NCBI RefSeq assembly: GCF_029626155.1
Contig: NZ_JARUBL010000001.1
Span: forward strand, 5,560,501 to 5,624,500
Length of the DNA: 64,000 nt
Origin: Solwaraspora sp. WMMD1047
GTDB taxonomy: Bacteria > Actinomycetota > Actinomycetes > Mycobacteriales > Micromonosporaceae
Direction of reading: 5' to 3'
Shown here: positions 1 to 64,000 of the stretch, in pieces
Layout of the letters: each line of letters opens with the position of its first letter
Numbering within the stretch: the first letter of the stretch is position 1
Notes under the pieces: generated by a model
What the model was told of the DNA's origin: nothing
The model's input: the letters and a program-made list of their open reading frames with translations, nothing else
The model's database searches: none
Translations under genes and position numbers: made by a program

Positions 1-663
1 CGGGTCGGCGATCGCCCGGGGCAGGGCGGCCATCCCGCCGGCCGGCAGCCCGATCCGGCCGCGGGCGAACGACCGCAGGATCATCGCGAAGACCCGGCTC
101 GACGTCGTCAGCTCCCGCTCGGCGAGCACCCCGGACAGGAACGGCCGGACCAGCTCCTCGATGATCCGGTCGGAGAGCCCGGCCCGGCGCAGCGCCACCT
201 CGGTGGTCGACTCGGGCGCGGCGAGCAGCCGGCCGGGCGGCAGCGCGGCGCAGCCCGCGGCGAGCCCGGCCAGGCGTACCCGGTCCAGGGCGGTGCCCAC
301 GTCGGCGACCGCCGTCCGGGCCGCGCCGGCCGGCTCGCGCAGCGGGTTGACCAGCCGGTGCAGTGCGTCGCCGCGCCGTACCAGCACCCCGGAGGTGAAG
401 TAGCCCAGTTCGAGGGTGTCGACGTCGAGCAGGGTGCCGAGCCGGGGATAGCCGGTGTTGAGGACCTGGAAGCCCCGGTCCAGCAGGTAGCCGTCGACGG
501 CGTCGGTGGTGACCCGGCCGCCGAGCCGGTCCGCCGCCTCCACCAGCACCCACGGCACCCCGGCCCGGTGCAGCCGGCGGGCGGCGGCCAGCCCGGCCAG
601 CCCACCCCCGACGATGACGACGTCGGACTCGGTGGGCAGCGTGGTGGGCGGGGGATCGGTCAT
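1..663 (-). CDS. FAD-dependent oxidoreductase (amine oxidase / phytoene desaturase type), C-terminus outside window
   Basis: The protein begins with a short leader followed by VVIVGGGLAGLAAARRL, the N-terminal dinucleotide-binding fold of flavoprotein amine oxidases and desaturases. It is followed by VEAADRLGGRV, the GG-doublet motif that contacts FAD. Only the first 221 codons lie in the window, so the substrate domain and the C-terminal FAD contact are not visible. By family it should be a cytosolic oxidase or desaturase; the substrate cannot be read. The start is the ATG at 661-663. A tRNA gene lies just upstream on the same strand. Confidence 0.85.
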   Translation of the reverse strand, partial: MTDPPPTTLPTESDVVIVGGGLAGLAAARRLHRAGVPWVLVEAADRLGGRVTTDAVDGYLLDRGFQVLNTGYPRLGTLLDVDTLELGYFTSGVLVRRGDALHRLVNPLREPAGAARTAVADVGTALDRVRLAGLAAGCAALPPGRLLAAPESTTEVALRRAGLSDRIIEELVRPFLSGVLAERELTTSSRVFAMILRSFARGRIGLPAGGMAALPRAIADP

Positions 664-714
664 GGATACGAGAATGCCCGCCGGGTGGCCGGCGGGCACG
701 TGGGGGCGGGAAAG

Positions 715-787
715 CTCCCCCGTTTGGACTCGAACCAAAAACCTGCCGGTTAACAGCCGGCTGCTCTGCCAATTGAGCTACGGGGGA
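715..787 (-). tRNA. tRNA-Asn (anticodon GTT)
   Basis: The reverse complement folds as a full cloverleaf of 73 nt. The acceptor stem TCCCCCG pairs with CGGGGGA, the D arm contains AGCTCAATTGGCAGAGC, the anticodon loop is CTGTTAA with anticodon GTT, and the T arm contains GGTTCGAGTCC. The discriminator base is G and CCA is not encoded. No integrase or duplicated 3' end is seen next to it, so it is not an obvious attachment site. Confidence 0.96.
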
Positions 788-1041
788 TCGCTGCTCACGA
801 CGCTGGATGTCTCCGGCGCCGCGCGACCGGGATCAGAGTACAGGATCAACCGCCCCGTCCGGCTACCGGGTTACCGTGACCGCTGGGCATCGTCGTCGGC
901 AATTTGTCGCGCCCGCCACTATGAGGCGTGAGCGCGGAGCAGTATGGGTAGGTAACCGGGGACAGACGACGCAGGCGCGACAGGGTTGGCAACTGGGAAC
1001 TCCGGTGGCGCAACCCGGCGTCAGGCACGAAAGGAGCCGCC

Positions 1042-1410
1042 ATGCGCGGAAAGCTGTGGTTTATCGGCGGGCTGGCAGCGGGCTTCGTCCTGGGCGCCCG
1101 CGCGGGCCGGGAGAAGTACGAAGAGCTGGTCTTCAAGGGCAAGAAGGTGCTGGACCACCCGACCGTCCAGGAGGCGGCCGGCGTGGCGCAGGCCCAGGCC
1201 AACCGGCTCTACGCCGAGGGCAAGGACCGGCTCAGCCACACCCGGCTGGGTGAGAAGCTGAGCCCGGCCAACGGCGGCACCAGCAGCAGCGCCACCACCG
1301 CGGAGCTGGGCACGACCGAGAGCACCCTCGCCGGCAGCGGCACCAAGGGGACCTCGACCACCACCTCCGGCAAGTCCTCCGGCTCGGGAGCCAACGGCAC
1401 CGCGTTGTGA
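1042..1410 (+). CDS. small membrane-anchored YtxH-like protein
   Basis: 122 residues. The N-terminus MRGKLWFIGGLAAGFVLGARAG forms one glycine/alanine-rich membrane helix followed by a basic-acidic amphipathic stretch (about residues 25-75). The last 45 residues are a Ser/Thr/Gly-rich tail of low complexity. The layout resembles short actinobacterial YtxH-like proteins of unknown function, with the tail probably exposed or disordered. AAGGAGCC lies just upstream of the ATG. A strong hairpin follows the stop, so the gene seems to be a single transcription unit. Confidence 0.75.
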   Translation: MRGKLWFIGGLAAGFVLGARAGREKYEELVFKGKKVLDHPTVQEAAGVAQAQANRLYAEGKDRLSHTRLGEKLSPANGGTSSSATTAELGTTESTLAGSGTKGTSTTTSGKSSGSGANGTAL

Positions 1411-1421
1411 GCACCAACAGC

Positions 1422-1461
1422 CAATGGGCCGGTCACCCCGCACGGGGTGACCGGCCCATTG
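1422..1461. terminator. bidirectional hairpin terminator
   Basis: A perfect 19-bp inverted repeat (1422-1440 with 1443-1461) is separated by 2 bases. It lies between the 1042-1410 gene and the convergent minus-strand gene ending at 1471. There is no strong T tract, as is usual for high-GC actinobacterial terminators. Its symmetry suggests it serves both genes. Confidence 0.8.
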
Positions 1462-1470
1462 TCGTCAGGC

Positions 1471-2478
1471 TCAGTCCTTGCTGGCGAAGGCGGCGTCGAA
1501 GGCGGCGTCCGGGGCGTCGAAGGCGAGCCGGCGGACGAACTGCAGCGCCTCCGGGGCACCGATCAGGCGGTCCATCCCGGCGTCCTCCCACTCGATCGAG
1601 ATCGGGCCGGTGTAGCCGATGGCGTTCAACGCCCGGAAACAGTCCTCCCACGGCACGTCGCCGTGCCCGGTGGAGACGAAGTCCCAGCCCCGGCGCAGGT
1701 CCGCCCAGGGCAGGTGGGAGGAGAGCCGGCCGCGCCGGCCGTCGCCGGTGCGTACCTTGGCGTCCTTGCAGTCGACGTGGTAGATCCGGTCGGCGAACTC
1801 CAGAATGAAGTTCACCGGGTCCAGCTCCTGCCAGACGAAGTGCGACGGGTCCCAGTTCAGGCCGAACGCCGGCCGGTTGCCGATCGCCTCCAGCGCCCGC
1901 CGGGTGGTCCAGTAGTCGTACGCGATCTCGCTCGGGTGGACCTCGTGGGCGAACCGGACGCCGACCTCGTCGTACACGTCGAGGATCGGGTTCCAGCGGT
2001 CGGCGAAGTCCTGGTAACCGCGTTCGATCATCTCCGGCGGCACCGGCGGGAACATCGCCAGGGTGTGCCAGATCGACGAGCCGGTGAACCCGACCACCGT
2101 GTTGACGCCGAGCTTGGCCGCCACCCGGGCGGTGTTCTTCATCTCCTCGGCGGCCCGCTGGCGGACCCCCTCGGGCTCGCCGTCGCCCCAGATCCGGGCC
2201 GGCAGGATGCCCTGGTGCCGCTCGTCGATCGGGTGGTCGCAGACCGCCTGACCGACCAGGTGGTTGGAGATCGTGAAGACCTTGAGGTTGTACTTGGCCA
2301 GGGTCTCCCGCTTGCGGTCGAGGTACGAGTCGTCGTTGAGCGCCCGGTCGACATCCAGATGGTCACCCCAGCAGGCGATCTCCAGCCCGTCGTAGCCCCA
2401 TTCGGAGGTGAGTCGACACACTTCCTCGAACGGCAGATCGGCCCACTGGCCGGTGAAGAGGGTGATCGGTCGCGGCAT
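1471..2478 (-). CDS. sugar phosphate isomerase/epimerase (xylose-isomerase-like TIM barrel)
   Basis: 335 residues starting [19 protein letters not shown]. Family hallmarks are [15 protein letters not shown] near the N-terminus, metal-ligand segments [11 protein letters not shown] and [11 protein letters not shown], and a C-terminal [12 protein letters not shown]. These AP-endonuclease-2-like barrels bind divalent metal and isomerise or epimerise sugars, keto-sugars or inosose. The start at 2478 is set by a GGGGAG about 8 bases upstream; the open frame further upstream overlaps the ThuA gene and is not used. The gene is last in the 8166-1471 minus-strand cluster, about 240 bases after the ThuA gene. 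Substrate is unknown; neighbours suggest a keto-glycoside or cyclitol. Confidence 0.88.
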
Positions 2479-2717
2479 AGTTCCTACTCCCCTGTTGGTT
2501 GCCTGGGATTCCCGCCGGTCGCCGGGCAGGCGGCGGCCGTGGGCAGGGGCGAGGGAGCCGGCCCGCAGCGTACGGGGGCCGCTCCGCTGGCGGCGGCGCG
2601 ACGGGTGCCCACGGGCACCTGGGCCGGGCGGGTTGCGCCTCCCGTCCGGTCGCCGGCCACCTCCGAGGAGGGCCGCCCTCCACTCTAGGCCCCGCTCCGC
2701 CGGCCGGCTAGCCGCGG

Positions 2718-4052
2718 CTAGCCGCCGAGCTCCCGGATCCGGATGTTGCGGAACGACACCTCGTCGCCGTCGCCGTGGTTCTGCAGCCCGATGTGACCGG
2801 CCAGCGACCGGGCCGGATCGGTGTTGGTGAAGTCGTTGATCCGCACCCCGTTCAGGAAGACCTGCAGCCGCTCCCCCTCGACCAGCAGTTCGTAGCTGTT
2901 CCACTCGCCCGGCGGGTTCAGCGCGGCGTCGCGGGCGGCCAGGTCGGCCGACTTGACGGGGTAGACCGCGCCGGTGGTGCGGTCGGCGGCGTCGGTCGCG
3001 TCGATCTGGACCTCGTAGCCGTTGCTCACCGCCGACCAGGGGTCGTCCGACGGCGGGAAGCCGATGAACACCCCCGAGTTGTCGTCGCCGGCCAGCCGCC
3101 AGTCCAGCTTCAACGAGTACGACCCGAACTGACGGGCGCGGTACCAGTAGAGACCCATCCCGCCGACCGAGGTGAGGGTGCCGTCGGAGTCGGTGAAGCC
3201 ACCCGGCCCGGCCTGCGCCCAGCCGGCACCGGGGGGCAGCGGGGTGTAGCCGCTCTCCGGGCGGCAGTCGGCCCGGGTCCGGCCGGCCGCGTACCGGATG
3301 CCGCCGAGCAGGTGGGTCCGGAAGGCCGGCTCGGCGTACGCGGCGTCGGTGTGGCCGCCGCCGGTGTAGAAGGACCGACCCCCCTGGTACGCCTTGCACC
3401 AGGCGTGCGGGTGGTCGGCGCCCATCGTGCCGCCGGAGTAGCTGGCCTCGTCGAGGGTGGCCAGCACCCGGGCGGTGGACCGGGCGTTGGACCGGTAGTC
3501 GTACCACTCGTCGGTGCGGGTCCAGGTCCGCGGCAGGTGGGCGGTGGCGGCGTGCCCCCGATCCACCACCGTCACGTCCGCCTGCTGGACCGGCGGATGC
3601 GAGGCGAAGTACGCCCCGACCAGGTCGCCGTAGAACGGCCAGTCGTATTCGGTGTCGGCGGCGGAGTGCACCCCGACGTACCCGCCGCCGCCCCGGATGT
3701 AGGCCTCGAAGGCGGCCTGCTGGCTGCCGTCCAGCACGTCCCCGGTGGTGTTGAGGAAGACCACCGCCTCGTACCCGGCCAGGTTGTCGGCGGTGAAGGC
3801 GGCGGCGTCCTCGGTGGCGGTGACGGTGAAGTCGTGCGCCGCGCCGAGCTCGCGGATGGCCTGGGTGCCGGCGGCGATCGAGTCGTGCCGGAAGCCGGCG
3901 GTGGCGGAGAAGACCAGCACGTCGTACCCGGAATCGTCGACGCCGACGGTCGGCCCGGCCCCGCCGGGGCTGTCGACCTCGGCCGGGCCGGTGCAGGCGA
4001 GCGTGGCGGTCACGGCCAGCACGCCGAGCATGGGGCGGAGGAATCTGCGCAT
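2718..4052 (-). CDS. secreted ThuA domain - DUF1080 (3-keto-disaccharide hydrolase) fusion, possible lipoprotein
   Basis: 444 residues. An N-terminal export signal ([20 protein letters not shown]) could end in a lipobox cysteine, though TLAC is not a canonical lipobox. Residues about 40-260 are a ThuA-like glutamine-amidotransferase-fold domain ([46 protein letters not shown]). Residues about 265-444 are a DUF1080 beta-jelly-roll ([45 protein letters not shown]). DUF1080 proteins are linked to hydrolysis of 3-keto-glycosides, and ThuA proteins occur in disaccharide-use operons. The product should act outside the membrane on a sugar conjugate. It starts 5 bases after the polyprenyl synthase stop, so the two are probably co-translated. 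Confidence 0.88.
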
Positions 4053-4057
4053 CGTCG

Positions 4058-5122
4058 CTACTCCCGCCGGTCCACGGCCCGGGCGGCGAGGGCGGCCAAC
4101 GCCGCGCGGGCCGCGCCGGAGATGGGCGCCCGGTCCAGGGCGGCCAGCGCCGTCTCGGCCCGTTCCTTGATCATCCGCTCGACCTGGTGCAGTGCCCCGG
4201 TGTCGACGATGACGGCCCGCAGCGTCGCGGCGCCGCCGTCGTCCAGGTCGGGCCGGCCGAACAGCTCCGCCAGCCGGGCCGCCTGGTCCCGGTCCGCGCC
4301 CCGCCGGGCCAGCGCGATGAGCACCGTCGACTTGCCCTCCCGCAGGTCGTCCAGGACCGACTTGCCGGTCACCGCCGGGTCCCCGAACACGCCGAGCACG
4401 TCGTCGCGGAGCTGGAACGCGTCGCCGAGCGGGTCGCCGAACTCCTGGTACGCCGTCAGGACGTCCGCGCCGGCCCCGGCCAACGCGGCGCCGACCTGCA
4501 GCGGCCGGGTCACCGTGTACCGCGCCGCCTTCATCCGGATCACCCGCAGCGCGCTCTCCAGCGAGCCGTCGTCCATCCCGGCGACCAGGTCGAGGTACTG
4601 ACCGGCGATCACCTCGGTGCGCATCGCCGCGAAGACCCGGTGCCCGCGCGCGGTCTGCTCGGCCGGCAGCCCGCAGTGCTGGAACATCTCGTCGGCCCAG
4701 GCGGCGCAGAGGTCACCGCAGAGCAACGCCGCGTTGTGCCCGTACCGACCCGCGTCCCCCCGCCACGCCGACCGGGCATGCAGATCCGTGAAGAACCGGT
4801 GCACCGACGGCTCACCCCGCCGCTGATCACTACCGTCCATGATGTCGTCGTGAATCAACGCGAACGCGTGGAAAATCTCCAACGCCGCCGCCGCGGCCAC
4901 GATCTCCCGACAGTCCGGACCACCGGCCCCCCGCCAACCCCAGTAACAGAACGTCGGCCGCAACCGCTTCCCACCGGCCAGCACGAACCGGCGCAACCGG
5001 TCGAGCGCCACCCGCGGCGCGCTGGCCGGCCAGGCCGCCTGCTGCCGGGTCAGGAAGGCGGCGAGCTGCGCGTCGAAGCGCCCCCGCAACTCCCGGGAGG
5101 CCGCCCCCGGGGCCGCGGTCAC
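4058..5122 (-). CDS. polyprenyl diphosphate synthase (trans-isoprenyl, GGPP/hexaprenyl type)
   Basis: 354 residues. Motifs in order: [14 protein letters not shown], the first aspartate-rich motif LIHDDIMD followed by [15 protein letters not shown], and the second motif [12 protein letters not shown] with [16 protein letters not shown]. These are the metal-diphosphate sites of class I chain-elongating prenyl synthases condensing IPP with allylic diphosphates. Product length cannot be fixed by eye. I chose the GTG at 5120-5122, two bases after the EboE stop; the longer open frame upstream is antisense-like spill-over into EboE. Sitting in one operon with a UbiA-type prenyltransferase, it probably supplies that enzyme's donor. 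Confidence 0.92.
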
Positions 5123-5124
5123 CG

Positions 5125-6327
5125 TCAGCCCCCGGTCCCGGGCGGCCCCACCGGCTCGACCACCCGGAGCCCGAGCTCCACCAGCTCGTCGCGGGCGAAG
5201 GCGAGCTCCGCGGCGATCCCGGCCACCAGGCCGTCGGCCGAGTCCGGCCGCCGTGCCGGCGGCAGCACCCCCCAGGTGTACGTCTCGACGTCGAGGTGGT
5301 CGCAGCCGGCCCGGTCGCCGCCGAGCAGCTCCCGCAGCGCCATCCGCAGGACCGGAACGGTGGAGCGCAGCGGCGGTTCCGGGTCGGCGTGCAGCGGCAC
5401 GTGGTAGTGCACCCGCCAGGCGCCGGGCAGCCCGGCGTCCAGTGCGGCGTCCAGGTCGTCGGCGGCGCACCGGGGGTCGGCCGGGTCGGCCGCCCCGGCG
5501 CAGCCGGCGCTGCGGGTCTGATGCAGGAACCGCGGTTCGACGTACCCGCGCAGGGCGTCCGCGGCGGCGACCGGGTCGTCCGCCGCCAGGGCCGCCGAGA
5601 CCTGGACCTTCACCACCGGCAGCCCGGCAGCGCGCAGCCGGTGCAGCGCCGCCGCCGGCTCCTCCCAGGCGCAGGCCAGGTGGGCCAGGTCCAGGCAGAC
5701 CCCGAGCCGGTCGGTGTCCACCCGGGACAGCCGTTCGGCAGCCTGGGCGGTGGACTCGACCAGGCAGCCGGGCTCCGGCTCGAAGCCGACCCGCACCGCC
5801 CGGCCGGTCCGCCAGGCGATCTCGGTCAGGCTGGTGGCGAGCTTGTCGAGCAGTCGGGTGCTGGCCGCCGACCGGGCCTCGTCCCACGGTTCCCGCCAGC
5901 CCAGCGGCAGGGTCGAGATGCTGCCCCGCAGCGCGTCGTCGGGGAGCAGGTCGACCAGGATCCGGGCCAGGTCGAGGGTGTAGTCGAGCCGCTCCCGGGT
6001 GGTCCAGTCCGGCTGGTAGACGCCCATCTTGACCACCGGCGCCTGGAACGACTGGTACGGGAAGCCGTTGAGGGTGACCACCTCCAGGCCGCGGGCGTCC
6101 AGTTCGGCGCGCAGCTTGCGCCGCAGCGCCGGCCGCTCGGCCAGCGCCGACGCCACCGGGGCGGCCAGCCACAGTCCCAACCCGAGTACGTCGGCGCCGA
6201 GCCGCTCCCGGATCGGTGTGGCGTAGCTGTCAAGCTGCCCGATCACGCCAGCCAGATCCTCGGCGGGGTGCACGTTCGTGCAGTAGCCCAGGTGGACGGT
6301 CTGCCCGTCCCGGTGGCGCAGTCGCAT
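5125..6327 (-). CDS. eboE: metabolite traffic protein EboE
   Basis: 400 residues with the EboE-type opening HLGYCTNVHPAEDL, then a TIM barrel of the xylose-isomerase-like superfamily: VVTLNGFPYQSF, GFEPEPGCLVES, LGVCLDLAHLACAWE, and a late HLDVETYTWGVLP. Ebo proteins have been implicated in moving scytonemin precursors to the cyanobacterial periplasm and occur in many bacteria, often beside a UbiA-like prenyltransferase; their chemistry is unresolved. The ATG at 6327 follows AGGGAGA. It ends 2 bases before the prenyl synthase start. An insertion-like CAGAADPADPRCAADD stretch (about residues 272-287) is of uncertain meaning. Confidence 0.85.
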   Translation of the reverse strand: MRLRHRDGQTVHLGYCTNVHPAEDLAGVIGQLDSYATPIRERLGADVLGLGLWLAAPVASALAERPALRRKLRAELDARGLEVVTLNGFPYQSFQAPVVKMGVYQPDWTTRERLDYTLDLARILVDLLPDDALRGSISTLPLGWREPWDEARSAASTRLLDKLATSLTEIAWRTGRAVRVGFEPEPGCLVESTAQAAERLSRVDTDRLGVCLDLAHLACAWEEPAAALHRLRAAGLPVVKVQVSAALAADDPVAAADALRGYVEPRFLHQTRSAGCAGAADPADPRCAADDLDAALDAGLPGAWRVHYHVPLHADPEPPLRSTVPVLRMALRELLGGDRAGCDHLDVETYTWGVLPPARRPDSADGLVAGIAAELAFARDELVELGLRVVEPVGPPGTGG

Positions 6328-6403
6328 CAGGCGTCTCCCTGTGGGGTCGTGTCCGGCTCGATCGTGGTCACCTCGAAAGTAGGCCGCCGGTGCGGAATCC
6401 GCA

Positions 6404-7285
6404 TCATGTCGGCCGGGCCGATCCGGCGCGTTCCGCCGCCCGCAGGAACTCCAGCGACCGGGCCGCCACCCCCGGTGCGTCGTGCGAGTGCCGGGGCAGC
6501 TCGACCGCGACCAGGCCCGGGTATCCGGCGTCCCCGAGCGCCCGCAGCACGGGCGGGAAGTCGATCTCCCCGGTGCCGAACTCCAGGTGCTCGTGCACTC
6601 CCCGGCGCATGTCGTCGATCTGCACGTTTACCAGGTGGTCCGCCACCGCCGTGACGCACTGGGGCACCGGCGCCGGCTCCAGGCAGCGACAGTGCCCGAT
6701 GTCGAGGGTGATCCCGAAGATCGGCGGCGCGCCGAGCGCGGTCCGCAGCCGCTGCCAGTCCGCGATGTCGGCGACCAGCATCCCCGGTTCGGGCTCGAAG
6801 CCGATCGGCAGGCCCGCCGCGTCGGCGACCTCGACGATCTCGGCGCAACCGGCCACCAGCCGGTCCCAGGCGGCCGGTTCGGCCAGCCCGGCCGGCCGGA
6901 CCCCGGACCAGAACGAGACCGCCTCCGCGCCCAGGTCGGCGCCGATCGCCACCGCCCGGCGGAGAAACTCGATCCGCAGCGCCGGATCGTCGTGCAGCAG
7001 GGTGGGGGCGTGCTTTCGCCACGGGTCGAGCAGGTACCGGGCTCCGGTCTCGATCACCAGGCCCAGGTCGAGGTCGGCCAGCCGGGCGCCCAACGCGGCC
7101 ACCCGCGCGGCCAGGTCGGCGCCGAACGGGTCGAGGTGGTCGTGGTCGAGGGTCAGCGCCACTCCCCGGTAACCCAGCTCGGCGAGGACGGTGAGCGCGT
7201 CGTCCAGCCGGTGGTTGGCGAAGCCGTTGGTGCCGTACCCGAACCGCAGCCCGCCGCCCGACCCGCCGGTGCTGGTGCCGGTCAT
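6404..7285 (-). CDS. sugar phosphate isomerase/epimerase, Ebo-cluster type TIM barrel
   Basis: 293 residues. Opens with LRFGYGTNGFANHRLDDAL and shows GYRGVALTLDHDHLDPFG, IGFEPEPGMLVADI, FGITLDIGHCRCLEP, VNVQIDDMRRGVHEHL and a C-terminal GYPGLVAVELPRHSHDAP. His, Glu and Asp residues at strand ends match the metal site of AP-endonuclease-2-like isomerases. Its GFEPEPG and LDxxH segments parallel those of EboE, so the two may be distant paralogues. The start codon overlaps the prenyltransferase stop as ATGA (7282-7285), indicating translational coupling. Substrate unknown. Confidence 0.87.
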   Translation of the reverse strand: MTGTSTGGSGGGLRFGYGTNGFANHRLDDALTVLAELGYRGVALTLDHDHLDPFGADLAARVAALGARLADLDLGLVIETGARYLLDPWRKHAPTLLHDDPALRIEFLRRAVAIGADLGAEAVSFWSGVRPAGLAEPAAWDRLVAGCAEIVEVADAAGLPIGFEPEPGMLVADIADWQRLRTALGAPPIFGITLDIGHCRCLEPAPVPQCVTAVADHLVNVQIDDMRRGVHEHLEFGTGEIDFPPVLRALGDAGYPGLVAVELPRHSHDAPGVAARSLEFLRAAERAGSARPT

Positions 7286-8166
7286 GTCGGGGAGACCCAG
7301 CGGGCCAGCCGGCGGCCGAGCGGGGCGGCCGCGGCGACCACCGCGCCGAGCATCGGCGCGCCGGCCCGGGCCACCAGCGCGCCCTGCAGGGCGGGCAGGC
7401 CGGTGATGCCGGCGCCGACGGCCGACCGGACCTGGGCGGCCCCGGGGTCGGCCAGCACCCGGGCCTGCGCGGCGCCGTAGCGCAGCGCGTACCAGCCGGC
7501 CAGGGTCGCCGCCACCAGCCCGCGCACCGGCTCCGGCCCGACGTCGCTGTCCCGCCGGGCCGGGCCGGTGGCGGCCGCCGCGACGGCCACGGCGGCGGTG
7601 CCGGCCAGGGTGGCGGTGGGCAGCTCGCGGGTCGCGCCGTGCACCTCACGCCGGGACAGCGCGGTCACCGTGTAGGTGTGCGCGGCCACCGTGACCGCCG
7701 CCGGCACCGCCCGCGACAACCGGCCGCCGCTCGCCCCGAGCAGGACGTCGAGTCCCCGGCAGGCGGCCATCACCGCCGGACCGGCCGGGGTGTTCTTGGC
7801 CCACAGGTCGTACGCCCACACCGCACCTGCCAGCGGGACCGCGACGGTGAGGGCGCGCCGGCCGCCGGCCAGTCCGGCCAGGGCGAGGCCGGCGACGGTG
7901 AGCCCGGCCGAGAGGCCCAGGGCGGCGCCGGCGGTGACCCGGCCGCTGGGGATCGGCCGCTCCGGCCGTTCCGCGGCGTCCAGTTCCCGGTCGGCCCAGT
8001 CGTTGGCGGCCATCCCGGCCCAGTAGAGCAGCACCGACGTACCGGCCAGCGCCGGCACCCGCCGGTCCAGCGCTCCCGCGGCGGCGGCGCCGGCGACCAC
8101 GTCCCCGGGTACGGAGAGCGCGGCCGGTGCCCGGACCAGTTCCGCGAGATCGGCAGGTGTTGGCAT
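7282..8166 (-). CDS. UbiA-family prenyltransferase, EboC-like
   Basis: 294 residues, almost entirely hydrophobic with about eight membrane segments. The first allylic-diphosphate motif is NDWADRELDAAERPERPIPSG (the NDxxDxxxD signature). A second, weaker acidic/basic site follows around CRGLDVLLGASGG and SRREVHGATRE. UbiA enzymes attach a prenyl group to an aromatic, sugar or nucleobase acceptor in the membrane; EboC-type members accompany EboE. AAGGAGG precedes the ATG at 8166. This is the first gene of the cluster; a 221-base gap separates it from the ROK regulator. Confidence 0.88.
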   Translation of the reverse strand: MPTPADLAELVRAPAALSVPGDVVAGAAAAGALDRRVPALAGTSVLLYWAGMAANDWADRELDAAERPERPIPSGRVTAGAALGLSAGLTVAGLALAGLAGGRRALTVAVPLAGAVWAYDLWAKNTPAGPAVMAACRGLDVLLGASGGRLSRAVPAAVTVAAHTYTVTALSRREVHGATRELPTATLAGTAAVAVAAAATGPARRDSDVGPEPVRGLVAATLAGWYALRYGAAQARVLADPGAAQVRSAVGAGITGLPALQGALVARAGAPMLGAVVAAAAPLGRRLARWVSPT

Positions 8167-8387
8167 GGGGCCTCCTTGTTCGGATGGCGCGGCGTCGACC
8201 GCTGATCACCGGCTGGTCAGGCCGGCGGCGTTCGTACGCGGTCGAGCGGCGTCGCCCGCCGGATATCCGGCGGGGTCGATGTCGACCGGTTGGCCGACCG
8301 TACCCGGATCTCGTCGCGGCCGTCGCGCCGCCCGGCCCGGACGGTGCCGACGGCGGCCAGCCGGGGATCAGCGGTCGGAGGCCCCGG

Positions 8388-9566
8388 TCAGGATGCCTCG
8401 CCGAACGCGACGTCACTGGCGAGGACGGCGGCTCCGGTGACGCCGGCCCGGGGGCCCAGTTCGGAGAGGACCACCGGCAGGTTGCCGGTCGCCAGCGGCA
8501 ACGACCGGCGGTAGACGACGCTGCGGATCTCGGCGAGCAGGATGTGCCCGAGCTGGGCCAGCCCGCCACCGATGACGATCATCGACGGGTTGGCGAAGCT
8601 GACCAGGCCGGCGAGGACCCCGCCGATGCGCCGGCCGCCGTCGCGGATGAGCTGAATGCAGGGCACGTCGCCCTCCATGGCGCATTCGGCGACATCCCGG
8701 GCGGTGAGCGCGCCGTTGGCCGCCAGCCGCTCGGCGAGCGCCGGTGAGGAGCCGGACCGCGCCGCGACGGTGGCGTCCTTGGCCAGGGCCGCCCCGCTGA
8801 ACAGCGCCTCCAGGCAGCCGGCGTTTCCGCAGGAGCACATCGGGCCGTGGGCGTCGACCTGGATGTGGCCGATGTCTCCGGCGCAGCCGTCGGTGCCCCG
8901 GTAGACCTCGCCGGCCAGGTAGATCCCGCACCCGATGCCGGTGCCGATCTTGACGAAGAGGAAGTCGTCCACCGAGTGCGCCACCCCGCCGTGCCGCTCC
9001 CCCACCGCCATGATGTTCACGTCGTTGTCGACCACCGCCGGGCAGCCGTGCTCGCGGGTCAGCAGCTCGCGGACCGGGAACCGGTCCCAGCCGGGCATGA
9101 TCGGCGGCGACACCGGTACGCCGTCGCGGAAGCTGACCGGCCCGGGCACGCCGATGCCGACGGCGTGCAGCCGCTCGTACGCTCCGTCGACGCGGGCCTT
9201 GTGCAGCAGTTCGTTCACCCGGTGCAGGATGGCCTTCGGCCCGGTGCGGATGTCGGCCGTCTCGGTGTACGCGACGACGGGTTCGAGCCGGCCGTCGACC
9301 ACCTCGACGTCGACCGAGCTGGCGCCCAGGTCGACGGCGGCGAAGCGCAGGGAGGGATCGAGTTCGACGAGGGTGGAGCGCCGGCCGCCCCGGGACGCGG
9401 CCTGGCCGGCCTCGGCGACGTAGCCGAGCGCCACCAGCCGTTCCAGCTCGGCGAGGAGCCGGGGTCGGGGCATCTCCAGCCGGTCGCCGAGCTCGGCCCG
9501 GGAGATCGCGCCCTGGTCGCGCAGCAGGCGCAGCAACCGCAGGTGCAGGGGCTCGGCCAGACGCAC
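8388..9566 (-). CDS. ROK-family transcriptional regulator
   Basis: 392 residues. Residues 1-75 form a winged helix-turn-helix (SRAELGDRLEMPRPRLLAEL). The ROK sugar-kinase fold follows, with AVDLGASSVDVEVVDG, GIGVPGPVS and the zinc-binding CSCGNAGCLEALFSG. ROK repressors sense sugars or sugar phosphates. The start is GTG at 9566 behind GGAGG. It lies directly upstream of the Ebo-like prenyl/sugar cluster on the same strand, so it is the obvious candidate regulator of 8166-1471; this is inference from position. An intact HTH argues for a repressor rather than a kinase. Confidence 0.92.
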   Translation of the reverse strand: MRLAEPLHLRLLRLLRDQGAISRAELGDRLEMPRPRLLAELERLVALGYVAEAGQAASRGGRRSTLVELDPSLRFAAVDLGASSVDVEVVDGRLEPVVAYTETADIRTGPKAILHRVNELLHKARVDGAYERLHAVGIGVPGPVSFRDGVPVSPPIMPGWDRFPVRELLTREHGCPAVVDNDVNIMAVGERHGGVAHSVDDFLFVKIGTGIGCGIYLAGEVYRGTDGCAGDIGHIQVDAHGPMCSCGNAGCLEALFSGAALAKDATVAARSGSSPALAERLAANGALTARDVAECAMEGDVPCIQLIRDGGRRIGGVLAGLVSFANPSMIVIGGGLAQLGHILLAEIRSVVYRRSLPLATGNLPVVLSELGPRAGVTGAAVLASDVAFGEAS

Positions 9567-9721
9567 GATCTACCTCCGTCGGAGATCTGCCGCGCCGACG
9601 TTACATCGGCACGTTATGTCCGACACAGTAGGAGTCTTCCGCGACGCGTGTCCAGCGCTTCAACCGATCCGGCGCGAACTTTTGTACTAATCGTCAAAAG
9701 CTCGGGAGAATGGGCCTCGCG

Positions 9722-10792
9722 TCAGCCGTCCGCTTTCTTGATTTTGCGGTCGTCGCGCAGCTCCAGGTACGGCTCCCGGTCGATCGGCGTCAGGCCACCC
9801 GCGATGGCCCGCCCCCGGTCGAGCTCGGCGTCCAGCTCGGCACCGAGCAGGATCGCAAGGTTTGACAGCCAGAGCCAGACCAGGAAGACGATCACGCCGG
9901 CCAGGGTGCCGTAGGTCTCGTTGTACGAGCCGAAAGCCGAGACGTAGAAGGCGAATCCGGCCGAGACGATCAGCCACACCAGCACGGCCAGAATGCCACC
10001 CGGGCTCACCCAGCGGAACCCGCCGGTCCGGGCGTTCGGCGACGCCCAGTACAGGATGGCGAACATCAGGCTGACCAGCATCAGCAGCACCGGCCACTTG
10101 GCGATGTCCCAGGCCGTGACGGCGCCGGATCCGACCCCGATCGCCTCGCCGGCCACCTCCGCGAACCGCCCCGTGAACACCACGATCAACGCGCTGGCCA
10201 GCAGCATCACGCCGATCACCGCGGTCACCCCGACCCGGATCGGCAGGGTCTTCCAGATCGGCCGCCCCTCCGGCACATCGTAGATCGAGTTCGAGGCCCG
10301 CATGAACGCGCCGATGTAGCCGGACGCGGACCAGAAGGCACCGAGCAGACCGATGATCGCCACCAGGCCCGCCGTTCCGCCGGGTGGCACGTTGTCGATC
10401 GCCTGCTGGACGATGTTGCGTACCTCGCCGGGCGGCACCAGGTCGGTGATGGTGCCCTGGACGTCCTCGCTGGTCCGCTCGCCGAGCAGACCGAGCAGCG
10501 AGACCAGGACCAGCAGGCCCGGAAAGATCGACAGGACCCCGTAGTAGGTGAGCGCGGCGGCCCAGTCGGTGAGACTGTCGTCCTGGAATTCGCGGACGGT
10601 GCGGCGCAGCGCCGCCTTCCACGAGGTGCCGGGAAGGTGCGCCGGGCTCTCCGGGCCGGCGTCCGGACCCGGCGGCATCTCGGACTCCGGGCGCTCCGGT
10701 CGCGCGGGCTCCGGGCGCCCCGGCTGCCGCTCCGGCTGCAGGGACGCACCGTTGTGGGTGGGCTGGTCGGCCGAGGACCGGTCGGAGGCCAT
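9722..10792 (-). CDS. YihY/BrkB-family inner membrane protein
   Basis: 356 residues. The first 55 residues are a Pro/Arg/Glu-rich cytosolic tail. The conserved core begins near DDSLTDWAAALTYYGVLSIFPG, the YihY signature, followed by about six membrane helices including FWSASGYIGAFMRASNSIYDV and LVWLWLSNLAILLGAELDAEL. The family was once annotated as ribonuclease BN and is now regarded as a transporter-like membrane protein of uncertain substrate. Start ATG at 10792. It stands alone, about 100 bases downstream of the ABC permease. Confidence 0.9.
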   Translation of the reverse strand: MASDRSSADQPTHNGASLQPERQPGRPEPARPERPESEMPPGPDAGPESPAHLPGTSWKAALRRTVREFQDDSLTDWAAALTYYGVLSIFPGLLVLVSLLGLLGERTSEDVQGTITDLVPPGEVRNIVQQAIDNVPPGGTAGLVAIIGLLGAFWSASGYIGAFMRASNSIYDVPEGRPIWKTLPIRVGVTAVIGVMLLASALIVVFTGRFAEVAGEAIGVGSGAVTAWDIAKWPVLLMLVSLMFAILYWASPNARTGGFRWVSPGGILAVLVWLIVSAGFAFYVSAFGSYNETYGTLAGVIVFLVWLWLSNLAILLGAELDAELDRGRAIAGGLTPIDREPYLELRDDRKIKKADG

Positions 10793-10895
10793 GGTGCGGA
10801 CCCTCCCTCATCGCGCGAACGGGTGACACCCCTCCTGATGCCCCGCCCGGACGACGGGTAATCACCGCAGCTCAACCCGGTTCACGGCCGGCCGG

Positions 10896-11708
10896 TCACT
10901 TGGACAACAACCGCCCCATCCGCCGGGAGGCGATGATCAGCCCGACGGCGACCAGCGCCAGCAGATATCCCACGTTGATCACCTGGCCCCAGCCGTCGGC
11001 GCCGCCGGTGGTGATCCCCCGGATCAGCTCGACGGCCCGGTAGAGCGGGGTCAGCTCCACCACCCAGCGCAGCACCAGCGGGTACGCCTCGGCCGGCACG
11101 AAGGTGCCGGAGAAGAGGAAGAGCGCGAACTGCAGCGAGCCGATCAGGTCGAAGTCCTGCCAGCTGCGCATGAACGTCGACAGCGTCATGCCCAGCGCGC
11201 CGAACGCGAAGCCGACCAGCACCGTGGCCGGGAACGCGGCGAGCGCCCGGCCGGCGCTCGTCAGGTCCATCGCCACCATCACCCCGAGGAACGCCGCCGA
11301 GTAGAGGGTACCCCGGATCATCGCCCAGCCCAGCTCACCGAGGGCGATCTCGAACGGCTGCACCGGGGTCGCGATGATCCCGTCGTACAGCTTCATGTAT
11401 TTCATCTTGCCGAAGAAGTTGAAGGTCGTCTCCGAGAGCGCGCCGCTCATCGCCGACGCCGAGAGCATCGCCGGGGCGACGAAGGCGGCATAGCTGACCA
11501 CCCCACCGCCGGGCAGCGGGATGTCGCCGACCAGCGCGCCCACCCCGACCCCGATGGAGAGCAGATACAGCAACGGCTCGAAGAAGCCGGAAACCAACAC
11601 GATCCAGTACGCGGACTTCAGCGCGGCCACGTTGCGTTCGGCCACCGAGGCGGCCCGGCGGGGCGCCACCTCGAAACTGACCAGCCGGGGCAACACGAGG
11701 CTGACCAC
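10896..11708 (-). CDS. ABC-2 type transporter permease (second permease of exporter)
   Basis: 270 residues with about six hydrophobic segments, one containing FLFSGTFVPAEAYPLVLRW, typical of ABC-2 export permeases. It begins with GTG at 11708 after GAGGGAGGGAG, and starts 45 bases downstream of the other permease in the same operon. With the ATPase at 12575-13507 and the permease at 11754-12575 it should form a heterodimeric exporter. Substrate (drug, lipid or polyketide-like) cannot be read. Confidence 0.9.
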   Translation of the reverse strand: MVSLVLPRLVSFEVAPRRAASVAERNVAALKSAYWIVLVSGFFEPLLYLLSIGVGVGALVGDIPLPGGGVVSYAAFVAPAMLSASAMSGALSETTFNFFGKMKYMKLYDGIIATPVQPFEIALGELGWAMIRGTLYSAAFLGVMVAMDLTSAGRALAAFPATVLVGFAFGALGMTLSTFMRSWQDFDLIGSLQFALFLFSGTFVPAEAYPLVLRWVVELTPLYRAVELIRGITTGGADGWGQVINVGYLLALVAVGLIIASRRMGRLLSK

Positions 11709-11753
11709 GGAACTCCCTCCCTCAACGACGGGTCGGCGCGGCGGGGCCGGCCG

Positions 11754-12574
11754 TCAGATCACCAACCGGCGGCGGAACCGGGCCCGGGCGAGGAACCAGC
11801 CGCCGACCGCCCAGCCCGCCAGGTAGAGCAGATGCCCCGGGATCGACCACTGCGACGCGGCGCCGAGGGTGGCCGCCCGGCAGACGTCGACCCCGTGCCA
11901 GAGCGGCGACACGTACGCCAGCCAGCGCAGCACCATCGGCAGCGAGTCCACCGGAAAGAAGACCCCGGAGAAGAGGGTCATCGGCACCAGCGCGAAGCGG
12001 AACAGCAGGGCCAGGTAGCTGTCGGAGCGCACCGTGGAGCTGTAGGCGAAGACCGGACCGGCCACGGCCAGCCCGAGCAGCAGGGCGACCGGCAGTACGG
12101 CCAGCGCCCACGGCGAGTGCAGCGCGCCGAAGGCCGCCGCCACCAGCAGGAACGCCACACTGCTGGTGAGCACCCGGAACAACGCGAAGAGCAGGTGCCC
12201 GCCGACGATGTCGGCGACCCGCAGCGGGCTGGCGGCCTGGGCGAAGTAGATCCGGATCCACTCGAAGTTGCCGAGCACCGGCCAGGACGACTCGCCGATC
12301 GCCACCTGCAGCGCGGTCGAGGCGATCAGCCCGGGGATCAGGTAGTCCAGGTACGGCACGCCGTCCACCCCACCGGTGACGTACGCGCCGACCCCGACCC
12401 CGAACCCCAGCACGGTCAGCAGCGGCAGGATGAACGAGGAGACCGCGGTGCTGCGCCAGGTCCGCCGGTAGGCGACCAGGTGGTATTCCAGCACCGCGAA
12501 CGCCGGAACCGCGAACGCCGAGCCCCGGCCCGTCGTCTCCGGCGCGGCCGGGCCGGCCAGTTGCACGCCGCTCA

Positions 12575-12575
<1 letters not shown>
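11754..12575 (-). CDS. ABC-2 type transporter permease
   Basis: 273 residues with about six membrane segments and the ABC-2 motif TLFSGVFFPVDSLPMVLRWL. It is a paralogue of the next permease downstream: both share the FSGxFxP and LVLRW-like loop at the same place. The start codon overlaps the ATPase stop by one base (TGATG at 12573-12577). The order ATPase, permease, permease and the overlap indicate one operon. Confidence 0.9.
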
Positions 12576-13507
<932 letters not shown>

Positions 13508-13621
13508 CGGGCGACCCTAACGGCCGGCTACGACATCCCCCACCGAGTTTCGCCAGCACCCCCGACCCCACCGAGTCACCCGGCCCATCCGGATCGGCCC
13601 GGCCCGGAGCGGGCGGCCGGG

Positions 13622-14512
13622 TCAGCGTGTCCGGCCGGCGGTGAGCTGATTGAGGACAAGCGCCAGCGGCGGCCAGGCCGCGCGACCCCGGCGGGTCACC
13701 GCGTACGACCGCAGCCGGACCTGCGGATCGGTCAGCCCGACCAGGCCGACGCCGGGCAGCGTGGCCAGGTCGGCCGGGAGCAGCGCCACGCCCAGGCCGG
13801 CGAGGATCAGCTCCTGGACCAGCTCCAGGCTGTCCGCCCGGTGCACGACCCGGGGCTCGAAGCCGGCCATCGAGGCGACCGTACGCACCACGTCCTCGTC
13901 GGCGGTGTTGCGGGAGTTGACGATCCAGTCGTGGTCGCGGAACCGCGCGAACACCGTCAGCGCGTCGCCGGCGACCGCCGCCAGCCCCGCCGGCACGCCG
14001 AGGCTCCACCCGACCGACCAGAGCGGGATGCTCTGCAGGGTCGGCCCGACGGCGGCCGGCGCGAGGTCGTAGTCGTAGACCAGCGCCAGGTCGACGTCGT
14101 CACCCGCCAGCAGCCCGAACGCCTCGGCCGGCTCGTGCTCGTGGATCAGCAGCCGCACCCTCGGGTGGGTCACCGCGAGCTCGGCGACGATCGGCAGCAG
14201 GGAGCGGCGGATCGCGGTGGCGAAGCCGGCCACCCGCAGCGACCCGGCCGGCTCCGCCTCCGGATCCAGGTCCAGCCGGGCCGCCTCGACCGCCGCGAGG
14301 ATGGTGACCGCGTGCTGGGCCAGCCGACGCCCGGCCGGGGTCAGCCGGACCCGCCGACCGGCCGGCTCGACGAGCGGCGCCCCCACCTCCCGGGCCAGCA
14401 CGGCGAGCTGCTGGGAGACGGTCGAGGTGGTGGTGCCCAACTCCTCGGCAACCTGGCGCATCGACCCGAGGCGGGACAGTTCGAGCAGCAGCCGCAACCG
14501 GCGGGTCTCCAT
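13622..14512 (-). CDS. LysR-family transcriptional regulator
   Basis: 296 residues. The N-terminal helix-turn-helix is GSMRQVAEELGTTTSTVSQQL, followed by the LysR linker and a periplasmic-binding-protein-like effector domain. It is divergent from the EamA transporter at 14598, with 85 bases between starts. That geometry is classical for LysR proteins controlling their neighbour, so it probably regulates export of a metabolite or amino acid by the EamA protein. Effector unknown. Confidence 0.92.
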   Translation of the reverse strand: METRRLRLLLELSRLGSMRQVAEELGTTTSTVSQQLAVLAREVGAPLVEPAGRRVRLTPAGRRLAQHAVTILAAVEAARLDLDPEAEPAGSLRVAGFATAIRRSLLPIVAELAVTHPRVRLLIHEHEPAEAFGLLAGDDVDLALVYDYDLAPAAVGPTLQSIPLWSVGWSLGVPAGLAAVAGDALTVFARFRDHDWIVNSRNTADEDVVRTVASMAGFEPRVVHRADSLELVQELILAGLGVALLPADLATLPGVGLVGLTDPQVRLRSYAVTRRGRAAWPPLALVLNQLTAGRTR

Positions 14513-14534
14513 CCGGCCTATTGTTCAGGATCAT

Positions 14535-14574
14535 CGAACGGTATGTCCATGATTAACACGTGGACACGAACGGT
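14535..14574. promoter_or_regulatory. candidate LysR operator in divergent promoter
   Basis: The LysR/EamA intergenic region holds an inverted repeat TGTCCA (14544-14549) and TGGACA (14561-14566), 11 bases apart. It is flanked by two direct copies of CGAACGGT (14535-14542 and 14567-14574). The nested direct and inverted symmetry between two divergent starts fits a LysR binding region. No footprint evidence is available. Confidence 0.5.
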
Positions 14575-14597
14575 CTGTTCCTCGTCTACTTGGCCCC

Positions 14598-15698
14598 ATG
14601 ACGTACGCCGAGCCCACCAGCGCCCGCGGCGGCGCCTCGATGGCGATCGCCGCCATGCTCTGCATCCAACTCGGGCTGGCCGTCTCGGTCGGCCTCTTCG
14701 ACCGGCTCGGCCCCGACGGCGCCGCCTGGCTGCGGCTCGCCTGGGCCGGCGTACTCCTGCTGGTGGTGGTCCGTCCGCGGCCCGCCGCCTTCTCCCGCTC
14801 CGCGCTGGCCGCCTGCCTCGCCCTGGGGGTGGTGACCGCCGGGCTCACCATGCTGTTCATGGCCGCCGTCGCCCGGCTGCCGCTGGGCACGGCGAGCGCG
14901 CTGGAGTTCCTCGGCCCGCTCGGCCTCGCGCTGATCCGCGGCCAGGGCCGGAGCCGGGCCCTTGCCGCCCTCGCCGCCGCCGGGGTGCTGCTGCTCACCG
15001 AACCCTGGCACGGCGGCACCGACCCGGTCGGGGTGGCGTACGCGCTCGGCGCCGGCGCCTGCTGGGCGGCCTACATCCTGCTCACCCAGCGGGTCGGGGA
15101 CGAGGTCGCCGGGCTGCGCGGGCTCGCGGTCTCGATGCCGGTCGCCGCCGTCGTCGCCAGCTGCGTCGTCGGCCCGGACGTGCTCGCCGACCTCGACTGG
15201 CGGCTCCTGCTCGCCGGCCTCGGGCTGGCCGTGCTGCTCCCGGTGATCCCGTTCGCCCTGGAACTGCTCGCCCTGCGCCGGCTGACCACCGCCGCCTTCG
15301 GCACGCTGATGTGCCTGGAACCCGCGTTCGCCCTCGTCGTCGGCCTGTTCGCCCTGCACCAGGTGCCCGGCCCGGCCCCGGTGCTCGGCATCGCCCTCGT
15401 GGTCGCCGCCGGCATCGGCGCCGAACGCACCGGTGCCCGCCCGCAAGCACCACCCGACGCGCCCCGACCACCTGCCGTCAGCACCGACGGCCCGCCTGAC
15501 GCCAGCCGCCCGCACCCGGTCAGGACCGACCGGCCACTTACCACCGACCCGCCTGGCGCCAGCCGTCCGGACCGGGTCGGGACCGACCGCCCACTTGCCG
15601 CCGACCGCCCACTTGCCGCCGACCGCCCGCTTGACGCCGATCGGCCGGCCGGGGCGCCGATCAGTCGGCCGGAGCCGTGCTCGCCTGGGCGGCGCTGA
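14598..15698 (+). CDS. EamA/RhtA-family exporter with repetitive C-terminal tail
   Basis: 366 residues. Residues 1-280 contain ten predicted membrane helices in two EamA halves ([17 protein letters not shown] in the first, [19 protein letters not shown] in the second), as in RhtA-type threonine/homoserine exporters. Residues about 285-366 are a hydrophilic Pro/Arg/Asp-rich tail with repeated TDRPL/ADRPL units, encoded by tandem DNA repeats. The last 38 bases overlap the convergent gene at 15661-16185. The tail is unusual for the family and may be recent repeat expansion read into the neighbour. Confidence 0.88.
15585..15638 (+). repeat. three 18-bp tandem repeats in the EamA tail
   Basis: Two identical 18-bp units (15585-15602, 15603-15620) and one with two changes (15621-15638) encode the repeated [12 protein letters not shown] segment. 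Similar TDRPL and ASRP segments upstream suggest an older, longer repeat unit. Repeat length is a multiple of three, so copy-number change keeps the frame. Confidence 0.8.
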
Positions 15699-16185
15699 CC
15701 AGTTCGTCGGTCTGCGCGACCACCTCGTCCCCGATCGCCGTGCCCGGGTCGTACCGGACCGTCCACGACAGCCCGTCCACCCCGCTGACCCGGCGGGCCA
15801 CCACCCGCACCCCGCCGCCCGGCAGCCGGTGGTGTGCCGTGTACGCCACCGACCGCGTCACCCGCGCCCGGATCTGGTGCGGCACGTCCCCCGGATCGGG
15901 CAGCGGCAACGACCGGACCGGCCGGTCGGCCAGCACCGCGTACCCCTCCCGGACCGTCACCACCTCGGCCGGGGTGACCGCCAGCACCGACCCCGACCAG
16001 GTCGCCTTGTGCACCTCGTGCCAGCCGATCCGGTGCTCCTCCCCCGGCAGCCACAGCCCCCGGTTGGTCACCACCAGCACCCCGCCATCGCCGCCCACCC
16101 GGGTCCAGCCGACCACCCGCTCCTCGCGGTCCAACGCCGGGCGCTCGTCGGCCGGCAGCTTCGGCCGGCGCCTGAAGATCCCCAT
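15661..16185 (-). CDS. conserved hypothetical protein next to dnaG
   Basis: 174 residues starting [19 protein letters not shown], then [22 protein letters not shown] and a beta-rich central region. No catalytic motif, membrane segment or signal peptide is seen. The start at 16185 lies 4 bases after the dnaG stop, so it is probably translated with primase. I know similar small proteins beside actinobacterial dnaG but no function. Its 3' end overlaps the EamA tail on the other strand. Confidence 0.75.
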
Positions 16186-16189
16186 CCGC

Positions 16190-18073
16190 CTACAGTCCCC
16201 CCGCCGCCTGCTCCCGCAACGCCCGGGCGTGCTGCTCCAGCGCGAGCAGCTCACCGAAGAGCGCGAAATACTCGTCCTTGTTGGTGACCGGGTTGATCCG
16301 TTGCACCTTCGACTTCAGGTCGCGGATCCGGGCGGTGACCGAGCCCCACTCCAGCTGGGCGAGGGTGATCTGCACGTACCGTGGATCCGGCTCGTAGTCG
16401 ATCCGCAGCGGCTCGACCGCCAGCTCGCCGACCAGCGCCCGACCGGTCAGGTCCGCGCAGGCGTCCCGGACCGCCTCGATCCAGACCGCGCCGCCGGTCG
16501 CGCCCGCCGCGCCGCCGGCGGCGCCGACCGCCTCCCGCACCACCACGTGTACGGGGTTGAGGTACGCGTCCGCGCCAAGCGCGTCGAACATCGGGCCGGC
16601 CAGCACCGGCACCTGCAGCGCCAGCTTCAACGCCTCCCGCTCGACAAGCGACTGCGGGCTGTCCACCACCGCCCGGGGTGCCGGTCCCCGGCCGGCCGGG
16701 GCCGCCCCGCCGGCCGCCGCCGGGGCCGGACCCTTGGCCGGCGTGGCCGCCGCGGTCAGCACCGCCCGCTGCACCGGCTCGATCTCCATCCCCAGGTCGC
16801 CGGCGAGCTTGCGGACGTACTCCGGTCGCTTTTCCCGGTCCTTGAGCTTGGCCACCAGCGGCGCCGCCTGGCGCATCGCCTCGACCCGGCCGTCGACGGT
16901 GTCCAGGTCGAAGCGGCTCAGCACGTGCCGCAGCGCGAAGTCGACGAGCGGCTCGCGGCGGGCGATCAGGTCGCGTACGGCCAGGTCGCCTTTTGCCAGT
17001 CGCAGGTCGCACGGGTCCATGTTGTCGGGGCTGACCGCGATGAAGGTGCGGCCGACGAAGCGCTGGTCGTCCTCGAACGCCCGCAGCGCCGCCTTCTGCC
17101 CGGCGGCGTCCCCGTCGAAGGTGAAGATGATCTCCCCGGCCACCGCGTCGGTGTCCATCAGCAGCCGGCGCAGCACGCCGATGTGGTCGGCCCCGAAGGC
17201 GGTGCCGCAGGTCGCCACGGCGGTCGGTACGCCGGCCAGGTGGCAGGCCATCACGTCGGTATAGCCCTCCACGATGACCGCCCGTCCCTGCTTGGCGATC
17301 TCCCGTTTGGCCTGGTCGATGCCGTAGAGCACGTGGGACTTCTTGTAGATGGGGGTCTCGGGGGTGTTCAGGTACTTCGGGCCGTCGTCGGTGTCGAAGA
17401 GCTTGCGGGCGCCGAAGCCGATCACGTCTCCGGTGATCTCCCGGATCGGCCAGAGCAGCCGGCGGCGGAACCGGTCGATCAGCGAACCGGACCGGGCCTC
17501 CCGGGCCAGGCCGGCGGTGACCAGCTCGGTGGCGGTGAAACCCTTCTGCCGCAGGTGCACGGTGAGCTGGTCCCAGGCGTCGGGGGCGAAGCCGCAGCCG
17601 TACTTCTCCGCGGCGGTGCGGTCGAAGCCGCGCTGGGCGAGGAACTCGCGGGCCGGGCGGGCGCCCGGGGTGCGGAGCTGGTCGGTGTAGAAGTCGACGG
17701 CGGCGGCGTGCGCGGCGACCAGCCGCTGCTTCTGCCCCTGCTGCTGGCGTACCGGCGCCGGCCCCGCCTCGATGTAGCGGAGTTGGATGCCGGCCCGCCC
17801 GGCCAGCCGCTCCACCGACTCGATGAACGTCAGGTGCTCGGCGTCCATCAGGAACTTGATCGCGTCCCCACCCTGCCCACACCCGTGGCAAAAATAGACA
17901 TTTCGGGCAGGTGCGACGGTGAACGACGGCGTCTTCTCGTCGTGGAAGGGGCAGAGCCCCTTGAGATTGCCGCCGCCGGCTGACTTCAGGGTGACCGTAT
18001 CGGAGATCACGTCCGCGATCGCGGTGCGCTCGCGGACCAACGCGATGTCCTCGTCCCGGATCCGCCCAGCCAC
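16190..18073 (-). CDS. dnaG: DNA primase DnaG
   Basis: 627 residues. An N-terminal CHC2 zinc-binding domain (CPFHDEKTPSFTV with YFCHGCGQGGDAI) is followed by the TOPRIM catalytic core (VIVEGYTDVMA, FDGDAAGQKA) and a C-terminal DnaB-binding region after a low-complexity Ala/Pro/Gly linker (about residues 435-470). It makes RNA primers at the replication fork. I chose the GTG at 18073 because VAGRIRDEDIALVRERT matches the usual actinobacterial N-terminus and GGAGG lies upstream; the longer frame adds a glycine-rich unconserved leader. Confidence 0.96.
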   Translation of the reverse strand: MAGRIRDEDIALVRERTAIADVISDTVTLKSAGGGNLKGLCPFHDEKTPSFTVAPARNVYFCHGCGQGGDAIKFLMDAEHLTFIESVERLAGRAGIQLRYIEAGPAPVRQQQGQKQRLVAAHAAAVDFYTDQLRTPGARPAREFLAQRGFDRTAAEKYGCGFAPDAWDQLTVHLRQKGFTATELVTAGLAREARSGSLIDRFRRRLLWPIREITGDVIGFGARKLFDTDDGPKYLNTPETPIYKKSHVLYGIDQAKREIAKQGRAVIVEGYTDVMACHLAGVPTAVATCGTAFGADHIGVLRRLLMDTDAVAGEIIFTFDGDAAGQKAALRAFEDDQRFVGRTFIAVSPDNMDPCDLRLAKGDLAVRDLIARREPLVDFALRHVLSRFDLDTVDGRVEAMRQAAPLVAKLKDREKRPEYVRKLAGDLGMEIEPVQRAVLTAAATPAKGPAPAAAGGAAPAGRGPAPRAVVDSPQSLVEREALKLALQVPVLAGPMFDALGADAYLNPVHVVVREAVGAAGGAAGATGGAVWIEAVRDACADLTGRALVGELAVEPLRIDYEPDPRYVQITLAQLEWGSVTARIRDLKSKVQRINPVTNKDEYFALFGELLALEQHARALREQAAGGL

Positions 18074-18173
18074 CCGGCCACCACCTCCGCCCCCATCCTG
18101 CCCTGCCCGCCCCGCCGAACGCCCCCCGGGGCCGCCGCCCACCCCACCGCCACCGCACCCACCGGCGGCCCTC

Positions 18174-18238
18174 TTGATGATCTGAGCGCTACTGCTGTTA
18201 AACGGCCCCGGTAACAGCAGTAGCGCTCAGATCATCAA
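18174..18238. repeat. 27-bp perfect inverted repeat (long hairpin)
   Basis: Bases 18174-18200 are exactly complementary to 18212-18238, with an 11-base loop. It is less GC-rich than its surroundings and has no T tract. It sits between the dnaG start and the 3' end of the excisionase-like gene. It may terminate that gene, but the length and perfection are unusual. A similar 23-bp hairpin with an 11-base loop is at 37037-37093. Confidence 0.85.
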
Positions 18239-18287
18239 CTCCCAAGCTGGCCCCACCCGCCCGCCCCGCTCGACTTTGGGGATCTGG

Positions 18288-18488
18288 CTACCCTTCGGCG
18301 TCCTGGAGGTCCGGCCGGTGCTTCTTGATCCACCCCTCGACGTCCTCGGTACGCCAGATGCGACCGACCGACAGCACGGCCACCGGATCCGGGAAGGACT
18401 TCGAGTTGGTGATCTGGTAGGCGCGGGTGCGCGAGACGCCAAGCATCTCCTGCACCTCCTGGCTCGCTACCAGCCGAAGCTCACCCAT
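18288..18488 (-). CDS. excisionase/AlpA-like helix-turn-helix protein
   Basis: 66 residues: LVASQEVQEMLGVSRTRAYQI, then FPDPVAVLSVGRIWRTEDVEGWIKK. This is the MerR-like HTH of Xis/AlpA proteins. Such genes are found in integrative elements, but stand-alone copies are also common in actinomycetes. No integrase, rep or tra gene is near, so a remnant of an element is possible but not shown. No clear ribosome-binding site precedes the ATG at 18488. Confidence 0.8.
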   Translation of the reverse strand: MGELRLVASQEVQEMLGVSRTRAYQITNSKSFPDPVAVLSVGRIWRTEDVEGWIKKHRPDLQDAEG

Positions 18489-18501
18489 GTCAACACCGTA
18501 A

Positions 18502-18518
18502 GTTCACACGAACTGAAC
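18502..18518. promoter_or_regulatory. candidate operator upstream of the AlpA-like gene
   Basis: GTTCA and TGAAC (18502-18506 and 18514-18518) form a dyad around CACGAAC; a second GTTC/GAAC pairing overlaps it. It lies 14 bases before the start of the HTH gene in an AT-richer stretch, where autoregulation would be expected. Short and unproven. Confidence 0.35.
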
Positions 18519-18944
18519 ACACGCTCTCTGCACAGACGAACTCTTCATATGCATAGGTTCATGTAGGCTGTGCACATGTTCACCCTTCTCCCTCGCTTGG
18601 ATGGCAGCCACCGTTCGGCCAGATGCAGCCGATGGTTTCGATGGCCAAGTTGGTCCACAATCGACGGCATCCACGGACCGGTTGTCCTACGACAAGAACC
18701 TGGGCAGCAACCGAGCACAGACGGCCTGGTGGCCGACCTGGTTGAGACCTCGCGGTGCGACGGTGCGGTGGTCTACCGGCGGCTCGATCGGCGGCCGAGC
18801 GGGTGCGCAACCAACCAGCGCGCCACCCGGTACGCCCGACGCATACCCCGAAAGCATGGCGGACCGAGAGATGTGTGACACGGCTGTCGAGCCGGCCCGC
18901 GCGCTCCGCGCCTCCCTGGCCCCCCTGTCCGGGAGGCAACGGAG
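18519..18944. other. intergenic stretch without a supported gene
   Basis: The first ~80 bases are AT-richer than the rest and probably hold the promoter of the AlpA-like gene. The remainder has open frames on both strands, but none has a ribosome-binding site, recognisable motif or consistent codon bias. I see no RNA gene here. Confidence 0.5.
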
Positions 18945-19325
18945 ATGACCGCGTTCGACCTGTCCCCCAGCCAGATCCGCAACCGCCGGATCCTGCTGGC
19001 CCGACGGGCCCTACGGCGGCACTGGCAACGCACCAGTACCTGCCCGGTCTGCGGCAGTCGACCCCTACCGCTCAGCCAGGCGCTGCGCTTCCGACGCCGC
19101 CACGACCCGGGCGAAAGCCGCCGTGCCATCCCGCGCCAGGATCCGCGGAACGACCCACGGTACGCACACCCCGAAGACCGGCACGCCCGCGAGATCATGG
19201 ACGGCGCCCCGGGAGATCTGGCCGACCCCGGACGACGACGACCAGGACGAACTCTGACCTACAGCCTCTTGGCCGCGTCGTTCGAACCCGTCCGCAGCCG
19301 CGCGACGTCAGGCGATCTGGCGTAG
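18945..19325 (+). CDS. small hypothetical protein with a CPVCG motif, 3' end uncertain
   Basis: 126 residues as annotated: MTAFDLSPSQIRNRRILLARR, a basic helix, then TCPVCGSRPLPLSQALRF. The single CPxCG knuckle suggests metal binding but lacks a second pair. GGAGGCAACGGAG precedes the ATG. Near the end the frame becomes rich in CGA codons, while the +1 frame there reads PTPDDDDQDEL and stops at 19258; a frameshift or an earlier natural end is possible. As written, the 3' end overlaps the convergent antitoxin gene. Function unknown. Confidence 0.5.
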   Translation: MTAFDLSPSQIRNRRILLARRALRRHWQRTSTCPVCGSRPLPLSQALRFRRRHDPGESRRAIPRQDPRNDPRYAHPEDRHAREIMDGAPGDLADPGRRRPGRTLTYSLLAASFEPVRSRATSGDLA

Positions 19326-19622
19326 GTCACTGCCGTAGTCGAAGATGATCCGCAGCCGCGCCCCCAACGCCTGCGCATACCGACTGAGCGTGGCAACCTC
19401 GTTAACGTCGAGGTCGCCGTTCTCGATCTGGCTGACCCGACCCGGGGTAACGCCCATCAGCTCGGCCACCTGGCGCTGCGTCAGCCCCAGCCGCTTACGC
19501 TCCTCCGCCAGGTGAAAGGCGTGGACCCACGCCTCAGTCCGGGCCCGCTCAACCGCGAGCGCCTCGCTGTCGCCGTCATCCAACTCGGCGCGGATGTCCT
19601 CCCAGTCGTAGAACTCGGTCAT
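19308..19622 (-). CDS. XRE-family antitoxin (HigA-like)
   Basis: 104 residues from MTEFYDWEDIRAELDD. An XRE helix-turn-helix (LGLTQRQVAELMGVTPGRVSQIE) follows a coiled N-terminal helix. The start at 19622 follows GGAGGGAGG and overlaps the toxin stop as ATGA. In such modules the second gene binds the toxin and represses the shared promoter. The toxin-first order is that of HigBA-type loci. Confidence 0.88.
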   Translation of the reverse strand: MTEFYDWEDIRAELDDGDSEALAVERARTEAWVHAFHLAEERKRLGLTQRQVAELMGVTPGRVSQIENGDLDVNEVATLSRYAQALGARLRIIFDYGSDLRQIA

Positions 19623-20014
19623 GGTCCCTCCCTCCGTTTCCTCTCGACGGCCAACCAGTTCTCGTAGGCGATCTCCGCGATCGGGATCGCCTTCCGATAC
19701 CACCTCGCCCAGTCACCCGCCTTGTTCCCGGCGACGAGCAACACCGCCTGAGACCAGGGATCGAACACGAACAGCACCCGGATCGCCACATCGCGGCCGG
19801 ACCTCGGTCGCAGCTCCTTGAGGTTGCTGAGCGCAGATCCGCGCAACGTGTCTACGAGCGGGCGGCCAAGGCCCGGTCCGGATTCAGCGAGCGTGTCGAT
19901 GGCGATGTTCACTGCCCGGTATGTCGCCGGGTCGGCATGCCGCAGCGCCCGCAGCCACTCTCGAACGTCGGCAGTAGCCTTGATCGTCCAACGCCCAGAC
20001 CGTCGGGTTGACAC
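19619..20014 (-). CDS. RelE/ParE-superfamily toxin (HigB-like)
   Basis: About 131 residues. The core reads ATADVREWLRALRHADPAT, GPGLGRPLVDTLRGS, NLKELRPRS, RVLFVFDPWSQAVLLVAGNKAGDW, the pattern of actinobacterial RelE/HigB-like toxins, which cleave mRNA at the ribosome. The start is uncertain: GTG at 20014 is preferred because conservation begins at WTIKATADVREW; ATG at 20053 would add 13 residues. It is coupled to the antitoxin gene by a 4-base overlap. The upstream sequence is AT-rich, as expected for an autoregulated promoter. Confidence 0.85.
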   Translation of the reverse strand: MSTRRSGRWTIKATADVREWLRALRHADPATYRAVNIAIDTLAESGPGLGRPLVDTLRGSALSNLKELRPRSGRDVAIRVLFVFDPWSQAVLLVAGNKAGDWARWYRKAIPIAEIAYENWLAVERKRREGP

Positions 20015-20252
20015 CTGGCAACTATAGCTCCAACTAAACAAGGCCACCACCATCCGGTCTTCTGCCCAGTCGGACGTCCCGTTGGTCAGGCCGGAGGGCG
20101 ATCGCTGGGGGTGGGGCCGGGAGGCGCCGCCCCGTTGCCCGTTGGCGATCCGCCGTCCGGCGCCCGGTACGACCGGGCGTGGGAGGCGGTGGGGTGGCGC
20201 GGCGTGGCATGCTGCCCGGCATGGTGGCGGTGGCTGCGGGGCGGGGTGCCCG

Positions 20253-21164
20253 ATGAACGTCGTGTCGGTGATCAACTACAAGGGCGGGGTGGGCAAGACC
20301 ACGCTGACGGCCAACCTCGGCGCCGAGCTGGCGGCGCGTGGGCGGCGGGTGCTGCTTATCGACCTGGACCCGCAGGCCAGCCTCACCTTCTCGTTCTTCC
20401 AGCCGACCCAGTGGGAACGGGAGTTGGCCGAGGAGCGGACCATCCTGCAGTGGTTCGGCTCGGTGCTCGACACCGGGCCGACCGAACCGCTGGAGAAGTA
20501 CGTCCTCACCCCGCCGGTGGTCAACGAGCTGATCGGCAGGACCGGTGAGGGCCGGCTGGACCTGGTCGCCTCGCACCTGATGATGGTCGACGTCGACCTG
20601 GACTTCGCGGCCGAGCTGGGCGGTTCCCGGTTCCAGCACGGCAGTCCGCGGTTCCTGTCGCTGCACCGGGCGCTCGCCGACGAGCTGGCGGGCGAGGCGT
20701 TCGCCGGCTACGACACCGTGTTGATCGACTGTCCGCCGAACTTCACGATGGTGACCCGGACCGGGATCGTGGCCAGCGACCACCTGCTGGTGCCGGCCCG
20801 CCCGGACTACCTCTCCACGCTTGGCATCGACTACCTGCGAAAGAAGGTCTCCGAGCTGACCCGCGACTACAACCGGGTCGCCGGCACCGCCGTGGCCCGT
20901 ATCAACCCGACCATCCTCGGTGTGGTCTTCACCATGGTCCAGTACGCCAACAACGGGCCGATCGTCTCCCAGCGCAACTACCTGAACCAGCCGGACACAA
21001 TCGAGGCACCGGTGTTCCGGCAGTCGATCCGCGACAACAAGACGCTGTTCGCGCCGGCCGGCGAGCAGGGCATCCCGGCCGTGCTGATCCCGGACGGCAA
21101 CCCGCACGTACAGTACGAACTTCAGCAGCTCGCCAGCGAGTTCCTCGCCAAGACCCGGACCTGA
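20253..21164 (+). CDS. orphan ParA-family ATPase
   Basis: 303 residues. The deviant Walker A is VINYKGGVGKTTLTANL, Walker A' is VLLIDLDPQASLTFSFF and Walker B is DTVLIDCPPNFTMVT. The signature lysine places it among ParA/MinD ATPases that move cargo over nucleoid DNA. Compared with chromosomal ParA it has an extended middle (about residues 45-125) and a C-terminal GIPAVLIPDGNPHVQYELQQL. No parB or parS is near; the next gene, 14 bases downstream, encodes a small SAP-like protein that may replace ParB. The start ATG at 20253 gives the usual MNVVSVINYKGG opening. Confidence 0.9.
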   Translation: MNVVSVINYKGGVGKTTLTANLGAELAARGRRVLLIDLDPQASLTFSFFQPTQWERELAEERTILQWFGSVLDTGPTEPLEKYVLTPPVVNELIGRTGEGRLDLVASHLMMVDVDLDFAAELGGSRFQHGSPRFLSLHRALADELAGEAFAGYDTVLIDCPPNFTMVTRTGIVASDHLLVPARPDYLSTLGIDYLRKKVSELTRDYNRVAGTAVARINPTILGVVFTMVQYANNGPIVSQRNYLNQPDTIEAPVFRQSIRDNKTLFAPAGEQGIPAVLIPDGNPHVQYELQQLASEFLAKTRT

Positions 21165-21178
21165 CCAGGAGCGCCCCC

Positions 21179-21598
21179 GTGACCAGTCCCGCCGACCTCA
21201 CCCATGCTGTCCTGCTCCGGGTGGCGGAGTTCATCCGGGCCCTGCCGGCCGACCAGCTCGCCGCCCTGGCCGACGGCACCGCCAAACTGGAGATCGCCGG
21301 CCGGGGCCGGGCCCGCACCACCACGGCCACCCGCACCAAGGCGTCGGCCCCGCCGCCGGTCCAGCCGGAGCGGGTACGCGAAGAGCTGGCCGCGATCGGC
21401 GACCGCGCCGCTGCCGGCCGCTACCTGGAAGACCTGAAGCTCACCGTGGCGCAACTGCGGGCGCTCGCCAAGGAGCTGGGCATCGCGGTGCCGAGCAAGG
21501 CCACCAAGCCGGCGGTGCTACACGAGATCGTCCAGTGGACCGTCGGCCGCCGCCTCGACTCCGAGGCCATCAGCCGCCCCACCCCGGCCCGCGTCTGA
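21179..21598 (+). CDS. ParA-linked protein with SAP/Rho-N-like C-terminal motif
   Basis: 139 residues. Residues 1-35 are helical (LRVAEFIRALPADQLAAL), residues about 40-62 are a basic Thr/Arg/Lys linker, and residues about 80-125 contain LEDLKLTVAQLRALAKELGI and KPAVLHEIVQWTVGRRL, a helix-extended-helix resembling SAP or Rho-N DNA/RNA-binding motifs. It starts with GTG 14 bases after parA, so co-expression is likely. A role as DNA or cargo adaptor for the ATPase is inference. Confidence 0.75.
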   Translation: MTSPADLTHAVLLRVAEFIRALPADQLAALADGTAKLEIAGRGRARTTTATRTKASAPPPVQPERVREELAAIGDRAAAGRYLEDLKLTVAQLRALAKELGIAVPSKATKPAVLHEIVQWTVGRRLDSEAISRPTPARV

Positions 21599-21610
21599 CC
21601 TACATCAACC

Positions 21611-21666
21611 CCGTGATCACGAAGGATCCGGTGACCTGGCGAGACCCGAATCTTACGTGATCACGG
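21611..21666. terminator. inverted repeat between convergent genes
   Basis: CCGTGATCACG (21611-21621) pairs with CGTGATCACGG (21656-21666), 11 bp, with a 34-base loop. Each arm contains the self-palindrome CGTGATCACG. The position between the ParA-partner stop and the HelD stop suggests a shared terminator, though the long loop and palindromic arms could also be a protein-binding pair. Confidence 0.55.
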
Positions 21667-21680
21667 TTCGAGCGAGCCGT

Positions 21681-23822
21681 TCAGTCGATGTCGTCGAGGT
21701 GGCGGCAGGTTTCGGCGACGATGTCGGCGTACCGGTCGGGGGGTGCGGCGGCGCGGATCTGGCCGGCGAGGTGTTCGGCGAGCCGGTGGATGTCGCGGTT
21801 GGTGAAGGGCCGGTCGGTGGGGTCGTCCGGGTCGGGGGCGGTGATCGGCGTAAGCGGTAGCGGGTCGCCGACGCAGACCACGTCCAGGTGCCCGGTGGTG
21901 CGGGTCAGCGCCACGTAGAGCAGCCGGTGCCCGCGCGGGTCGGCGGCCACGATCTGCTCGGGCTCGACCACCACCACCGCGTCGAACTCCAGCCCCTTGG
22001 CCTCCTGCGGGCTGACCAGGTTGACCGCGCCGCCCAGCTCGCCCCGGTCGGCGCTGCTCCACTCGACCCCGTTGGCGGCCAGCGCCGCCTCCACCTCCCG
22101 GCGGCAGCCGGCCGGGCAGACGATGCCGACGAACCGGCCCTCCCGGGCGTGCCCGGTGGCGACCGCCACCACCCGGCCGGCCCGCTCGGTCAGCCCGACC
22201 ACATGCACCTCAGGCTCGGCCGGGCCGTCGCGGACCACCTCCGGCGGCTGGACCGCCGGCGCGGCCACCGGCAGCAGTTGGGCAGCCAGCTGGTACGCCT
22301 GGCGCGGCACCCGGTAGCCGTAACGCAGGGCCTCGACCCGGGCCGGATGGTGGTCGGGCAGGTGCGCGGTCACCTCGTCCCAGGAGTCGCGCGCCCACGC
22401 CCCGGTGGACTGGGCCAGGTCACCGACGAGCGTCAACGCGCCGGTGGCCGACCGGCGGCCGACCGACCGCAACTGCATCGGCGACAGGTCCTGCGCCTCG
22501 TCGACCACCAGGTACGCGTACCGGCGGCCGGGGCCGTCGATCAGGTGCGCCAGCTCGTCCAGGAGCGGCAGGTCGGCGTCGGACCAGACCTCGTGGGAGA
22601 GCCGGTCGGCGCCCGGCCGGTGCAGCCACGCCACCTCCTCGGCGGTGAAGTCGGCACCGGCGGCGGCCCGCAGCCGGGGCCGGGAGCCGAACAGGTCGCG
22701 CAGGAACGCGGCCGGGGACTGCTGCGGCCAGAGCCGCTCGACCAGGTTGGCGACCTCCGGCCGGCCGGCCGGGTCGGCGGCGCCCCGGTCGGTGAGCAGC
22801 TGCGCCAGCCGGTCCCGGAACAGTTGCCGGCGGCCCGCGTACGGCAGGTCGGCGCGGTCAGCGGCGGCGATCGCCTCGGCGATCTCGGCACCGGGCAGGG
22901 TGACGAACCGGCCGGCCAGCAGCAGCCGCTCGGCCGGCTCCGGGGCGCCGATCCTGGCGCGCAGGGCGCGGGCCAGCAGCCCGGCGAGGCGGGCCTCGCC
23001 CTTGAGGCGGCTCACCTCGGGCGCCTCCGACCGGCCGCGGGGCACGTCCGGGGCGAGCCGGCCGATGTCGCGCAGCTCCACCTCGCCGTCACCGAGTCCG
23101 GGTAGGACGGTGCCGATGTAGCGGATGAAGGTGGGATGCGGCCCGACCACCAGCACGTCGGCCGGGTTCAGGTCGCGGTGGTTGAACAGCAGCCAGGAGA
23201 CCCGGTGCAGGGCCACGGCGGTCTTGCCGGTGCCGGGTCCGCCCTCGATGACCAGCACCTGGTCCCGGTCGGCGCGGATCACGTCGAACTGGGCGGCCTG
23301 GATGGTGGCCACGATGTCGCGCATCGCGCCGGTGCGGCCCCGGGCCAGCTCACCGAGCAGGTGCGGATCGACCGACCCGACCCGCTGCCCGTCGTCGAGC
23401 GCCGCCGCGATCTCGGCGTACACCAGTTCGGTGAAGTCCTCGATGGTGTTGCCCTGGCAGGTGTAGGTGCGGCGGCTGGCCAGCCCGCACGGGTCGGCGG
23501 GGCTGGCCCGGAAGTAGGGTTCGGCGGCGGGGGTCTGCCAGTTGACCACCAGGATCTCGCCGTCGGTGTCGCGGATCAGGTGCCGGCCCAGGTAGACGCG
23601 CTCGCCGTCGCCGTCGACGATGCGTCCGAAGGCGACCGCGTCGTCGGCGCCGCCGATGGCCCGGCCGGCCGCTTCGGCGTACCTGTGCAGGTAGCCGGCG
23701 GCGCCCTTGTTCGCCGCCGCCTTCGCGACCTCGGCCAGGCCGTCGAGCTTGCGGGCCCGGTGCTTCGCCGCGGCGTCGAAGTAGGACTGCTCGGCGGCGA
23801 TCTCGGTCGTCCTGGCGTTCAC
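21681..23822 (-). CDS. helD: HelD-like RNA polymerase-recycling helicase (UvrD/Rep superfamily)
   Basis: 713 residues. An N-terminal coiled region (EQSYFDAAAKHRARKLDGL) leads into YLGRHLIRDTDGEILVVNWQ and ASRRTYT, typical of HelD proteins. Walker A is VIEGGPGTGKTA (about residues 191-202), motif II is VDEAQDLSPMQ, and the C-terminal helicase motifs include QEAKGLEFDAVVVVEPEQI and LYVALTRTT. HelD proteins remove stalled RNA polymerase from DNA; some actinobacterial members give rifamycin tolerance. Start GTG at 23822. It stands alone, convergent with the ParA pair. Confidence 0.88.
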   Translation of the reverse strand: MNARTTEIAAEQSYFDAAAKHRARKLDGLAEVAKAAANKGAAGYLHRYAEAAGRAIGGADDAVAFGRIVDGDGERVYLGRHLIRDTDGEILVVNWQTPAAEPYFRASPADPCGLASRRTYTCQGNTIEDFTELVYAEIAAALDDGQRVGSVDPHLLGELARGRTGAMRDIVATIQAAQFDVIRADRDQVLVIEGGPGTGKTAVALHRVSWLLFNHRDLNPADVLVVGPHPTFIRYIGTVLPGLGDGEVELRDIGRLAPDVPRGRSEAPEVSRLKGEARLAGLLARALRARIGAPEPAERLLLAGRFVTLPGAEIAEAIAAADRADLPYAGRRQLFRDRLAQLLTDRGAADPAGRPEVANLVERLWPQQSPAAFLRDLFGSRPRLRAAAGADFTAEEVAWLHRPGADRLSHEVWSDADLPLLDELAHLIDGPGRRYAYLVVDEAQDLSPMQLRSVGRRSATGALTLVGDLAQSTGAWARDSWDEVTAHLPDHHPARVEALRYGYRVPRQAYQLAAQLLPVAAPAVQPPEVVRDGPAEPEVHVVGLTERAGRVVAVATGHAREGRFVGIVCPAGCRREVEAALAANGVEWSSADRGELGGAVNLVSPQEAKGLEFDAVVVVEPEQIVAADPRGHRLLYVALTRTTGHLDVVCVGDPLPLTPITAPDPDDPTDRPFTNRDIHRLAEHLAGQIRAAAPPDRYADIVAETCRHLDDID

Positions 23823-23908
23823 ACCCGCTCCCCTCCCCGACTGATCGGGACACGGTACCGTCGCGGTCGGCCGGCCGGCACCGGCCCGACGGCGGAAGGG
23901 GCGCGACG

Positions 23909-24775
23909 GTGGGTACCGATCCGGACATCGATCTCACGGTCGCACTCACCGAGTACGAGCGGCTGACCGAGGCGCGCCGGTCGATCCAGGACAACTCGAC
24001 CGCCCGGTTCAACTTCTTCCTGGCCGTGGCGTCGGCCGCCACGGCGGTCTCGGCCGGCCTGGTCGGCACCGCCGCCCGGTTCAGCCCGGTACGCGCCGGG
24101 GTGGTGGCCTCGATCGGCGGGCTGGTGCTGCTGTTGGGCCTGAGCGTATTCGTCCGGCAGGTGGAGTTCAACGACCGGCACCGGCGGTACGCGGTCGCGA
24201 TGACGGCGCTGCGGACCTACCTGCTGCGGCGGACGCCCGGGGTGGCGCCGTACGTGTTGATGCCGACGCTGGACGATCCGGGTCCGTTCGCGAAGGAGCC
24301 GTTCCGCCGGCACTGGCTGCGGGACGCGGTCGGGCTGGCCGGCACGGTGGGGCTGCTCAACAGCGCGCTGCTCGGGGTGGGCGCGGCCACGGCGGTGCTG
24401 ACGGCCGGTCCGCCCTGGCTGGCCGTCGGCGCCGGGGTGGCGGTGCTGGCCGGGTCGGTGGCCGCGCACGTCGGCTACGTGCGTGGCCGGGTCGCCAGGT
24501 CGGCTGCGGAGGTGGGCACGGTGCTGAGCCGCCGCCCCGAGCTGGCGCCGGCCGGCAAGCCGGCACAACCGGCTCAAGCCGGCAACCCGGCACAACCGGC
24601 TCAAGCCGGCAACCCGGCACAACCGGCTCAAGCCGGCAAGCCCGCACAACCGGCTCAGACCGCCGGGCCGACGCAACCGGATCAAACCGGCGAGGCGGCA
24701 CGACCGGATCAGACCGGTGCGCCGGAGGACTCAGCTCAGACCGGGACGGCGCGGGCCTCTTCCTCCTCGACCTGA
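23909..24775 (+). CDS. four-helix membrane protein with 9-residue repeat tail
   Basis: 288 residues. An N-terminal amphipathic helix (LTEYERLTEARRSIQDNSTARFNFFLAV) runs into two membrane helices (about 32-80), a cytosolic loop, then two more (about 138-185). Residues about 215-277 are seven degenerate 9-residue repeats of the AGNPAQPAQ type. The helix plus paired membrane segments recalls SLATT-like 2TM effector proteins, but I cannot assign it firmly. The GTG start at 23909 follows GGAAGGGG. The last 40 bases overlap the convergent siderophore-interacting gene. Function unknown. Confidence 0.75.
   Translation: MGTDPDIDLTVALTEYERLTEARRSIQDNSTARFNFFLAVASAATAVSAGLVGTAARFSPVRAGVVASIGGLVLLLGLSVFVRQVEFNDRHRRYAVAMTALRTYLLRRTPGVAPYVLMPTLDDPGPFAKEPFRRHWLRDAVGLAGTVGLLNSALLGVGAATAVLTAGPPWLAVGAGVAVLAGSVAAHVGYVRGRVARSAAEVGTVLSRRPELAPAGKPAQPAQAGNPAQPAQAGNPAQPAQAGKPAQPAQTAGPTQPDQTGEAARPDQTGAPEDSAQTGTARASSSST
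24551..24739 (+). repeat. 27-bp coding tandem repeat array (seven units)
   Basis: Units start at 24551, 24578, 24605, 24632, 24659, 24686 and 24713. Units 2 and 3 are identical, 1 and 4 differ at one or a few bases, and 5-7 are degenerate. Each unit is nine codons, so copy number can vary without changing frame. It encodes a Pro/Ala/Gln-rich flexible tail. Confidence 0.85.
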
Positions 24776-25575
24776 CGGTTCCACTCGGCCTTTGACGACT
24801 GCCAGCCGTCCTCGTCGGCGCCGCGTCGCCAGTAGCCGGAGATGGAGAGCTGGTCGCGGCGCAGGCCGCGTTCGACGCGCAGCAACTTGCGCAGTTCGCG
24901 GACGAAGGTCGCCTCGCCGTGCACGAAGGCGAGCACCTCACCGGGCGGGAACTCCAGTGCCCGGACGGCGGCCACCAGCGCGGCGCCGATCGGCCGGTGG
25001 CCGCGGTGCACCCAGACGATCTCGGCCTGCCCGGCGGTGGTCAGGGGCTGCTCCTCGGCGGGGCCGGCCACCTCGATGAAGACCCGGGCCGGGGCGCCGG
25101 CCGGCAGCTGCTCCACCGAGGCGGCGATGGCCGGCAGTGCGCTCTCGTCGCCGACCAGCAGGTGCCAGTCGGCGTCCGGGGTGGGCGCGTACGCGCCGCC
25201 GGGGCCGAGGAACATTAGCTGGTCGCCGGGGTTGGCCCGGGCGGCCCAGGGGCCGGCGAGCCCGTGGTCGCCGTGGTAGACAAAGTCGATGGTGAGCTGC
25301 CGGGCGACCGGGTCCCAGGCCCGCACGGTGTAGGTGCGGGTCCGCGGCCACTGCTCGCGTGGCAGGTCCCGGCGGATCGCGTCCAGGTCGAACGGCGTGG
25401 GGTACGCGACACCCGGCTGCGGGAACAGCAGCTTCACGTAATGGTCCGTGTACGCCCCGGCGGTGAAGCCGGTGAGCGGGCCGCCCAGCACCACCCGGAT
25501 CATGTGCGGGGTGAGCCGTTCCGTACGCAGCACGGTGGCCTGATGCACCTGGGTCCTGTTCTTCCGGTCCGCCAT
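24736..25575 (-). CDS. siderophore-interacting protein (flavin ferric reductase)
   Basis: 279 residues. The FAD-binding beta barrel contains RTYTVRAWDP (RxYTxR motif) and FVYHGDHGLAGPWA, followed by LMFLGPGGAYAP and an NAD(P)H-binding half (LLVGDESALPAI, FVHGEATFVRELRKLL). Such proteins reduce ferric siderophores in the cytosol to release iron. The C-terminus is acidic (EEEEARAVPV) and its gene overlaps the convergent membrane-protein gene by 40 bases. An IdeR-like iron box abuts the start codon. The esterase gene upstream may belong to the same iron pathway. Confidence 0.93.
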   Translation of the reverse strand: MADRKNRTQVHQATVLRTERLTPHMIRVVLGGPLTGFTAGAYTDHYVKLLFPQPGVAYPTPFDLDAIRRDLPREQWPRTRTYTVRAWDPVARQLTIDFVYHGDHGLAGPWAARANPGDQLMFLGPGGAYAPTPDADWHLLVGDESALPAIAASVEQLPAGAPARVFIEVAGPAEEQPLTTAGQAEIVWVHRGHRPIGAALVAAVRALEFPPGEVLAFVHGEATFVRELRKLLRVERGLRRDQLSISGYWRRGADEDGWQSSKAEWNRQVEEEEARAVPV

Positions 25576-25594
25576 GATTGTTAGGCTACCCTCA
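25576..25594 (-). promoter_or_regulatory. DtxR/IdeR-type iron box over a leaderless promoter
   Basis: The 19 bases directly before the ATG match the IdeR/DmdR consensus TTAGGTTAGGCTAACCTAA at 13 positions. On the coding strand TAGCCT (25588-25583) is a good -10 hexamer lying 7 bases from the ATG, so transcription probably starts at the start codon. Repressor bound here would cover the -10 element. Confidence 0.7.
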
Positions 25595-25614
25595 GAATCC
25601 TGGTCGAATCCGAT

Positions 25615-26640
25615 TCAGCGTTCGAGCTGGTGGGACAGCCAGCTCAGGGCCAGTGGATAGCGGTAGTCGATCGCGCCGTGACCGGCGTCGAAAAGCTCGA
25701 ACCGGATCCGCTCGGCCGGTACGCCGATCCGCTCCAGCCCGATCCGGAACGCCTCGGCCCCCAGGTCCAGGTACCACTCGTCGCGGGTGCCGGCGTCGAT
25801 CCAGATGGCCCGCTGGCTGTGCAGCGCCTCGGCGTACCGGTCGATCATCCGGACCGGGTCCCAGGCCAGCCAGCGCTGCCACACGTCCGGGCGGGGTGCC
25901 CCGGTGCGGGGGTCGAACGGCAGTTCGGGGGTGCCGTCCGGGCCGGCCGAGAAGCACGCCGAGCAGCCGAGCAGCATCAGCAGGTTCTGGTCGGCCTCCT
26001 TGGTGAAGGCGGTGCGGGACCGGAAGTCGGCCCACCAGTTGCCGATGTCGTGGTCGTAGTCGCGCAACTGCCGGGCGGCGGGGCCGAACAGCGGCAGGTA
26101 GCACAGCTCGTAGAGGGTGTCGCCGGCGTGCGTGGCGAACGCCCCGAACAGGTCCGGCCGCAGCATCGGCGTGATCATGGCGCCGAAGCCGCCGGAGGAC
26201 TTGCCGGCGATGGCCCGGGAGGCGGGCGCCGCGATGGTCCGGTACCGGGCGTCCACCCAGGGCACCACCTCGTCGCAGAGGTACGAGTGGTAGGCGCCGG
26301 TGCCGGCCGAGTCGACGAACTGCGACCCGCCGTAGCCGGTCCAGGCGTCGACGTAGACCACCACGCAGCCGGGTGCTTCACCGCTGGCGAAGACCTCGTC
26401 GGCGGTCTCGATGAACGGTCGCCGGTACGGCGTCCGGTTGGCCCACATGGTGACCTGCCCGGTGTAGCCCTGGATGACGTAGACCGTCGGGTAGCGGTCG
26501 GTGCCGTCGTCGTAGCCGGGTGGCAGGTAGACCCAGATCGGTCGCTGGTGCGGGTCGCCCAGCGGGTTGTCGCGCAGCAGGGTGGAGTCGATGACGGTGC
26601 GGTCGAGTCGGCCGGCGAGTTCGGCGTCCCAGGGCAGCAT
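25615..26640 (-). CDS. alpha/beta hydrolase of the esterase D / ferric-enterobactin-esterase-like family
   Basis: 341 residues. IWVYLPPGYDDGTDRYPTVYVI is the typical opening strand of esterase D-like folds. The nucleophile elbow is AGKSSGGFGA with Ser148, an acid is expected near IDAGTRDEWY, and the histidine is in FDAGHGAIDYRY. No signal peptide is seen, so it is cytosolic. It lies just upstream of the siderophore-interacting gene, so hydrolysis of an imported ester siderophore is plausible but unproven; the iron box between them shows the reductase has its own promoter. Confidence 0.85.
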   Translation of the reverse strand: MLPWDAELAGRLDRTVIDSTLLRDNPLGDPHQRPIWVYLPPGYDDGTDRYPTVYVIQGYTGQVTMWANRTPYRRPFIETADEVFASGEAPGCVVVYVDAWTGYGGSQFVDSAGTGAYHSYLCDEVVPWVDARYRTIAAPASRAIAGKSSGGFGAMITPMLRPDLFGAFATHAGDTLYELCYLPLFGPAARQLRDYDHDIGNWWADFRSRTAFTKEADQNLLMLLGCSACFSAGPDGTPELPFDPRTGAPRPDVWQRWLAWDPVRMIDRYAEALHSQRAIWIDAGTRDEWYLDLGAEAFRIGLERIGVPAERIRFELFDAGHGAIDYRYPLALSWLSHQLER

Positions 26641-26704
26641 GCCGCCCAGTCAACCACTTGCGCGTACGCTGTGGGACGGGTCAGCGTCAGGGGCGGGAGA
26701 GGTC

Positions 26705-26932
26705 ATGGGCCAGGGCGTACACATGCAGGAGCTACCGGGCATCGGCAAGCGCTACGACATCGACCTGGGCCGGGGCGGCGACCGGGTATCGGTGGTGGTG
26801 CGCCGGGACGGCACCCGCGACCTCTACGTCTTCACCACCCGCTCGGAGGATCCGACCGCGGTGATCGAGCTGAGCGAGGAACAGGCGCGCAAGGTGAGTG
26901 CGGTGCTCTCCGGGACCTTCTTTGAGGCCTAG
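26705..26932 (+). CDS. small regulatory subunit of a cation/proton antiporter (KhtT-like N-domain)
   Basis: 75 residues: QELPGIGKRYDIDLGRGGDRVSVVVRRDGTRDLYVF, then EDPTAVIELSEEQARKVSAVL. This is the short domain found before TrkA-C in KhtT-like antiporter regulators, here without TrkA-C. The ATG at 26705 follows GGGAGAGG. It lies 53 bases before the antiporter gene on the same strand and probably modulates its activity. Confidence 0.8.
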   Translation: MGQGVHMQELPGIGKRYDIDLGRGGDRVSVVVRRDGTRDLYVFTTRSEDPTAVIELSEEQARKVSAVLSGTFFEA

Positions 26933-26985
26933 CACAACCAGGCCCCGCACAACCGGGCTCAGCACAACCGGCGGGGGGCGCCAGC

Positions 26986-28476
26986 ATGCACGCTGACCTG
27001 GTCGGTTTCGGGGCGATCGTGTTGATCGCCGGGCTGCTGGCTCGCGGCGGCCGGCGGTTCGGCCTGCCGACGGTGCCGTTCTACATGCTCACCGGCATCC
27101 TGCTCGGCCCCGGTACGCCCGGCCCGGTGCTGATCGAGCACCCGGAGGATCTGACGCTGCTGGCGTCGCTCGGCCTGGTCCTGCTGCTGTTCCACCTGGG
27201 TGTCGAGTTCCCGTTGCAGCAGGTGCTGGGGAGCGGCAGGCGGCTGTTCCTGGCGGCCGGCTGCTACATCGGCATGAACGTCGGCGCGGGGCTGTTGCTC
27301 GGCTTCGCGCTGGGTTGGGGGACGTCCGAGGCGCTGGTGATCGGCGGGGCGCTCGGCATCTCGTCGTCGGCGATCGCCACCAAGCTGCTCATCGAGCTGC
27401 GCCGGCTGACCAATGCGGAGACGCCGGTCATCCTCGGCATCATCGTGATCGAGGATCTGTTCCTGGCGTTCTATCTGGCGCTGCTGTCGCCGGTCCTCTC
27501 CGACGCCGGCTCCGCCGGTGAGCTGGCGCTCGACATCGCGACGAGCTTCGGCTACCTGCTGCTGCTGTTCGTGGTGGCCCGGTTCGGCGCGCGGTGGATC
27601 GGCCGGCTGATCGACAGCCGCGAGGACGAGCTGCTGGCGATCGCGATGGTCGGCCTGGTCGTGCTGGTGGCGGGGTTGTCGGCCGACGTCGGTGTCTCGG
27701 ACGCGATCGGCGCCCTGATGATCGGCCTGGTGATTTCCCGGACCTCGGTGCGGGAGCGGGTGGAGCGGCTGGTGACCCCGCTGCGGGACGTCTTCGCGGC
27801 GGTCTTCTTCGTGGCGTTCGGGTTGAGCATCGACGTCGGCGCGTTCGGGGCGGTGGCGGTGCCGGCGCTGCTGGCGGTGCTGCTCACCCTGGTCGTGAAC
27901 ATCAGCGCCGGCCTGGTCACCGGGGCGTTGTTCGGCTTCAACCAGCGGGGCGCGGCGAATGTCGGGCTGACCGTGCTCGGCCGGGGCGAGTTCTCGCTGA
28001 TCCTGGCGACGATGGCGCTCGCCGCCGGGCTGGACGACCGGATCGGGCCGTTCGTCGCGCTCTATGTGCTGGTGCTGGCGGTGCTCAGCCCGATGCTGGC
28101 CGCCCGGTCGCGGTATCTGGCCCGGGTCATCCCGGACCGGCTGCTGCGCAACCGGTGGCGGTACGTGCGCGAGGAGACGATGAGCACGGCCTGCACGCAC
28201 CTGGACCGGATCCAGATCACCGAGACCGACGAGGAGTCCTGCTCGCTCTGCGAGGAGACCGGGGACGACTGGGTGCATCTGCGGATGTGCCTGTCCTGCG
28301 GCGCGGTGCGGTGCTGCGACGACTCGGTGAACAAGCACGCCACCGCCCACTTCCACGAGACCGGCCATCCGCTGATCCGGACTCTGGAGCCGGGCGAGGA
28401 CTGGCGGTACTGCTACATCGACCAGACGCTGGTCCGCGAGCCGATGGGGTCGGCCACCACCACCGACCACACCTGA
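26986..28476 (+). CDS. CPA2 cation/proton antiporter fused to a UBP-type zinc finger
   Basis: 496 residues. Residues 1-380 form a KefB-like antiporter with about 12 membrane helices (GLPTVPFYMLTGILLGPG, LLLFHLGVEFPL, GISSSAIATKLL, IIVIEDLFLAF). Residues about 400-485 are a soluble UBP-type zinc finger: CTHLDRIQ, CSLCEETGDDWVHLRMCLSCG, RCCDDSVNKHATAHFHETGH. The usual RCK/TrkA-N nucleotide-binding tail is absent. In eukaryotes UBP fingers bind ubiquitin C-termini; the bacterial ligand is unknown. It should exchange K+ or Na+ for H+ at the cell membrane, with the finger as a cytosolic sensor or partner site. It follows its regulatory subunit. Confidence 0.92.
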   Translation: MHADLVGFGAIVLIAGLLARGGRRFGLPTVPFYMLTGILLGPGTPGPVLIEHPEDLTLLASLGLVLLLFHLGVEFPLQQVLGSGRRLFLAAGCYIGMNVGAGLLLGFALGWGTSEALVIGGALGISSSAIATKLLIELRRLTNAETPVILGIIVIEDLFLAFYLALLSPVLSDAGSAGELALDIATSFGYLLLLFVVARFGARWIGRLIDSREDELLAIAMVGLVVLVAGLSADVGVSDAIGALMIGLVISRTSVRERVERLVTPLRDVFAAVFFVAFGLSIDVGAFGAVAVPALLAVLLTLVVNISAGLVTGALFGFNQRGAANVGLTVLGRGEFSLILATMALAAGLDDRIGPFVALYVLVLAVLSPMLAARSRYLARVIPDRLLRNRWRYVREETMSTACTHLDRIQITETDEESCSLCEETGDDWVHLRMCLSCGAVRCCDDSVNKHATAHFHETGHPLIRTLEPGEDWRYCYIDQTLVREPMGSATTTDHT

Positions 28477-28488
28477 CTTCGCGCCAGC

Positions 28489-28517
28489 TTGACGAGAACC
28501 CCGCCACAAGTTACCGT
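28489..28517 (+). promoter_or_regulatory. SigA-like promoter of the TIR gene
   Basis: TTGACG (28489-28494), 17 bases, then TACCGT (28512-28517) is close to the actinobacterial housekeeping consensus. It starts 12 bases after the antiporter stop and predicts a leader of about 70 bases before the ATG at 28597, so the TIR gene can be transcribed on its own. Confidence 0.6.
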
Positions 28518-28596
28518 CGAGTCAGGCTTCTCGTCGCAACGACGCGAATTCCGGAGCGGCGACCTCTTCGATCAGCGACGGCTGCGGAGGCGGACC

Positions 28597-30102
28597 ATGG
28601 AACAGCTCGACGGCATCCCCGGGACTTCCGGACCGGCATCTGACCCGGGCCTGCTCCACATCCCGACCTACCTGTGCCACAGCTACCGGCCAGCTGACCG
28701 GGACGTCAACCAGTACTTCCACGACCTGTGCTGGGACGAGGGTTTCGCCTTCACCGTCGACTCGCCGCTGCGCCGGCTCTCCACCACCCGGCTGGAGATG
28801 ATGATGCGCTCCAGCGCCGCCTTCCTGGCCGTGGTCACCCGCCGCGAGGACCAGCCGCACTACCGCTGCTCGCCGTACATGGTCTACGAGCACGGCCTGG
28901 CGGTGCAGGCGCACAAGCCCCGGCTGGTGCTGCTGGAACGCAACGTCTCCGGCTCGCACTTCCCGCAGTCCCAGCACACGCTGGTGTTCGACCGCAACAC
29001 GCTGCGGCGCAGCCGCGACGAGATCCGGGCCAAGCTGCGGCTGCTCGCCGCCGAGAGCCGGGCGTACGTCAACATCGGCAACCGGGCGCTCGGCGACGTC
29101 GGCCTGCTGCTGCCGGCCACCACGCGCCACCGGGCCGCCGCCGAGGTGATCCGGGAGCTGCTGGACGAGGCCGGCTACACCGCCGTCGACCTGGACCTCG
29201 ACGACCTGGACAGCGCCCGGATGGCGACCCAGCTGGACCGGCTGGACTTCGTCGTCGGCGAGATCGGCGACCCGGACCTGGCCCAGCAGATGGCGTACCT
29301 GCAGGGCCGGTTCGTCCCGTCGATAAAGCTGCAGCACCAGCCGCCGACCCGGCCGAGCGCCAGCATCCCCCGCCTGTTCCTGGACCGTTCCCTGGAGATG
29401 GCCGGCTCGGCCGGTGAGGCGGTGCTGCGCTGGAGCGATCCCGACCAGCTCCGCCGGGAGCTGCGCGAGCGGATCCGCGAGCTGTCGGAGTCGCGCAGCG
29501 AGTTCGCCACCAAGGACGAGGGTACGGCGTACTTCCGCAGCCTCGGGCAGATCCGGGGACCGGTCTTCGTCAGCAACGCCGGCGCCGACAACGGCCTGGC
29601 CCGGGGCATCGTCGACCGGCTGCGCGGCTACAACATCCGGCCCTTCCACTACATGTACGAGAACAGCATCCGACCCGGCGAGTTCTGGAAGAACGAGCTG
29701 CCCCGCAAGGTCGCCGAGAGCCGGGTCTTCGTGCCGCTGATCAGCCAGGCGTACTGGAAGAGCGACTACTGCCGGCAGGAGTTCGAGACCGCGCTGGAGC
29801 TGCACCGGCAGCGCAAGCTGCTGATGGTGCCCTGCTTCCTCGGCCAGTCCGACGGCCCGGAGATCGAGGTGCACGGCATCTCCCTCGTCGATCTGCGCGA
29901 CGCCGAGCGGATCGAGCGGATCGTGGCCTATCTGGACGGTGAGCTGCTGGTGCCGGGCGGTCCGGATGTGCCGCCGACCCGGGCGGCCGACCGCGACGGG
30001 CCGTCGCCCCGGCTCGGCCTGGAGATCACCATCGCCCCGCCACCGGACTACGACGATCTCTACCGGCGCCTCAAGCGCCCCGACCAGAACGACAAGCCCT
30101 GA
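28597..30102 (+). CDS. TIR-domain protein with two additional Rossmann-like regions
   Basis: 501 residues. Residues about 320-450 are a TIR domain: GPVFVSNAGADNGLARGIVD, a box-2-like loop with RPGEFWKNEL, and YWKSDYCRQEFETAL, whose Glu395 aligns with the NAD-cleaving glutamate of prokaryotic and SARM1 TIRs. Residues about 22-130 look like a second TIR/deoxyribosyltransferase-like fold (YLCHSYRPADRDVNQYF, FLAVVTRR, SPYMVYEHGLAVQ with Glu98). Residues about 155-245 form a third alpha/beta unit. No membrane segment or signal peptide. GGAGG precedes the ATG. A NADase effector in defence or stress is inference from the family. Confidence 0.85.
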   Translation: MEQLDGIPGTSGPASDPGLLHIPTYLCHSYRPADRDVNQYFHDLCWDEGFAFTVDSPLRRLSTTRLEMMMRSSAAFLAVVTRREDQPHYRCSPYMVYEHGLAVQAHKPRLVLLERNVSGSHFPQSQHTLVFDRNTLRRSRDEIRAKLRLLAAESRAYVNIGNRALGDVGLLLPATTRHRAAAEVIRELLDEAGYTAVDLDLDDLDSARMATQLDRLDFVVGEIGDPDLAQQMAYLQGRFVPSIKLQHQPPTRPSASIPRLFLDRSLEMAGSAGEAVLRWSDPDQLRRELRERIRELSESRSEFATKDEGTAYFRSLGQIRGPVFVSNAGADNGLARGIVDRLRGYNIRPFHYMYENSIRPGEFWKNELPRKVAESRVFVPLISQAYWKSDYCRQEFETALELHRQRKLLMVPCFLGQSDGPEIEVHGISLVDLRDAERIERIVAYLDGELLVPGGPDVPPTRAADRDGPSPRLGLEITIAPPPDYDDLYRRLKRPDQNDKP

Positions 30103-30121
30103 TCGACACGAGCCGGCCGGG

Positions 30122-31393
30122 TCAGCCGGCGCCGAGGCGGCGGTGCCACTCCACCGCCGCCGGGTCGGTGAGCGAGGCCACCTGGTCGATCACCACCCGC
30201 AGCCGGGCCGGGTCGTCCGGCGCGGCCTTCCACAGTACGGAGAAGACCGGGTCCAGGCGGTCGGGCGCCCGCGCGGTCAGCCCGTGCACCAGGTCGGTGA
30301 GCAGTTCCCGCTGCCGCTCGTAGTGCCACAGCGCCCCTGGCCGGCGCATCACGTACCGCAGGGCCATCCCCTTGAGCAGGGCGCACTGGGCGCGGACCGG
30401 CCTGGGCACCACCAGGTCCGCCGCGTAGCGGCGTAGCGGCCGGCGACCGAACCGTTCCCGGGTGGCGGCCACCGCGGCGGCCACGAACCGTCCAGTCAGG
30501 ACACTCGTCGCCGACTTCAACGCCGCCTGCGCCCGGTGGCTGCCGTCGTAGCCGACCAGCGGGGTCAGCACCGGATCGTCGAGCAGCCCGCGCAGCGCCT
30601 CGGCCAGGTCCTCGGCCGGTTCGGTGGAGTAGCTGGCGGCCACGTCGGCGCAGAGCGCGGCCCGCTCGTCCGGGTCGTCGCGCAGCGGGGCGAGCCGCAG
30701 GTAGCCGCCGTGGATGCCGTCCTCCACGTCGTGCACCGAGTAGGCCACGTCGTCGGCCCAGTCCATCACCTGCGCCTCCAGGCAGCGCCGCTGACCGGGC
30801 GCACCCTCGCGCAGCCAGCCGAAGACCTCGGCGTCGTCGGCGTAGTGGCCGAACTTGCGCTGGCCGGGTCGGCGCGGCCACGGGTATTTGCAGGTCGCGT
30901 CGAGCGAGGCCCGGGTCAGGTTGAGCCCCGCGGAGGCCCCGTCCGGCCCGACCACCTTGGCCTCCAATCGGGTGAGTACGCGCAGCGTCTGCGCGTTGCC
31001 CTCGAACCCGCCGCAGTTGCGGGCCAACGCGTCCAGGGCGTCCTCCCCGTTGTGCCCGAACGGCGGGTGGCCGAGGTCGTGCGCCAGCCCGGCGACGTCC
31101 ACCACGTCGGGGTCGCAGCCGAGCCAGCCGCCCATCTCGCGGGCGATCTGGGCGACCTCCAGCGAGTGGGTCAACCGGGTACGCAGGAAGTCGTCGGTGC
31201 CGGCGGTGTGCACCTGGGTTCGGGCCGCCAGCCGGCGGAAGCCGGCCGAGTGCAGCACCCGGGCCCGGTCCCGCTGGTAGGGGCCGCGCCGGTAGGCGTC
31301 CGGATCGGCGGCGGCCGGCGCGTACCCGAGGTCCTTCGCCGCCTCGGGGACCCAGCGTTCCTGGTCGGCGCCGGGGTCGGGGTTGCCCGTCAA
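30122..31393 (-). CDS. dgt: deoxyguanosinetriphosphate triphosphohydrolase (dGTPase-like HD protein)
   Basis: 423 residues. HD-domain metal ligands are in [17 protein letters not shown] (His76), [17 protein letters not shown] (His105-Asp106) and [39 protein letters not shown] matches the substrate-binding opening of the family. It hydrolyses dNTPs to deoxynucleosides and triphosphate, balancing pools. In mycobacteria dgt adjoins dnaG; here the same two minus-strand genes are about 12 kb apart. Some dGTPases limit phages, but this copy looks housekeeping. Confidence 0.93.
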
Positions 31394-31656
31394 CGCGGCC
31401 CTTCCTTCCCTGTCGGAGTGTCCTCAGGCTACGCCGAGATCATCGGTAACTGCGCCGTAACATTCCGTGGTTCTGAGTATCGCAAAACGTGAATACACAA
31501 GAGCCGATCAGTTGATAGTTGCTGTCCGATCTCTGACGGTGACGGGTCGCAATCAAGAATGGCCGGGTGTAGCGTGCCGGAAGCGGAACGTTATTGGTGA
31601 CGACCGGGGGCGGCGTTCGCGGCGTTCCGCCACAAGACCAGTGAGGAGAGACGCCA

Positions 31657-32172
31657 GTGGACGCTCACGCCGCCATGCTGGCCGAACTGCACCGGCTACG
31701 CCGCCGGATGCCCGATGTCTCCGGCACCGTCCTGGCGGATCTCGACGGCCTGCTGGTCGTCAGCGACCTGCCGGGGATCGACGCCCAGAACGTCGCCGCG
31801 CTCTCCGCAGCCGGCGTCGGCATCGGTCACCGGTTCGCGCAGATCGTCGGGCACGGTCCGCTGCGCGAGTCGATCATCCAGGCCACCGGCGGCTGGGTGA
31901 TCTGCTACCCGGCCGGGCACGCGCTGCTGACCGTGGTCGCGTTCCCGGTCGCCGACCTGAGCCGGCTGCATCCCGAGGCCCGCGCGGTGGCGCAGCGGCT
32001 CGGCGCCCTGTGGGACCCAGTGCGGACCGTCGACGACCGGGTCGGCGGGTCCCAACTCGCGGACCCGCACGCCCCGCTGGCCGTCCGGACCCCGATGGCG
32101 TCGCTGCCGGTGGACCGCCTCGGCGGCCCGTACGGCGGCGAGCGGCACCACCGCTACCCGGGTACCTACTGA
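31657..32172 (+). CDS. roadblock/LC7-domain protein
   Basis: 171 residues. Residues 1-120 form one roadblock fold (LHRLRRRMPDVSGTVLADLDGLLVVSDLPGID, RESIIQATGGWVICYPAG). The C-terminal 50 residues are Pro/Asp-rich and unconserved. In actinomycetes such proteins usually act with small GTPases and DUF742/histidine-kinase partners (conservons), but none of those genes is here. Start GTG at 31657 behind GAGGAG. Convergent with ppdK. Confidence 0.85.
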   Translation: MDAHAAMLAELHRLRRRMPDVSGTVLADLDGLLVVSDLPGIDAQNVAALSAAGVGIGHRFAQIVGHGPLRESIIQATGGWVICYPAGHALLTVVAFPVADLSRLHPEARAVAQRLGALWDPVRTVDDRVGGSQLADPHAPLAVRTPMASLPVDRLGGPYGGERHHRYPGTY

Positions 32173-32191
32173 CGCCGGACGCGCCGGCCGG

Positions 32192-34903
32192 TCAGCGGCT
32201 GTCGGAGCCGACCGACTCCGCCATCGCCCGGCCGGCCTCCAGCCTGGCCACCGGCACCCGGAAGGGCGAGCAGGAGACGTAGTCCAACCCCACCTCGTGG
32301 AAGAAGTGCACCGACTCCGGGTCGCCGCCGTGCTCCCCGCAGATCCCGAGCTTGAGGCCCGGCCGGGCCGCCCGGCCCTCCTGCGCGGCGATCCGGATCA
32401 ACCGGCCGACCCCGTCGACGTCGATCGACTCGAACGGTGAGATGCCGAAGATGCCCAGCTCCAGGTAGCGCCAGAAGAACGCGCCCTCCACGTCGTCGCG
32501 GGAGAACCCCCAGCCCATCTGGGTCAGGTCGTTGGTGCCGAAGGAGAAGAACTGGGCCGCCTCGGCGATCTGGCCGGCGGTGAGTGCCGCCCGGGGCACC
32601 TCGATCATCGTGCCGATCAGCACCTCTACGCCACTGTCGCCAACCACCTCGGCGATGATCTTCTCGGCCTCGGCGCGGACCGTCTCCAGCTCCTGCACCG
32701 CACCGACCAGCGGCACCATGATCTCCGGCTTGGCCACCCGGCCGTCCCGGGCGCACTCGACCGCCGCCTCCACGATGGCGCGTACCTGCATGGCGAACAG
32801 GCCGGGGATGACCAGCCCGAGGCGTACCCCGCGCAGGCCGAGCATCGGGTTCTGCTCGTGCATCCGGCGCACCGCCGACAGCAGCGCCTCCTCCTTGGCC
32901 ACGTCCTCGCCGCGCTCCTGGGCGACCGCCACGTTCACCGCCAACTCCTCCAGCGGCGGCAGGAACTCGTGCAGCGGCGGGTCGATCAGCCGGACGGTGA
33001 CCGGCAACCCGTCCATCTCCCGGAAGATCTCCACGAAGTCGGCCCGCTGCAACGGCAGCAGCGCGGCCAGCGCCGCCGACCGGTCGGCCTCGGTGCGGGC
33101 CAGGATCAGCTTCTCCACCAGCTCGCGCCGGTCGCCGAGGAACATGTGCTCGGTGCGGCACAGGCCGATCCCCTCGGCCCCGAACCGCCGCGCCCGGGCC
33201 GCGTCCGCGCCGGTGTCGGCGTTCGTGCGGACCCGCAGCCGCCGCAGCCCGTCGGCGTGCGTCATGATCCGGTGTACGGCGGCAACCAGCGGATCGGTCG
33301 CCTCCTGCGGGGACAGCTCGCCCTCGAAGTAGCGGACCACCTCGGACGGGCAGACCGGCACCTCGCCGAGGTAGATGTTGCCGGTGGTGCCGTCGATGGA
33401 GACCACGTCGCCCTCGGTGACGGTCTGGCCGCGTACCAGGATGCGCTTTTCGCGGACGTTGACGTCCAGGTCGTCGGCGCCGCAGACGCAGGTCTTGCCC
33501 ATCCCCCGGGCCACCACGGCGGCGTGGCTGGTCTTGCCGCCGCGCGAGGTGAGGATGCCCTGCGCGGCGATCATGCCGGGCAGGTCGTCCGGGTTGGTCT
33601 CCCGGCGGACCAGGATCACCTGTTCGCCCTGGGCGGCCAGCTCGACCGCACGGGCGCCGGTGAAGACCACCTTGCCGACCGCCGCGCCGGGCGAGGCGCC
33701 GATCCCCCGGGCCACCAACTCCTGGGTGTGGTCGCCGTCGAAGCGCGGGAACATCAGCTGGGCGAGCTGCGCCCCGTTGACCCGGTGCAGCGCCTCGTCC
33801 AGGTCGATGATGCCCTCGTCGACGAGCTGGGCGGCGATCACGAATGCGGCGGCGGCGGTGCGCTTGCCGACCCGGGTCTGCAGCATCCAGAGCTTGCCGC
33901 GCTCGATGGTGAACTCGATGTCGCAGAGGTCCCGGTAGTGCTCCTCCAGCCGGGACATGATGCCGAGCAGTTCGTCGTACGACCGCTTGTCCAGCTCTTC
34001 GAGCTGCTGCAGCGGGACGGTGTTGCGGATGCCGGCCACCACGTCCTCGCCCTGCGCGTTGGCCAGGTAGTCGCCGTAGATGCCCTGCGCGCCGCTGGCC
34101 GGGTCGCGGGTGAACGCGACGCCGGTGCCGGAGTCCGGCCCGAGGTTGCCGAAGACCATCGCGACCACGTTGACGGCGGTGCCGAGGTCGGTGGGGATGC
34201 GTTCCTGCCGGCGGTAGAGCACGGCGCGGTCGGCGTTCCAGGAGTCGAAGACCGCGTTGACGGTCAGGTCGAGCTGCTCGCGCGGCTCCTGCGGGAACTC
34301 CCGCCCGGTGTGCTTGGAAAAAATCTTCTTGTACGCGTCGACAAGTCCACGCAGGTCGTCGGCGTCCAGGTCGAGGTCGTTGGTGGTGCCCTTGGCGCGC
34401 TTGGCCTCGTCGAGGGCGTGTTCGAACTCCTCGCCAGGCACCTCGCAGACGGTCTTGCCGAACATCTGGATCAGCCGCCGGTAGGAGTCCCAGGCGAACC
34501 GGTCGTTGCCGCCGGCCTGGGCGGCCAGCCCGGTCACGCTGGCGTCGTTGAGCCCGACGTTCAGGACGGTCTCCATCATGCCGGGCATCGAGAACTTGGC
34601 GCCGGAGCGGACCGAGACCAGCAGCGGGTCGGCGGGGTCGCCGAGCCGCTTGCCCATCTTGTCTTCCAGCGCGGTGAGGTAGCCGGTGATCTGGTCGGCC
34701 AGGCCGTCCGGCGCGGCGCCGGTGGCGAGGTACGCCTGGCAGGCTTCGGTGGTGATGGTGAATCCGGGAGGCACGGGCAACCCGAGGTTCGTCATTTCCG
34801 CGAGATTCGCGCCCTTGCCGCCGAGCAGATCCCGCAGGTCCTTGTTCCCCTCGGCAAAGTCATAGATGTACTTGGATTCCGCGGTCGCTTTCCGAGTTGC
34901 CAC
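32192..34903 (-). CDS. ppdK: pyruvate, phosphate dikinase
   Basis: 903 residues, the normal length. The N-terminal ATP-grasp begins LLGGKGANLAEMTNLGLPVPPGF and contains SVRSGAKFSMPGMMETVLN. The phosphohistidine domain carries SRGGKTSHAAVVARGMGKTCV with catalytic His460. The C-terminal PEP/pyruvate TIM barrel has GIGLCRTEHMF and SFGTNDLTQMGWGFSRDD. It interconverts pyruvate plus ATP plus phosphate with PEP plus AMP plus pyrophosphate. Start: GTG at 34903 behind GGGAGG gives MATRKATAESKYIYDF; the upstream extension is not supported. A perfect 18-bp palindrome lies 28 bases upstream. Confidence 0.96.
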   Translation of the reverse strand: MATRKATAESKYIYDFAEGNKDLRDLLGGKGANLAEMTNLGLPVPPGFTITTEACQAYLATGAAPDGLADQITGYLTALEDKMGKRLGDPADPLLVSVRSGAKFSMPGMMETVLNVGLNDASVTGLAAQAGGNDRFAWDSYRRLIQMFGKTVCEVPGEEFEHALDEAKRAKGTTNDLDLDADDLRGLVDAYKKIFSKHTGREFPQEPREQLDLTVNAVFDSWNADRAVLYRRQERIPTDLGTAVNVVAMVFGNLGPDSGTGVAFTRDPASGAQGIYGDYLANAQGEDVVAGIRNTVPLQQLEELDKRSYDELLGIMSRLEEHYRDLCDIEFTIERGKLWMLQTRVGKRTAAAAFVIAAQLVDEGIIDLDEALHRVNGAQLAQLMFPRFDGDHTQELVARGIGASPGAAVGKVVFTGARAVELAAQGEQVILVRRETNPDDLPGMIAAQGILTSRGGKTSHAAVVARGMGKTCVCGADDLDVNVREKRILVRGQTVTEGDVVSIDGTTGNIYLGEVPVCPSEVVRYFEGELSPQEATDPLVAAVHRIMTHADGLRRLRVRTNADTGADAARARRFGAEGIGLCRTEHMFLGDRRELVEKLILARTEADRSAALAALLPLQRADFVEIFREMDGLPVTVRLIDPPLHEFLPPLEELAVNVAVAQERGEDVAKEEALLSAVRRMHEQNPMLGLRGVRLGLVIPGLFAMQVRAIVEAAVECARDGRVAKPEIMVPLVGAVQELETVRAEAEKIIAEVVGDSGVEVLIGTMIEVPRAALTAGQIAEAAQFFSFGTNDLTQMGWGFSRDDVEGAFFWRYLELGIFGISPFESIDVDGVGRLIRIAAQEGRAARPGLKLGICGEHGGDPESVHFFHEVGLDYVSCSPFRVPVARLEAGRAMAESVGSDSR

Positions 34904-34931
34904 CAGAGCCTCCCACGCACGCCGGTTCGGC

Positions 34932-34949
34932 ACTGAACCATGGTTCAGT
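34932..34949. promoter_or_regulatory. 18-bp perfect palindrome upstream of ppdK (TetR-type operator candidate)
   Basis: ACTGAACCATGGTTCAGT is exactly self-complementary and lies 28 bases before the ppdK start in the divergent ppdK/hexosaminidase promoter region. Its size and form fit a dimeric TetR-like repressor site. No such regulator gene is in the window. Confidence 0.55.
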
Positions 34950-35093
34950 TGTGCTGCGTACCCCCCAGACGAGCACCCTTACCAGGGAACTTTTGCCATT
35001 GGTGGGCGAAGGTTAAGCGACCTGGCGGCAAGTCGCGAGGCTTCGGTGACAATGCGCACAGTGGCGGCTCATGTCCGTGTTCGCGCGGGTTGT

Positions 35094-35107
35094 TGGGAAC
35101 GCTTCCA
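35094..35107. promoter_or_regulatory. CebR/LacI-like operator candidate upstream of the GH20 gene
   Basis: TGGGAACGCTTCCA matches the CelR/CebR 14-mer TGGGAGCGCTCCCA at 12 of 14 positions and lies 123 bases before the hexosaminidase start. LacI-family control of a glycosidase gene would make sense. The rest of the 34904-35229 region has no gene. Confidence 0.45.
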
Positions 35108-35229
35108 TGCGCACATTCGGTCAAGCCGGTGCAGCCCTTGACGCTCGGCGAACCGCGACCTACCGTCGAATAGATTCACCAGAAATTACCGCAAATTCCC
35201 CCATCCCCCGACGCCCCCGAGGACCGCCC

Positions 35230-36900
35230 GTGCCCCCCAGCGCCCCCGGCTTCCATCCTGTCCCACCGTCCGGCGCCGACCCGGTCGGCGACGCACCGTC
35301 GACCGGCGCGCGGTTGGCCGACGCGCCGCCCCGGCTGGCCGACATTGTGCCCGCGCCGGTCGCCGTTCGGCCGGACCCGGGCGCCGACTACCGGATCACC
35401 GCCGACACGGTGATCCGCACGTCCCCGCACCCGGACGCGCGGGCAGTCGGCCACCAGCTCGCAGACCTGCTGCAACCCGCCATCGGCTACCCGCTGCCGG
35501 TGGTCGAGGCCGAATCAACCGGGTTCGGCGGAATCACTCTGCTGCTCGACCAGGCCCCCACCGCTGAGGTTGCCGGGGCCACCGAAGCCGACGCCACCAC
35601 CGAAGCTGAGGCCGAGGCCGGCGCCGAGGCGGACGAGGGGTACCGGTTGGTGGTCAGCGGCGACGGGGTGCTGATCCGGGCCGGGAGTGCCGCCGGGCTG
35701 TTCTACGGGGTGCAGACCCTGCGGCAGTTGCTGGCCGCCGCGATCGAGTGCACCGAGCCGCAGCCTGGGCCGTGGTCGGTGCCGGGCGGGGTGATCGAGG
35801 ACGCGCCGCGGTTCGGGTACCGGGGGGCGATGCTCGACGTGGCCCGGCACTACTTCGGCGTACCCGAGGTGTTCCGGTTCATCGACCACATCGCTCGCTA
35901 CAAGATCAACCATCTGCACCTGCACCTCACCGACGACCAGGGGTGGCGGATCGCGATCGACGCCTGGCCTCGGCTGGCCGAGATCGGCGGCGCGACCGAG
36001 GTCGACGGCGGACCGGGCGGGTACTACACCGCCGCCCAGTACCGCCGGATCGTCAGTTACGCGGCCGAGCGGCACATCACCGTGGTGCCGGAGATCGACC
36101 TGCCCGGGCACACCAACGCGGCGTTGACCGCCTACGGCGAACTGGCTCCGGCCGGCGTAGCGCCGCCGCCGTACACCGGCACCGACGTCGGGTTCAGCTC
36201 GGTGGCGGTCGACCGCGAGTCGACGTACACCTTCCTCGCGGAGGTCCTCGCCGAGGTGGCCGCGCTGACCCCCGGCCCCTACCTGCACATCGGCGGCGAC
36301 GAGGCGTTCACCCTCGGGCCGGCCGAGTACGCCGTCTTCATGGAGCGGCTGCAGCCGCTGGTGGCGGCGACCGGCAAGACCGTGGTCGGCTGGCACCAGC
36401 TCGCGGCGGTCGGCCACTCGCCGGGTCGGGTGATCCAGTACTGGGGCACCGGCACCGCCGACGCGGGCGTGGCCGAGGCGGTGCGGCAGGGCGCCAAGGT
36501 GCTCCTCTCCCCCGGCAACCGGACGTACCTCGACATGAAGTACACGCCGGCCACCCCGCTGGGCAAGGACTGGGCCGGGCTGATCGAGGTGTCGACGGCG
36601 TACGGCTGGGATCCGGGGTCCTATCTGGAGGGTGTGCCGGCCGAGGCGGTACTGGGGGTCGAGGCGCCGCTGTGGACGGAGACGGTCACCTCGGTGGCGG
36701 AGATCGAGTACATGACGTTCCCGCGGCTGCCGGCCATCGCCGAGCTGGGCTGGTCGGCCGAGTCGGCCCGCGACTGGCCGGACTTCCGCCACCGCCTCGC
36801 CGGCCAGGGCGCCCGCTGGGACACCGCCGGCATCACCTACCACCGCTCCCCCGAAATCCCCTGGCAACCCCGCCCCACCCCCGCCCAGGTGCCCGGCTGA
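35230..36900 (+). CDS. beta-N-acetylhexosaminidase, GH20
   Basis: 556 residues. An N-terminal GH20b-like alpha/beta domain (about 30-195) has an Ala/Glu-rich insertion (ATEADATTEAEAEAGAEA). The TIM barrel starts at FGYRGAMLDVARHYFGVPE and includes NHLHLHLTDDQGWRI and VVPEIDLPGHTNAAL. The catalytic Asp-Glu pair is in YLHIGGDEAF (Asp357, Glu358). It removes terminal GlcNAc/GalNAc by substrate-assisted catalysis, for example from chitin fragments. No signal peptide is visible with the GTG start at 35230, which I chose from a nearby GAGG and the loss of conservation upstream; the start is the least certain part. Confidence 0.9.
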   Translation: MPPSAPGFHPVPPSGADPVGDAPSTGARLADAPPRLADIVPAPVAVRPDPGADYRITADTVIRTSPHPDARAVGHQLADLLQPAIGYPLPVVEAESTGFGGITLLLDQAPTAEVAGATEADATTEAEAEAGAEADEGYRLVVSGDGVLIRAGSAAGLFYGVQTLRQLLAAAIECTEPQPGPWSVPGGVIEDAPRFGYRGAMLDVARHYFGVPEVFRFIDHIARYKINHLHLHLTDDQGWRIAIDAWPRLAEIGGATEVDGGPGGYYTAAQYRRIVSYAAERHITVVPEIDLPGHTNAALTAYGELAPAGVAPPPYTGTDVGFSSVAVDRESTYTFLAEVLAEVAALTPGPYLHIGGDEAFTLGPAEYAVFMERLQPLVAATGKTVVGWHQLAAVGHSPGRVIQYWGTGTADAGVAEAVRQGAKVLLSPGNRTYLDMKYTPATPLGKDWAGLIEVSTAYGWDPGSYLEGVPAEAVLGVEAPLWTETVTSVAEIEYMTFPRLPAIAELGWSAESARDWPDFRHRLAGQGARWDTAGITYHRSPEIPWQPRPTPAQVPG

Positions 36901-37036
36901 ACCACTCAGGCCGAACGGGATGCCCCCGGTAACCGACCCACACCGGGGCCGGTTACCCCGGGCCAGCAACCGGCATTCCCGGCAATTCGCCACCACGGCT
37001 CCCGTCACCGGTCGCCACACCGGCGCTGACGGGCCA

Positions 37037-37093
37037 CGAGGTGAACGCCAGTTACCCTAAAACCGCGTCGTAGGGTAACTGGCGTTCACCTCG
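37037..37093. repeat. 23-bp perfect inverted repeat
   Basis: Bases 37037-37059 pair exactly with 37071-37093 around an 11-base loop. It lies between the hexosaminidase stop and the convergent DUF397 gene. No T tract. Loop size and arm quality match the 18174-18238 hairpin, but the sequences differ. Confidence 0.85.
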
Positions 37094-37150
37094 CGGCCAG
37101 GAATCCCCGGCAACCCCGCCCCATCCGCGCACCGGCGCTCGGCTGACCGG

Positions 37151-37198
37151 GATCTTGGCAGCGAGTGGCAACTATCGGGGCCGGTTGCCGCCAAGATC
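37151..37198. terminator. second hairpin at the 3' end of the DUF397 gene
   Basis: GATCTTGGC (37151-37159) pairs with GCCAAGATC (37190-37198), and an inner GGCAAC/GTTGCC pair continues the stem after a 7-base bulge. It overlaps the last codons and the stop of the DUF397 gene, so it is a likely terminator for that gene. Confidence 0.55.
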
Positions 37199-37405
37199 TG
37201 CCGAGAACGCGCGCCAGGCGGCGGGGGTGAAGGTGAGGGCGGGGCCGGTGGGGTCCTTGCTGTCGCGGACGGCCACGACGCCGGGCAGGTTGGCCGCCAC
37301 CTCGACGCAGTTTCCGGTGTTGCCGCTGCTGCGGCTGCTCGTGCGCCAGCGCGCTCCGATCAGCTCCATGCTGCTCTTGCGCCAGGGCGCTCCGGTCAGC
37401 TCCAT
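37172..37405 (-). CDS. DUF397-domain protein with duplicated N-terminus
   Basis: 77 residues. The DUF397 core is WRTSSRSSGNTGNCVEVAANLPGVVAVRDSKDP and ends with FTPAAWRAFSADL. The first 12 residues MELTGAPWRKSS are repeated as MELIGARWRTSS, encoded by a 36-bp tandem duplication (37334-37405). DUF397 genes nearly always follow an XRE/Scr1-type regulator, as here, with a 10-base overlap. Pairs of this kind (BldB/WhiJ-like in Streptomyces) affect development. Confidence 0.9.
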   Translation of the reverse strand: MELTGAPWRKSSMELIGARWRTSSRSSGNTGNCVEVAANLPGVVAVRDSKDPTGPALTFTPAAWRAFSADLGGNRPR

Positions 37406-38187
37406 GTCTGCGCCACCTCGTTCATCAGATCGATCGACTGCCGCTGCGGAAGGGCCTCACCCCGGATGGCCTCCCATGCTATCTGCAGCCGGGCCACCTG
37501 CTCGGCACCGTCGACCACGTCGCCGTAGAGGTGGTTGTCCAGATAGCCGGTGGTCTGGCCGTCCGGGGCGACCGCCACCATGAACGGCCCGTTCAGTCCG
37601 ACGTAGGCGCCGACCGACGCGGGCACGACGTGCGCCCAGATGTGCGGCTGTTCCTCGCACGCCTTGATGATCGCCAGAATCTGCTCACGCATCACCGTCG
37701 CCCCGCCGACCGGGCGGTGGAGCACGCCCTCGTCCAGCACCGCCACGAGCTGCGGTGGGTTCTTGCCAGTCAGGATCTCCTGTCGGGCCATCCGCACCCC
37801 GAGATGACGCTGGACTTCCTCATCGCCGAGAAGACCCGCGTCGCGTAGCACCGCGCGTGCGTACGGCTCGGTCTGCAGCAGGCCCGGAACGACGGTGGAC
37901 TCGTACGAGCGCAACGCCACCGCTACGCGCTCGGCGGTGGCCCAGTCGACCTTCCACTGCGGCGTGCCGAGGCGGTCGGCCAGTCGGGTGAGCGTTCCGC
38001 CGGTGTCGAGGGCCGCGTCGGCGAGGTCCCAGAATCCGGCCGGCGGCTTGCGCGACCCGGTCTCCACCATCGCCACGGTGGAGGCCGACCAGTTGATCCG
38101 CTTGGCCAACTCCTCCTGCGTCACTCCTCGCGCGGCCCGAATGAAGCGCAGTTCTTCCAGGAGAAACTCCAGTCGTTTGTCGTCCAC
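37396..38187 (-). CDS. XRE-family regulator, Scr1/DUF5753 type
   Basis: 263 residues. The helix-turn-helix is RFIRAARGVTQEELAKRINWSASTVAMVE. The remainder is the DUF5753 ligand-like domain: ALRSYESTVVPGLLQTEPYARAVL, VRMARQEILTG, VGAYVGLNGPFMVA. The family controls or pairs with DUF397 proteins; the DUF397 gene overlaps its 3' end. I prefer GTG at 38187 because GAGGAGG is 6 bases upstream; ATG at 38193 would have no spacing. Confidence 0.9.
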   Translation of the reverse strand: MDDKRLEFLLEELRFIRAARGVTQEELAKRINWSASTVAMVETGSRKPPAGFWDLADAALDTGGTLTRLADRLGTPQWKVDWATAERVAVALRSYESTVVPGLLQTEPYARAVLRDAGLLGDEEVQRHLGVRMARQEILTGKNPPQLVAVLDEGVLHRPVGGATVMREQILAIIKACEEQPHIWAHVVPASVGAYVGLNGPFMVAVAPDGQTTGYLDNHLYGDVVDGAEQVARLQIAWEAIRGEALPQRQSIDLMNEVAQTWS

Positions 38188-38435
38188 CCACATCCTCCTC
38201 ACAATCCGCACGGCGCGCCTCACTCACCTCACGTCCCGGCATGACGACGCACCGTGTTCGCCGGGACCTACCGCACCCTATGGCATCCACAACAGACTGT
38301 CATCAGTGGAACCGTTTCTGTCACCCGAGGATGGGGACGGAACCACGGCGGGGAGCCGGCCCTGGTCCGCAGCCGCAACCGGCTCCCCGCCTTCCAGCAC
38401 CCCGGCGCCCGAATGCCCACGATCGGAGGACCGCG

Positions 38436-38762
38436 ATGAGCTGGCCGTCCAACCGGGGGCGTTTCGCGACCGGTCCACCCGGACCGGCGCCGCGTCGTCC
38501 ACACACTCCACTGCGTCCGCTGTGGCTCTGCCGATGCTGTGCCGCGCCGTGGCCGTGCGGGAACGTCCGGCTCGGCCTGCTGCGCGAATACCGGGGCCGT
38601 CACCCGGAGCTGCGCATCTTCCTGGCGACCTGCATGCACGAGGCGATCCGGGACCTGTTGAAACTGAACCAGGATGCGGCACCGGGCGCCACCGAATTGT
38701 GGACGCGCTTCCTGGCCTGGTCGATCCGCTCACCCGACGACGAATGCTGCGGTAACCCGTGA
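38436..38762 (+). CDS. conserved actinobacterial small protein with cysteine pair
   Basis: 108 residues. The core is PLRPLWLCRCCAAPWPCGNVRLGLLREYRGRHPELRIFLATCMHEAIRDLL. Similar proteins are sometimes labelled flavin reductase, but no flavin fold is visible; CxxC plus PC could bind metal. GGAGG lies before the ATG at 38436. It is divergent from the Scr1-type regulator, and such proteins often neighbour these regulators. Function unknown. Confidence 0.8.
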   Translation: MSWPSNRGRFATGPPGPAPRRPHTPLRPLWLCRCCAAPWPCGNVRLGLLREYRGRHPELRIFLATCMHEAIRDLLKLNQDAAPGATELWTRFLAWSIRSPDDECCGNP

Positions 38763-39166
38763 ATTCGCGCCAACCCGACAACTCTCGCCACCGAAAACGG
38801 ACCGAGAAGACATTACGGCTGGCGTGAGAGTTGTCACGCGTGCCATCTTCGGCGGGTGACCGAAAGCCGATGCCCAGGCTGCGGAGAAATTGCATCGTCA
38901 CATGGGAATGCATGACAGCCTTGGGTATTGGTCGACCGATGTCCGCGTGCTCCAATTGCTACAGACGGGGGAGGCGCGCTTGGGTCCGGCCTGTCGACCG
39001 CCGGTGACCCCGGCAGCGTCGACAGACCGGGCACACCGTCAGATCCGCCGGTCCCAGACCGGCATGTTGGAAGTGGTCGCCCGAAAAGGGTTGTCGGCGC
39101 ACGCGTTGAGGCTTGCGGCGAAATGACCCGTACGGGCGGCACAGTCCTCAGGAGAACGATCTGACC
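38763..39166. other. intergenic region with terminator-like repeat
   Basis: An inverted repeat (38778-38790 with 38820-38834; nine-base arm plus GCCA/TGGC, one 2-base bulge) probably terminates the small gene upstream. The remaining ~330 bases have no supported gene; the end carries GGAGAA before the protease start. No RNA motif recognised. Confidence 0.5.
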
Positions 39167-41032
39167 ATGTCAGTTCAGCGTCGACACATCATCAGGGTGG
39201 CCGCGGCAGCCGCCGCCGTCGTGGTGGGGGCCACGATGGCGACCGCGCCGGCCAGCGCCCAGACCACCACACCCGCACCACTGCTGCCGGCCGAGGCCGG
39301 CACGCCCAACGGCGGTTACATCGTCGTACTCAAGGATGGGCCGACCGTCGGTGGCGCGGGCAGTGACCCCGCCACGGTGGCCGAGCGGGCCGGCGGTCGG
39401 GAGATCCGCCGCTACTCGACCGTGCTGGACGGCTTCTCCGCGAAGCTGGACGCCGACGCGCTCGCCGCCGTCCGCGCCAACCCGAACGTGGACTACGTCC
39501 GGGCCGACTCCCGGTTCCTGGCGATCGAGGCGGCGCCCGCCAGCGGCGGCAGCGTCGGCGGGGTGCAGCCCAACCCGCCGTCCTGGGGGCTCGACCGGGT
39601 CGACCAGCGCAACCTGCCGCTGAACTCGCAGTTCAGCTACGACACCACCGGCACCGGCGCCACCGTCTACATTGTGGACACCGGTATCCGGACCACCCAC
39701 ACCGACTTCGGCACCCGCGCCCAGTGGGCCTACAACGCGGTCAACGACGGCGCCGGCCCGACCGCCGGTGACTGCCACGGGCACGGCACGCACGTCGCCG
39801 GCACCGTCGGCGGTACGTCGTACGGGGTGGCCAAGAACGCCCAGATCCGCGACATCCGGGTCCTCGACTGCCAGGGCTACGGCACCAACGCCGACCTGAT
39901 CGAGGGAATGGACTGGGTCGCCGCCAACGCGCCCGCGCGTTCGGTGGCGAACTTCAGCCTGCAGAACTACGGCACCGAGGTGAACGCGGCGGCCGAGAAC
40001 ATGATCGACGCCGGGGTGCTGCCGGTCTTCATCGCCGGCAACTACAACACCGACGCCTGCGGCAACAACCCGCGCTCCTCGCGCGGCATCGTCACCGGCG
40101 CCAGCGCCAGCGACGACAGCCGGTGGTCCAGCTCCAACTTCGGCACCTGCGTGGACATCTTCGCGCCCGGCAGCGGCATCACCTCGGCCGGCAGCACCAG
40201 CGACACCGCAGTCGCCTCGGGCTGGTCGGGCACCTCGATGGCGGCGCCGCACGTCGCCGGCTGGGTGGCCCGCCACCTGGAGACCAACCCGACCGCCACC
40301 CTCGCCCAGGCCAAGGCGGCGCTGATCGCCGCCTCGACCACCAACGTGCTGACCAGCGTCGGCACCGGCTCGCCGAACCGCCTGCTCTACACCCAGCCGG
40401 ACGGCGGCGGCACCCCGGACACCACCGCACCGTCGGTGCCGGGCACCCCGACCGCGTCGAGCGTGACCGCCACCTCGGCCTCGCTCACCTGGACCGCCTC
40501 GACCGACAACGTCGGCGTCACCGGATACGACGTGCAGCGCTCGGTCGGCGGCGGCGCCTTCGCCACGGTCGGCTCCCCCACCACCAACTCGTACGCCGCC
40601 ACCGGGCTGACCGCCTCCACGGCGTACCAGTTCCGGGTGCGGGCCAAGGACGCGGCCGGCAACACGTCGGCGTACTCCTCGGCGGTCAGCTTCACCACGC
40701 CGCCGGCCTCCACCGGGTCCTGCCAGGTGACCTACACCATCAACAGCAGCGGATTCGGCAACTTCACCAGCACGATCGTCATCAAGAACACCGGCTCCAG
40801 CACCATCAACGGCTGGACGCTGGCGTTCGCGCTGCCGGCCGGCCACTCGTTCGCCAACGGCTGGTCCGCCACCTACCTCACCAGCGGGCAGAACGTGACC
40901 GCGACGTCGCTGTCGTGGAACGGCACGCTCGTCCCGCAGGGTACGGCGACCATCGGGTTCAACGGCATCGGCAACGGCACCGCGCACCCGGCGACCTTCA
41001 CCCTCAACGGCTCCACCTGCACCACCGCCTGA
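39167..41032 (+). CDS. secreted subtilisin-like serine protease with FN3 and CBM2 domains
   Basis: 621 residues. A signal peptide (RRHIIRVAAAAAAVVVGATM, cleavage near ASAQ) and an I9 propeptide (about 40-120, GGYIVVLKDG) precede the S8 catalytic domain: Asp in VYIVDTGIRTTHTDF, His in CHGHGTHVAGTVGG, oxyanion Asn in FIAGNYNTDAC, Ser in SGTSMAAPHVAGW. A fibronectin-III domain (about 428-515) and a cellulose-binding CBM2 (about 519-621, CQVTYTINSSGFGNF) follow. The usual NMSLGG strand reads NFSLQNYG. The protease is probably targeted to cellulose or chitin surfaces. A strong hairpin follows. Confidence 0.94.
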   Translation: MSVQRRHIIRVAAAAAAVVVGATMATAPASAQTTTPAPLLPAEAGTPNGGYIVVLKDGPTVGGAGSDPATVAERAGGREIRRYSTVLDGFSAKLDADALAAVRANPNVDYVRADSRFLAIEAAPASGGSVGGVQPNPPSWGLDRVDQRNLPLNSQFSYDTTGTGATVYIVDTGIRTTHTDFGTRAQWAYNAVNDGAGPTAGDCHGHGTHVAGTVGGTSYGVAKNAQIRDIRVLDCQGYGTNADLIEGMDWVAANAPARSVANFSLQNYGTEVNAAAENMIDAGVLPVFIAGNYNTDACGNNPRSSRGIVTGASASDDSRWSSSNFGTCVDIFAPGSGITSAGSTSDTAVASGWSGTSMAAPHVAGWVARHLETNPTATLAQAKAALIAASTTNVLTSVGTGSPNRLLYTQPDGGGTPDTTAPSVPGTPTASSVTATSASLTWTASTDNVGVTGYDVQRSVGGGAFATVGSPTTNSYAATGLTASTAYQFRVRAKDAAGNTSAYSSAVSFTTPPASTGSCQVTYTINSSGFGNFTSTIVIKNTGSSTINGWTLAFALPAGHSFANGWSATYLTSGQNVTATSLSWNGTLVPQGTATIGFNGIGNGTAHPATFTLNGSTCTTA

Positions 41033-41051
41033 CCGGTCCGTAATGGTCCGA

Positions 41052-41087
41052 CGCGGGCCCCGTCGCGATGCCGCGGCGGGGCCCGCG
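41052..41087 (+). terminator. terminator of the protease gene
   Basis: CGCGGGCCCCG (41052-41062) pairs with CGGGGCCCGCG (41077-41087), 11 bp, 14-base loop, 20 bases after the protease stop and just before the convergent gene's stop. Confidence 0.75.
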
Positions 41088-41098
41088 CCTTGCGCCGG

Positions 41099-41653
41099 TC
41101 AGGAGTTGGTTGCGGCGACCCGGGCAGCGACGTAGCGGGCCAGCCGGGCCCGCGGCAACACCAACAGCTCCGAGTGGCCGCGCAGCCAGCCGGCCAGCCG
41201 GTCCATGATCGGGTCGCTGGCGTTGAGCGCGAAGAATTCGTCGAGCGGCTCGTTCAGCCGGTCCCGGGTCGGGTTGTCGCCGAACAGTTGGCTGGCCAGA
41301 AACTCCTCCCGAGCGGACTCGGTCAGGGCGGTCCAGCCGGCGTGGAACCGGTCGAAGATCGCCACGTGCGCGGCGGCGCCGAGGGTCTGCAGACAGTCGC
41401 GTACGGCCGCGAGCACGTCCGGACGGTGCCCGCCGTTGATCAGGAACTGGGCGAACCCGCCGTTGACGACCTGCGCGGCGTAGACGTCCGTGTAGTACGC
41501 CCCCAGCGCCCCGTCGACCAGCCCGCCGTCGGCGATGCCCCGCTCCAGCAGCTCGTCGACAATGGAGACGAACGACATGACGGTGGACTCGTCGTCCTCG
41601 GCGAGCGCTTCGGCGGAGACGACTATCCGGGGTGTGGTGGCCTCAGTGATCAT
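41099..41653 (-). CDS. DUF4375 (DMP19-like) protein
   Basis: 184 residues. The signature region is YYTDVYAAQVVNGGFAQFLING, followed by VRDCLQTLGAAAHVAIFDRF and FFALNASDPIMDRLAGWLR. This fits DUF4375, the family of the DNA-mimic protein DMP19. The protein is acidic overall in its first half. Whether it mimics DNA here is unknown. It is a single gene, convergent with the protease. Confidence 0.7.
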   Translation of the reverse strand: MITEATTPRIVVSAEALAEDDESTVMSFVSIVDELLERGIADGGLVDGALGAYYTDVYAAQVVNGGFAQFLINGGHRPDVLAAVRDCLQTLGAAAHVAIFDRFHAGWTALTESAREEFLASQLFGDNPTRDRLNEPLDEFFALNASDPIMDRLAGWLRGHSELLVLPRARLARYVAARVAATNS

Positions 41654-41707
41654 CGCGCCATTCTCCGTGCGGCTGTCAAGCCGCCGCCGTGACGGGCCGC
41701 CCCGCCG

Positions 41708-42598
41708 TCAGCCTTGGTCGAGCGGGCCGATCCGCAGCACCGGCCAGACCCGGGCCGGCACCCGACCCACTATCCCGGTGGCGTCCGCCGGGCCCCAGTG
41801 CCGGGAGTCCTGGGCCGCCTCGCGATGGTCGCCGAGCAGGTACACCTGCCCCGGCGGCACGGTCACCGGGTCGCACTCGGTGACGGTGCCGGCGGCCAGA
41901 TAGGGCTCGTCCACCAGGGCGTCGTTTCGCCACAGGTCGCCGTCACGGCAGAAGATGGCGTCACCGGCCAGGCCGAGCACCCGGATGGCGAACCATTCGG
42001 AGCGGGCGGAGGTCGGATCGACGATCCGGCGCTCCGCCATCACCACGTCGCCGCGCTCGATCCCGAACAGCCGGAACGCGACCCGGTCGACCAGCACCCG
42101 GTCGTGGACGAGCAGCGTCGTCTCCATCGAGATGCTCGGGACATGCCGAACGGTGACCACGAACTGGTTCGCGAACGCGGCCAGCAGGGCCGTCGCCAGC
42201 GCGACGACAAGCGTTCGCCGTCGCGGTCCCCGGTGCCAGAGCGCGGCGCCGACCGCGCCGAGCAACGAGCGTCCGCCGCGCCGTTCCCGCAGCGAGATCC
42301 GGACCCCACTGGCCGCCCAGCGCAGTGCCTCCCAACCGCCGGTGGTCTCCTCGAACTCGGCGAGGACCGCCTCGCCCCAGACCGACCCCCGGCCGCCGGC
42401 GGCGCTGCCGGTGGCGGTGGCGCCTGCCGCCGAGCCGGCAATGGGGCCGGTGGCCGGGACGACAGGTGTCCGACCCCGGACCGCCATGGTCAGGGACGCG
42501 CGGGCCAGTCGCCGCGCCACCGGTTCGTCAGGCGACCTCACCGGCTGGAAACGCTCGGTGTTCGGACCGGTCGCCGGGTCGGGGTGCGCCGCGATCAT
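41708..42598 (-). CDS. S26 signal-peptidase-like membrane protein, catalytic lysine apparently replaced
   Basis: 296 residues. Residues 1-127 are cytosolic (GEAVLAEFEETTGGWEALRW is typical of PadR-operon membrane proteins); one membrane helix lies at about 128-148. The external domain has the S26 serine box VPSISMETTLLVHDRVLVD (Ser157), GIERGDVVM, AIRVLGLAGDAIFCRDG and LLGDHREAAQDSRHWGP. In active type I signal peptidases the segment equivalent to AIRVLGLAGD has a catalytic Lys before the Arg; here it is Ile205. The start overlaps the stop of a PadR remnant as ATGA. Activity is therefore doubtful, or a different base is used. Confidence 0.85.
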   Translation of the reverse strand: MIAAHPDPATGPNTERFQPVRSPDEPVARRLARASLTMAVRGRTPVVPATGPIAGSAAGATATGSAAGGRGSVWGEAVLAEFEETTGGWEALRWAASGVRISLRERRGGRSLLGAVGAALWHRGPRRRTLVVALATALLAAFANQFVVTVRHVPSISMETTLLVHDRVLVDRVAFRLFGIERGDVVMAERRIVDPTSARSEWFAIRVLGLAGDAIFCRDGDLWRNDALVDEPYLAAGTVTECDPVTVPPGQVYLLGDHREAAQDSRHWGPADATGIVGRVPARVWPVLRIGPLDQG

Positions 42599-42765
42599 GA
42601 CGCACCGCCCAGCACCGGGCCGGTGCCCGGGAGTGGCGAGCGGCGGGTCCGCCCGGCCACCCGGGCGCGGGCCAGCGCCGCCCCGTCCGAGGTGAGCCGG
42701 TACGCGTGCCGGGCGGGTCGGCCGGGCGTCGTCGGCTCCTCCCAGCGGGTCTCCAGCAGCTCCTC
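42595..42765 (-). pseudogene. truncated PadR-family regulator (C-terminal half only)
   Basis: The frame reads EELLETRWEEPTTPGRPARHAYRLTSDGAALARARVAG and ends in TGA overlapping the S26 start. This is the wing and C-terminal part of a PadR regulator. The expected N-terminal helices are absent: an in-frame TAG lies two codons upstream of the conserved part and no start codon exists. A deletion removed the 5' half. Confidence 0.75.
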
Positions 42766-42799
42766 TACCTATCTAGAGTTTGAAAGTCTACCTAGGTAG
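42765..42799. promoter_or_regulatory. retained PadR-type operator
   Basis: CTACCTAGGTAG (42788-42799) is a perfect 12-bp palindrome, and CTACCTATCTAG (42765-42776) is an imperfect copy 11 bases away. Tandem CTAGNTAG-type palindromes upstream of PadR genes are common in actinomycetes. Here the operator survives although the regulator's 5' half is gone. Confidence 0.55.
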
Positions 42800-42814
42800 A
42801 TCGACCGCTGGTCG

Positions 42815-43234
42815 TTACACCGAACCCTTCGGCACCACCCATTCGACCGGCTGATCCGTCACCGCCGCGATCCGGTCGTAGTCGGCGTCGTAGTGCAGCA
42901 CGGTGGCGCCGTGCACCTCGGCGGTGGCCGCGATGATCAGATCTGGCAGCCGGAAGTGCCGGTGCTGGCTACGCGCCGCCAGCATGCGATGCACCTCCAG
43001 CGCCCGCGCCATCGCCTCGGTGGTGACCTCCAGCCAACGCTGCCCCCGTAGGGCACCCCAGACGACCTCGTAGCCCTTCGGGTCGGGGGCGTTGTTCAGG
43101 TATTCCAGCGCCGTCATCTCGCAGGCGGCCAACCGGCCGGCCGCGAGCAGCGACTCGAATCGACGCCGCACCACCGCGTCCCGACCCCGCAGGACGTAGA
43201 CCGACGTGTCGGCGAGGTAGACCGCGCCGGCCAT
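42815..43234 (-). CDS. vapC: PIN-domain toxin VapC (module 1)
   Basis: 139 residues. Acidic PIN-nuclease residues are in [33 protein letters not shown] and [11 protein letters not shown]. VapC toxins cleave tRNA or rRNA. The ATG overlaps the antitoxin stop (TGATG), though GTG at 43237 is an alternative. Partner antitoxin is directly upstream. Confidence 0.92.
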
Positions 43235-43488
43235 CACGCCACGCGCTCGTCCCGCGCGTCCTCGGCCAGCGCCCCCAGATCACGGCCACCGCCGTAGCCC
43301 CACGCCTCGTGGGCACCCGAGTAGTCCATCGTCACGGAGTCGAGGGCCGAGACGATCTCGACAGCCCGCCGCCGGACAGCGAAGGAACGCAGCGCCTCGT
43401 TGATGGTCGCCACCTTGGTGTCGGTGCCGAGCACCTCCCGGGCCGCCTCCAACCACTCATCATTGACATCCACCGTGATGCGCGTCAT
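43234..43488 (-). CDS. vapB: VapB antitoxin (module 1)
   Basis: 84 residues. The N-terminal ribbon-helix-helix is [21 protein letters not shown] with [14 protein letters not shown]; the C-terminal half ([16 protein letters not shown]) should bind VapC. The ATG at 43488 is chosen because the ribbon begins there; the open frame upstream lies across the promoter. Confidence 0.9.
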
Positions 43489-43497
43489 GCCGGATAG

Positions 43498-43612
43498 GAT
43501 ACACCAGAAGGGTCTAGCCAAAGACACCAAGATCATGTCTAGCAGAACACCAATGCGCAACCCGCCGGCCAGGGTATGCTTAACTTTGTATCTCTACACC
43601 TTCTGGTATATC
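43498..43612. promoter_or_regulatory. mirrored operators between two vapBC modules
   Basis: GATACACCAGAAGG (43498-43511) is an inverted copy of CCTTCTGGTATATC (43599-43612), matching 13 of 14 bases. Each lies 9-12 bases upstream of one vapB start, in the same position relative to the gene. The intervening ~90 bases are AT-richer than the surroundings and hold both promoters. Both VapB ribbon-helix-helix proteins may bind both sites. Confidence 0.65.
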
Positions 43613-43624
43613 AAGGAGGCCCGC

Positions 43625-43843
43625 ATGGCTCGCACTGTCATCGACCTCGACGAGGCGACCCTCGCCCTCGCCCAACGCCAACTAGGCACCAAGACGAAGC
43701 GGGAGACGATAAATCGAGCTCTTGCCATCGCGGCAGGTACCAGTGCTGACGATCGCGCCCGTGGGCTCGCTTGGCTACAGGAGAACGCAGACCTGGTGCT
43801 CGACTTCGAGGTCCTGGAGGAGAACGAGCGCACCGGTCGATGA
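43625..43843 (+). CDS. vapB: VapB antitoxin (module 2)
   Basis: 72 residues: MARTVIDLDEATLALAQRQLG, TKTKRETINRALAIA, then an acidic C-terminus (VLDFEVLEENE). Same ribbon-helix-helix family as module 1 (TKxxTIN is shared). AAGGAGG precedes the ATG. Coupled to vapC by ATGA. Confidence 0.92.
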   Translation: MARTVIDLDEATLALAQRQLGTKTKRETINRALAIAAGTSADDRARGLAWLQENADLVLDFEVLEENERTGR

Positions 43844-44259
43844 CATACCTGGTCGACACCTCAGCTGCCTGGCGGCTCCTGCGCCGACAGATCGCCGATC
43901 CTTGGCCCCGTTATGTTGCTCAAGGTCTGGTTGCGCTCTGCCCGCCCGTCGAGGCCGAACTCATGGTGTCCGTGCGGGCGGAACGCGACTACGAGGCGTT
44001 CTTCGCGATTCTGCGCCGTACCTTTGGCTGGTGCCCGACGATGGATGATCCGTGGAAGCACGTGCTCGCCGTGCAGCGTGACCTGATCAGGATCGGACAC
44101 CACCGAGGGCCATCTCCGATCGACATCGTCATCGCCCTGACCGCACAGCAACATAGGTTGACCCTGCTCCACGTTGACGCCGACTTCGACTCGATCGCGA
44201 AGGTCCGCCCTGGAATCGCGATGATCCGACTCGATGAACGTCCGGCAGATCAGTCCTGA
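43840..44259 (+). CDS. vapC: PIN-domain toxin VapC (module 2)
   Basis: 139 residues with PIN acids in YLVDTSAAW, PPVEAELMVS, SPIDIVIALTAQQ and HVDADFDSIA. The start overlaps the vapB stop (ATGA). It differs clearly from the module 1 toxin, so the pair is not a recent duplication. Confidence 0.92.
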   Translation: MTYLVDTSAAWRLLRRQIADPWPRYVAQGLVALCPPVEAELMVSVRAERDYEAFFAILRRTFGWCPTMDDPWKHVLAVQRDLIRIGHHRGPSPIDIVIALTAQQHRLTLLHVDADFDSIAKVRPGIAMIRLDERPADQS

Positions 44260-44275
44260 TCGGGTCGAAATCGGT

Positions 44276-45400
44276 TCAGCCGCCCGAGTCGGCTAGTTCG
44301 GCGCCGTCGGGGACGGTGGCGTCGTCCCGGGTGGCGAGCCAGCCGTCCGGGAGGAAGACCTTGCCGGGGCTGTTGGTCCGGCCGCGCGGCTGGCCGAGTA
44401 CGGCCACCGGGAACGGCTCGGCCGGGTCGAGTTTGCCGAGCAGGTCGTCCAGCTCGGCCAGGCTGGAGATCATCGCCAGTGCCCGGCGCAGGTCACTGCC
44501 GATCGGGAAGCCCTTCAGATACCAGGCGACGTGCTTACGGAAGTCGGTGCAGCCGTCCCGTTCGGCGCCGAGCCAGTCGGTCAGCAGCTCGGCGTGCCGG
44601 CGCATGGTCACCGCCACCTCGCCGAGCGCCGGCAGCCGGCGCTCGGGGCGGCCGGCGAAGGCCGCCGCCAGGTCGGCGAAGAGCCACGGCCGACCCAGGC
44701 AGCCCCGGCCCACGACCACGCCGTCGGCCCCGGTGTGGGCCACCATCCGCAGCGCGTCGTCGGCCTCCCAGATGTCGCCGTTGCCGAGCACCGGCACGTC
44801 CAGGGCCTGCTTGAGGGTGCCGATCGCGTCCCAGTCGGCGGTGCCGGAGTAGCGCTGTGCCGCCGTACGCCCATGGAGGGCGACCGCCGCCACGCCGGCC
44901 TCCTGCGCTGCCAGCCCGGCCTCGACGTAGGTGAGGTGGTCGTCGTCGATGCCCTTGCGCATCTTGACCGTGACCGGCACCCCGGCCGGGGCGGCGGCCG
45001 CCACCGCGGCCCGCACGATCCGGGCGAAGAGCCGGCGCCGCCAGGGCAGCGCGGCACCGCCGCCCTTGCGGGTCACCTTCGGCACCGGGCAGCCGAAGTT
45101 GAGGTCGATGTGGTCGGCCAGGTCCTGCTCGACCACCATCCGCACCGCCGCCGCCGTGACGTCCGGGTCGATGCCGTAGAGCTGCAGGCTGCGGGGGTGC
45201 TCGTCGGGCGCGAACGCGATCATGTGCAGGGTCTTCGGGTTCCGCTCCACCAGCGCCCGGGTGGTGATCATCTCGCAGACGTACCGCCCGCCGCCCTGCT
45301 CCCGGCAGAGCCGCCGGAACGCGACATTCGTGATGCCGGCCATCGGCGCCAACACCACCGGCGGCTCCACCCGCTGCCCACCCAGCCACAACCCGTCCAC
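44276..45400 (-). CDS. dusB: tRNA-dihydrouridine synthase DusB
   Basis: 374 residues. FMN-barrel motifs: VVLAPMAGITNVAFRRLC, DLNFGCPVPKVTRKGGGAAL with catalytic Cys104, VTVKMRKGIDDDHLTY, ALHGRTAAQRYSGTADW, GNGDIWEADDA and GVVVGRGCLGRPWLF. It reduces specific uridines in tRNA D-loops. The C-terminal helical tRNA-binding domain is complete. Start GTG at 45400. Confidence 0.95.
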   Translation of the reverse strand: MDGLWLGGQRVEPPVVLAPMAGITNVAFRRLCREQGGGRYVCEMITTRALVERNPKTLHMIAFAPDEHPRSLQLYGIDPDVTAAAVRMVVEQDLADHIDLNFGCPVPKVTRKGGGAALPWRRRLFARIVRAAVAAAAPAGVPVTVKMRKGIDDDHLTYVEAGLAAQEAGVAAVALHGRTAAQRYSGTADWDAIGTLKQALDVPVLGNGDIWEADDALRMVAHTGADGVVVGRGCLGRPWLFADLAAAFAGRPERRLPALGEVAVTMRRHAELLTDWLGAERDGCTDFRKHVAWYLKGFPIGSDLRRALAMISSLAELDDLLGKLDPAEPFPVAVLGQPRGRTNSPGKVFLPDGWLATRDDATVPDGAELADSGG

Positions 45401-45448
45401 CCCCCGAGCATCCCACGCCGCATCGGCAGCGGCGGGAGGCGGATCGTC

Positions 45449-46375
45449 TCAGCGTGACGGCGGGGCGGTGACGAGCACGATCTTGCCGCGACCGTGCCGG
45501 GTCGCCAGGTCGCGGTGGGCGTCGGCCGCGCGTTCCAACGGCAGCATCCGGCGTACGTGGATGTGCAGCCTGCCCCGGGTGTGCAGGTCGGCCAGCTCGG
45601 CGAGTCGGGCCGCCGACCGCAGGTTGGGCGGGGTGGCCCGGACCCCCAGCTCGTCGGCACGGGCGTGCTCGACCAGGGTGAGGATCCGCTTCGGGTCGGA
45701 CATCAGCTCCAGCGAGACGCTCAGCGCCTCCCCACCCGCCGCGTCGAGCACGTGATCCACCCCGTCCGGCGCCGCCGCCCGGATCCGGTCCAGCAGCCCT
45801 TCCCCGTACGCGATGGGGGTTGCTCCCAGCTCGTGAAGGTAGTCGTGGTTGCCGGGCCGGGCGGTGCCGATCACGGTGGCACCCCAGTGCACGGCGAGCT
45901 GGACCGCCACGGTGCCCACCCCGCCGGCCGCGCCGTGGATCAGCACGGTGTCGCCGGCTCCGACACCCAGCTCCGTCAGCGCGATGTGCGCGGTCTGCCC
46001 GCTGGCGCTGAGCGCGCCGGCCACCTCCCACGGCATCGTCGGCGGCTTGGCGACGACCTGGTCGGCCGGCACGACCACCAGCTCGGCGTACCCGCCGTGC
46101 CGGCCGAAGCCGAGCACCTCGTCGCCGACCTGGACCCCGGTGACGCGATCGCCGACCTGGTCCACCACCCCGGCGAACTCGTTGCCGAGGATCACCGGCG
46201 CGCCCGGCGCGGCCCCCGAGGGGAGCCGGCCGGAACGCAACCACATGTCGTACGGCTGCACCCCGGCCGCCTTCACCCGGACCCGGACCTGCCCCGCCCC
46301 CGTCCGCGGATCGTCAAGATCCATCAGCCGGAGCACCTCCGGACCCCCGTACTCGACCAGCGCCGCCGCTCGCAT
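45449..46375 (-). CDS. NADP-dependent quinone-oxidoreductase-like MDR protein
   Basis: 308 residues. MRAAALVEYGGPEVLRL opens an MDR GroES-like domain; the nucleotide-binding fold has DTVLIHGAAGGVGTVAVQLA. No structural-zinc cysteines are present, placing it with quinone oxidoreductases. AAGGGGAG precedes the ATG at 46375. It is separate from dusB (48 bases apart, same strand) and resembles the enzyme at 52477. Substrate unknown. Confidence 0.88.
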   Translation of the reverse strand: MRAAALVEYGGPEVLRLMDLDDPRTGAGQVRVRVKAAGVQPYDMWLRSGRLPSGAAPGAPVILGNEFAGVVDQVGDRVTGVQVGDEVLGFGRHGGYAELVVVPADQVVAKPPTMPWEVAGALSASGQTAHIALTELGVGAGDTVLIHGAAGGVGTVAVQLAVHWGATVIGTARPGNHDYLHELGATPIAYGEGLLDRIRAAAPDGVDHVLDAAGGEALSVSLELMSDPKRILTLVEHARADELGVRATPPNLRSAARLAELADLHTRGRLHIHVRRMLPLERAADAHRDLATRHGRGKIVLVTAPPSR

Positions 46376-46459
46376 AGGACTCCCCTTCCTGTCCGCAGGT
46401 GGAGTCTGCGACCTCAACCACGCTTCAAGTCAACAACCGCACCTCTCCTCGAACACAAC

Positions 46460-46509
46460 GTGTTGAGACGCTGCGGTGTCACTGGGGCGACAACAAGACG
46501 TCTCAACAC
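46460..46509. terminator. 11-bp inverted repeat
   Basis: GTGTTGAGACG (46460-46470) pairs with CGTCTCAACAC (46499-46509), 28-base loop. It lies between two minus-strand genes, downstream of the one at 46599; it could be a terminator or a protein site. Confidence 0.45.
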
Positions 46510-46598
46510 TTGCTCTGGACCGAATCGCGGAGGGCGGGCGGGGTAGATGCGTCGCCTATGGACGCGTCGTGGCGAACGGGGGTGGGCGGCGGGCGGGG

Positions 46599-47012
46599 TC
46601 AGCGCATCGAGACGAGGCGGACGCCGGTGCGGATGAGGACGACCGCGCCGCCGGCGACCATCACCAGGCCGATGCCGGGCATCAGTTGGCCCCAACTGTC
46701 CGTTGTGGAGCTGAGCTGGAGGAGTCGGACGACCTGCCAGCCGACGATGGCCGCCACCGCCAGTCCGGGCACCAGGGCGTGCGCGATGGCCACCTTGCGG
46801 TACGGCAGGAGTGCGCCCGCGATCGCGATGAACCCGGCGGAGAGCGTCCAGAGACCGGGGCCGGCCGTGCCGGAGAGCGTCCCGAACGGGGTGATCACCC
46901 AGGGCATCAGGGAGCCGACGAACGACAACACGCCCCCGATGATCATGCCGAGGCTGCCAGCGTGCAGGACGCGCCGGCGGGCAGGTGCGGCGGTAGGTGC
47001 GGTGTCAGCCAT
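46599..47012 (-). CDS. four-helix membrane protein of unknown function
   Basis: 137 residues with hydrophobic segments at about 18-38, 55-75, 78-95 and 108-130 (MIIGGVLSFVGSLMPWV, GLVMVAGGAVVLI). The MPW near the end of helix 1 is common in small actinobacterial membrane proteins. No known motif. Single gene divergent from the symporter operon. Confidence 0.75.
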   Translation of the reverse strand: MADTAPTAAPARRRVLHAGSLGMIIGGVLSFVGSLMPWVITPFGTLSGTAGPGLWTLSAGFIAIAGALLPYRKVAIAHALVPGLAVAAIVGWQVVRLLQLSSTTDSWGQLMPGIGLVMVAGGAVVLIRTGVRLVSMR

Positions 47013-47253
47013 GTCCGGATGCTAGGCGCTGGCGGCCCGACGGCTCACCCGTCAATCGGTGAGCGGTCGACTGCGGACGACAAACGGCCAGGTCACAGCC
47101 CTGAACAGCCGCAAATCCGGACGGAATCTCGCACTCTCCGCCCCGGCCGACCGCCCACGGACGCTCAAGAACCGCTCACCGCCCCGGAGCAACGGCTAAC
47201 AGATCGACTCTTGCCCCGCCCGGCTGATTCGCGTTCGCTCTCCCAAACACGGG

Positions 47254-47269
47254 TGTGACTGACAGCACA
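47254..47269 (+). promoter_or_regulatory. CRP/GlxR-type site upstream of the symporter operon
   Basis: TGTGACTGACAGCACA matches TGTGA-N6-TCACA at 9 of 10 fixed positions and is 82 bases upstream of the first symporter gene. The surrounding 338-base gap (47013-47350) holds no gene. cAMP-responsive control of carboxylate uptake is known in actinobacteria, so the site is plausible. Confidence 0.5.
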
Positions 47270-47350
47270 ACCCGAGGGCAGGACTGCCGCGCGGGGGCGC
47301 GGGTCCGCGCACGGACCGTCGCTCCCATAACGACTAGGAGGCCCCCCGAT

Positions 47351-47692
47351 ATGACCGACACAACGCCCGATAAAACCACCGATGGCGGTGAACCGCCACC
47401 AACTCCACCGGTGCCTCCGGAGAACAGCTGGCGCAGGGAGTACTGGAGCCGCAACCTCCGACTCATGGTGATCCTGCTGAGCATCTGGTTCGTCGTCTCG
47501 TTCGGCTTCGGCATTCTGCTGATCAAGCCGCTGAACGAGATCGTCATCGCCGGTTACCCGCTCGGCTTCTGGTTCGCCCAGCAGGGATCGATCTACGTCT
47601 TCGTGATCCTCATCTTCGTGTACGCGAAGATGATGGACCGCCTGGACAAGGAGTACGGCGTCGATGAGCAGGTCGAAGGGAGCGTCAAGTGA
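47351..47692 (+). CDS. DUF4212 small subunit of sodium/solute symporter
   Basis: 113 residues. A Pro/Thr-rich cytosolic N-terminus leads to WRREYWSRNLRLMVILLSIWFVVSFG, a second helix around GYPLGFWFAQQGSIYVFVILIFVYA and MDRLDKEYGVDE. This is DUF4212, always next to a VC_2705-type symporter. AGGAGG precedes the ATG. Coupled to the next gene by a GTGA overlap. Confidence 0.93.
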   Translation: MTDTTPDKTTDGGEPPPTPPVPPENSWRREYWSRNLRLMVILLSIWFVVSFGFGILLIKPLNEIVIAGYPLGFWFAQQGSIYVFVILIFVYAKMMDRLDKEYGVDEQVEGSVK

Positions 47693-49377
47693 CCCAGATC
47701 CAGAGCTGGACGCTCGTCTTCATCGTCCTGACCTTCGGCATCTACCTCACCATCGCCTGGCGCAGCCGGGTGAAGGAGACAGCCGGCTTCTACGTGGCCG
47801 GCCAGGGCATCCCGACGGTCGCCAACGGCGCGGCCGTCGCCGCGGACTGGATGTCGGCCGCGTCGTTCATCTCGATGGCCGGTCTGATCGCGTTCCTCGG
47901 ATCGGACGGCGCCATCTACCTGATGGGCTGGACCGGCGGCTACGTGCTGCTGGCCCTGCTGATCGCGCCCTACCTGCGTAAGTGGGGCAAGTTCACGGTG
48001 CCGGAGTTCGTCGGTGACCGGTACTCGGAAACCGTCCGGACGGTCGCCGCCGTGGCCGCGATCATCATCTCGTTCACCTACGTGGTCGGGCAGATGCGCG
48101 GCGGCGGCATCGTCTTCAGCCGGTTCCTCGGCCTCGACATCACCGGCGGCGTCATCGTCGCCGCCGTGATCATCGGGGCGTACGCGGTGCTCGGCGGGAT
48201 GAAGGGCATCACCTGGACCCAGGTGTCCCAGTACACGGTGCTGATCATCGCCTACCTGATCCCCGCCGTGGCGGTGGCCCAGCAGATGACCGGCTTCCCG
48301 ATCCCGCAGATCACCTTCGGGCAGATCCTCGACGAGCTGAACGTGATCAGCGTGCAGATGGGGCTGAACGAGTTCACCCAGGCGTTCGCGGCCCGGCCAC
48401 AGATCGACGTCTTCCTGGTGACGATGTCGCTGATGATCGGCACCGCCGGTCTGCCGCACGTGATCGTGCGGTTCTACACCACGAAGACCGTCCGGGGCGC
48501 GCGCTACTCGGCGTTCTGGGCGCTGTTCTTCATCGCGCTGCTCTACACCACCGCTCCGGCGGTGGGCGCGTTCACCAAGCTGAACCTGCTGCAGGACGTC
48601 AACGGCGTGGCCGTCAGCGAACTGCCGCGGTGGATCGAGAACTGGGCGGCGACCGGCCTCGTCACGTACGGCGATGGGGTCGACACCATCCAGACGGTCA
48701 GCAACAACCCGGCCTCCGGGGCGGACCTGATCGTCAACAACGACATCCTGGTGCTGGCCAGCCCCGAGATCGCCGGCCTGCCGGCGCCGATCGTGGGTCT
48801 GGTGGCGGCCGGTGGCATGGCGGCGGCGATGTCCACCGCCGCCGGTCTGCTACTGGTGATCTCGTCGGCGTTCTCGCACGACCTGTACTTCCGCCGGGTC
48901 AAGCGGGACTCGACCGACAAGCAGCGGCTGCTCGCCGGCCGGATCGCCATGGGCGTCGCGGTGCTGATCTCGATCTACGCCGGCATCAACCCGCCGGCCT
49001 TCGTTGCGCAGGTGGTCGCCTTCGCGTTCGGCCTGGCAGCGGCGAGCTTCTTCCCGGTCATCGTGCTCGGCATCTTCTGGAAACGATGTAATGCCACCGG
49101 CGCGGCGGCCGGCATGATCACCGGCATGCTGTTCACCGCCAGTTACATGATCTACACCCTGGAGGTGTTCGGCACAGCGGCCAACGACCACATCTTCGAC
49201 ATCAGCCCGGAGGGCATCGGCACCATCGGCGCCATCGTCAACTTCATCGTCACCATCGCGGTGTCGAAGGCGACGGCACCGCCACCGGCCGAGATCTCCG
49301 AGATGGTGGAGAGCATCCGCTACCCGGCCGCCTCCCGCCGGGAGGTGACCGCCGCCAGCACCCCCGACGCGGCCTGA
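47689..49377 (+). CDS. sodium:solute symporter (acetate/monocarboxylate type, VC_2705 subfamily)
   Basis: 562 residues with about 13 membrane helices. Family motifs: ETAGFYVAGQGIPTVANGAAVAADWMSAASF, GGMKGITWTQVSQY, GTAGLPHVIVRFYTT and AAMSTAAGLLLVISSAFSHDLYF. Such symporters import acetate, pyruvate or similar acids with sodium. The start GTG at 47689 overlaps the DUF4212 stop. A terminator follows. Confidence 0.93.
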   Translation: MTQIQSWTLVFIVLTFGIYLTIAWRSRVKETAGFYVAGQGIPTVANGAAVAADWMSAASFISMAGLIAFLGSDGAIYLMGWTGGYVLLALLIAPYLRKWGKFTVPEFVGDRYSETVRTVAAVAAIIISFTYVVGQMRGGGIVFSRFLGLDITGGVIVAAVIIGAYAVLGGMKGITWTQVSQYTVLIIAYLIPAVAVAQQMTGFPIPQITFGQILDELNVISVQMGLNEFTQAFAARPQIDVFLVTMSLMIGTAGLPHVIVRFYTTKTVRGARYSAFWALFFIALLYTTAPAVGAFTKLNLLQDVNGVAVSELPRWIENWAATGLVTYGDGVDTIQTVSNNPASGADLIVNNDILVLASPEIAGLPAPIVGLVAAGGMAAAMSTAAGLLLVISSAFSHDLYFRRVKRDSTDKQRLLAGRIAMGVAVLISIYAGINPPAFVAQVVAFAFGLAAASFFPVIVLGIFWKRCNATGAAAGMITGMLFTASYMIYTLEVFGTAANDHIFDISPEGIGTIGAIVNFIVTIAVSKATAPPPAEISEMVESIRYPAASRREVTAASTPDAA

Positions 49378-49400
49378 CCCCGTACCTCGCCAACCAGCGC

Positions 49401-49440
49401 CGGCCGCCGGACCCGTCAATGACGACGGGACCGGCGGCCG
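49401..49440 (+). terminator. terminator of the symporter operon
   Basis: CGGCCGCCGG (49401-49410) pairs with CCGGCGGCCG (49431-49440); inner CCCGTC/GACGGG continues the stem after an A-A mismatch. It lies 24 bases after the symporter stop. Confidence 0.75.
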
Positions 49441-49531
49441 GTCCGCCTGCTCATCCCCGGATCCGCCAACCGTCTGGAGTTGAGGCAGCACGACATGTGA
49501 CATCACTCTGGTGCGTGAGCCTGACCACGCG

Positions 49532-49557
49532 TAGCGTCATGAGGTACACGATGTACC
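49532..49557 (+). promoter_or_regulatory. promoter and operator of the XRE gene
   Basis: A -10-like TAGCGT (49532-49537) is followed by GGTACA-CGA-TGTACC (49543-49557), a perfect 6-bp dyad over the predicted transcription start, 22 bases before the ATG. This arrangement suits autorepression by the XRE protein. The same TAGCGTC occurs at 50850 before the next small operon. Confidence 0.5.
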
Positions 49558-49578
49558 CCCACCACTGAGCGAGGTGCC

Positions 49579-50793
49579 ATGTCCGAGCCAGTGCAGCAAC
49601 CGACGCCGGGCAAACGCGTCGAACGGCTTCGTCGGGCGGCGGGGTTGTCCCGGGAACGGCTCGCCGGATTGGCCGGTCTCTCACCGACCACTGTCAAGTT
49701 CATCGAGACCGGGCGCCGCTCGCTGACGTTGCGGGCGGCTCAGCAGATCGCCCCGCACCTTGGCGTACGCGATCTCGGCGAGTTGTTCGGCCCGTCCGTG
49801 TCGCTGTCGTTGGACGGGCGACCCACGCACCCTGGCGTTGAGGATGTCCGCAAGGCGTTGACCGCCTGGCATGTCACCGTCGCCGGGGATCCGGCCACCC
49901 CGGACTATCTGCGCGGCGCCATCGACTCGGCCTGGCAGACCTGGCACACCTCACGCCACCAGCGCTCCGAGATCGGCGCGATCCTGCCTGGACTCCTCGA
50001 CAGCACGCAACGAGCCGCCCGCCTGCACACCGGTCCCGACCGGCGCTCGGCGCTGGCGATGCTGGCGCAGTCGTACCATCTCGCGCAGGCGTACCTGGCC
50101 TGGCACGGTGACCGGGAGCTGTGCTGGTTGACGGTGGACCGGGGCATGACCGCGGCCCTCGACGCCGACGACCCGCTCGCGATCGCTCAGGCGAGTTGGT
50201 ACGCCGCGCACCTGCTCCGAGCGGTGGGGCGCGGGGACGAGGCGCTGGCCAGGCTCGCCGAGGCCCGGAGCCTCGTCGAGCCCCGCGTGGCGGAAGGCCC
50301 CATGGAGTACGCGGAAACGCTGGCCGACCTGCACCTGTGCACCGCTCTCACCCGCGCCCGGACCGGCGACCAGAGCGCCTGGGCCGATTGGCAGACCGCC
50401 CATGATCTGGTGCACCGGGTACTTCCCGCCGACTACGTTGGTTTGCGTACCCGGGTCTCGCGGCCGTTGGTGGACGTCTACGCGGTGATGTGCGCGGTGG
50501 ATCTCGGTGATCCGGACGAGGCCCAGCGGCGGGCGCACTCGCTCGATCCGCAGTCGATCCCGTCCACCGAGAGGCGTGGCCGGCACTACGTGGAGCTGGC
50601 CCGCGGAGCTGATCTGGAAGGCGCCCGCGAGGCCACTCTGCACCTGCTCCAACGGGCGGACGCGACATCGCCGGAGACGGTCCGCTACTCACCGGCCGCT
50701 CGGGACATGCTGACCCGCCTGGCCGACGAAGGCCCCGCGTCGATCCGCGCCGAGGCGGCCGAATTGGCCACCCGGGTCGGAGTGGATCGGTAA
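49579..50793 (+). CDS. XRE-family regulator with helical-repeat C-terminus
   Basis: 404 residues. The helix-turn-helix is RLRRAAGLSRERLAGLAGLSPTTVKFIE. The remaining 320 residues are alpha-helical repeats (ALAMLAQSYHLAQAYLAWHGD, AIAQASWYAAHLLRAVGRGDEALARL), TPR-like as in many actinobacterial one-component regulators. Ligand unknown. Followed after 85 bases by a two-gene operon with a similar promoter hexamer. Confidence 0.88.
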   Translation: MSEPVQQPTPGKRVERLRRAAGLSRERLAGLAGLSPTTVKFIETGRRSLTLRAAQQIAPHLGVRDLGELFGPSVSLSLDGRPTHPGVEDVRKALTAWHVTVAGDPATPDYLRGAIDSAWQTWHTSRHQRSEIGAILPGLLDSTQRAARLHTGPDRRSALAMLAQSYHLAQAYLAWHGDRELCWLTVDRGMTAALDADDPLAIAQASWYAAHLLRAVGRGDEALARLAEARSLVEPRVAEGPMEYAETLADLHLCTALTRARTGDQSAWADWQTAHDLVHRVLPADYVGLRTRVSRPLVDVYAVMCAVDLGDPDEAQRRAHSLDPQSIPSTERRGRHYVELARGADLEGAREATLHLLQRADATSPETVRYSPAARDMLTRLADEGPASIRAEAAELATRVGVDR

Positions 50794-50861
50794 GGGTTAC
50801 ATCGCGTCACCAGATACTCCAGGTACCTCTTCGCCACCGACAGGCTACGTAGCGTCGTGGC

Positions 50862-50882
50862 ATGACGTGGAGCTGCCTGTGA
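50862..50882 (+). other. possible leaderless mini-ORF coupled to the 50879 gene
   Basis: TAGCGT (50850-50855) is followed 6 bases later by ATG ACG TGG AGC TGC CTG TGA. Its stop overlaps the downstream GTG as GTGA. If transcription starts at the ATG, this would be a six-codon leader peptide translated into the downstream start. It may be coincidence. Confidence 0.3.
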
Positions 50883-51160
50883 GCCTGTTGCGACCGCCGT
50901 GGGTGCCCGTGGTGGTGCCCACTCCGCTGCCACCGGCCGACGATCCGGTGACCGTATGGCTGGACACCGGAGGCAGCTCCGGGCTGGAGATCCGGGTGCC
51001 CTCCGACGAACGTTGGCGACTCTGGGACACCGGCTCCGGCTACTGCCTGCTGACCGACCAGGACGGACGCGAGGACGCCACCGCCGCCCTCATCCTCAAC
51101 CGCGTACGCCAAACGTGGGGCCTGGTCGCCTTCGACCCGGACGAACAGGACGTGCCGTGA
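50879..51160 (+). CDS. small hypothetical protein
   Basis: 93 residues. Pro-rich opening (LLRPPWVPVVVPTPLPPADDP), then VTVWLDTGGSSGLEIRVPSDERWRLWDTGSGYCLL and a conserved-looking VAFDPDEQDVP end. No known domain. The GTG at 50879 has GGAG 6 bases upstream; GTG at 50867 is an alternative. Stop overlaps the next start (GTGA). Confidence 0.65.
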   Translation: MSLLRPPWVPVVVPTPLPPADDPVTVWLDTGGSSGLEIRVPSDERWRLWDTGSGYCLLTDQDGREDATAALILNRVRQTWGLVAFDPDEQDVP

Positions 51161-51459
51161 CCAGCGGCGGACCAGGGATCACGCCAGCCGGACGACCCGG
51201 TGAACGCCGCCGAGTCAACCAGAGTCGCCGTCACGACCAGCGACGCAGGCCCGCCGATCTCTCCCGGATCACCATAAACCTCACGCCGGGCACCGTGGCC
51301 GCCCTCGACGAGCTGCTCGACGACGGCGGGACCAACAAGACCGACGCCATCAACCGCGCGATCAGGATCATGCGGCTGCTACGCCGCTACGCCGACCAGC
51401 ACGGAATCGCGACCGTCTCCACGTCCGACGGCCGGACCGTAGACATCGAAGTGCGGTGA
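51157..51459 (+). CDS. ribbon-helix-helix (CopG/Arc-like) DNA-binding protein
   Basis: 100 residues. A basic, disordered N-terminus (RRRVNQSRRHDQRRR) precedes SRITINLTPGTVAALDELLDDGGTNKTDAINRAIRIMRLL, a ribbon-helix-helix motif. The fold suggests an antitoxin or autoregulator; the small protein upstream, coupled by GTGA, would be its partner, but it shows no toxin motif. Confidence 0.8.
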   Translation: MTSGGPGITPAGRPGERRRVNQSRRHDQRRRPADLSRITINLTPGTVAALDELLDDGGTNKTDAINRAIRIMRLLRRYADQHGIATVSTSDGRTVDIEVR

Positions 51460-51620
51460 GCACCGCATGATCAAGGCGCACCGAGCTGGTGGAATCGCCG
51501 CTATCAACGGTTCAGTACGCCACGATCTTGAGACGGGCAGGGTGCGGAATGCCTGGATTCGTGCCGTCGGGCCGGTGCCCCGCTTGTCGCGCCGCTGCTT
51601 CGGTGCGGAAGAATGCCGGC

Positions 51621-52427
51621 ATGACAGAGGACCGGGAGCTGCCCCCCAACTCCAAGCTGGACACCACGGTCCCGCACTCGGCGCGGATCTGGAACTACTG
51701 GCTCGGCGGCAAGGACAACTTCGCGGTCGACCGGGCCGCCGGCGACGAGGTGATCGCCCACATCCCGGACATCCCCGTCGGGGCGAAGTCCGAGCGCGCG
51801 TTCCTCAAGCGCGTGGTCAGGTTCCTCGTCGAGGATGCCGGCATCCGTCAGTTCCTCGACGTCGGCACCGGGCTCCCCTCGGCGGACAACACCCACGAGG
51901 TCGCGCAGTCCCTCGACCCGTACTGCCGGGTGGTCTACATCGACAACGACCCGCTCGTCATGGCGCACGCGCGTGCGCTCCTGACCAGCACGCCCGAAGG
52001 TAGCTGCACCTACCTCGAAGCCGATCTGCGGCAGCCGGACACGATCCTCGCGTCCGCGCGGCAGACGCTCGACTTCTCGCAGCCGATCGGGCTCATGCTG
52101 CTCGGCGTCGTCAACCACATCATGGACGACGACGAGGCGTACGGCTCCGTCGCGCAGCTGGTGCGGGCGATGCCCACCGGCAGCCACCTGGTGCTCACCC
52201 ACTCCACCGCGGAGATCCACGGCGAGCCGATGCTGCGCGTGATGCGGGAAACCACCGAGCGCGGCGGTACGCCGATCCGCGCCCGGACGAAGACGGAGCT
52301 CGAACGCTTCTTCGACGGATTGGACCTGCTGGACCCCGGCGTCGTCACCTGCTCGCGGTGGCGGCCCGACCCGGAGTCCGACGAGCCGGAGGTCTACCTG
52401 TTCGGCGGCGTCGGCCGCATCGGCTGA
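51621..52427 (+). CDS. SAM-dependent methyltransferase, PF04672 (DUF574) type
   Basis: 268 residues. SARIWNYWLGGKDNFAVDRAAGD is the family's hallmark N-terminus; the SAM fold has FLDVGTGLPSADNTHEVAQ and VVYIDNDPLVMAHARALL. The family is abundant in actinomycetes and its substrates are unknown. The ATG at 51621 gives the usual short leader. Single gene. Confidence 0.9.
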   Translation: MTEDRELPPNSKLDTTVPHSARIWNYWLGGKDNFAVDRAAGDEVIAHIPDIPVGAKSERAFLKRVVRFLVEDAGIRQFLDVGTGLPSADNTHEVAQSLDPYCRVVYIDNDPLVMAHARALLTSTPEGSCTYLEADLRQPDTILASARQTLDFSQPIGLMLLGVVNHIMDDDEAYGSVAQLVRAMPTGSHLVLTHSTAEIHGEPMLRVMRETTERGGTPIRARTKTELERFFDGLDLLDPGVVTCSRWRPDPESDEPEVYLFGGVGRIG

Positions 52428-52476
52428 ACCGAGCCGCGCGACCCAGTCAGCCCCCGGGTGGAAGTCGGTCACGTTC

Positions 52477-53487
52477 TCAGTCCTGGTGGACGGTGATGAC
52501 GACCTTGGCCCGGGCATGGTCGTGTTCGAGGTAGCGGATCGCCTCCGGGACCTCGCCGAGCGGGAAGCTGCGGTCGATGGCCGGGGTGACGTCCCCGCGC
52601 TCGATGAGCCCCCGCAGCGCCGCCAGCGTCTCCGCCTTCGGTACGACGTTGAGCTGCCGGATCCGGTCCCGCCTGGCGAACCCAGACCGGGCCATCCCCC
52701 ACAGGCTCAGCCGCATCGGACCCACCACCGTGGGTCGGCCCTCGCCCGAGGTGCCGCCGCCGGAGAGCACCAGCGTGCCGCCCGGCACCAACACCGACCG
52801 CAACTCGGCCAGACCACGGTTGCCAACCAGGTCGAGGACCACGTCGTAGCGCGGCCCTGCGGCGACGAAGTCGGACCGCCGGTAGTCGACGACGTGGTCC
52901 GCGCCGAGCTTCTCGACCAATTCGACGTTGCGGGTGCTGCACACCCCGGTCACCTCAGCACCCATCGCCCGGCCGATCTGCACCGCGAAGGTGCCGACCC
53001 CGCCGGACGCGCCGTTGATCAGCACCCGCTGGCCGGCTACCAGGCCCGCCACGTCGCGCAGCCCCAGCAGCGCGGTCGCGCCGGCCAGCGGCACGGCGGC
53101 GGCCTGCTCGAACGACAGCCGCGCCGGCTTGGTGTCGGCCTGCCGCTCCGGCACGCAGACGTACTCGGCGAAGGCGCCATCCGGCCCGCAGGCGTCGGCG
53201 TACACCTCGTCGCCGGGACGGAACCGGGTCACCGCCGCGCCGACCGCCACCACCTGGCCGGCCACATCGCTGCCACGGATGGGCCGCCTCGGCGCCCGCC
53301 AACCGAAGTCGGACGCGAGCAGCCGGGCCAGCAGCGGGTCGCCGCGCAGCAGGTGCCAGTCCCGGGCGTTGACCGAGGACGCCTTCACCCGTACCAGGAT
53401 CTCGTCCGCGGCCGGTTCCGGCCGGTCCACGTCGCGCAGTCGCAGCAGCTCGGGCGAGCCGTACCGGTCCTGGACGATCGCCTTCAT
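52477..53487 (-). CDS. NAD(P)-dependent zinc-type alcohol dehydrogenase-like protein (quinone oxidoreductase type)
   Basis: 336 residues. MKAIVQDRYGSPELLRLRDVDRPEP opens an MDR domain; RVLINGASGGVGTFAVQIGRAMGAEV binds NAD(P)H. No zinc cysteines. GGAGG precedes the ATG at 53487, which overlaps the DUF2306 stop (ATGA). Pairing with DUF2306 suggests one small operon; substrate unknown. Confidence 0.9.
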   Translation of the reverse strand: MKAIVQDRYGSPELLRLRDVDRPEPAADEILVRVKASSVNARDWHLLRGDPLLARLLASDFGWRAPRRPIRGSDVAGQVVAVGAAVTRFRPGDEVYADACGPDGAFAEYVCVPERQADTKPARLSFEQAAAVPLAGATALLGLRDVAGLVAGQRVLINGASGGVGTFAVQIGRAMGAEVTGVCSTRNVELVEKLGADHVVDYRRSDFVAAGPRYDVVLDLVGNRGLAELRSVLVPGGTLVLSGGGTSGEGRPTVVGPMRLSLWGMARSGFARRDRIRQLNVVPKAETLAALRGLIERGDVTPAIDRSFPLGEVPEAIRYLEHDHARAKVVITVHQD

Positions 53488-54155
53488 CGGGCCTCCAAGG
53501 TAACTAGTGGACGGTGGGTGGACACCGCCGGACGGCGCCGGCGACGGATGATCCATTCGGCGAAGACGGCGTTGATGAGCCAGCCGGCGATCATGAACAC
53601 CAGCCGTGGGGTGCCGGTCGCCTCGCCGACGAGGATGGCCCACGGCAGGTGAGTGAAGACCTGGGTGCCGGCGCCCTGGCCGATCGCGTACGCCCGGATC
53701 ATCCAGGCCCGGTGCTCGGCGAACCGGCGGCGGCGGACGGCGACCAGCCCGAGCACGATCGCCGCCACCATCGCCGAGCCGACCACCAGCCGAACCAGCA
53801 GCAGCGCCAGCCCGTCACCGGGCAGCGACGGATAGTCGAGCGTCATCCAGACCCCGGTGACCGCCGCCAGGATGCCGGTGGGCACGAGCAGCCGGCCGGA
53901 ATACCGGTGCCAGCGCCGCCCGCGGCTGCGCGGTCCGGGGATGAACTGGAAGGCCCCGAGTACGCAGTACACGCACGCGCTGATGATGTGCAGCACCACC
54001 GGCAGCGGGTCGGCGACGTAGCGGGCGTTGTCCGCGGTGACCTCGGGTCCGGTGGAGAGTTCGGCCAGCCGAACCGAGCCGGCCACCATCGGGACCAGGG
54101 TGAGCAGGATCAGCGCGGTGGGGATGAGCCACTGCCGTCGGGGGTTCGCCGTCAT
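53484..54155 (-). CDS. DUF2306 membrane protein
   Basis: 223 residues, seven hydrophobic segments. LPVVLHIISACVYCVLGAFQF, WHRYSGRLLVPTGILAAVTGVWM and FAEHRAWMIRAYAIGQGAGTQ contain the conserved histidines of DUF2306, a family with cytochrome-b561-like features. The stop overlaps the dehydrogenase start. A redox role with that enzyme is inference. Confidence 0.85.
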   Translation of the reverse strand: MTANPRRQWLIPTALILLTLVPMVAGSVRLAELSTGPEVTADNARYVADPLPVVLHIISACVYCVLGAFQFIPGPRSRGRRWHRYSGRLLVPTGILAAVTGVWMTLDYPSLPGDGLALLLVRLVVGSAMVAAIVLGLVAVRRRRFAEHRAWMIRAYAIGQGAGTQVFTHLPWAILVGEATGTPRLVFMIAGWLINAVFAEWIIRRRRRPAVSTHRPLVTLEAR

Positions 54156-54243
54156 GCACTGATCGTCGCGATCGGACGGTGCCGATTCATCGGTCCACGG
54201 GCCGCGACCACACCGGCCGATGGAGGGGCGCCCGGACCGTACT

Positions 54244-54391
54244 TTAGGCTGAGCGGCCCACCCGGCGGGTCTCGTACGCCCACATCGCGATCTCGACCCG
54301 GTTCCGGGCGCCGAGCTTCGCCATCAGGCTGGCGATGTGCGTCTTCACGGTGCTCAGCGTGATGAACAGCTCCGCGGGCAATCTCACTGTT
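54244..54391 (-). pseudogene. LuxR/NarL response-regulator C-terminal fragment with frameshift
   Basis: Reading NSEIA, then AELFITLSTVKTHIASLMAKLGARNRVEIAMWAYETRR, gives a LuxR helix-turn-helix. The two parts are in different frames, separated by one extra base in the GGG at 54376-54378. Nothing upstream resembles a receiver domain. It is the 3' end of a deleted regulator gene. Confidence 0.75.
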
Positions 54392-54392
54392 A

Positions 54393-54699
54393 GCAGAAGT
54401 TTGACCTGGTCCAGCTGGCGCAGGCGAGCCCGGGACCGCCACCGCAGCGCCGATCGCCCCAACGGAGGTCAGGATGATCAGGCCGGCGAGGACGTCGGCC
54501 GCACCAAGGTGACGGAGGGCGGCAGACAGAGTGATCTTGCCAGCCATGATCGCCGCACCGACGGCAGTCAATCGATTGGTGCGAATGCGTACTCGCCACT
54601 GACGGCAACCCTGACGGCAACCCAGGCGCGCAACGACAGACTTGTACGCACGGCAGTCACTCTGCGCGTTGTTGATCTCCTCTAGTATCCCCTTGCGAA
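54393..54699. other. intergenic junction region
   Basis: No supported gene. A short open frame (54571 to about 54400, minus) with a hydrophobic centre continues into the LuxR remnant and is judged a chance frame. Base composition shifts to AT-richer from about 54560 towards the immunity gene, marking the edge of the toxin locus. Confidence 0.4.
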
Positions 54700-55215
54700 T
54701 CAGCCCGGATAGTCAGGCGGGAGCTCTACTTCCGGCCTCCGAACTGCCACGCAAACGAGTTCCCCGGCTTCCGAGATCGCGAATTTGGTGTCACCCGAAC
54801 CCACAAACCAGGACGCCTGCGAGTCACCAAATTGCAGAAAGACGCTGTCGCCCTGAATCGACCACGCAAGGTGCTGAGGAATGGACACGTCACGCTTGGC
54901 CGGCTCCACATAGTCCGGGTTAACGCGCCATTCCCACATCTCTCGGTCAAGGACCACGGTCCCAAGATTCTTCGAATCTTCGGGTGCCGAGAAACGTTGC
55001 TCTACTTCTGGCGGAGCATCAATTACAACAAGCTCCACAAGGGCTCCCGAACGTTCGTCTACCCTCATTTCCACGTATCCACCATTGGTCCCTTGAATGT
55101 AGAGATTCAAGAGCCCTGAACCCCCTTCGAGCTGCCAGTTCACCATTAGCGGAATCCAGGGATCCGCCTGAATTTGTGCCGCGGCGCACGGCGAGTGGCC
55201 CACAACCTTAATCAT
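54700..55215 (-). CDS. candidate immunity protein of the YD-repeat toxin
   Basis: 171 residues, no signal or membrane segment. LNLYIQGTNGGYVEMRVDERSGALVELVVIDAPPEV, WEWRVNPDYVEPAKRDVSIPQHLAWSIQGDSVFLQFG: a mixed alpha/beta acidic protein without known motif. It starts 3 bases after the toxin gene's stop and is AT-richer than its neighbours. Position directly 3' of a polymorphic toxin gene is the standard place for immunity genes. Confidence 0.75.
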   Translation of the reverse strand: MIKVVGHSPCAAAQIQADPWIPLMVNWQLEGGSGLLNLYIQGTNGGYVEMRVDERSGALVELVVIDAPPEVEQRFSAPEDSKNLGTVVLDREMWEWRVNPDYVEPAKRDVSIPQHLAWSIQGDSVFLQFGDSQASWFVGSGDTKFAISEAGELVCVAVRRPEVELPPDYPG

Positions 55216-55218
55216 TCG

Positions 55219-58200
55219 TCATCCCACCATTCGCGCGTGAACAAGAGCCGGCAACATGCCAGCCTGCCGAGGGGCGCCGAACTTCAGTTCCCATCCGCCG
55301 ACGTTTAGGAGCTTGTCATAGGCGAGACCGCCCCGGCCAGCTTTACCCACAGCCGCCTGGAGGCTGCGAAGGTTTTGCTGGGTGCCCAGTCTAACCATTT
55401 CTGGGCTCGCACCTCTGCTGGTCATGTTCTCAGCGTATTCGGCGATGTGCTTGCTTGCATTCCCGTGCACCCAAACCTTGGTATCACCGGCAGCCATCTC
55501 AAAGGACTTTGGCATTCCACCGGTGCCCGGAACCTCTGGCTGGGTGCCCTTGATGTCGTCCCATACGGTCCCACCGCAGTTGTGAACCAACACCGGGGTG
55601 TTGCCGGCGAGTACATGGTACGTGTGGATGTCATCGATGGTGAGGTTGTGGACCGTGCGGGTCTCGGTCCACTCGCGGACGGCGGTGATCTGGACCCAGG
55701 TGCCAGCCGAGGTTTGCAGCCACTGCCCGGGGGACAACTCGCCGGCGTCGAGCCACTCACCCACCTCCGGCACCCAGAACGGATGACCATCCGTAGCGAT
55801 CAAGACACCCTCGGCCTCCCCACGGTCGCCGTCGGTGTCGACGGTGATCTCGACCAGGTTCTTCTGCCCATGCCCGATGATCGTGGCAACGACCGGCTTC
55901 GCAGCCGTCTCACCAGACTCCGGGTCCGCGGCGACCACCAGATCACCGACGTCGAGTTCCTCGATCCGCTTGGTCGACCCATCCGCGAGCAGCACCAGTG
56001 TGCCCGGCACAAAACTATTGCAATCAGGAGCAGCGCTCTGTGCCCGGTCAAGAACCCGACGCCCGTTCATCCACTTAGCCACAGAATCCTTCAACCGGCC
56101 GCCAAGATTCCACAGCCGCTCACCAAGATCCTTGAGCTTGTCCAACTTGAACGCGTACCGGCCCACCAGCTTCCCGACCGCGCCACCGACCGCGGTCATC
56201 ACCACGTTCAAGGCGGTCGCGGCACAGGCACCCATGTCACCGTCGATGAAACAGTCGACCGCATCAGTGATCCCCAACTCGTCCATCAGGATCTGGCCGA
56301 GTTCCTTCGCCACCGCGATGACGGTCTGCTTCGCATGCTCTACCGCCTGACGCGCCCGCGTCACCTCCGGCGGCTCGGACGGCCGCTTCTTCCCGTTCGA
56401 GCCGACCTTCCACTTGCCGTCGGAACCCTGGGTGAGCTTCTCACCCCGGTCCTCCCAGTACTTGTCCTCCTCCGCGCCACCACCGGTCGCGAGCGGCCTC
56501 AACCCGTCCGGGTCGGTGAACGACATCGGCGAGTTGTTCGCATACGCGTACCCGTGCATCTGCTGCGGATCATTCACGTCGATGATCGGATCCACCGAGA
56601 TGAACCGACCCGTCTGCGGGTCGTACTCCCGCGCACCCAGGCTCGTCAGACCCGTCGAAGCGTCCTGCGTACCACCGACGAAGCCCTTCTCACCCAACCA
56701 CTGCCCGACCCCCGGCTGACTCCCACGCGGCGTACCGAACGGCGCCATCCGCCGATGCGTGACCTGCCCCGTCGAACCATTTACGCCCGCCTGGCCGGTA
56801 CCGTGATGATCCGCCGCCTGCACCTGCACACCCATGACCGTGCGCACCACAGCCAACTGCCCACCGACCGGGTAGTAGCGGGTGCCGTCGACCACCGAGT
56901 TGGAACGGTTGAGCTTCAACTCCATGTTCGGCAGGTAGACCGTGATCGCATCCGGATCCTTACGGACCAGCCGGGCACCATCAGCGTCATAGACGTAACT
57001 GGTGGTCTGCCCGCCCTCGGTCACCGACGCCAGCCGACCCTCGGCATTCCAGACCAGGTCCTGCTCCTCGCCGACCCGCACCCGCTTCGTCGTGTTCCCG
57101 GCGTCGTCGTACTCGTACGAGTACAACCGGTCCCCGGCCGACGTCTCCTCGACCACCTGCGACAACGTGTGCGGTTGCGCCTGACCCGGCTGCGGATACG
57201 AATACGTCCGCTCCACCTCGCTCGCCCCGCCCGCGGCGTGGATCGTCTCGCTGAGCCGGTTGCCGGCCAGGTCATAGCCGTACGAGTGGTGATACGGCGC
57301 GGGACCGCCCACACCGCTGGTGCCCGGACCGCCCGCACACGGGTCCGTCGCCGTGTTCCCGGTGCTCCACGCCCTCGTCATCCGGCGCAGGTAGTCGTAC
57401 TGGAAGCACTGGATGTCCCGAGTGCCGGAACCAGGGGTGTCCGCGATCGACAGCAGGTTGCCGGCGTCGTCATACCTGTAGCGCTGGTCGATGTCACTGG
57501 TCGGCACCATCGGGTTCTCACCCGCGAACGCCTGCCGGCTCAGCATCGACCGGGCAAGCCGGTTGGTGCCCTCCTCGTAGAAGTAGGTGCCGTAAACCTT
57601 GCGGCTGCCGGCGCTGCTCTCCGCCTGCAGCAGCTCACCGGTCTGCGCGTACTCGGCCCGGCTGAGGTACGTCTGATGCCCGGTGATCTGGGTGACCCGC
57701 TGCAGGTCGTCGTACGTGTACGCGATGCTTTCACCCGGCAGTCCGCCGCTTGCCGGGAAGCCGGAGCTTCGTACGGTGCCGTCGCTGTTGTACTGCGTGT
57801 TGAACTGGTACGACCCAGCAAGTTCCGGGTGCGTGTCGGCTGCCGGGATCGAGTAGTGGACCCGCTGCACCCGGTAGAAGGCGTCCCGCGCGACGTAGAT
57901 GGTGTGGTACTTGTGGCCGCCGTCGACGATCCGGGTGGCGAAGTAAAGCTGCCCCTTGGCTACCGTGTCGTAGCCCCACTCGGCGATTTTGGTGCCGGTG
58001 GCGACCGAGCCCTGGTAGGTACCGGTCTTGCGGCCGAGCACATCGTAGGTGTGGCTGAGCGTAACCCCACGACCGTCCGTGGTGGACGTCAACTGGTCGT
58101 AGTCGTTGTAGGTGAAGGTGCTGGTCCCGCTGTCCGGGTCGACCGCCTCGACCTTGCGGCCCCGCTGGTCGTACGCGTAGGTCCAGAAGTTGCCGGCCGG

Positions 58201-61200
58201 GTCGGTGACGCTGGCCTGCTGACCGGCCGGGGTGTACGTGTAGGTGGTGCTGTCGTGAGCGCCGCTCGGCTCGCCGCCGTGGTACTGCCTAAACTCGCGG
58301 ACCTGGCCGCGAGCGTCGGTGATGGTGGTGGTCGGAGTACCGCCGGCCGGCGGGTCGACGTGCACCCGGTCACCGCCGTAGGAGGTGACGGTGCGCCACT
58401 TCTCCTGCCCGGCGACCTGGGTGATGGTGTTGGTGACCCGGTCCACGCCGTCGTACACGTACACGGTCTGCAGGTCGACGTCGCCGTTGACGGTCTTCAG
58501 CAGCGTGTCAGCGGCCGCGCCGGCGGCGTAGAACTTGTCGTTGAGCTTCGCCACCTGACCGGTCGCGTTGTAGAAGGTCTCCGAGACGAGGCGGCCACCG
58601 TCCGGACCGGGCACCTGGATCTGCCGGGGCCGTAGGAAACCGTCGTAGATGGTGAACTCGGGGACCCAGTTGCCGGCATTGTCACGTCGCTCGGTCTTGA
58701 CCGAGACCGGCGCGTTGTCCTGGTTCTTGTAGGTGTACCGGACGCTCGGCTGGCCCGGGGTACTCGCCTTCGGCCGGTCCGGCAGCCAGACCCGGACGGC
58801 ACGACCGAGTTTGTCGTAGTCGATGTCGGTGCGCTTGCCGTTCCAGTCAGTCTGGGTGACCGGCACGCCCCACGCCGGGTGGTAGTCGGTGGTCGCGACG
58901 AACCGGGTGTCGGCGGTGCCGACCCGGATCTGTGGCCCGGTCTCGGTCTTGCGGGTGGTCAGGCCGTTGGTCTCGGTGTATGCGATGTTGGTTACCGCGC
59001 CGGACCCGTCCTGGGCCGTCAACGGCCGGCCGTACGCGTCGAAGGTACCTTCGCCGACGGTGACGTAACTGGCGGCGGCACCATTGTGGGTGCCGAGCTT
59101 CTCGATACGGGAGGCGTTGCCTCTGGTCGGCGTCGCGCCGTACGCCTGACCGTCGTACGAGGTCCGGTTGTCGACCAGCAGTTGGGTGGCCCGGTCCGGG
59201 TTGGCGACCGAGCAGGCGACGGAGACGGTCTCCTCCCGGGCGACCAGGGTACGCAGCCGCAGGCTCTGGTTGTCGGCGTAGGTGGTGCGGGTGCACCTGT
59301 CGTCGGCGGGGGTGCTGACGTCGCCGAGGTCCTCCACCTGAGTCACCCGGCCGACCGGGTCGGTGTAGCCGGTGGTCGCGGGGTCATAGGTGGTGACCGA
59401 TTTGGTTTCCCGCCAGCCACCGCCCTCCAGTGCGGTGAAGCCCCGGCTGACCCGCGGCTTGACGAAGAAGGCACGCTCGGTGCCCCACGTCCGGCTGTAG
59501 CTGGCGGTCTCGTAGCGCCACGGGCTGGTCAGCGACTTGCTGCTGACCTGTGAGCCGTTGTAGACGGCGGTCTCGATCTCGAAGCCGGCGAGTTCGTCGT
59601 GGTCGGTGTAGGAGGTGCCGACCGAGTCGGTACGGGTGACCGGCGGGGTGCCGCCGCCCGGCCGCTTGTCGCCGTGCATGCCCCTCAGGTAGGTGTGCTC
59701 CGTCAGCGTGGTCGTGGTCTGACCGTTGCCGCGCCGGACCCGCACCTTCTCGTAGCCGCGCCACTGGTTCCAGGTCAGATATTTCGTCTCGCCGATACCG
59801 TCCGGGTCGGCGTGCCGCCAGGCGGCGTCACCGAGGTACTCGTAGCTGGTCACCATGTCCGGGGCTAGCGCGGTGCCGGGCTCGACGTTCGTCCGGTCGG
59901 ACTCGCTGACCGACTCGACGACGTACTTGTGGAACCAGTCGGTGACCGGGTTCGCCTCACCACTCGGCGACCACTTCAGCGGATAGCAGCGGCGGGTGCT
60001 GTTGCCCTCGGTCGGCAGCGAGCTCGCCGAGCAGTCCGGCGCCTTGTACGTGACGTCGACCTGGCCGCCGGAGTCGGTGTAGACGGTGGTCAGCCGGGGG
60101 CGGATCAGCCCGGTGATGTTGTCGCCAGGGATGTCGATTCGGTTGGGCAGTTGCAACGGACCCAGCTCGACCGAGGGTACGGTCAGCGGGTCGCCGCCGC
60201 CGTAACGGCCCTGGTGGTCGATCTTGTGCAGCCACAGCGACCGGCTGCCGTCGGCGTTGTTGGTGAACAGGTGGGTCAGGTTCCACGAGTCGACGGGCGT
60301 CCAGTCGCTGCCGGAGCGGATCTCGGTGGTGATCTGGGTGACCCGTTTGCGGGTCCAGAAGCTGGGCGACGACTGGCCGATTGCGCAGTGGGTTTCGGCG
60401 GCACAGTTGCGGTCCCACGGCACGTCCGGCCAGGAGTTGGCGGTGTTGTTGTTGAGCTGGCTCGGCGCGCAGGTGACGCTGCCACTCGGCAGGCAGCGCT
60501 CCGCGTCGGTGAAGACCACCCGGGCCGCGGCCGGGGTGCTGTAGACGGCGTTGTGCCGCTGGCCGTAGTCGATCCGCTTGAGCCAACCACCCCGGTGGTA
60601 CTCGGTGCCGTCGACGTTGGTCCGCGCCCGCAGCGCGTAGTGATTCGTCTCCCGCTCGTAGAAGTAGGAGGTGACGTTGCCGTGCCGGTCCTTGACGTAG
60701 TCGAGGTTCCACCGCCAGCCCTGCTGGCACCACGCGTTTGCGAGGGTGGCGTTGTAGCAGGGCTCGTCGACGTCGTCGCCGAAGACCGGAACCGTCCACA
60801 CCGAGGCGGTCTCCGGATTGCCGGACGCCCAGCCGGGCAGCCGGTTCAGCCCGAAGTAGTGCTCGGTGCCGTCGACCGTGGTGACCTTCCAGAACTCGCG
60901 GTCGTTGTCACCGTTGACCGCGCCGTCGACCGGACCGCTGAACCGTTCGATCTTGGAACCGTCGTCGTTGGCGAACCGCCACGTGCCGCCGGTGCGCACC
61001 AGCACACTCGACCGCCCGTTGAGCATCAGGACGGCGTTGTCGTGCGCCCAGCACAGGTCACCCATCGCGTCGTGACCGTCGTCGAGGCAGGTGTTGTAGC
61101 GGCGCTCGACGTACCCGGGCTCGTAGCTGAAGCCTTCACCCAGCCAGGAGCCCTGGTTGTTGGTGGTCGCGGTCCGCCCGTCGGTCGACTGGGAGTTGTA

Positions 61201-62025
61201 GCCGAGCACCACCGACGGAGCCAGCCCGCCCGGCACTGGGGGAACCCGCATCGGGTACGACCAGTTGAACGCGCCGGACGACGGCGATACGTTCCACTTC
61301 GACGACGGCGCGAACTCGGTGGCGCCGTAACTGCCCTGCGCGGAGCTCTCCGACGCGACCATGGCGAACAGTTCGGTGCCAGCGCCGACTTCGACTGTCG
61401 CGGTGAGAGTGTCCGCTCCGGCGTTGTTGACCGCCGGCACCGGTTCCGGCGCACACGTCGGCGCGTCCGGCGTGGTCAGCGCGCACTCCGGCAGCCGGAC
61501 CAGCCGCAGTCGGGCGCCGAAGTCACCGCCGTACGCGTCGGCGATCCCGGCGTAGCTCAGCGGCAGCCGGACCGTGCCGGAGCCGGTCTCGCCGGCGGCC
61601 CGGCCGATCCGGGTCACCGGGCCGTCGACCCTGGCCCGGGTCGAGACCGACCGGTCGAGGGTCTGCACCCGCACCTTGGCCGGCGGTGCGGTGCCTGCCG
61701 ACCGCCCGGCGGCCCCGGTCGAGCCGGTAACCGGTGTCACCGGGACCTCCACCGTCCCGGCCTCCGGCCACTTCACCTCCGGCGCCGTACGCAGCGCCGC
61801 CTGCACCACCGGGTTCGACTCGCGGGGCGGTATCGGGGCCGCCGGACGGTCCGGCGCCGGCTTCTTCTGCCGCTGGACCGTCGGCGCCTCGTGGGACTCG
61901 GCCCGGGCCGGGCTCTCCACCCCCTGCAGCAGGCTGGCTGCGACGACGATCGCCGTCGCCCAGGTGACGCCAGCGGTCAGCCGTCGACGGCGGGACGGGG
62001 TCAGAACCACTAACCGGGAACTCAT
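55219..62025 (-). CDS. secreted YD-repeat (RHS) polymorphic toxin with Hint domain and C-terminal toxin
   Basis: 2268 residues. A basic signal segment (RRRRLTAGVTWATAIVVAASLL) is followed by an N-terminal beta region with GGLAPSVVLGYNSQSTDGR, then YD repeats (for example YTYTPAGQQASVTDPAGNFW, YDYLRRMTRAW). The core ends at YDPQTGRFISVDPIIDVNDP ... DPDGLRP (about residue 1844). A hydrophobic helical pretoxin region follows (about 1890-2000), then a Hint domain from Cys2002 (CNSFVPGTLVLLADGS) to Asn2149-Cys2150 (VLVHNC). The last 119 residues (WVHGNASKHIAEYAENM, GGLAYDKLLNVGGWELKFGAPRQ) are the toxin candidate. ATG at 62025 follows GGAG. Confidence 0.93.
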   Translation of the reverse strand: MSSRLVVLTPSRRRRLTAGVTWATAIVVAASLLQGVESPARAESHEAPTVQRQKKPAPDRPAAPIPPRESNPVVQAALRTAPEVKWPEAGTVEVPVTPVTGSTGAAGRSAGTAPPAKVRVQTLDRSVSTRARVDGPVTRIGRAAGETGSGTVRLPLSYAGIADAYGGDFGARLRLVRLPECALTTPDAPTCAPEPVPAVNNAGADTLTATVEVGAGTELFAMVASESSAQGSYGATEFAPSSKWNVSPSSGAFNWSYPMRVPPVPGGLAPSVVLGYNSQSTDGRTATTNNQGSWLGEGFSYEPGYVERRYNTCLDDGHDAMGDLCWAHDNAVLMLNGRSSVLVRTGGTWRFANDDGSKIERFSGPVDGAVNGDNDREFWKVTTVDGTEHYFGLNRLPGWASGNPETASVWTVPVFGDDVDEPCYNATLANAWCQQGWRWNLDYVKDRHGNVTSYFYERETNHYALRARTNVDGTEYHRGGWLKRIDYGQRHNAVYSTPAAARVVFTDAERCLPSGSVTCAPSQLNNNTANSWPDVPWDRNCAAETHCAIGQSSPSFWTRKRVTQITTEIRSGSDWTPVDSWNLTHLFTNNADGSRSLWLHKIDHQGRYGGGDPLTVPSVELGPLQLPNRIDIPGDNITGLIRPRLTTVYTDSGGQVDVTYKAPDCSASSLPTEGNSTRRCYPLKWSPSGEANPVTDWFHKYVVESVSESDRTNVEPGTALAPDMVTSYEYLGDAAWRHADPDGIGETKYLTWNQWRGYEKVRVRRGNGQTTTTLTEHTYLRGMHGDKRPGGGTPPVTRTDSVGTSYTDHDELAGFEIETAVYNGSQVSSKSLTSPWRYETASYSRTWGTERAFFVKPRVSRGFTALEGGGWRETKSVTTYDPATTGYTDPVGRVTQVEDLGDVSTPADDRCTRTTYADNQSLRLRTLVAREETVSVACSVANPDRATQLLVDNRTSYDGQAYGATPTRGNASRIEKLGTHNGAAASYVTVGEGTFDAYGRPLTAQDGSGAVTNIAYTETNGLTTRKTETGPQIRVGTADTRFVATTDYHPAWGVPVTQTDWNGKRTDIDYDKLGRAVRVWLPDRPKASTPGQPSVRYTYKNQDNAPVSVKTERRDNAGNWVPEFTIYDGFLRPRQIQVPGPDGGRLVSETFYNATGQVAKLNDKFYAAGAAADTLLKTVNGDVDLQTVYVYDGVDRVTNTITQVAGQEKWRTVTSYGGDRVHVDPPAGGTPTTTITDARGQVREFRQYHGGEPSGAHDSTTYTYTPAGQQASVTDPAGNFWTYAYDQRGRKVEAVDPDSGTSTFTYNDYDQLTSTTDGRGVTLSHTYDVLGRKTGTYQGSVATGTKIAEWGYDTVAKGQLYFATRIVDGGHKYHTIYVARDAFYRVQRVHYSIPAADTHPELAGSYQFNTQYNSDGTVRSSGFPASGGLPGESIAYTYDDLQRVTQITGHQTYLSRAEYAQTGELLQAESSAGSRKVYGTYFYEEGTNRLARSMLSRQAFAGENPMVPTSDIDQRYRYDDAGNLLSIADTPGSGTRDIQCFQYDYLRRMTRAWSTGNTATDPCAGGPGTSGVGGPAPYHHSYGYDLAGNRLSETIHAAGGASEVERTYSYPQPGQAQPHTLSQVVEETSAGDRLYSYEYDDAGNTTKRVRVGEEQDLVWNAEGRLASVTEGGQTTSYVYDADGARLVRKDPDAITVYLPNMELKLNRSNSVVDGTRYYPVGGQLAVVRTVMGVQVQAADHHGTGQAGVNGSTGQVTHRRMAPFGTPRGSQPGVGQWLGEKGFVGGTQDASTGLTSLGAREYDPQTGRFISVDPIIDVNDPQQMHGYAYANNSPMSFTDPDGLRPLATGGGAEEDKYWEDRGEKLTQGSDGKWKVGSNGKKRPSEPPEVTRARQAVEHAKQTVIAVAKELGQILMDELGITDAVDCFIDGDMGACAATALNVVMTAVGGAVGKLVGRYAFKLDKLKDLGERLWNLGGRLKDSVAKWMNGRRVLDRAQSAAPDCNSFVPGTLVLLADGSTKRIEELDVGDLVVAADPESGETAAKPVVATIIGHGQKNLVEITVDTDGDRGEAEGVLIATDGHPFWVPEVGEWLDAGELSPGQWLQTSAGTWVQITAVREWTETRTVHNLTIDDIHTYHVLAGNTPVLVHNCGGTVWDDIKGTQPEVPGTGGMPKSFEMAAGDTKVWVHGNASKHIAEYAENMTSRGASPEMVRLGTQQNLRSLQAAVGKAGRGGLAYDKLLNVGGWELKFGAPRQAGMLPALVHARMVG

Positions 62026-62081
62026 CACCACTCCAGAGGGCCGGACGAAGCGGGCGGACGACAACGCGTCGGATCATCGGA

Positions 62082-64000
62082 TCAGAGGTACGGGTCGGGA
62101 TCAGGATCGGCCATCCGCTGGATGGTCGTGTCGTCGGCGACCCCGGTGTAGACCCGCACCTCGTCGACGACACCGCCCAGATACTGGCCGAAGCTGCCGT
62201 TGTGCAGCGCCCGGCCCACCTGCAGCGGCCCGTCCGCCCGCCAGCCGGCGGCGTAGGGGGCCGTGCCGGTCGCGGCGACCTGCCCGTTGACGTAGAAGCG
62301 CGCCTCGTCGCGGAACGCGTCGTAGACGACCGCCAGGTGCTGGCCGTGCTGGTCCGCGCTGGGCAGCAAACTGCCGTCGAAGACCACGGTCGCCTCCGGG
62401 TCGTTGGTGTCGCTCTGCGGCAGCACCAGTTCCCAGCGGTCAGCGCTGCCGCAGCGGATGACGAACGCGCTGGCCGTACCGCCGGCCTGGGAGAGCACCG
62501 CCTGGTCCCGGCCACCACAGGTCGGGCTGGGCAACCGGACCCGGGCGGCGACGGTGAAGCTGCCGTCGGTCACCGCCACCGGGGCCTCGGTGCGGGCCCG
62601 GTCATCGACCCCGTCGAGCACCAGGTGCCCGCCACCGGCCAGGGCCGGCTCGGCGAACGGGTCCGCGTCTAGGTCCGGTGAGTACAGGTGGGCACCGCCC
62701 TCCAGCAGCAGTTCCTGCCCGTTCTCGTCGTCGTACTCGGGGCTGCGATCGTCGGAGACGTCGTCCAGCGGCCAGTAGCCGAGGCGGACCGGGCGAAGCA
62801 GGGACAACTCGCTGACCTCGCGGGACACCAGGACCCGGTCGAAGACGGCGACATCGGCCAACTCACCGGCCCAGCCGGCTGTGTGGCCGCTGCGGGCGTA
62901 CGCCCGGCCGATCTGGACCGCGCCCCGGGACTTCCACGCCGAACGGCGCTGCGCGGTCGGCTGGACGTCACCGTTGACGTACAGCGTCATGGTCCTCAAC
63001 TCCGGGTCGTACGCGGCGGCCAGATGCGTCCACTCGTCGCGGACCGCCGGGACGGTGCTGGCCACCGACCAGCCGCCCAGCGACAGCACGTCGGTCGCCG
63101 GAATCCTGAACGCCCATCTGCCTGTCGCGGCGTCGAAGCCGAGGGTGAAACCGGGCTCGCCGCTGCCGTCCTGGCTGATCGCGACCCGGTCGGTGGTGTC
63201 GTCGGTCAGCCGCACCCAGGCGCTGACGCCGAAGCCGGTCGACGTGTCGACAAGCGCGGAACTGGTCGTCGTGAGGTAGCTGTCGGCGGCGTTTCCGGTG
63301 AACCGGATCGCCCGGTCGAACTGGCACTGCGCGCCGGAGCCACCGCAGCCCGGTCCGGGCACACCGAACGTCGCCGCGGCGCCGGCGACCGCCGGATGGT
63401 TACCGCGGGCGTCGCCGGCCGCCGCGGCGCCGGCCGCCTCACCGAGCCCCCACTCGCCAGCGGCCAGCCGGGTCGGCACCGAGAAGGCACAGCTGGCGAT
63501 CGCCGAGCGCAGGCCGGCCTGGTCGACCGCCTGCACGGTGACGAAATTCGGCCCGTCGTTGACCGGCATCCAACGCACCGAGACCGGGCCGCCACCGGTG
63601 GCGGGCACCAGTTCGTTGCTCGGCGACGGGTTGGTGTTGAAACCGTAAAGGTAGCGGACCGCGTCGCTTGACTCCGAGTCGAAGGTGAAGGTGCCGTAGA
63701 CGCCGACCGCGCCCCGGTGCTCGTTGTCCTCGGCGCAGGCGACGTCGTCGGTGCCCGCATTGAGCGGCAGGTACTCCGGCGAGTCGATCGCCGGCGCGGC
63801 CGGCGCCTCGTCGTCGTAGATGAACTGGCAGTTCGTCTGTGGGTCGAATTCCCAACTCCACGGACCCCAGACTTCCGAGTCCCCGGCCCGCACCTCCCAG
63901 GTGATCACTCTGTCCTTGGGGATGTTCGACGGCAGGGTGTACTGGAATCGGGAGCCGCTGGCCTTCCAGCCGGTGGTGACATAGTTGTTGATCCGGGTGC
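62082..64000 (-). CDS. LamG-domain (concanavalin-like) protein, N-terminus outside window
   Basis: At least 638 residues, open to the window edge. Two LamG/laminin-G-3 domains are visible: one around FGVSAWVRLTDDTTDRVAIS, YDPELRTMTLYVNGDVQPT, GELADVAVFDRVL; one around FTVAARVRLPSPTCGGRDQ, YDAFRDEARFYVNGQVAATG, GVVDEVRVYTG. Upstream are Ig-like repeats (FVTVQAVDQAGLRSAI). Such proteins commonly precede YD-repeat genes in actinomycetes and are probably exported surface or adhesive partners. It ends 56 bases before the toxin start. Confidence 0.88.
   Translation of the reverse strand, partial: TRINNYVTTGWKASGSRFQYTLPSNIPKDRVITWEVRAGDSEVWGPWSWEFDPQTNCQFIYDDEAPAAPAIDSPEYLPLNAGTDDVACAEDNEHRGAVGVYGTFTFDSESSDAVRYLYGFNTNPSPSNELVPATGGGPVSVRWMPVNDGPNFVTVQAVDQAGLRSAIASCAFSVPTRLAAGEWGLGEAAGAAAAGDARGNHPAVAGAAATFGVPGPGCGGSGAQCQFDRAIRFTGNAADSYLTTTSSALVDTSTGFGVSAWVRLTDDTTDRVAISQDGSGEPGFTLGFDAATGRWAFRIPATDVLSLGGWSVASTVPAVRDEWTHLAAAYDPELRTMTLYVNGDVQPTAQRRSAWKSRGAVQIGRAYARSGHTAGWAGELADVAVFDRVLVSREVSELSLLRPVRLGYWPLDDVSDDRSPEYDDENGQELLLEGGAHLYSPDLDADPFAEPALAGGGHLVLDGVDDRARTEAPVAVTDGSFTVAARVRLPSPTCGGRDQAVLSQAGGTASAFVIRCGSADRWELVLPQSDTNDPEATVVFDGSLLPSADQHGQHLAVVYDAFRDEARFYVNGQVAATGTAPYAAGWRADGPLQVGRALHNGSFGQYLGGVVDEVRVYTGVADDTTIQRMADPDPDPYL

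Follow-up and report, generated by a model that had tools for sequence, protein, structure and literature searches.

A UBP zinc finger fused to a KhtU-like antiporter accompanies a KhtT subunit without RCK_C in Solwaraspora and related actinobacteria

By which input can an antiporter of the KhtTU type be controlled if its small subunit has no sensing domain and a zinc finger of the UBP family is appended to the transporter? This question is raised by two neighbouring genes on a stretch of 64,000 nucleotides, hereafter called the window, of the 8.16-Mb genome of Solwaraspora sp. WMMD1047. PMC10117811 describes for KhtTU and for CpeAB of Streptomyces that c-di-AMP binds to the RCK_C domain of the small subunit and changes the contact of the latter with the transporter, weakening it in KhtTU and strengthening it in CpeAB. 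For KefC, the RCK domains are described in PMC11150392 as inhibiting by touching the transporter, with their detachment proposed to be activating. The system of the window resembles KhtTU of Bacillus subtilis and CpeAB in its two-gene layout, in possessing the N-terminal domain of KhtT and in a transporter which is 33-41% identical to KhtT-paired relatives (among the best 80 of 120). Unlike them it carries a UBP finger on the transporter and lacks RCK_C and, hence, any known c-di-AMP site. With the glutathione-gated K+/H+ exchangers KefC and KefB it has in common the membrane fold and a C-terminal cytosolic, here putative, control domain; this domain, however, is a zinc finger instead of an RCK domain, so that there is no RCK to bind AMP or glutathione.

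Both genes are located where a preliminary description of this DNA had reported a KefB-like membrane domain joined to a UBP finger, with a KhtT-like subunit encoded upstream (Table 1). The stop codon of the subunit gene (gene A) and the start of the antiporter gene (gene B) are separated by 53 bases on the same strand. A TIR-domain protein is encoded immediately 3' of the antiporter gene (window positions 28597-30099). Neither this gene nor the esterase gene upstream was matched in 35 related loci (flanks of up to 4 kb, E <= 1e-15), and a link of the two-gene system to either of them was rejected.

Table 1. Positions within the window of the two genes and of the protein features discussed in the text.
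Feature	Position	Strand	Remarks
Small subunit gene (gene A)	26705..26932	+	75 aa; KhtT N-terminal domain only
Antiporter gene (gene B), KhtU-like, with C-terminal UBP finger	26986..28476	+	496 aa
Na_H_Exchanger membrane domain	27016..28098	+	residues 11-371, PF00999
Glu156-Asp157	27451..27456	+	invariant in 45 aligned antiporters
Linker	28102..28191	+	residues 373-402, gap-free in 26 aligned members
Bacterial-type UBP zinc finger	28192..28440	+	residues 403-485
Arg433	28282..28284	+	36/36 clade fingers, 126/128 other finger matches (gaps in the remaining 2)
Cys443-Cys444 pair	28312..28317	+	36/36 clade fingers, 126/128 other finger matches (CS in L162; L254 is a fragment)

Gene A yields no Pfam match above the cut-off and no NCBIfam match. 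Yet, a profile built from 27 copies of it matches structures of B. subtilis KhtT, namely 7AGW, a construct of the N-domain (E 1.4e-11), and 7AGV (E 2.5e-11), and can be aligned to full-length KhtT relatives along their N-domain (73 columns, hhalign probability 99.3). A profile of 19 of these full-length relatives matches 7AGV along its length (E 3e-42) as well as other RCK_C structures. The gene A product ends two residues past a conserved phenylalanine, where KhtT would continue into RCK_C. All 27 aligned short subunits, as well as all 17 present in the family sample described below, terminate one to two residues after this invariant Phe73, while A, G, D, E or S may stand at their very end. 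As to the traits of KhtTU, the KhtT N-domain subunit beside the transporter is present, whereas the c-di-AMP-binding RCK_C is absent from the subunit, both in the window and in the 35 related loci (36/36).

The gene B product matches PF00999 with 185.9 bits (cut-off 26.2, E 1.3e-54) and, as its best NCBIfam match though under the cut-off, the CPA2 model TIGR00932 (132.1 versus 238.3 bits, E 2.6e-38). NapA and KefC are the best structural matches of its predicted model (mean pLDDT 79), in which residues 391-409, which overlap with the linker, are of low confidence and the interface of the finger is little informed. Judged by position, Glu156-Asp157 is the probable ion/proton site; it would be equivalent to that of KefC, whose ion-site variant Asp156Asn served for the comparison. 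The transported ion is probably K+ (K+/H+ exchange). Of the named proteins among the best 80 of 120 relatives, those of Plantactinospora and Micromonospora come closest to the antiporter (78-82% identical).

To which extent finger and short subunit belong together becomes apparent from the related loci, which were searched among the best 80 of 120 relatives. The 35 closest ones (L003-L037; 70-82% identical) all encode the finger and all possess an N-domain-only subunit directly upstream, so that, with the window included, the subunit accompanying 36/36 finger-antiporters measures 74-80 aa and is devoid of RCK_C. Of the 35 subunits, 34 were found by a sequence pattern and the one of L033, whose motif is divergent, by inspection. 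In contrast, the 45 farther loci among the same 80 relatives (33-41% identical) harbour no finger, and 42 of them encode a KhtT of 160-182 aa including RCK_C; in the remaining three, KhtT contains a frame break (L043), the locus is cut by a contig end (L042) or the subunit is N-domain-only (L082). The latter locus, which stems from an archaeal MAG, constitutes an exception to the pairing: its antiporter has no finger and its subunit (3351-3596) ends in a longer tail. In a sample of 121 genomes of the family, which overlaps with the first set, the finger form occurs in 17 (the own genome included), and in 17/17 it is accompanied by a short subunit. Found again at 35 other loci and in 17/121 genomes of the family sample, the architecture is not a product of chance, and the short subunit in 36/36 finger-bearing as opposed to the full KhtT in 42/45 finger-less loci means that the sensing domain of KhtTU is lacking while the transporter carries a finger. 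The architecture and its pairing with the short subunit are thus firmly established. The notion of a finger in place of RCK, as put forward in the preliminary description, holds in so far as the system lacks RCK_C and possesses a finger; RCK_C, however, is ordinarily part of KhtT, a polypeptide of its own, so that absence and gain concern two different proteins.

The family sample also contains eight loci (L290-L297) with KhtU-like antiporters which are 52-57% identical and lack a finger; a KhtT-like subunit was not detected within the 1.5 kb flanks of any of the eight. For 46 membrane domains a maximum-likelihood tree was calculated and rooted at the midpoint. In it, the 16 finger-bearing sequences included form a single clade (99/99), which is sister to six solo antiporters (joint branch 99/99), with the KhtT-paired transporters outside both groups. 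The window antiporter thereby groups with these KhtT-paired transporters, and three KefB-like antiporters likewise provided with a finger are placed well apart from its clade, for which reason their fusion looks independent. An ordinary KhtT + KhtU pair is found elsewhere in the own genome; the finger form is, therefore, an additional system.

Against the zf-UBP model PF02148, gene B scores 48.1 bits (cut-off 22.7, E 1.4e-12) over residues 419-485, while an N-terminal CxH pair begins at residue 403. The best solved relative of the finger is 2IDA (RPA1320), a bacterial finger (E 3e-25), followed by USP49, HDAC6 and USP5. When the finger is modelled on its own, confidence is low (pLDDT 67.6), and the single match of that model under E 0.001 is again 2IDA, with the fingers of HDAC6 and USP49 coming next. 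The finger belongs to the same subfamily as 2IDA and shares its Leu-Arg and CCDDSP motifs; it differs from it by its fusion to an antiporter and at position 446, which is always Asp in the clade but mostly Ser in other finger matches. For a closer comparison, the 36 fingers of the clade (window and L003-L037) were aligned with 128 other finger matches from a sample of 396 genomes, some of which are fragments (e.g. L201, L206, L240 and L254), giving 164 sequences. Invariant throughout the clade (36/36) are C403, H405, C419, C422, C435, C438, C443, C444, H451, H455, H461, C476 and D479 and, in addition, W429, L432, R433, D446 and W473. Outside the clade, position 403 is Cys in 98/128 fingers, and the N-terminal CxH pair is thus not universal there.

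The clade finger shares with the eukaryotic ZnF-UBP domains of HDAC6, USP5 and USP49 the fold and, according to the USP49 and HDAC6 alignments, 11 of the 12 positions which we take to be the eukaryotic zinc ligands. The last Cys of the USP49 alignment faces Asp479, invariant in 36/36, which corrects the earlier statement that all Cys/His positions of UBP domains are retained. Conversely, the Cys443-Cys444 pair provides one Cys more than the eukaryotic fingers compared; one of the two is presumably a zinc ligand and the other one extra. A further difference concerns the recognition of ubiquitin. The arginine by which USP5 and HDAC6 hold the ubiquitin C-terminus is, as we assume, that of their CGR motif, and the pocket tryptophan presumably likewise ranks among the canonical residues contacting the ubiquitin tail. 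Trp429 is invariant in the clade, and the alignments fit either Trp429 or Arg433 at the place of the eukaryotic Trp. At the candidate anchoring columns 445/446, however, neither Arg nor Lys is present: the clade shows D, S or N (36/36), and none of the 128 other finger matches has Arg or Lys there.

This bears on the suggestion of the preliminary description that ion flow might be gated by a finger which recognises the C-terminal end of Pup or of a ubiquitin-like protein, a reading which we regard as very improbable. The fold common to this finger and ubiquitin-binding ones speaks in its favour, as do the presence of Pup in the own genome and a co-occurrence of finger and Pup above expectation (62/95 versus 98/301 genomes). 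Among the 396 genomes, 160 possess Pup; 62 have finger and Pup, 33 the finger only, 98 Pup only and 203 neither. The resulting odds ratio of 3.9 is a sample-level count which ignores ancestry and genome completeness and is exceeded by that of the kinase association described below; perhaps it reflects shared ancestry. Besides the lack of the anchoring arginine in all 164 aligned fingers, it counts against such a reading that the finger is not confined to Pup genomes, since 33 of the 95 finger genomes show no Pup match, among them one with a fused antiporter-finger (G197). Moreover, related fingers occur on plasmid records of Rhizobium and Burkholderia, which are not known to possess Pup. Among the 26 genomes whose finger is linked to an antiporter, 21 contain Pup and five yield no match. 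Loss of the ligand-pocket residues in homologues, named in the preliminary description as evidence which would speak against it, is nearly what the anchoring columns reveal.

A survey of domain architectures, recommended in the same description, confirms that fingers recur fused to or beside other antiporters. PF02148 is present in 95/396 genomes of the phylum sample. Around 126 finger loci other than the window's own, a context of about 3.5 kb was inspected where contigs allowed; the profile yields 128 finger matches in 125 of these loci and none in L253. Eight of the 128 are fused to an antiporter, three to KefB-like ones with RCK_N and five to CPA1-like ones (seven confirmed by Pfam, L148 by the profile only). 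Another 18 are located less than 2.5 kb from a separate antiporter gene, 12 of them in divergent orientation, four on the same strand with the finger first and two with the antiporter first; many of the divergent pairs are not independent because they are probably orthologous. For 102 matches no antiporter was found within 2.5 kb, some of these lying on short contigs. Given 10 antiporter genes per 8.16 Mb, a density taken from the own genome only, and a catchment of about 6.2 kb each, some 0.8% of fingers would be expected beside an antiporter, as compared to 18 of the 120 non-fused ones observed. Chance adjacency was, accordingly, rejected.

Several of the inspected loci deserve mention in their own right. 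The second finger of the own genome (C1:4187175-4188952, L172/L173) is encoded by a separate small gene directly 3' of a CPA1-like antiporter gene. In three Actinoplanes loci (L013, L021 and L024) the KhtU-finger cassette is arranged tail to tail with a CPA1-like antiporter and a separate finger. The KefB-like antiporters in which RCK_N is followed by a UBP finger are those of L113 (3545-5617), L115 and L117. An LtrA membrane protein is fused to a UBP finger in L130 (1927-3582), and in L127 (3477-5234) a cNMP_binding + HATPase_c kinase bears a C-terminal one, a separate finger gene being close by. In 11 of 20 long finger frames scanned with Pfam the finger is the sole domain. The antiporter's finger is the only one found in 13 of the 25 genomes with a cassette of the window type.

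Genes for thioredoxin-reductase-like and for cyclic-nucleotide-binding proteins are frequent in the surroundings of fingers. Among the first 150 of 200 immediate neighbours, a set without fused fingers and without five of the loci, Na_H_Exchanger PF00999 (9), cNMP_binding (9) and Pyr_redox_2 (7) are the Pfam families encountered most often. In the own genome, a cNMP_binding/HATPase kinase gene comes after a thioredoxin-reductase-like (TrxR) gene, and 31/126 finger loci contain relatives of one or both (E <= 1e-8). Fingers were matched on 87 plasmid records, four of which were examined for context. The order is trxA, finger, FAD oxidoreductase in Rhodococcus and trxA, finger, cNMP-binding thioredoxin reductase in Streptomyces; in Rhizobium the finger is followed by an FAD oxidoreductase, and in Burkholderia, where trxA is absent, the FAD oxidoreductase is encoded on the opposite strand. 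The cNMP kinase (E <= 1e-60) occurs in 36/95 finger genomes as opposed to 13/301 others. The corresponding odds ratio of 13.5 ignores ancestry, as do the adjacency counts, and kinases may be undercounted since only the best four candidates per genome were scored. These patterns echo the idea, reportedly advanced by Burroughs, Iyer and Aravind in 2011, that bacterial ZF-UBP domains are part of a cyclic-nucleotide-dependent redox system. With that system the window's own shares a homologous finger and the presence of the TrxR-like and cNMP kinase gene pair in the genome; it differs in that its finger sits on an antiporter and in that the gene pair is not obligatory. An obligatory partnership was rejected because 8 of the 25 window-type genomes tested (from 35 loci) show no kinase, which is present in the other 17; six of these eight also show no TrxR match (E <= 1e-40), and 20 of 26 genomes tested have one. 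Among the 26 antiporter-linked-finger genomes of the sample, the kinase was found in 13 and not found in 13. In L028, which is of the window type, and in the KefB-like L113, the gene of the finger-antiporter and the TrxR-kinase pair converge.

How, then, might the antiporter be controlled? As the KhtT N-domain is kept but the RCK_C sensor is missing, another input is needed if the system is regulated at all, and the finger is its only other recognised cytosolic domain. We infer that the finger has taken over the role of the RCK_C sensor. Most probably the small subunit, with its KhtT N-domain, continues to bind to the transporter and to hold it in check; the finger, whose linker has a constant length, would adjust this restraint according to a cytosolic signal. 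That the finger controls or gates transport, as already supposed in the preliminary description, appears likely to us: it is present in all clade members examined and not in their sister group, it is tied to the short subunit, and it recurs with antiporters. The signal may be the thiol/redox state, which the zinc site or the additional Cys of the CC pair would perceive, a thioredoxin-reductase-like partner taking part where one exists. For this input, a proposal already contained in the preliminary description as redox/metal signal, speaks the gene context of fingers (neighbours, operons and kinase co-occurrence); against it stands that the TrxR/kinase pair adjoins the antiporter in just one of the 35 window-type loci. 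Among the conceivable inputs it takes the lead, though its assignment is tentative. Considered as a whole, the explanation by a KhtTU-derived antiporter with the finger as a cytosolic control module and thiol/redox state as its likeliest input seems to us evenly poised between right and wrong.

The finger might, alternatively, sense nothing and merely stabilise the transporter dimer or hold the KhtT-N subunit, as RCK_C dimerisation may do in KhtT. Zinc-ligand positions invariant in 36/36, the fixed linker length and the joint occurrence of finger and short subunit in 36/36 would all suit such a clamp, which nevertheless leaves unexplained both the stand-alone homologous fingers in redox operons and the conservation of Trp, Leu-Arg and CC across unrelated partners; we consider it unlikely. 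A variant of ubiquitin-tail reading, in which the finger would recognise the free C-terminal end of its own short subunit, could account for the uniform end of these subunits shortly after Phe73 and is in line with the longer tail of the N-domain-only subunit in the finger-less L082. The canonical carboxylate-binding Arg is absent, however, and the terminal residues vary, which renders this variant improbable. Improbable to a still higher degree is a sensor of zinc or another metal whose occupancy gates the antiporter. In its favour, eleven Cys/His positions, together with Asp479, do not vary within the clade; against it, UBP fingers with three zinc ions generally play a structural role, and no metal-homeostasis family is present among the 25 of 118 neighbour families listed for other finger genes.

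A published link between a finger and an antiporter was not found in the open-licence literature, although antiporter-UBP fusions may have been mentioned earlier, nor did the literature searched contain a tested function for bacterial UBP fingers. With the antiporter, these fingers gain a concrete candidate effector, while the functions of ubiquitin- or Pup-related proteins should not be transferred to bacterial UBP domains by virtue of their name. RCK-type sensors are a standard device for coupling K+ flux to small-molecule signals in bacteria; the existence of a clade that has a zinc finger and no RCK_C suggests that this point of control is exchangeable. It is conceivable, albeit doubtful, that bacterial UBP fingers represent a general thiol-responsive module for cation/proton antiporters, independently acquired by at least three types (KhtU-like, KefB-like with RCK_N and CPA1-like) and used instead of or beside RCK-type nucleotide sensing. 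If so, one redox signal would reset the cytosolic K+/H+ balance through several antiporters.
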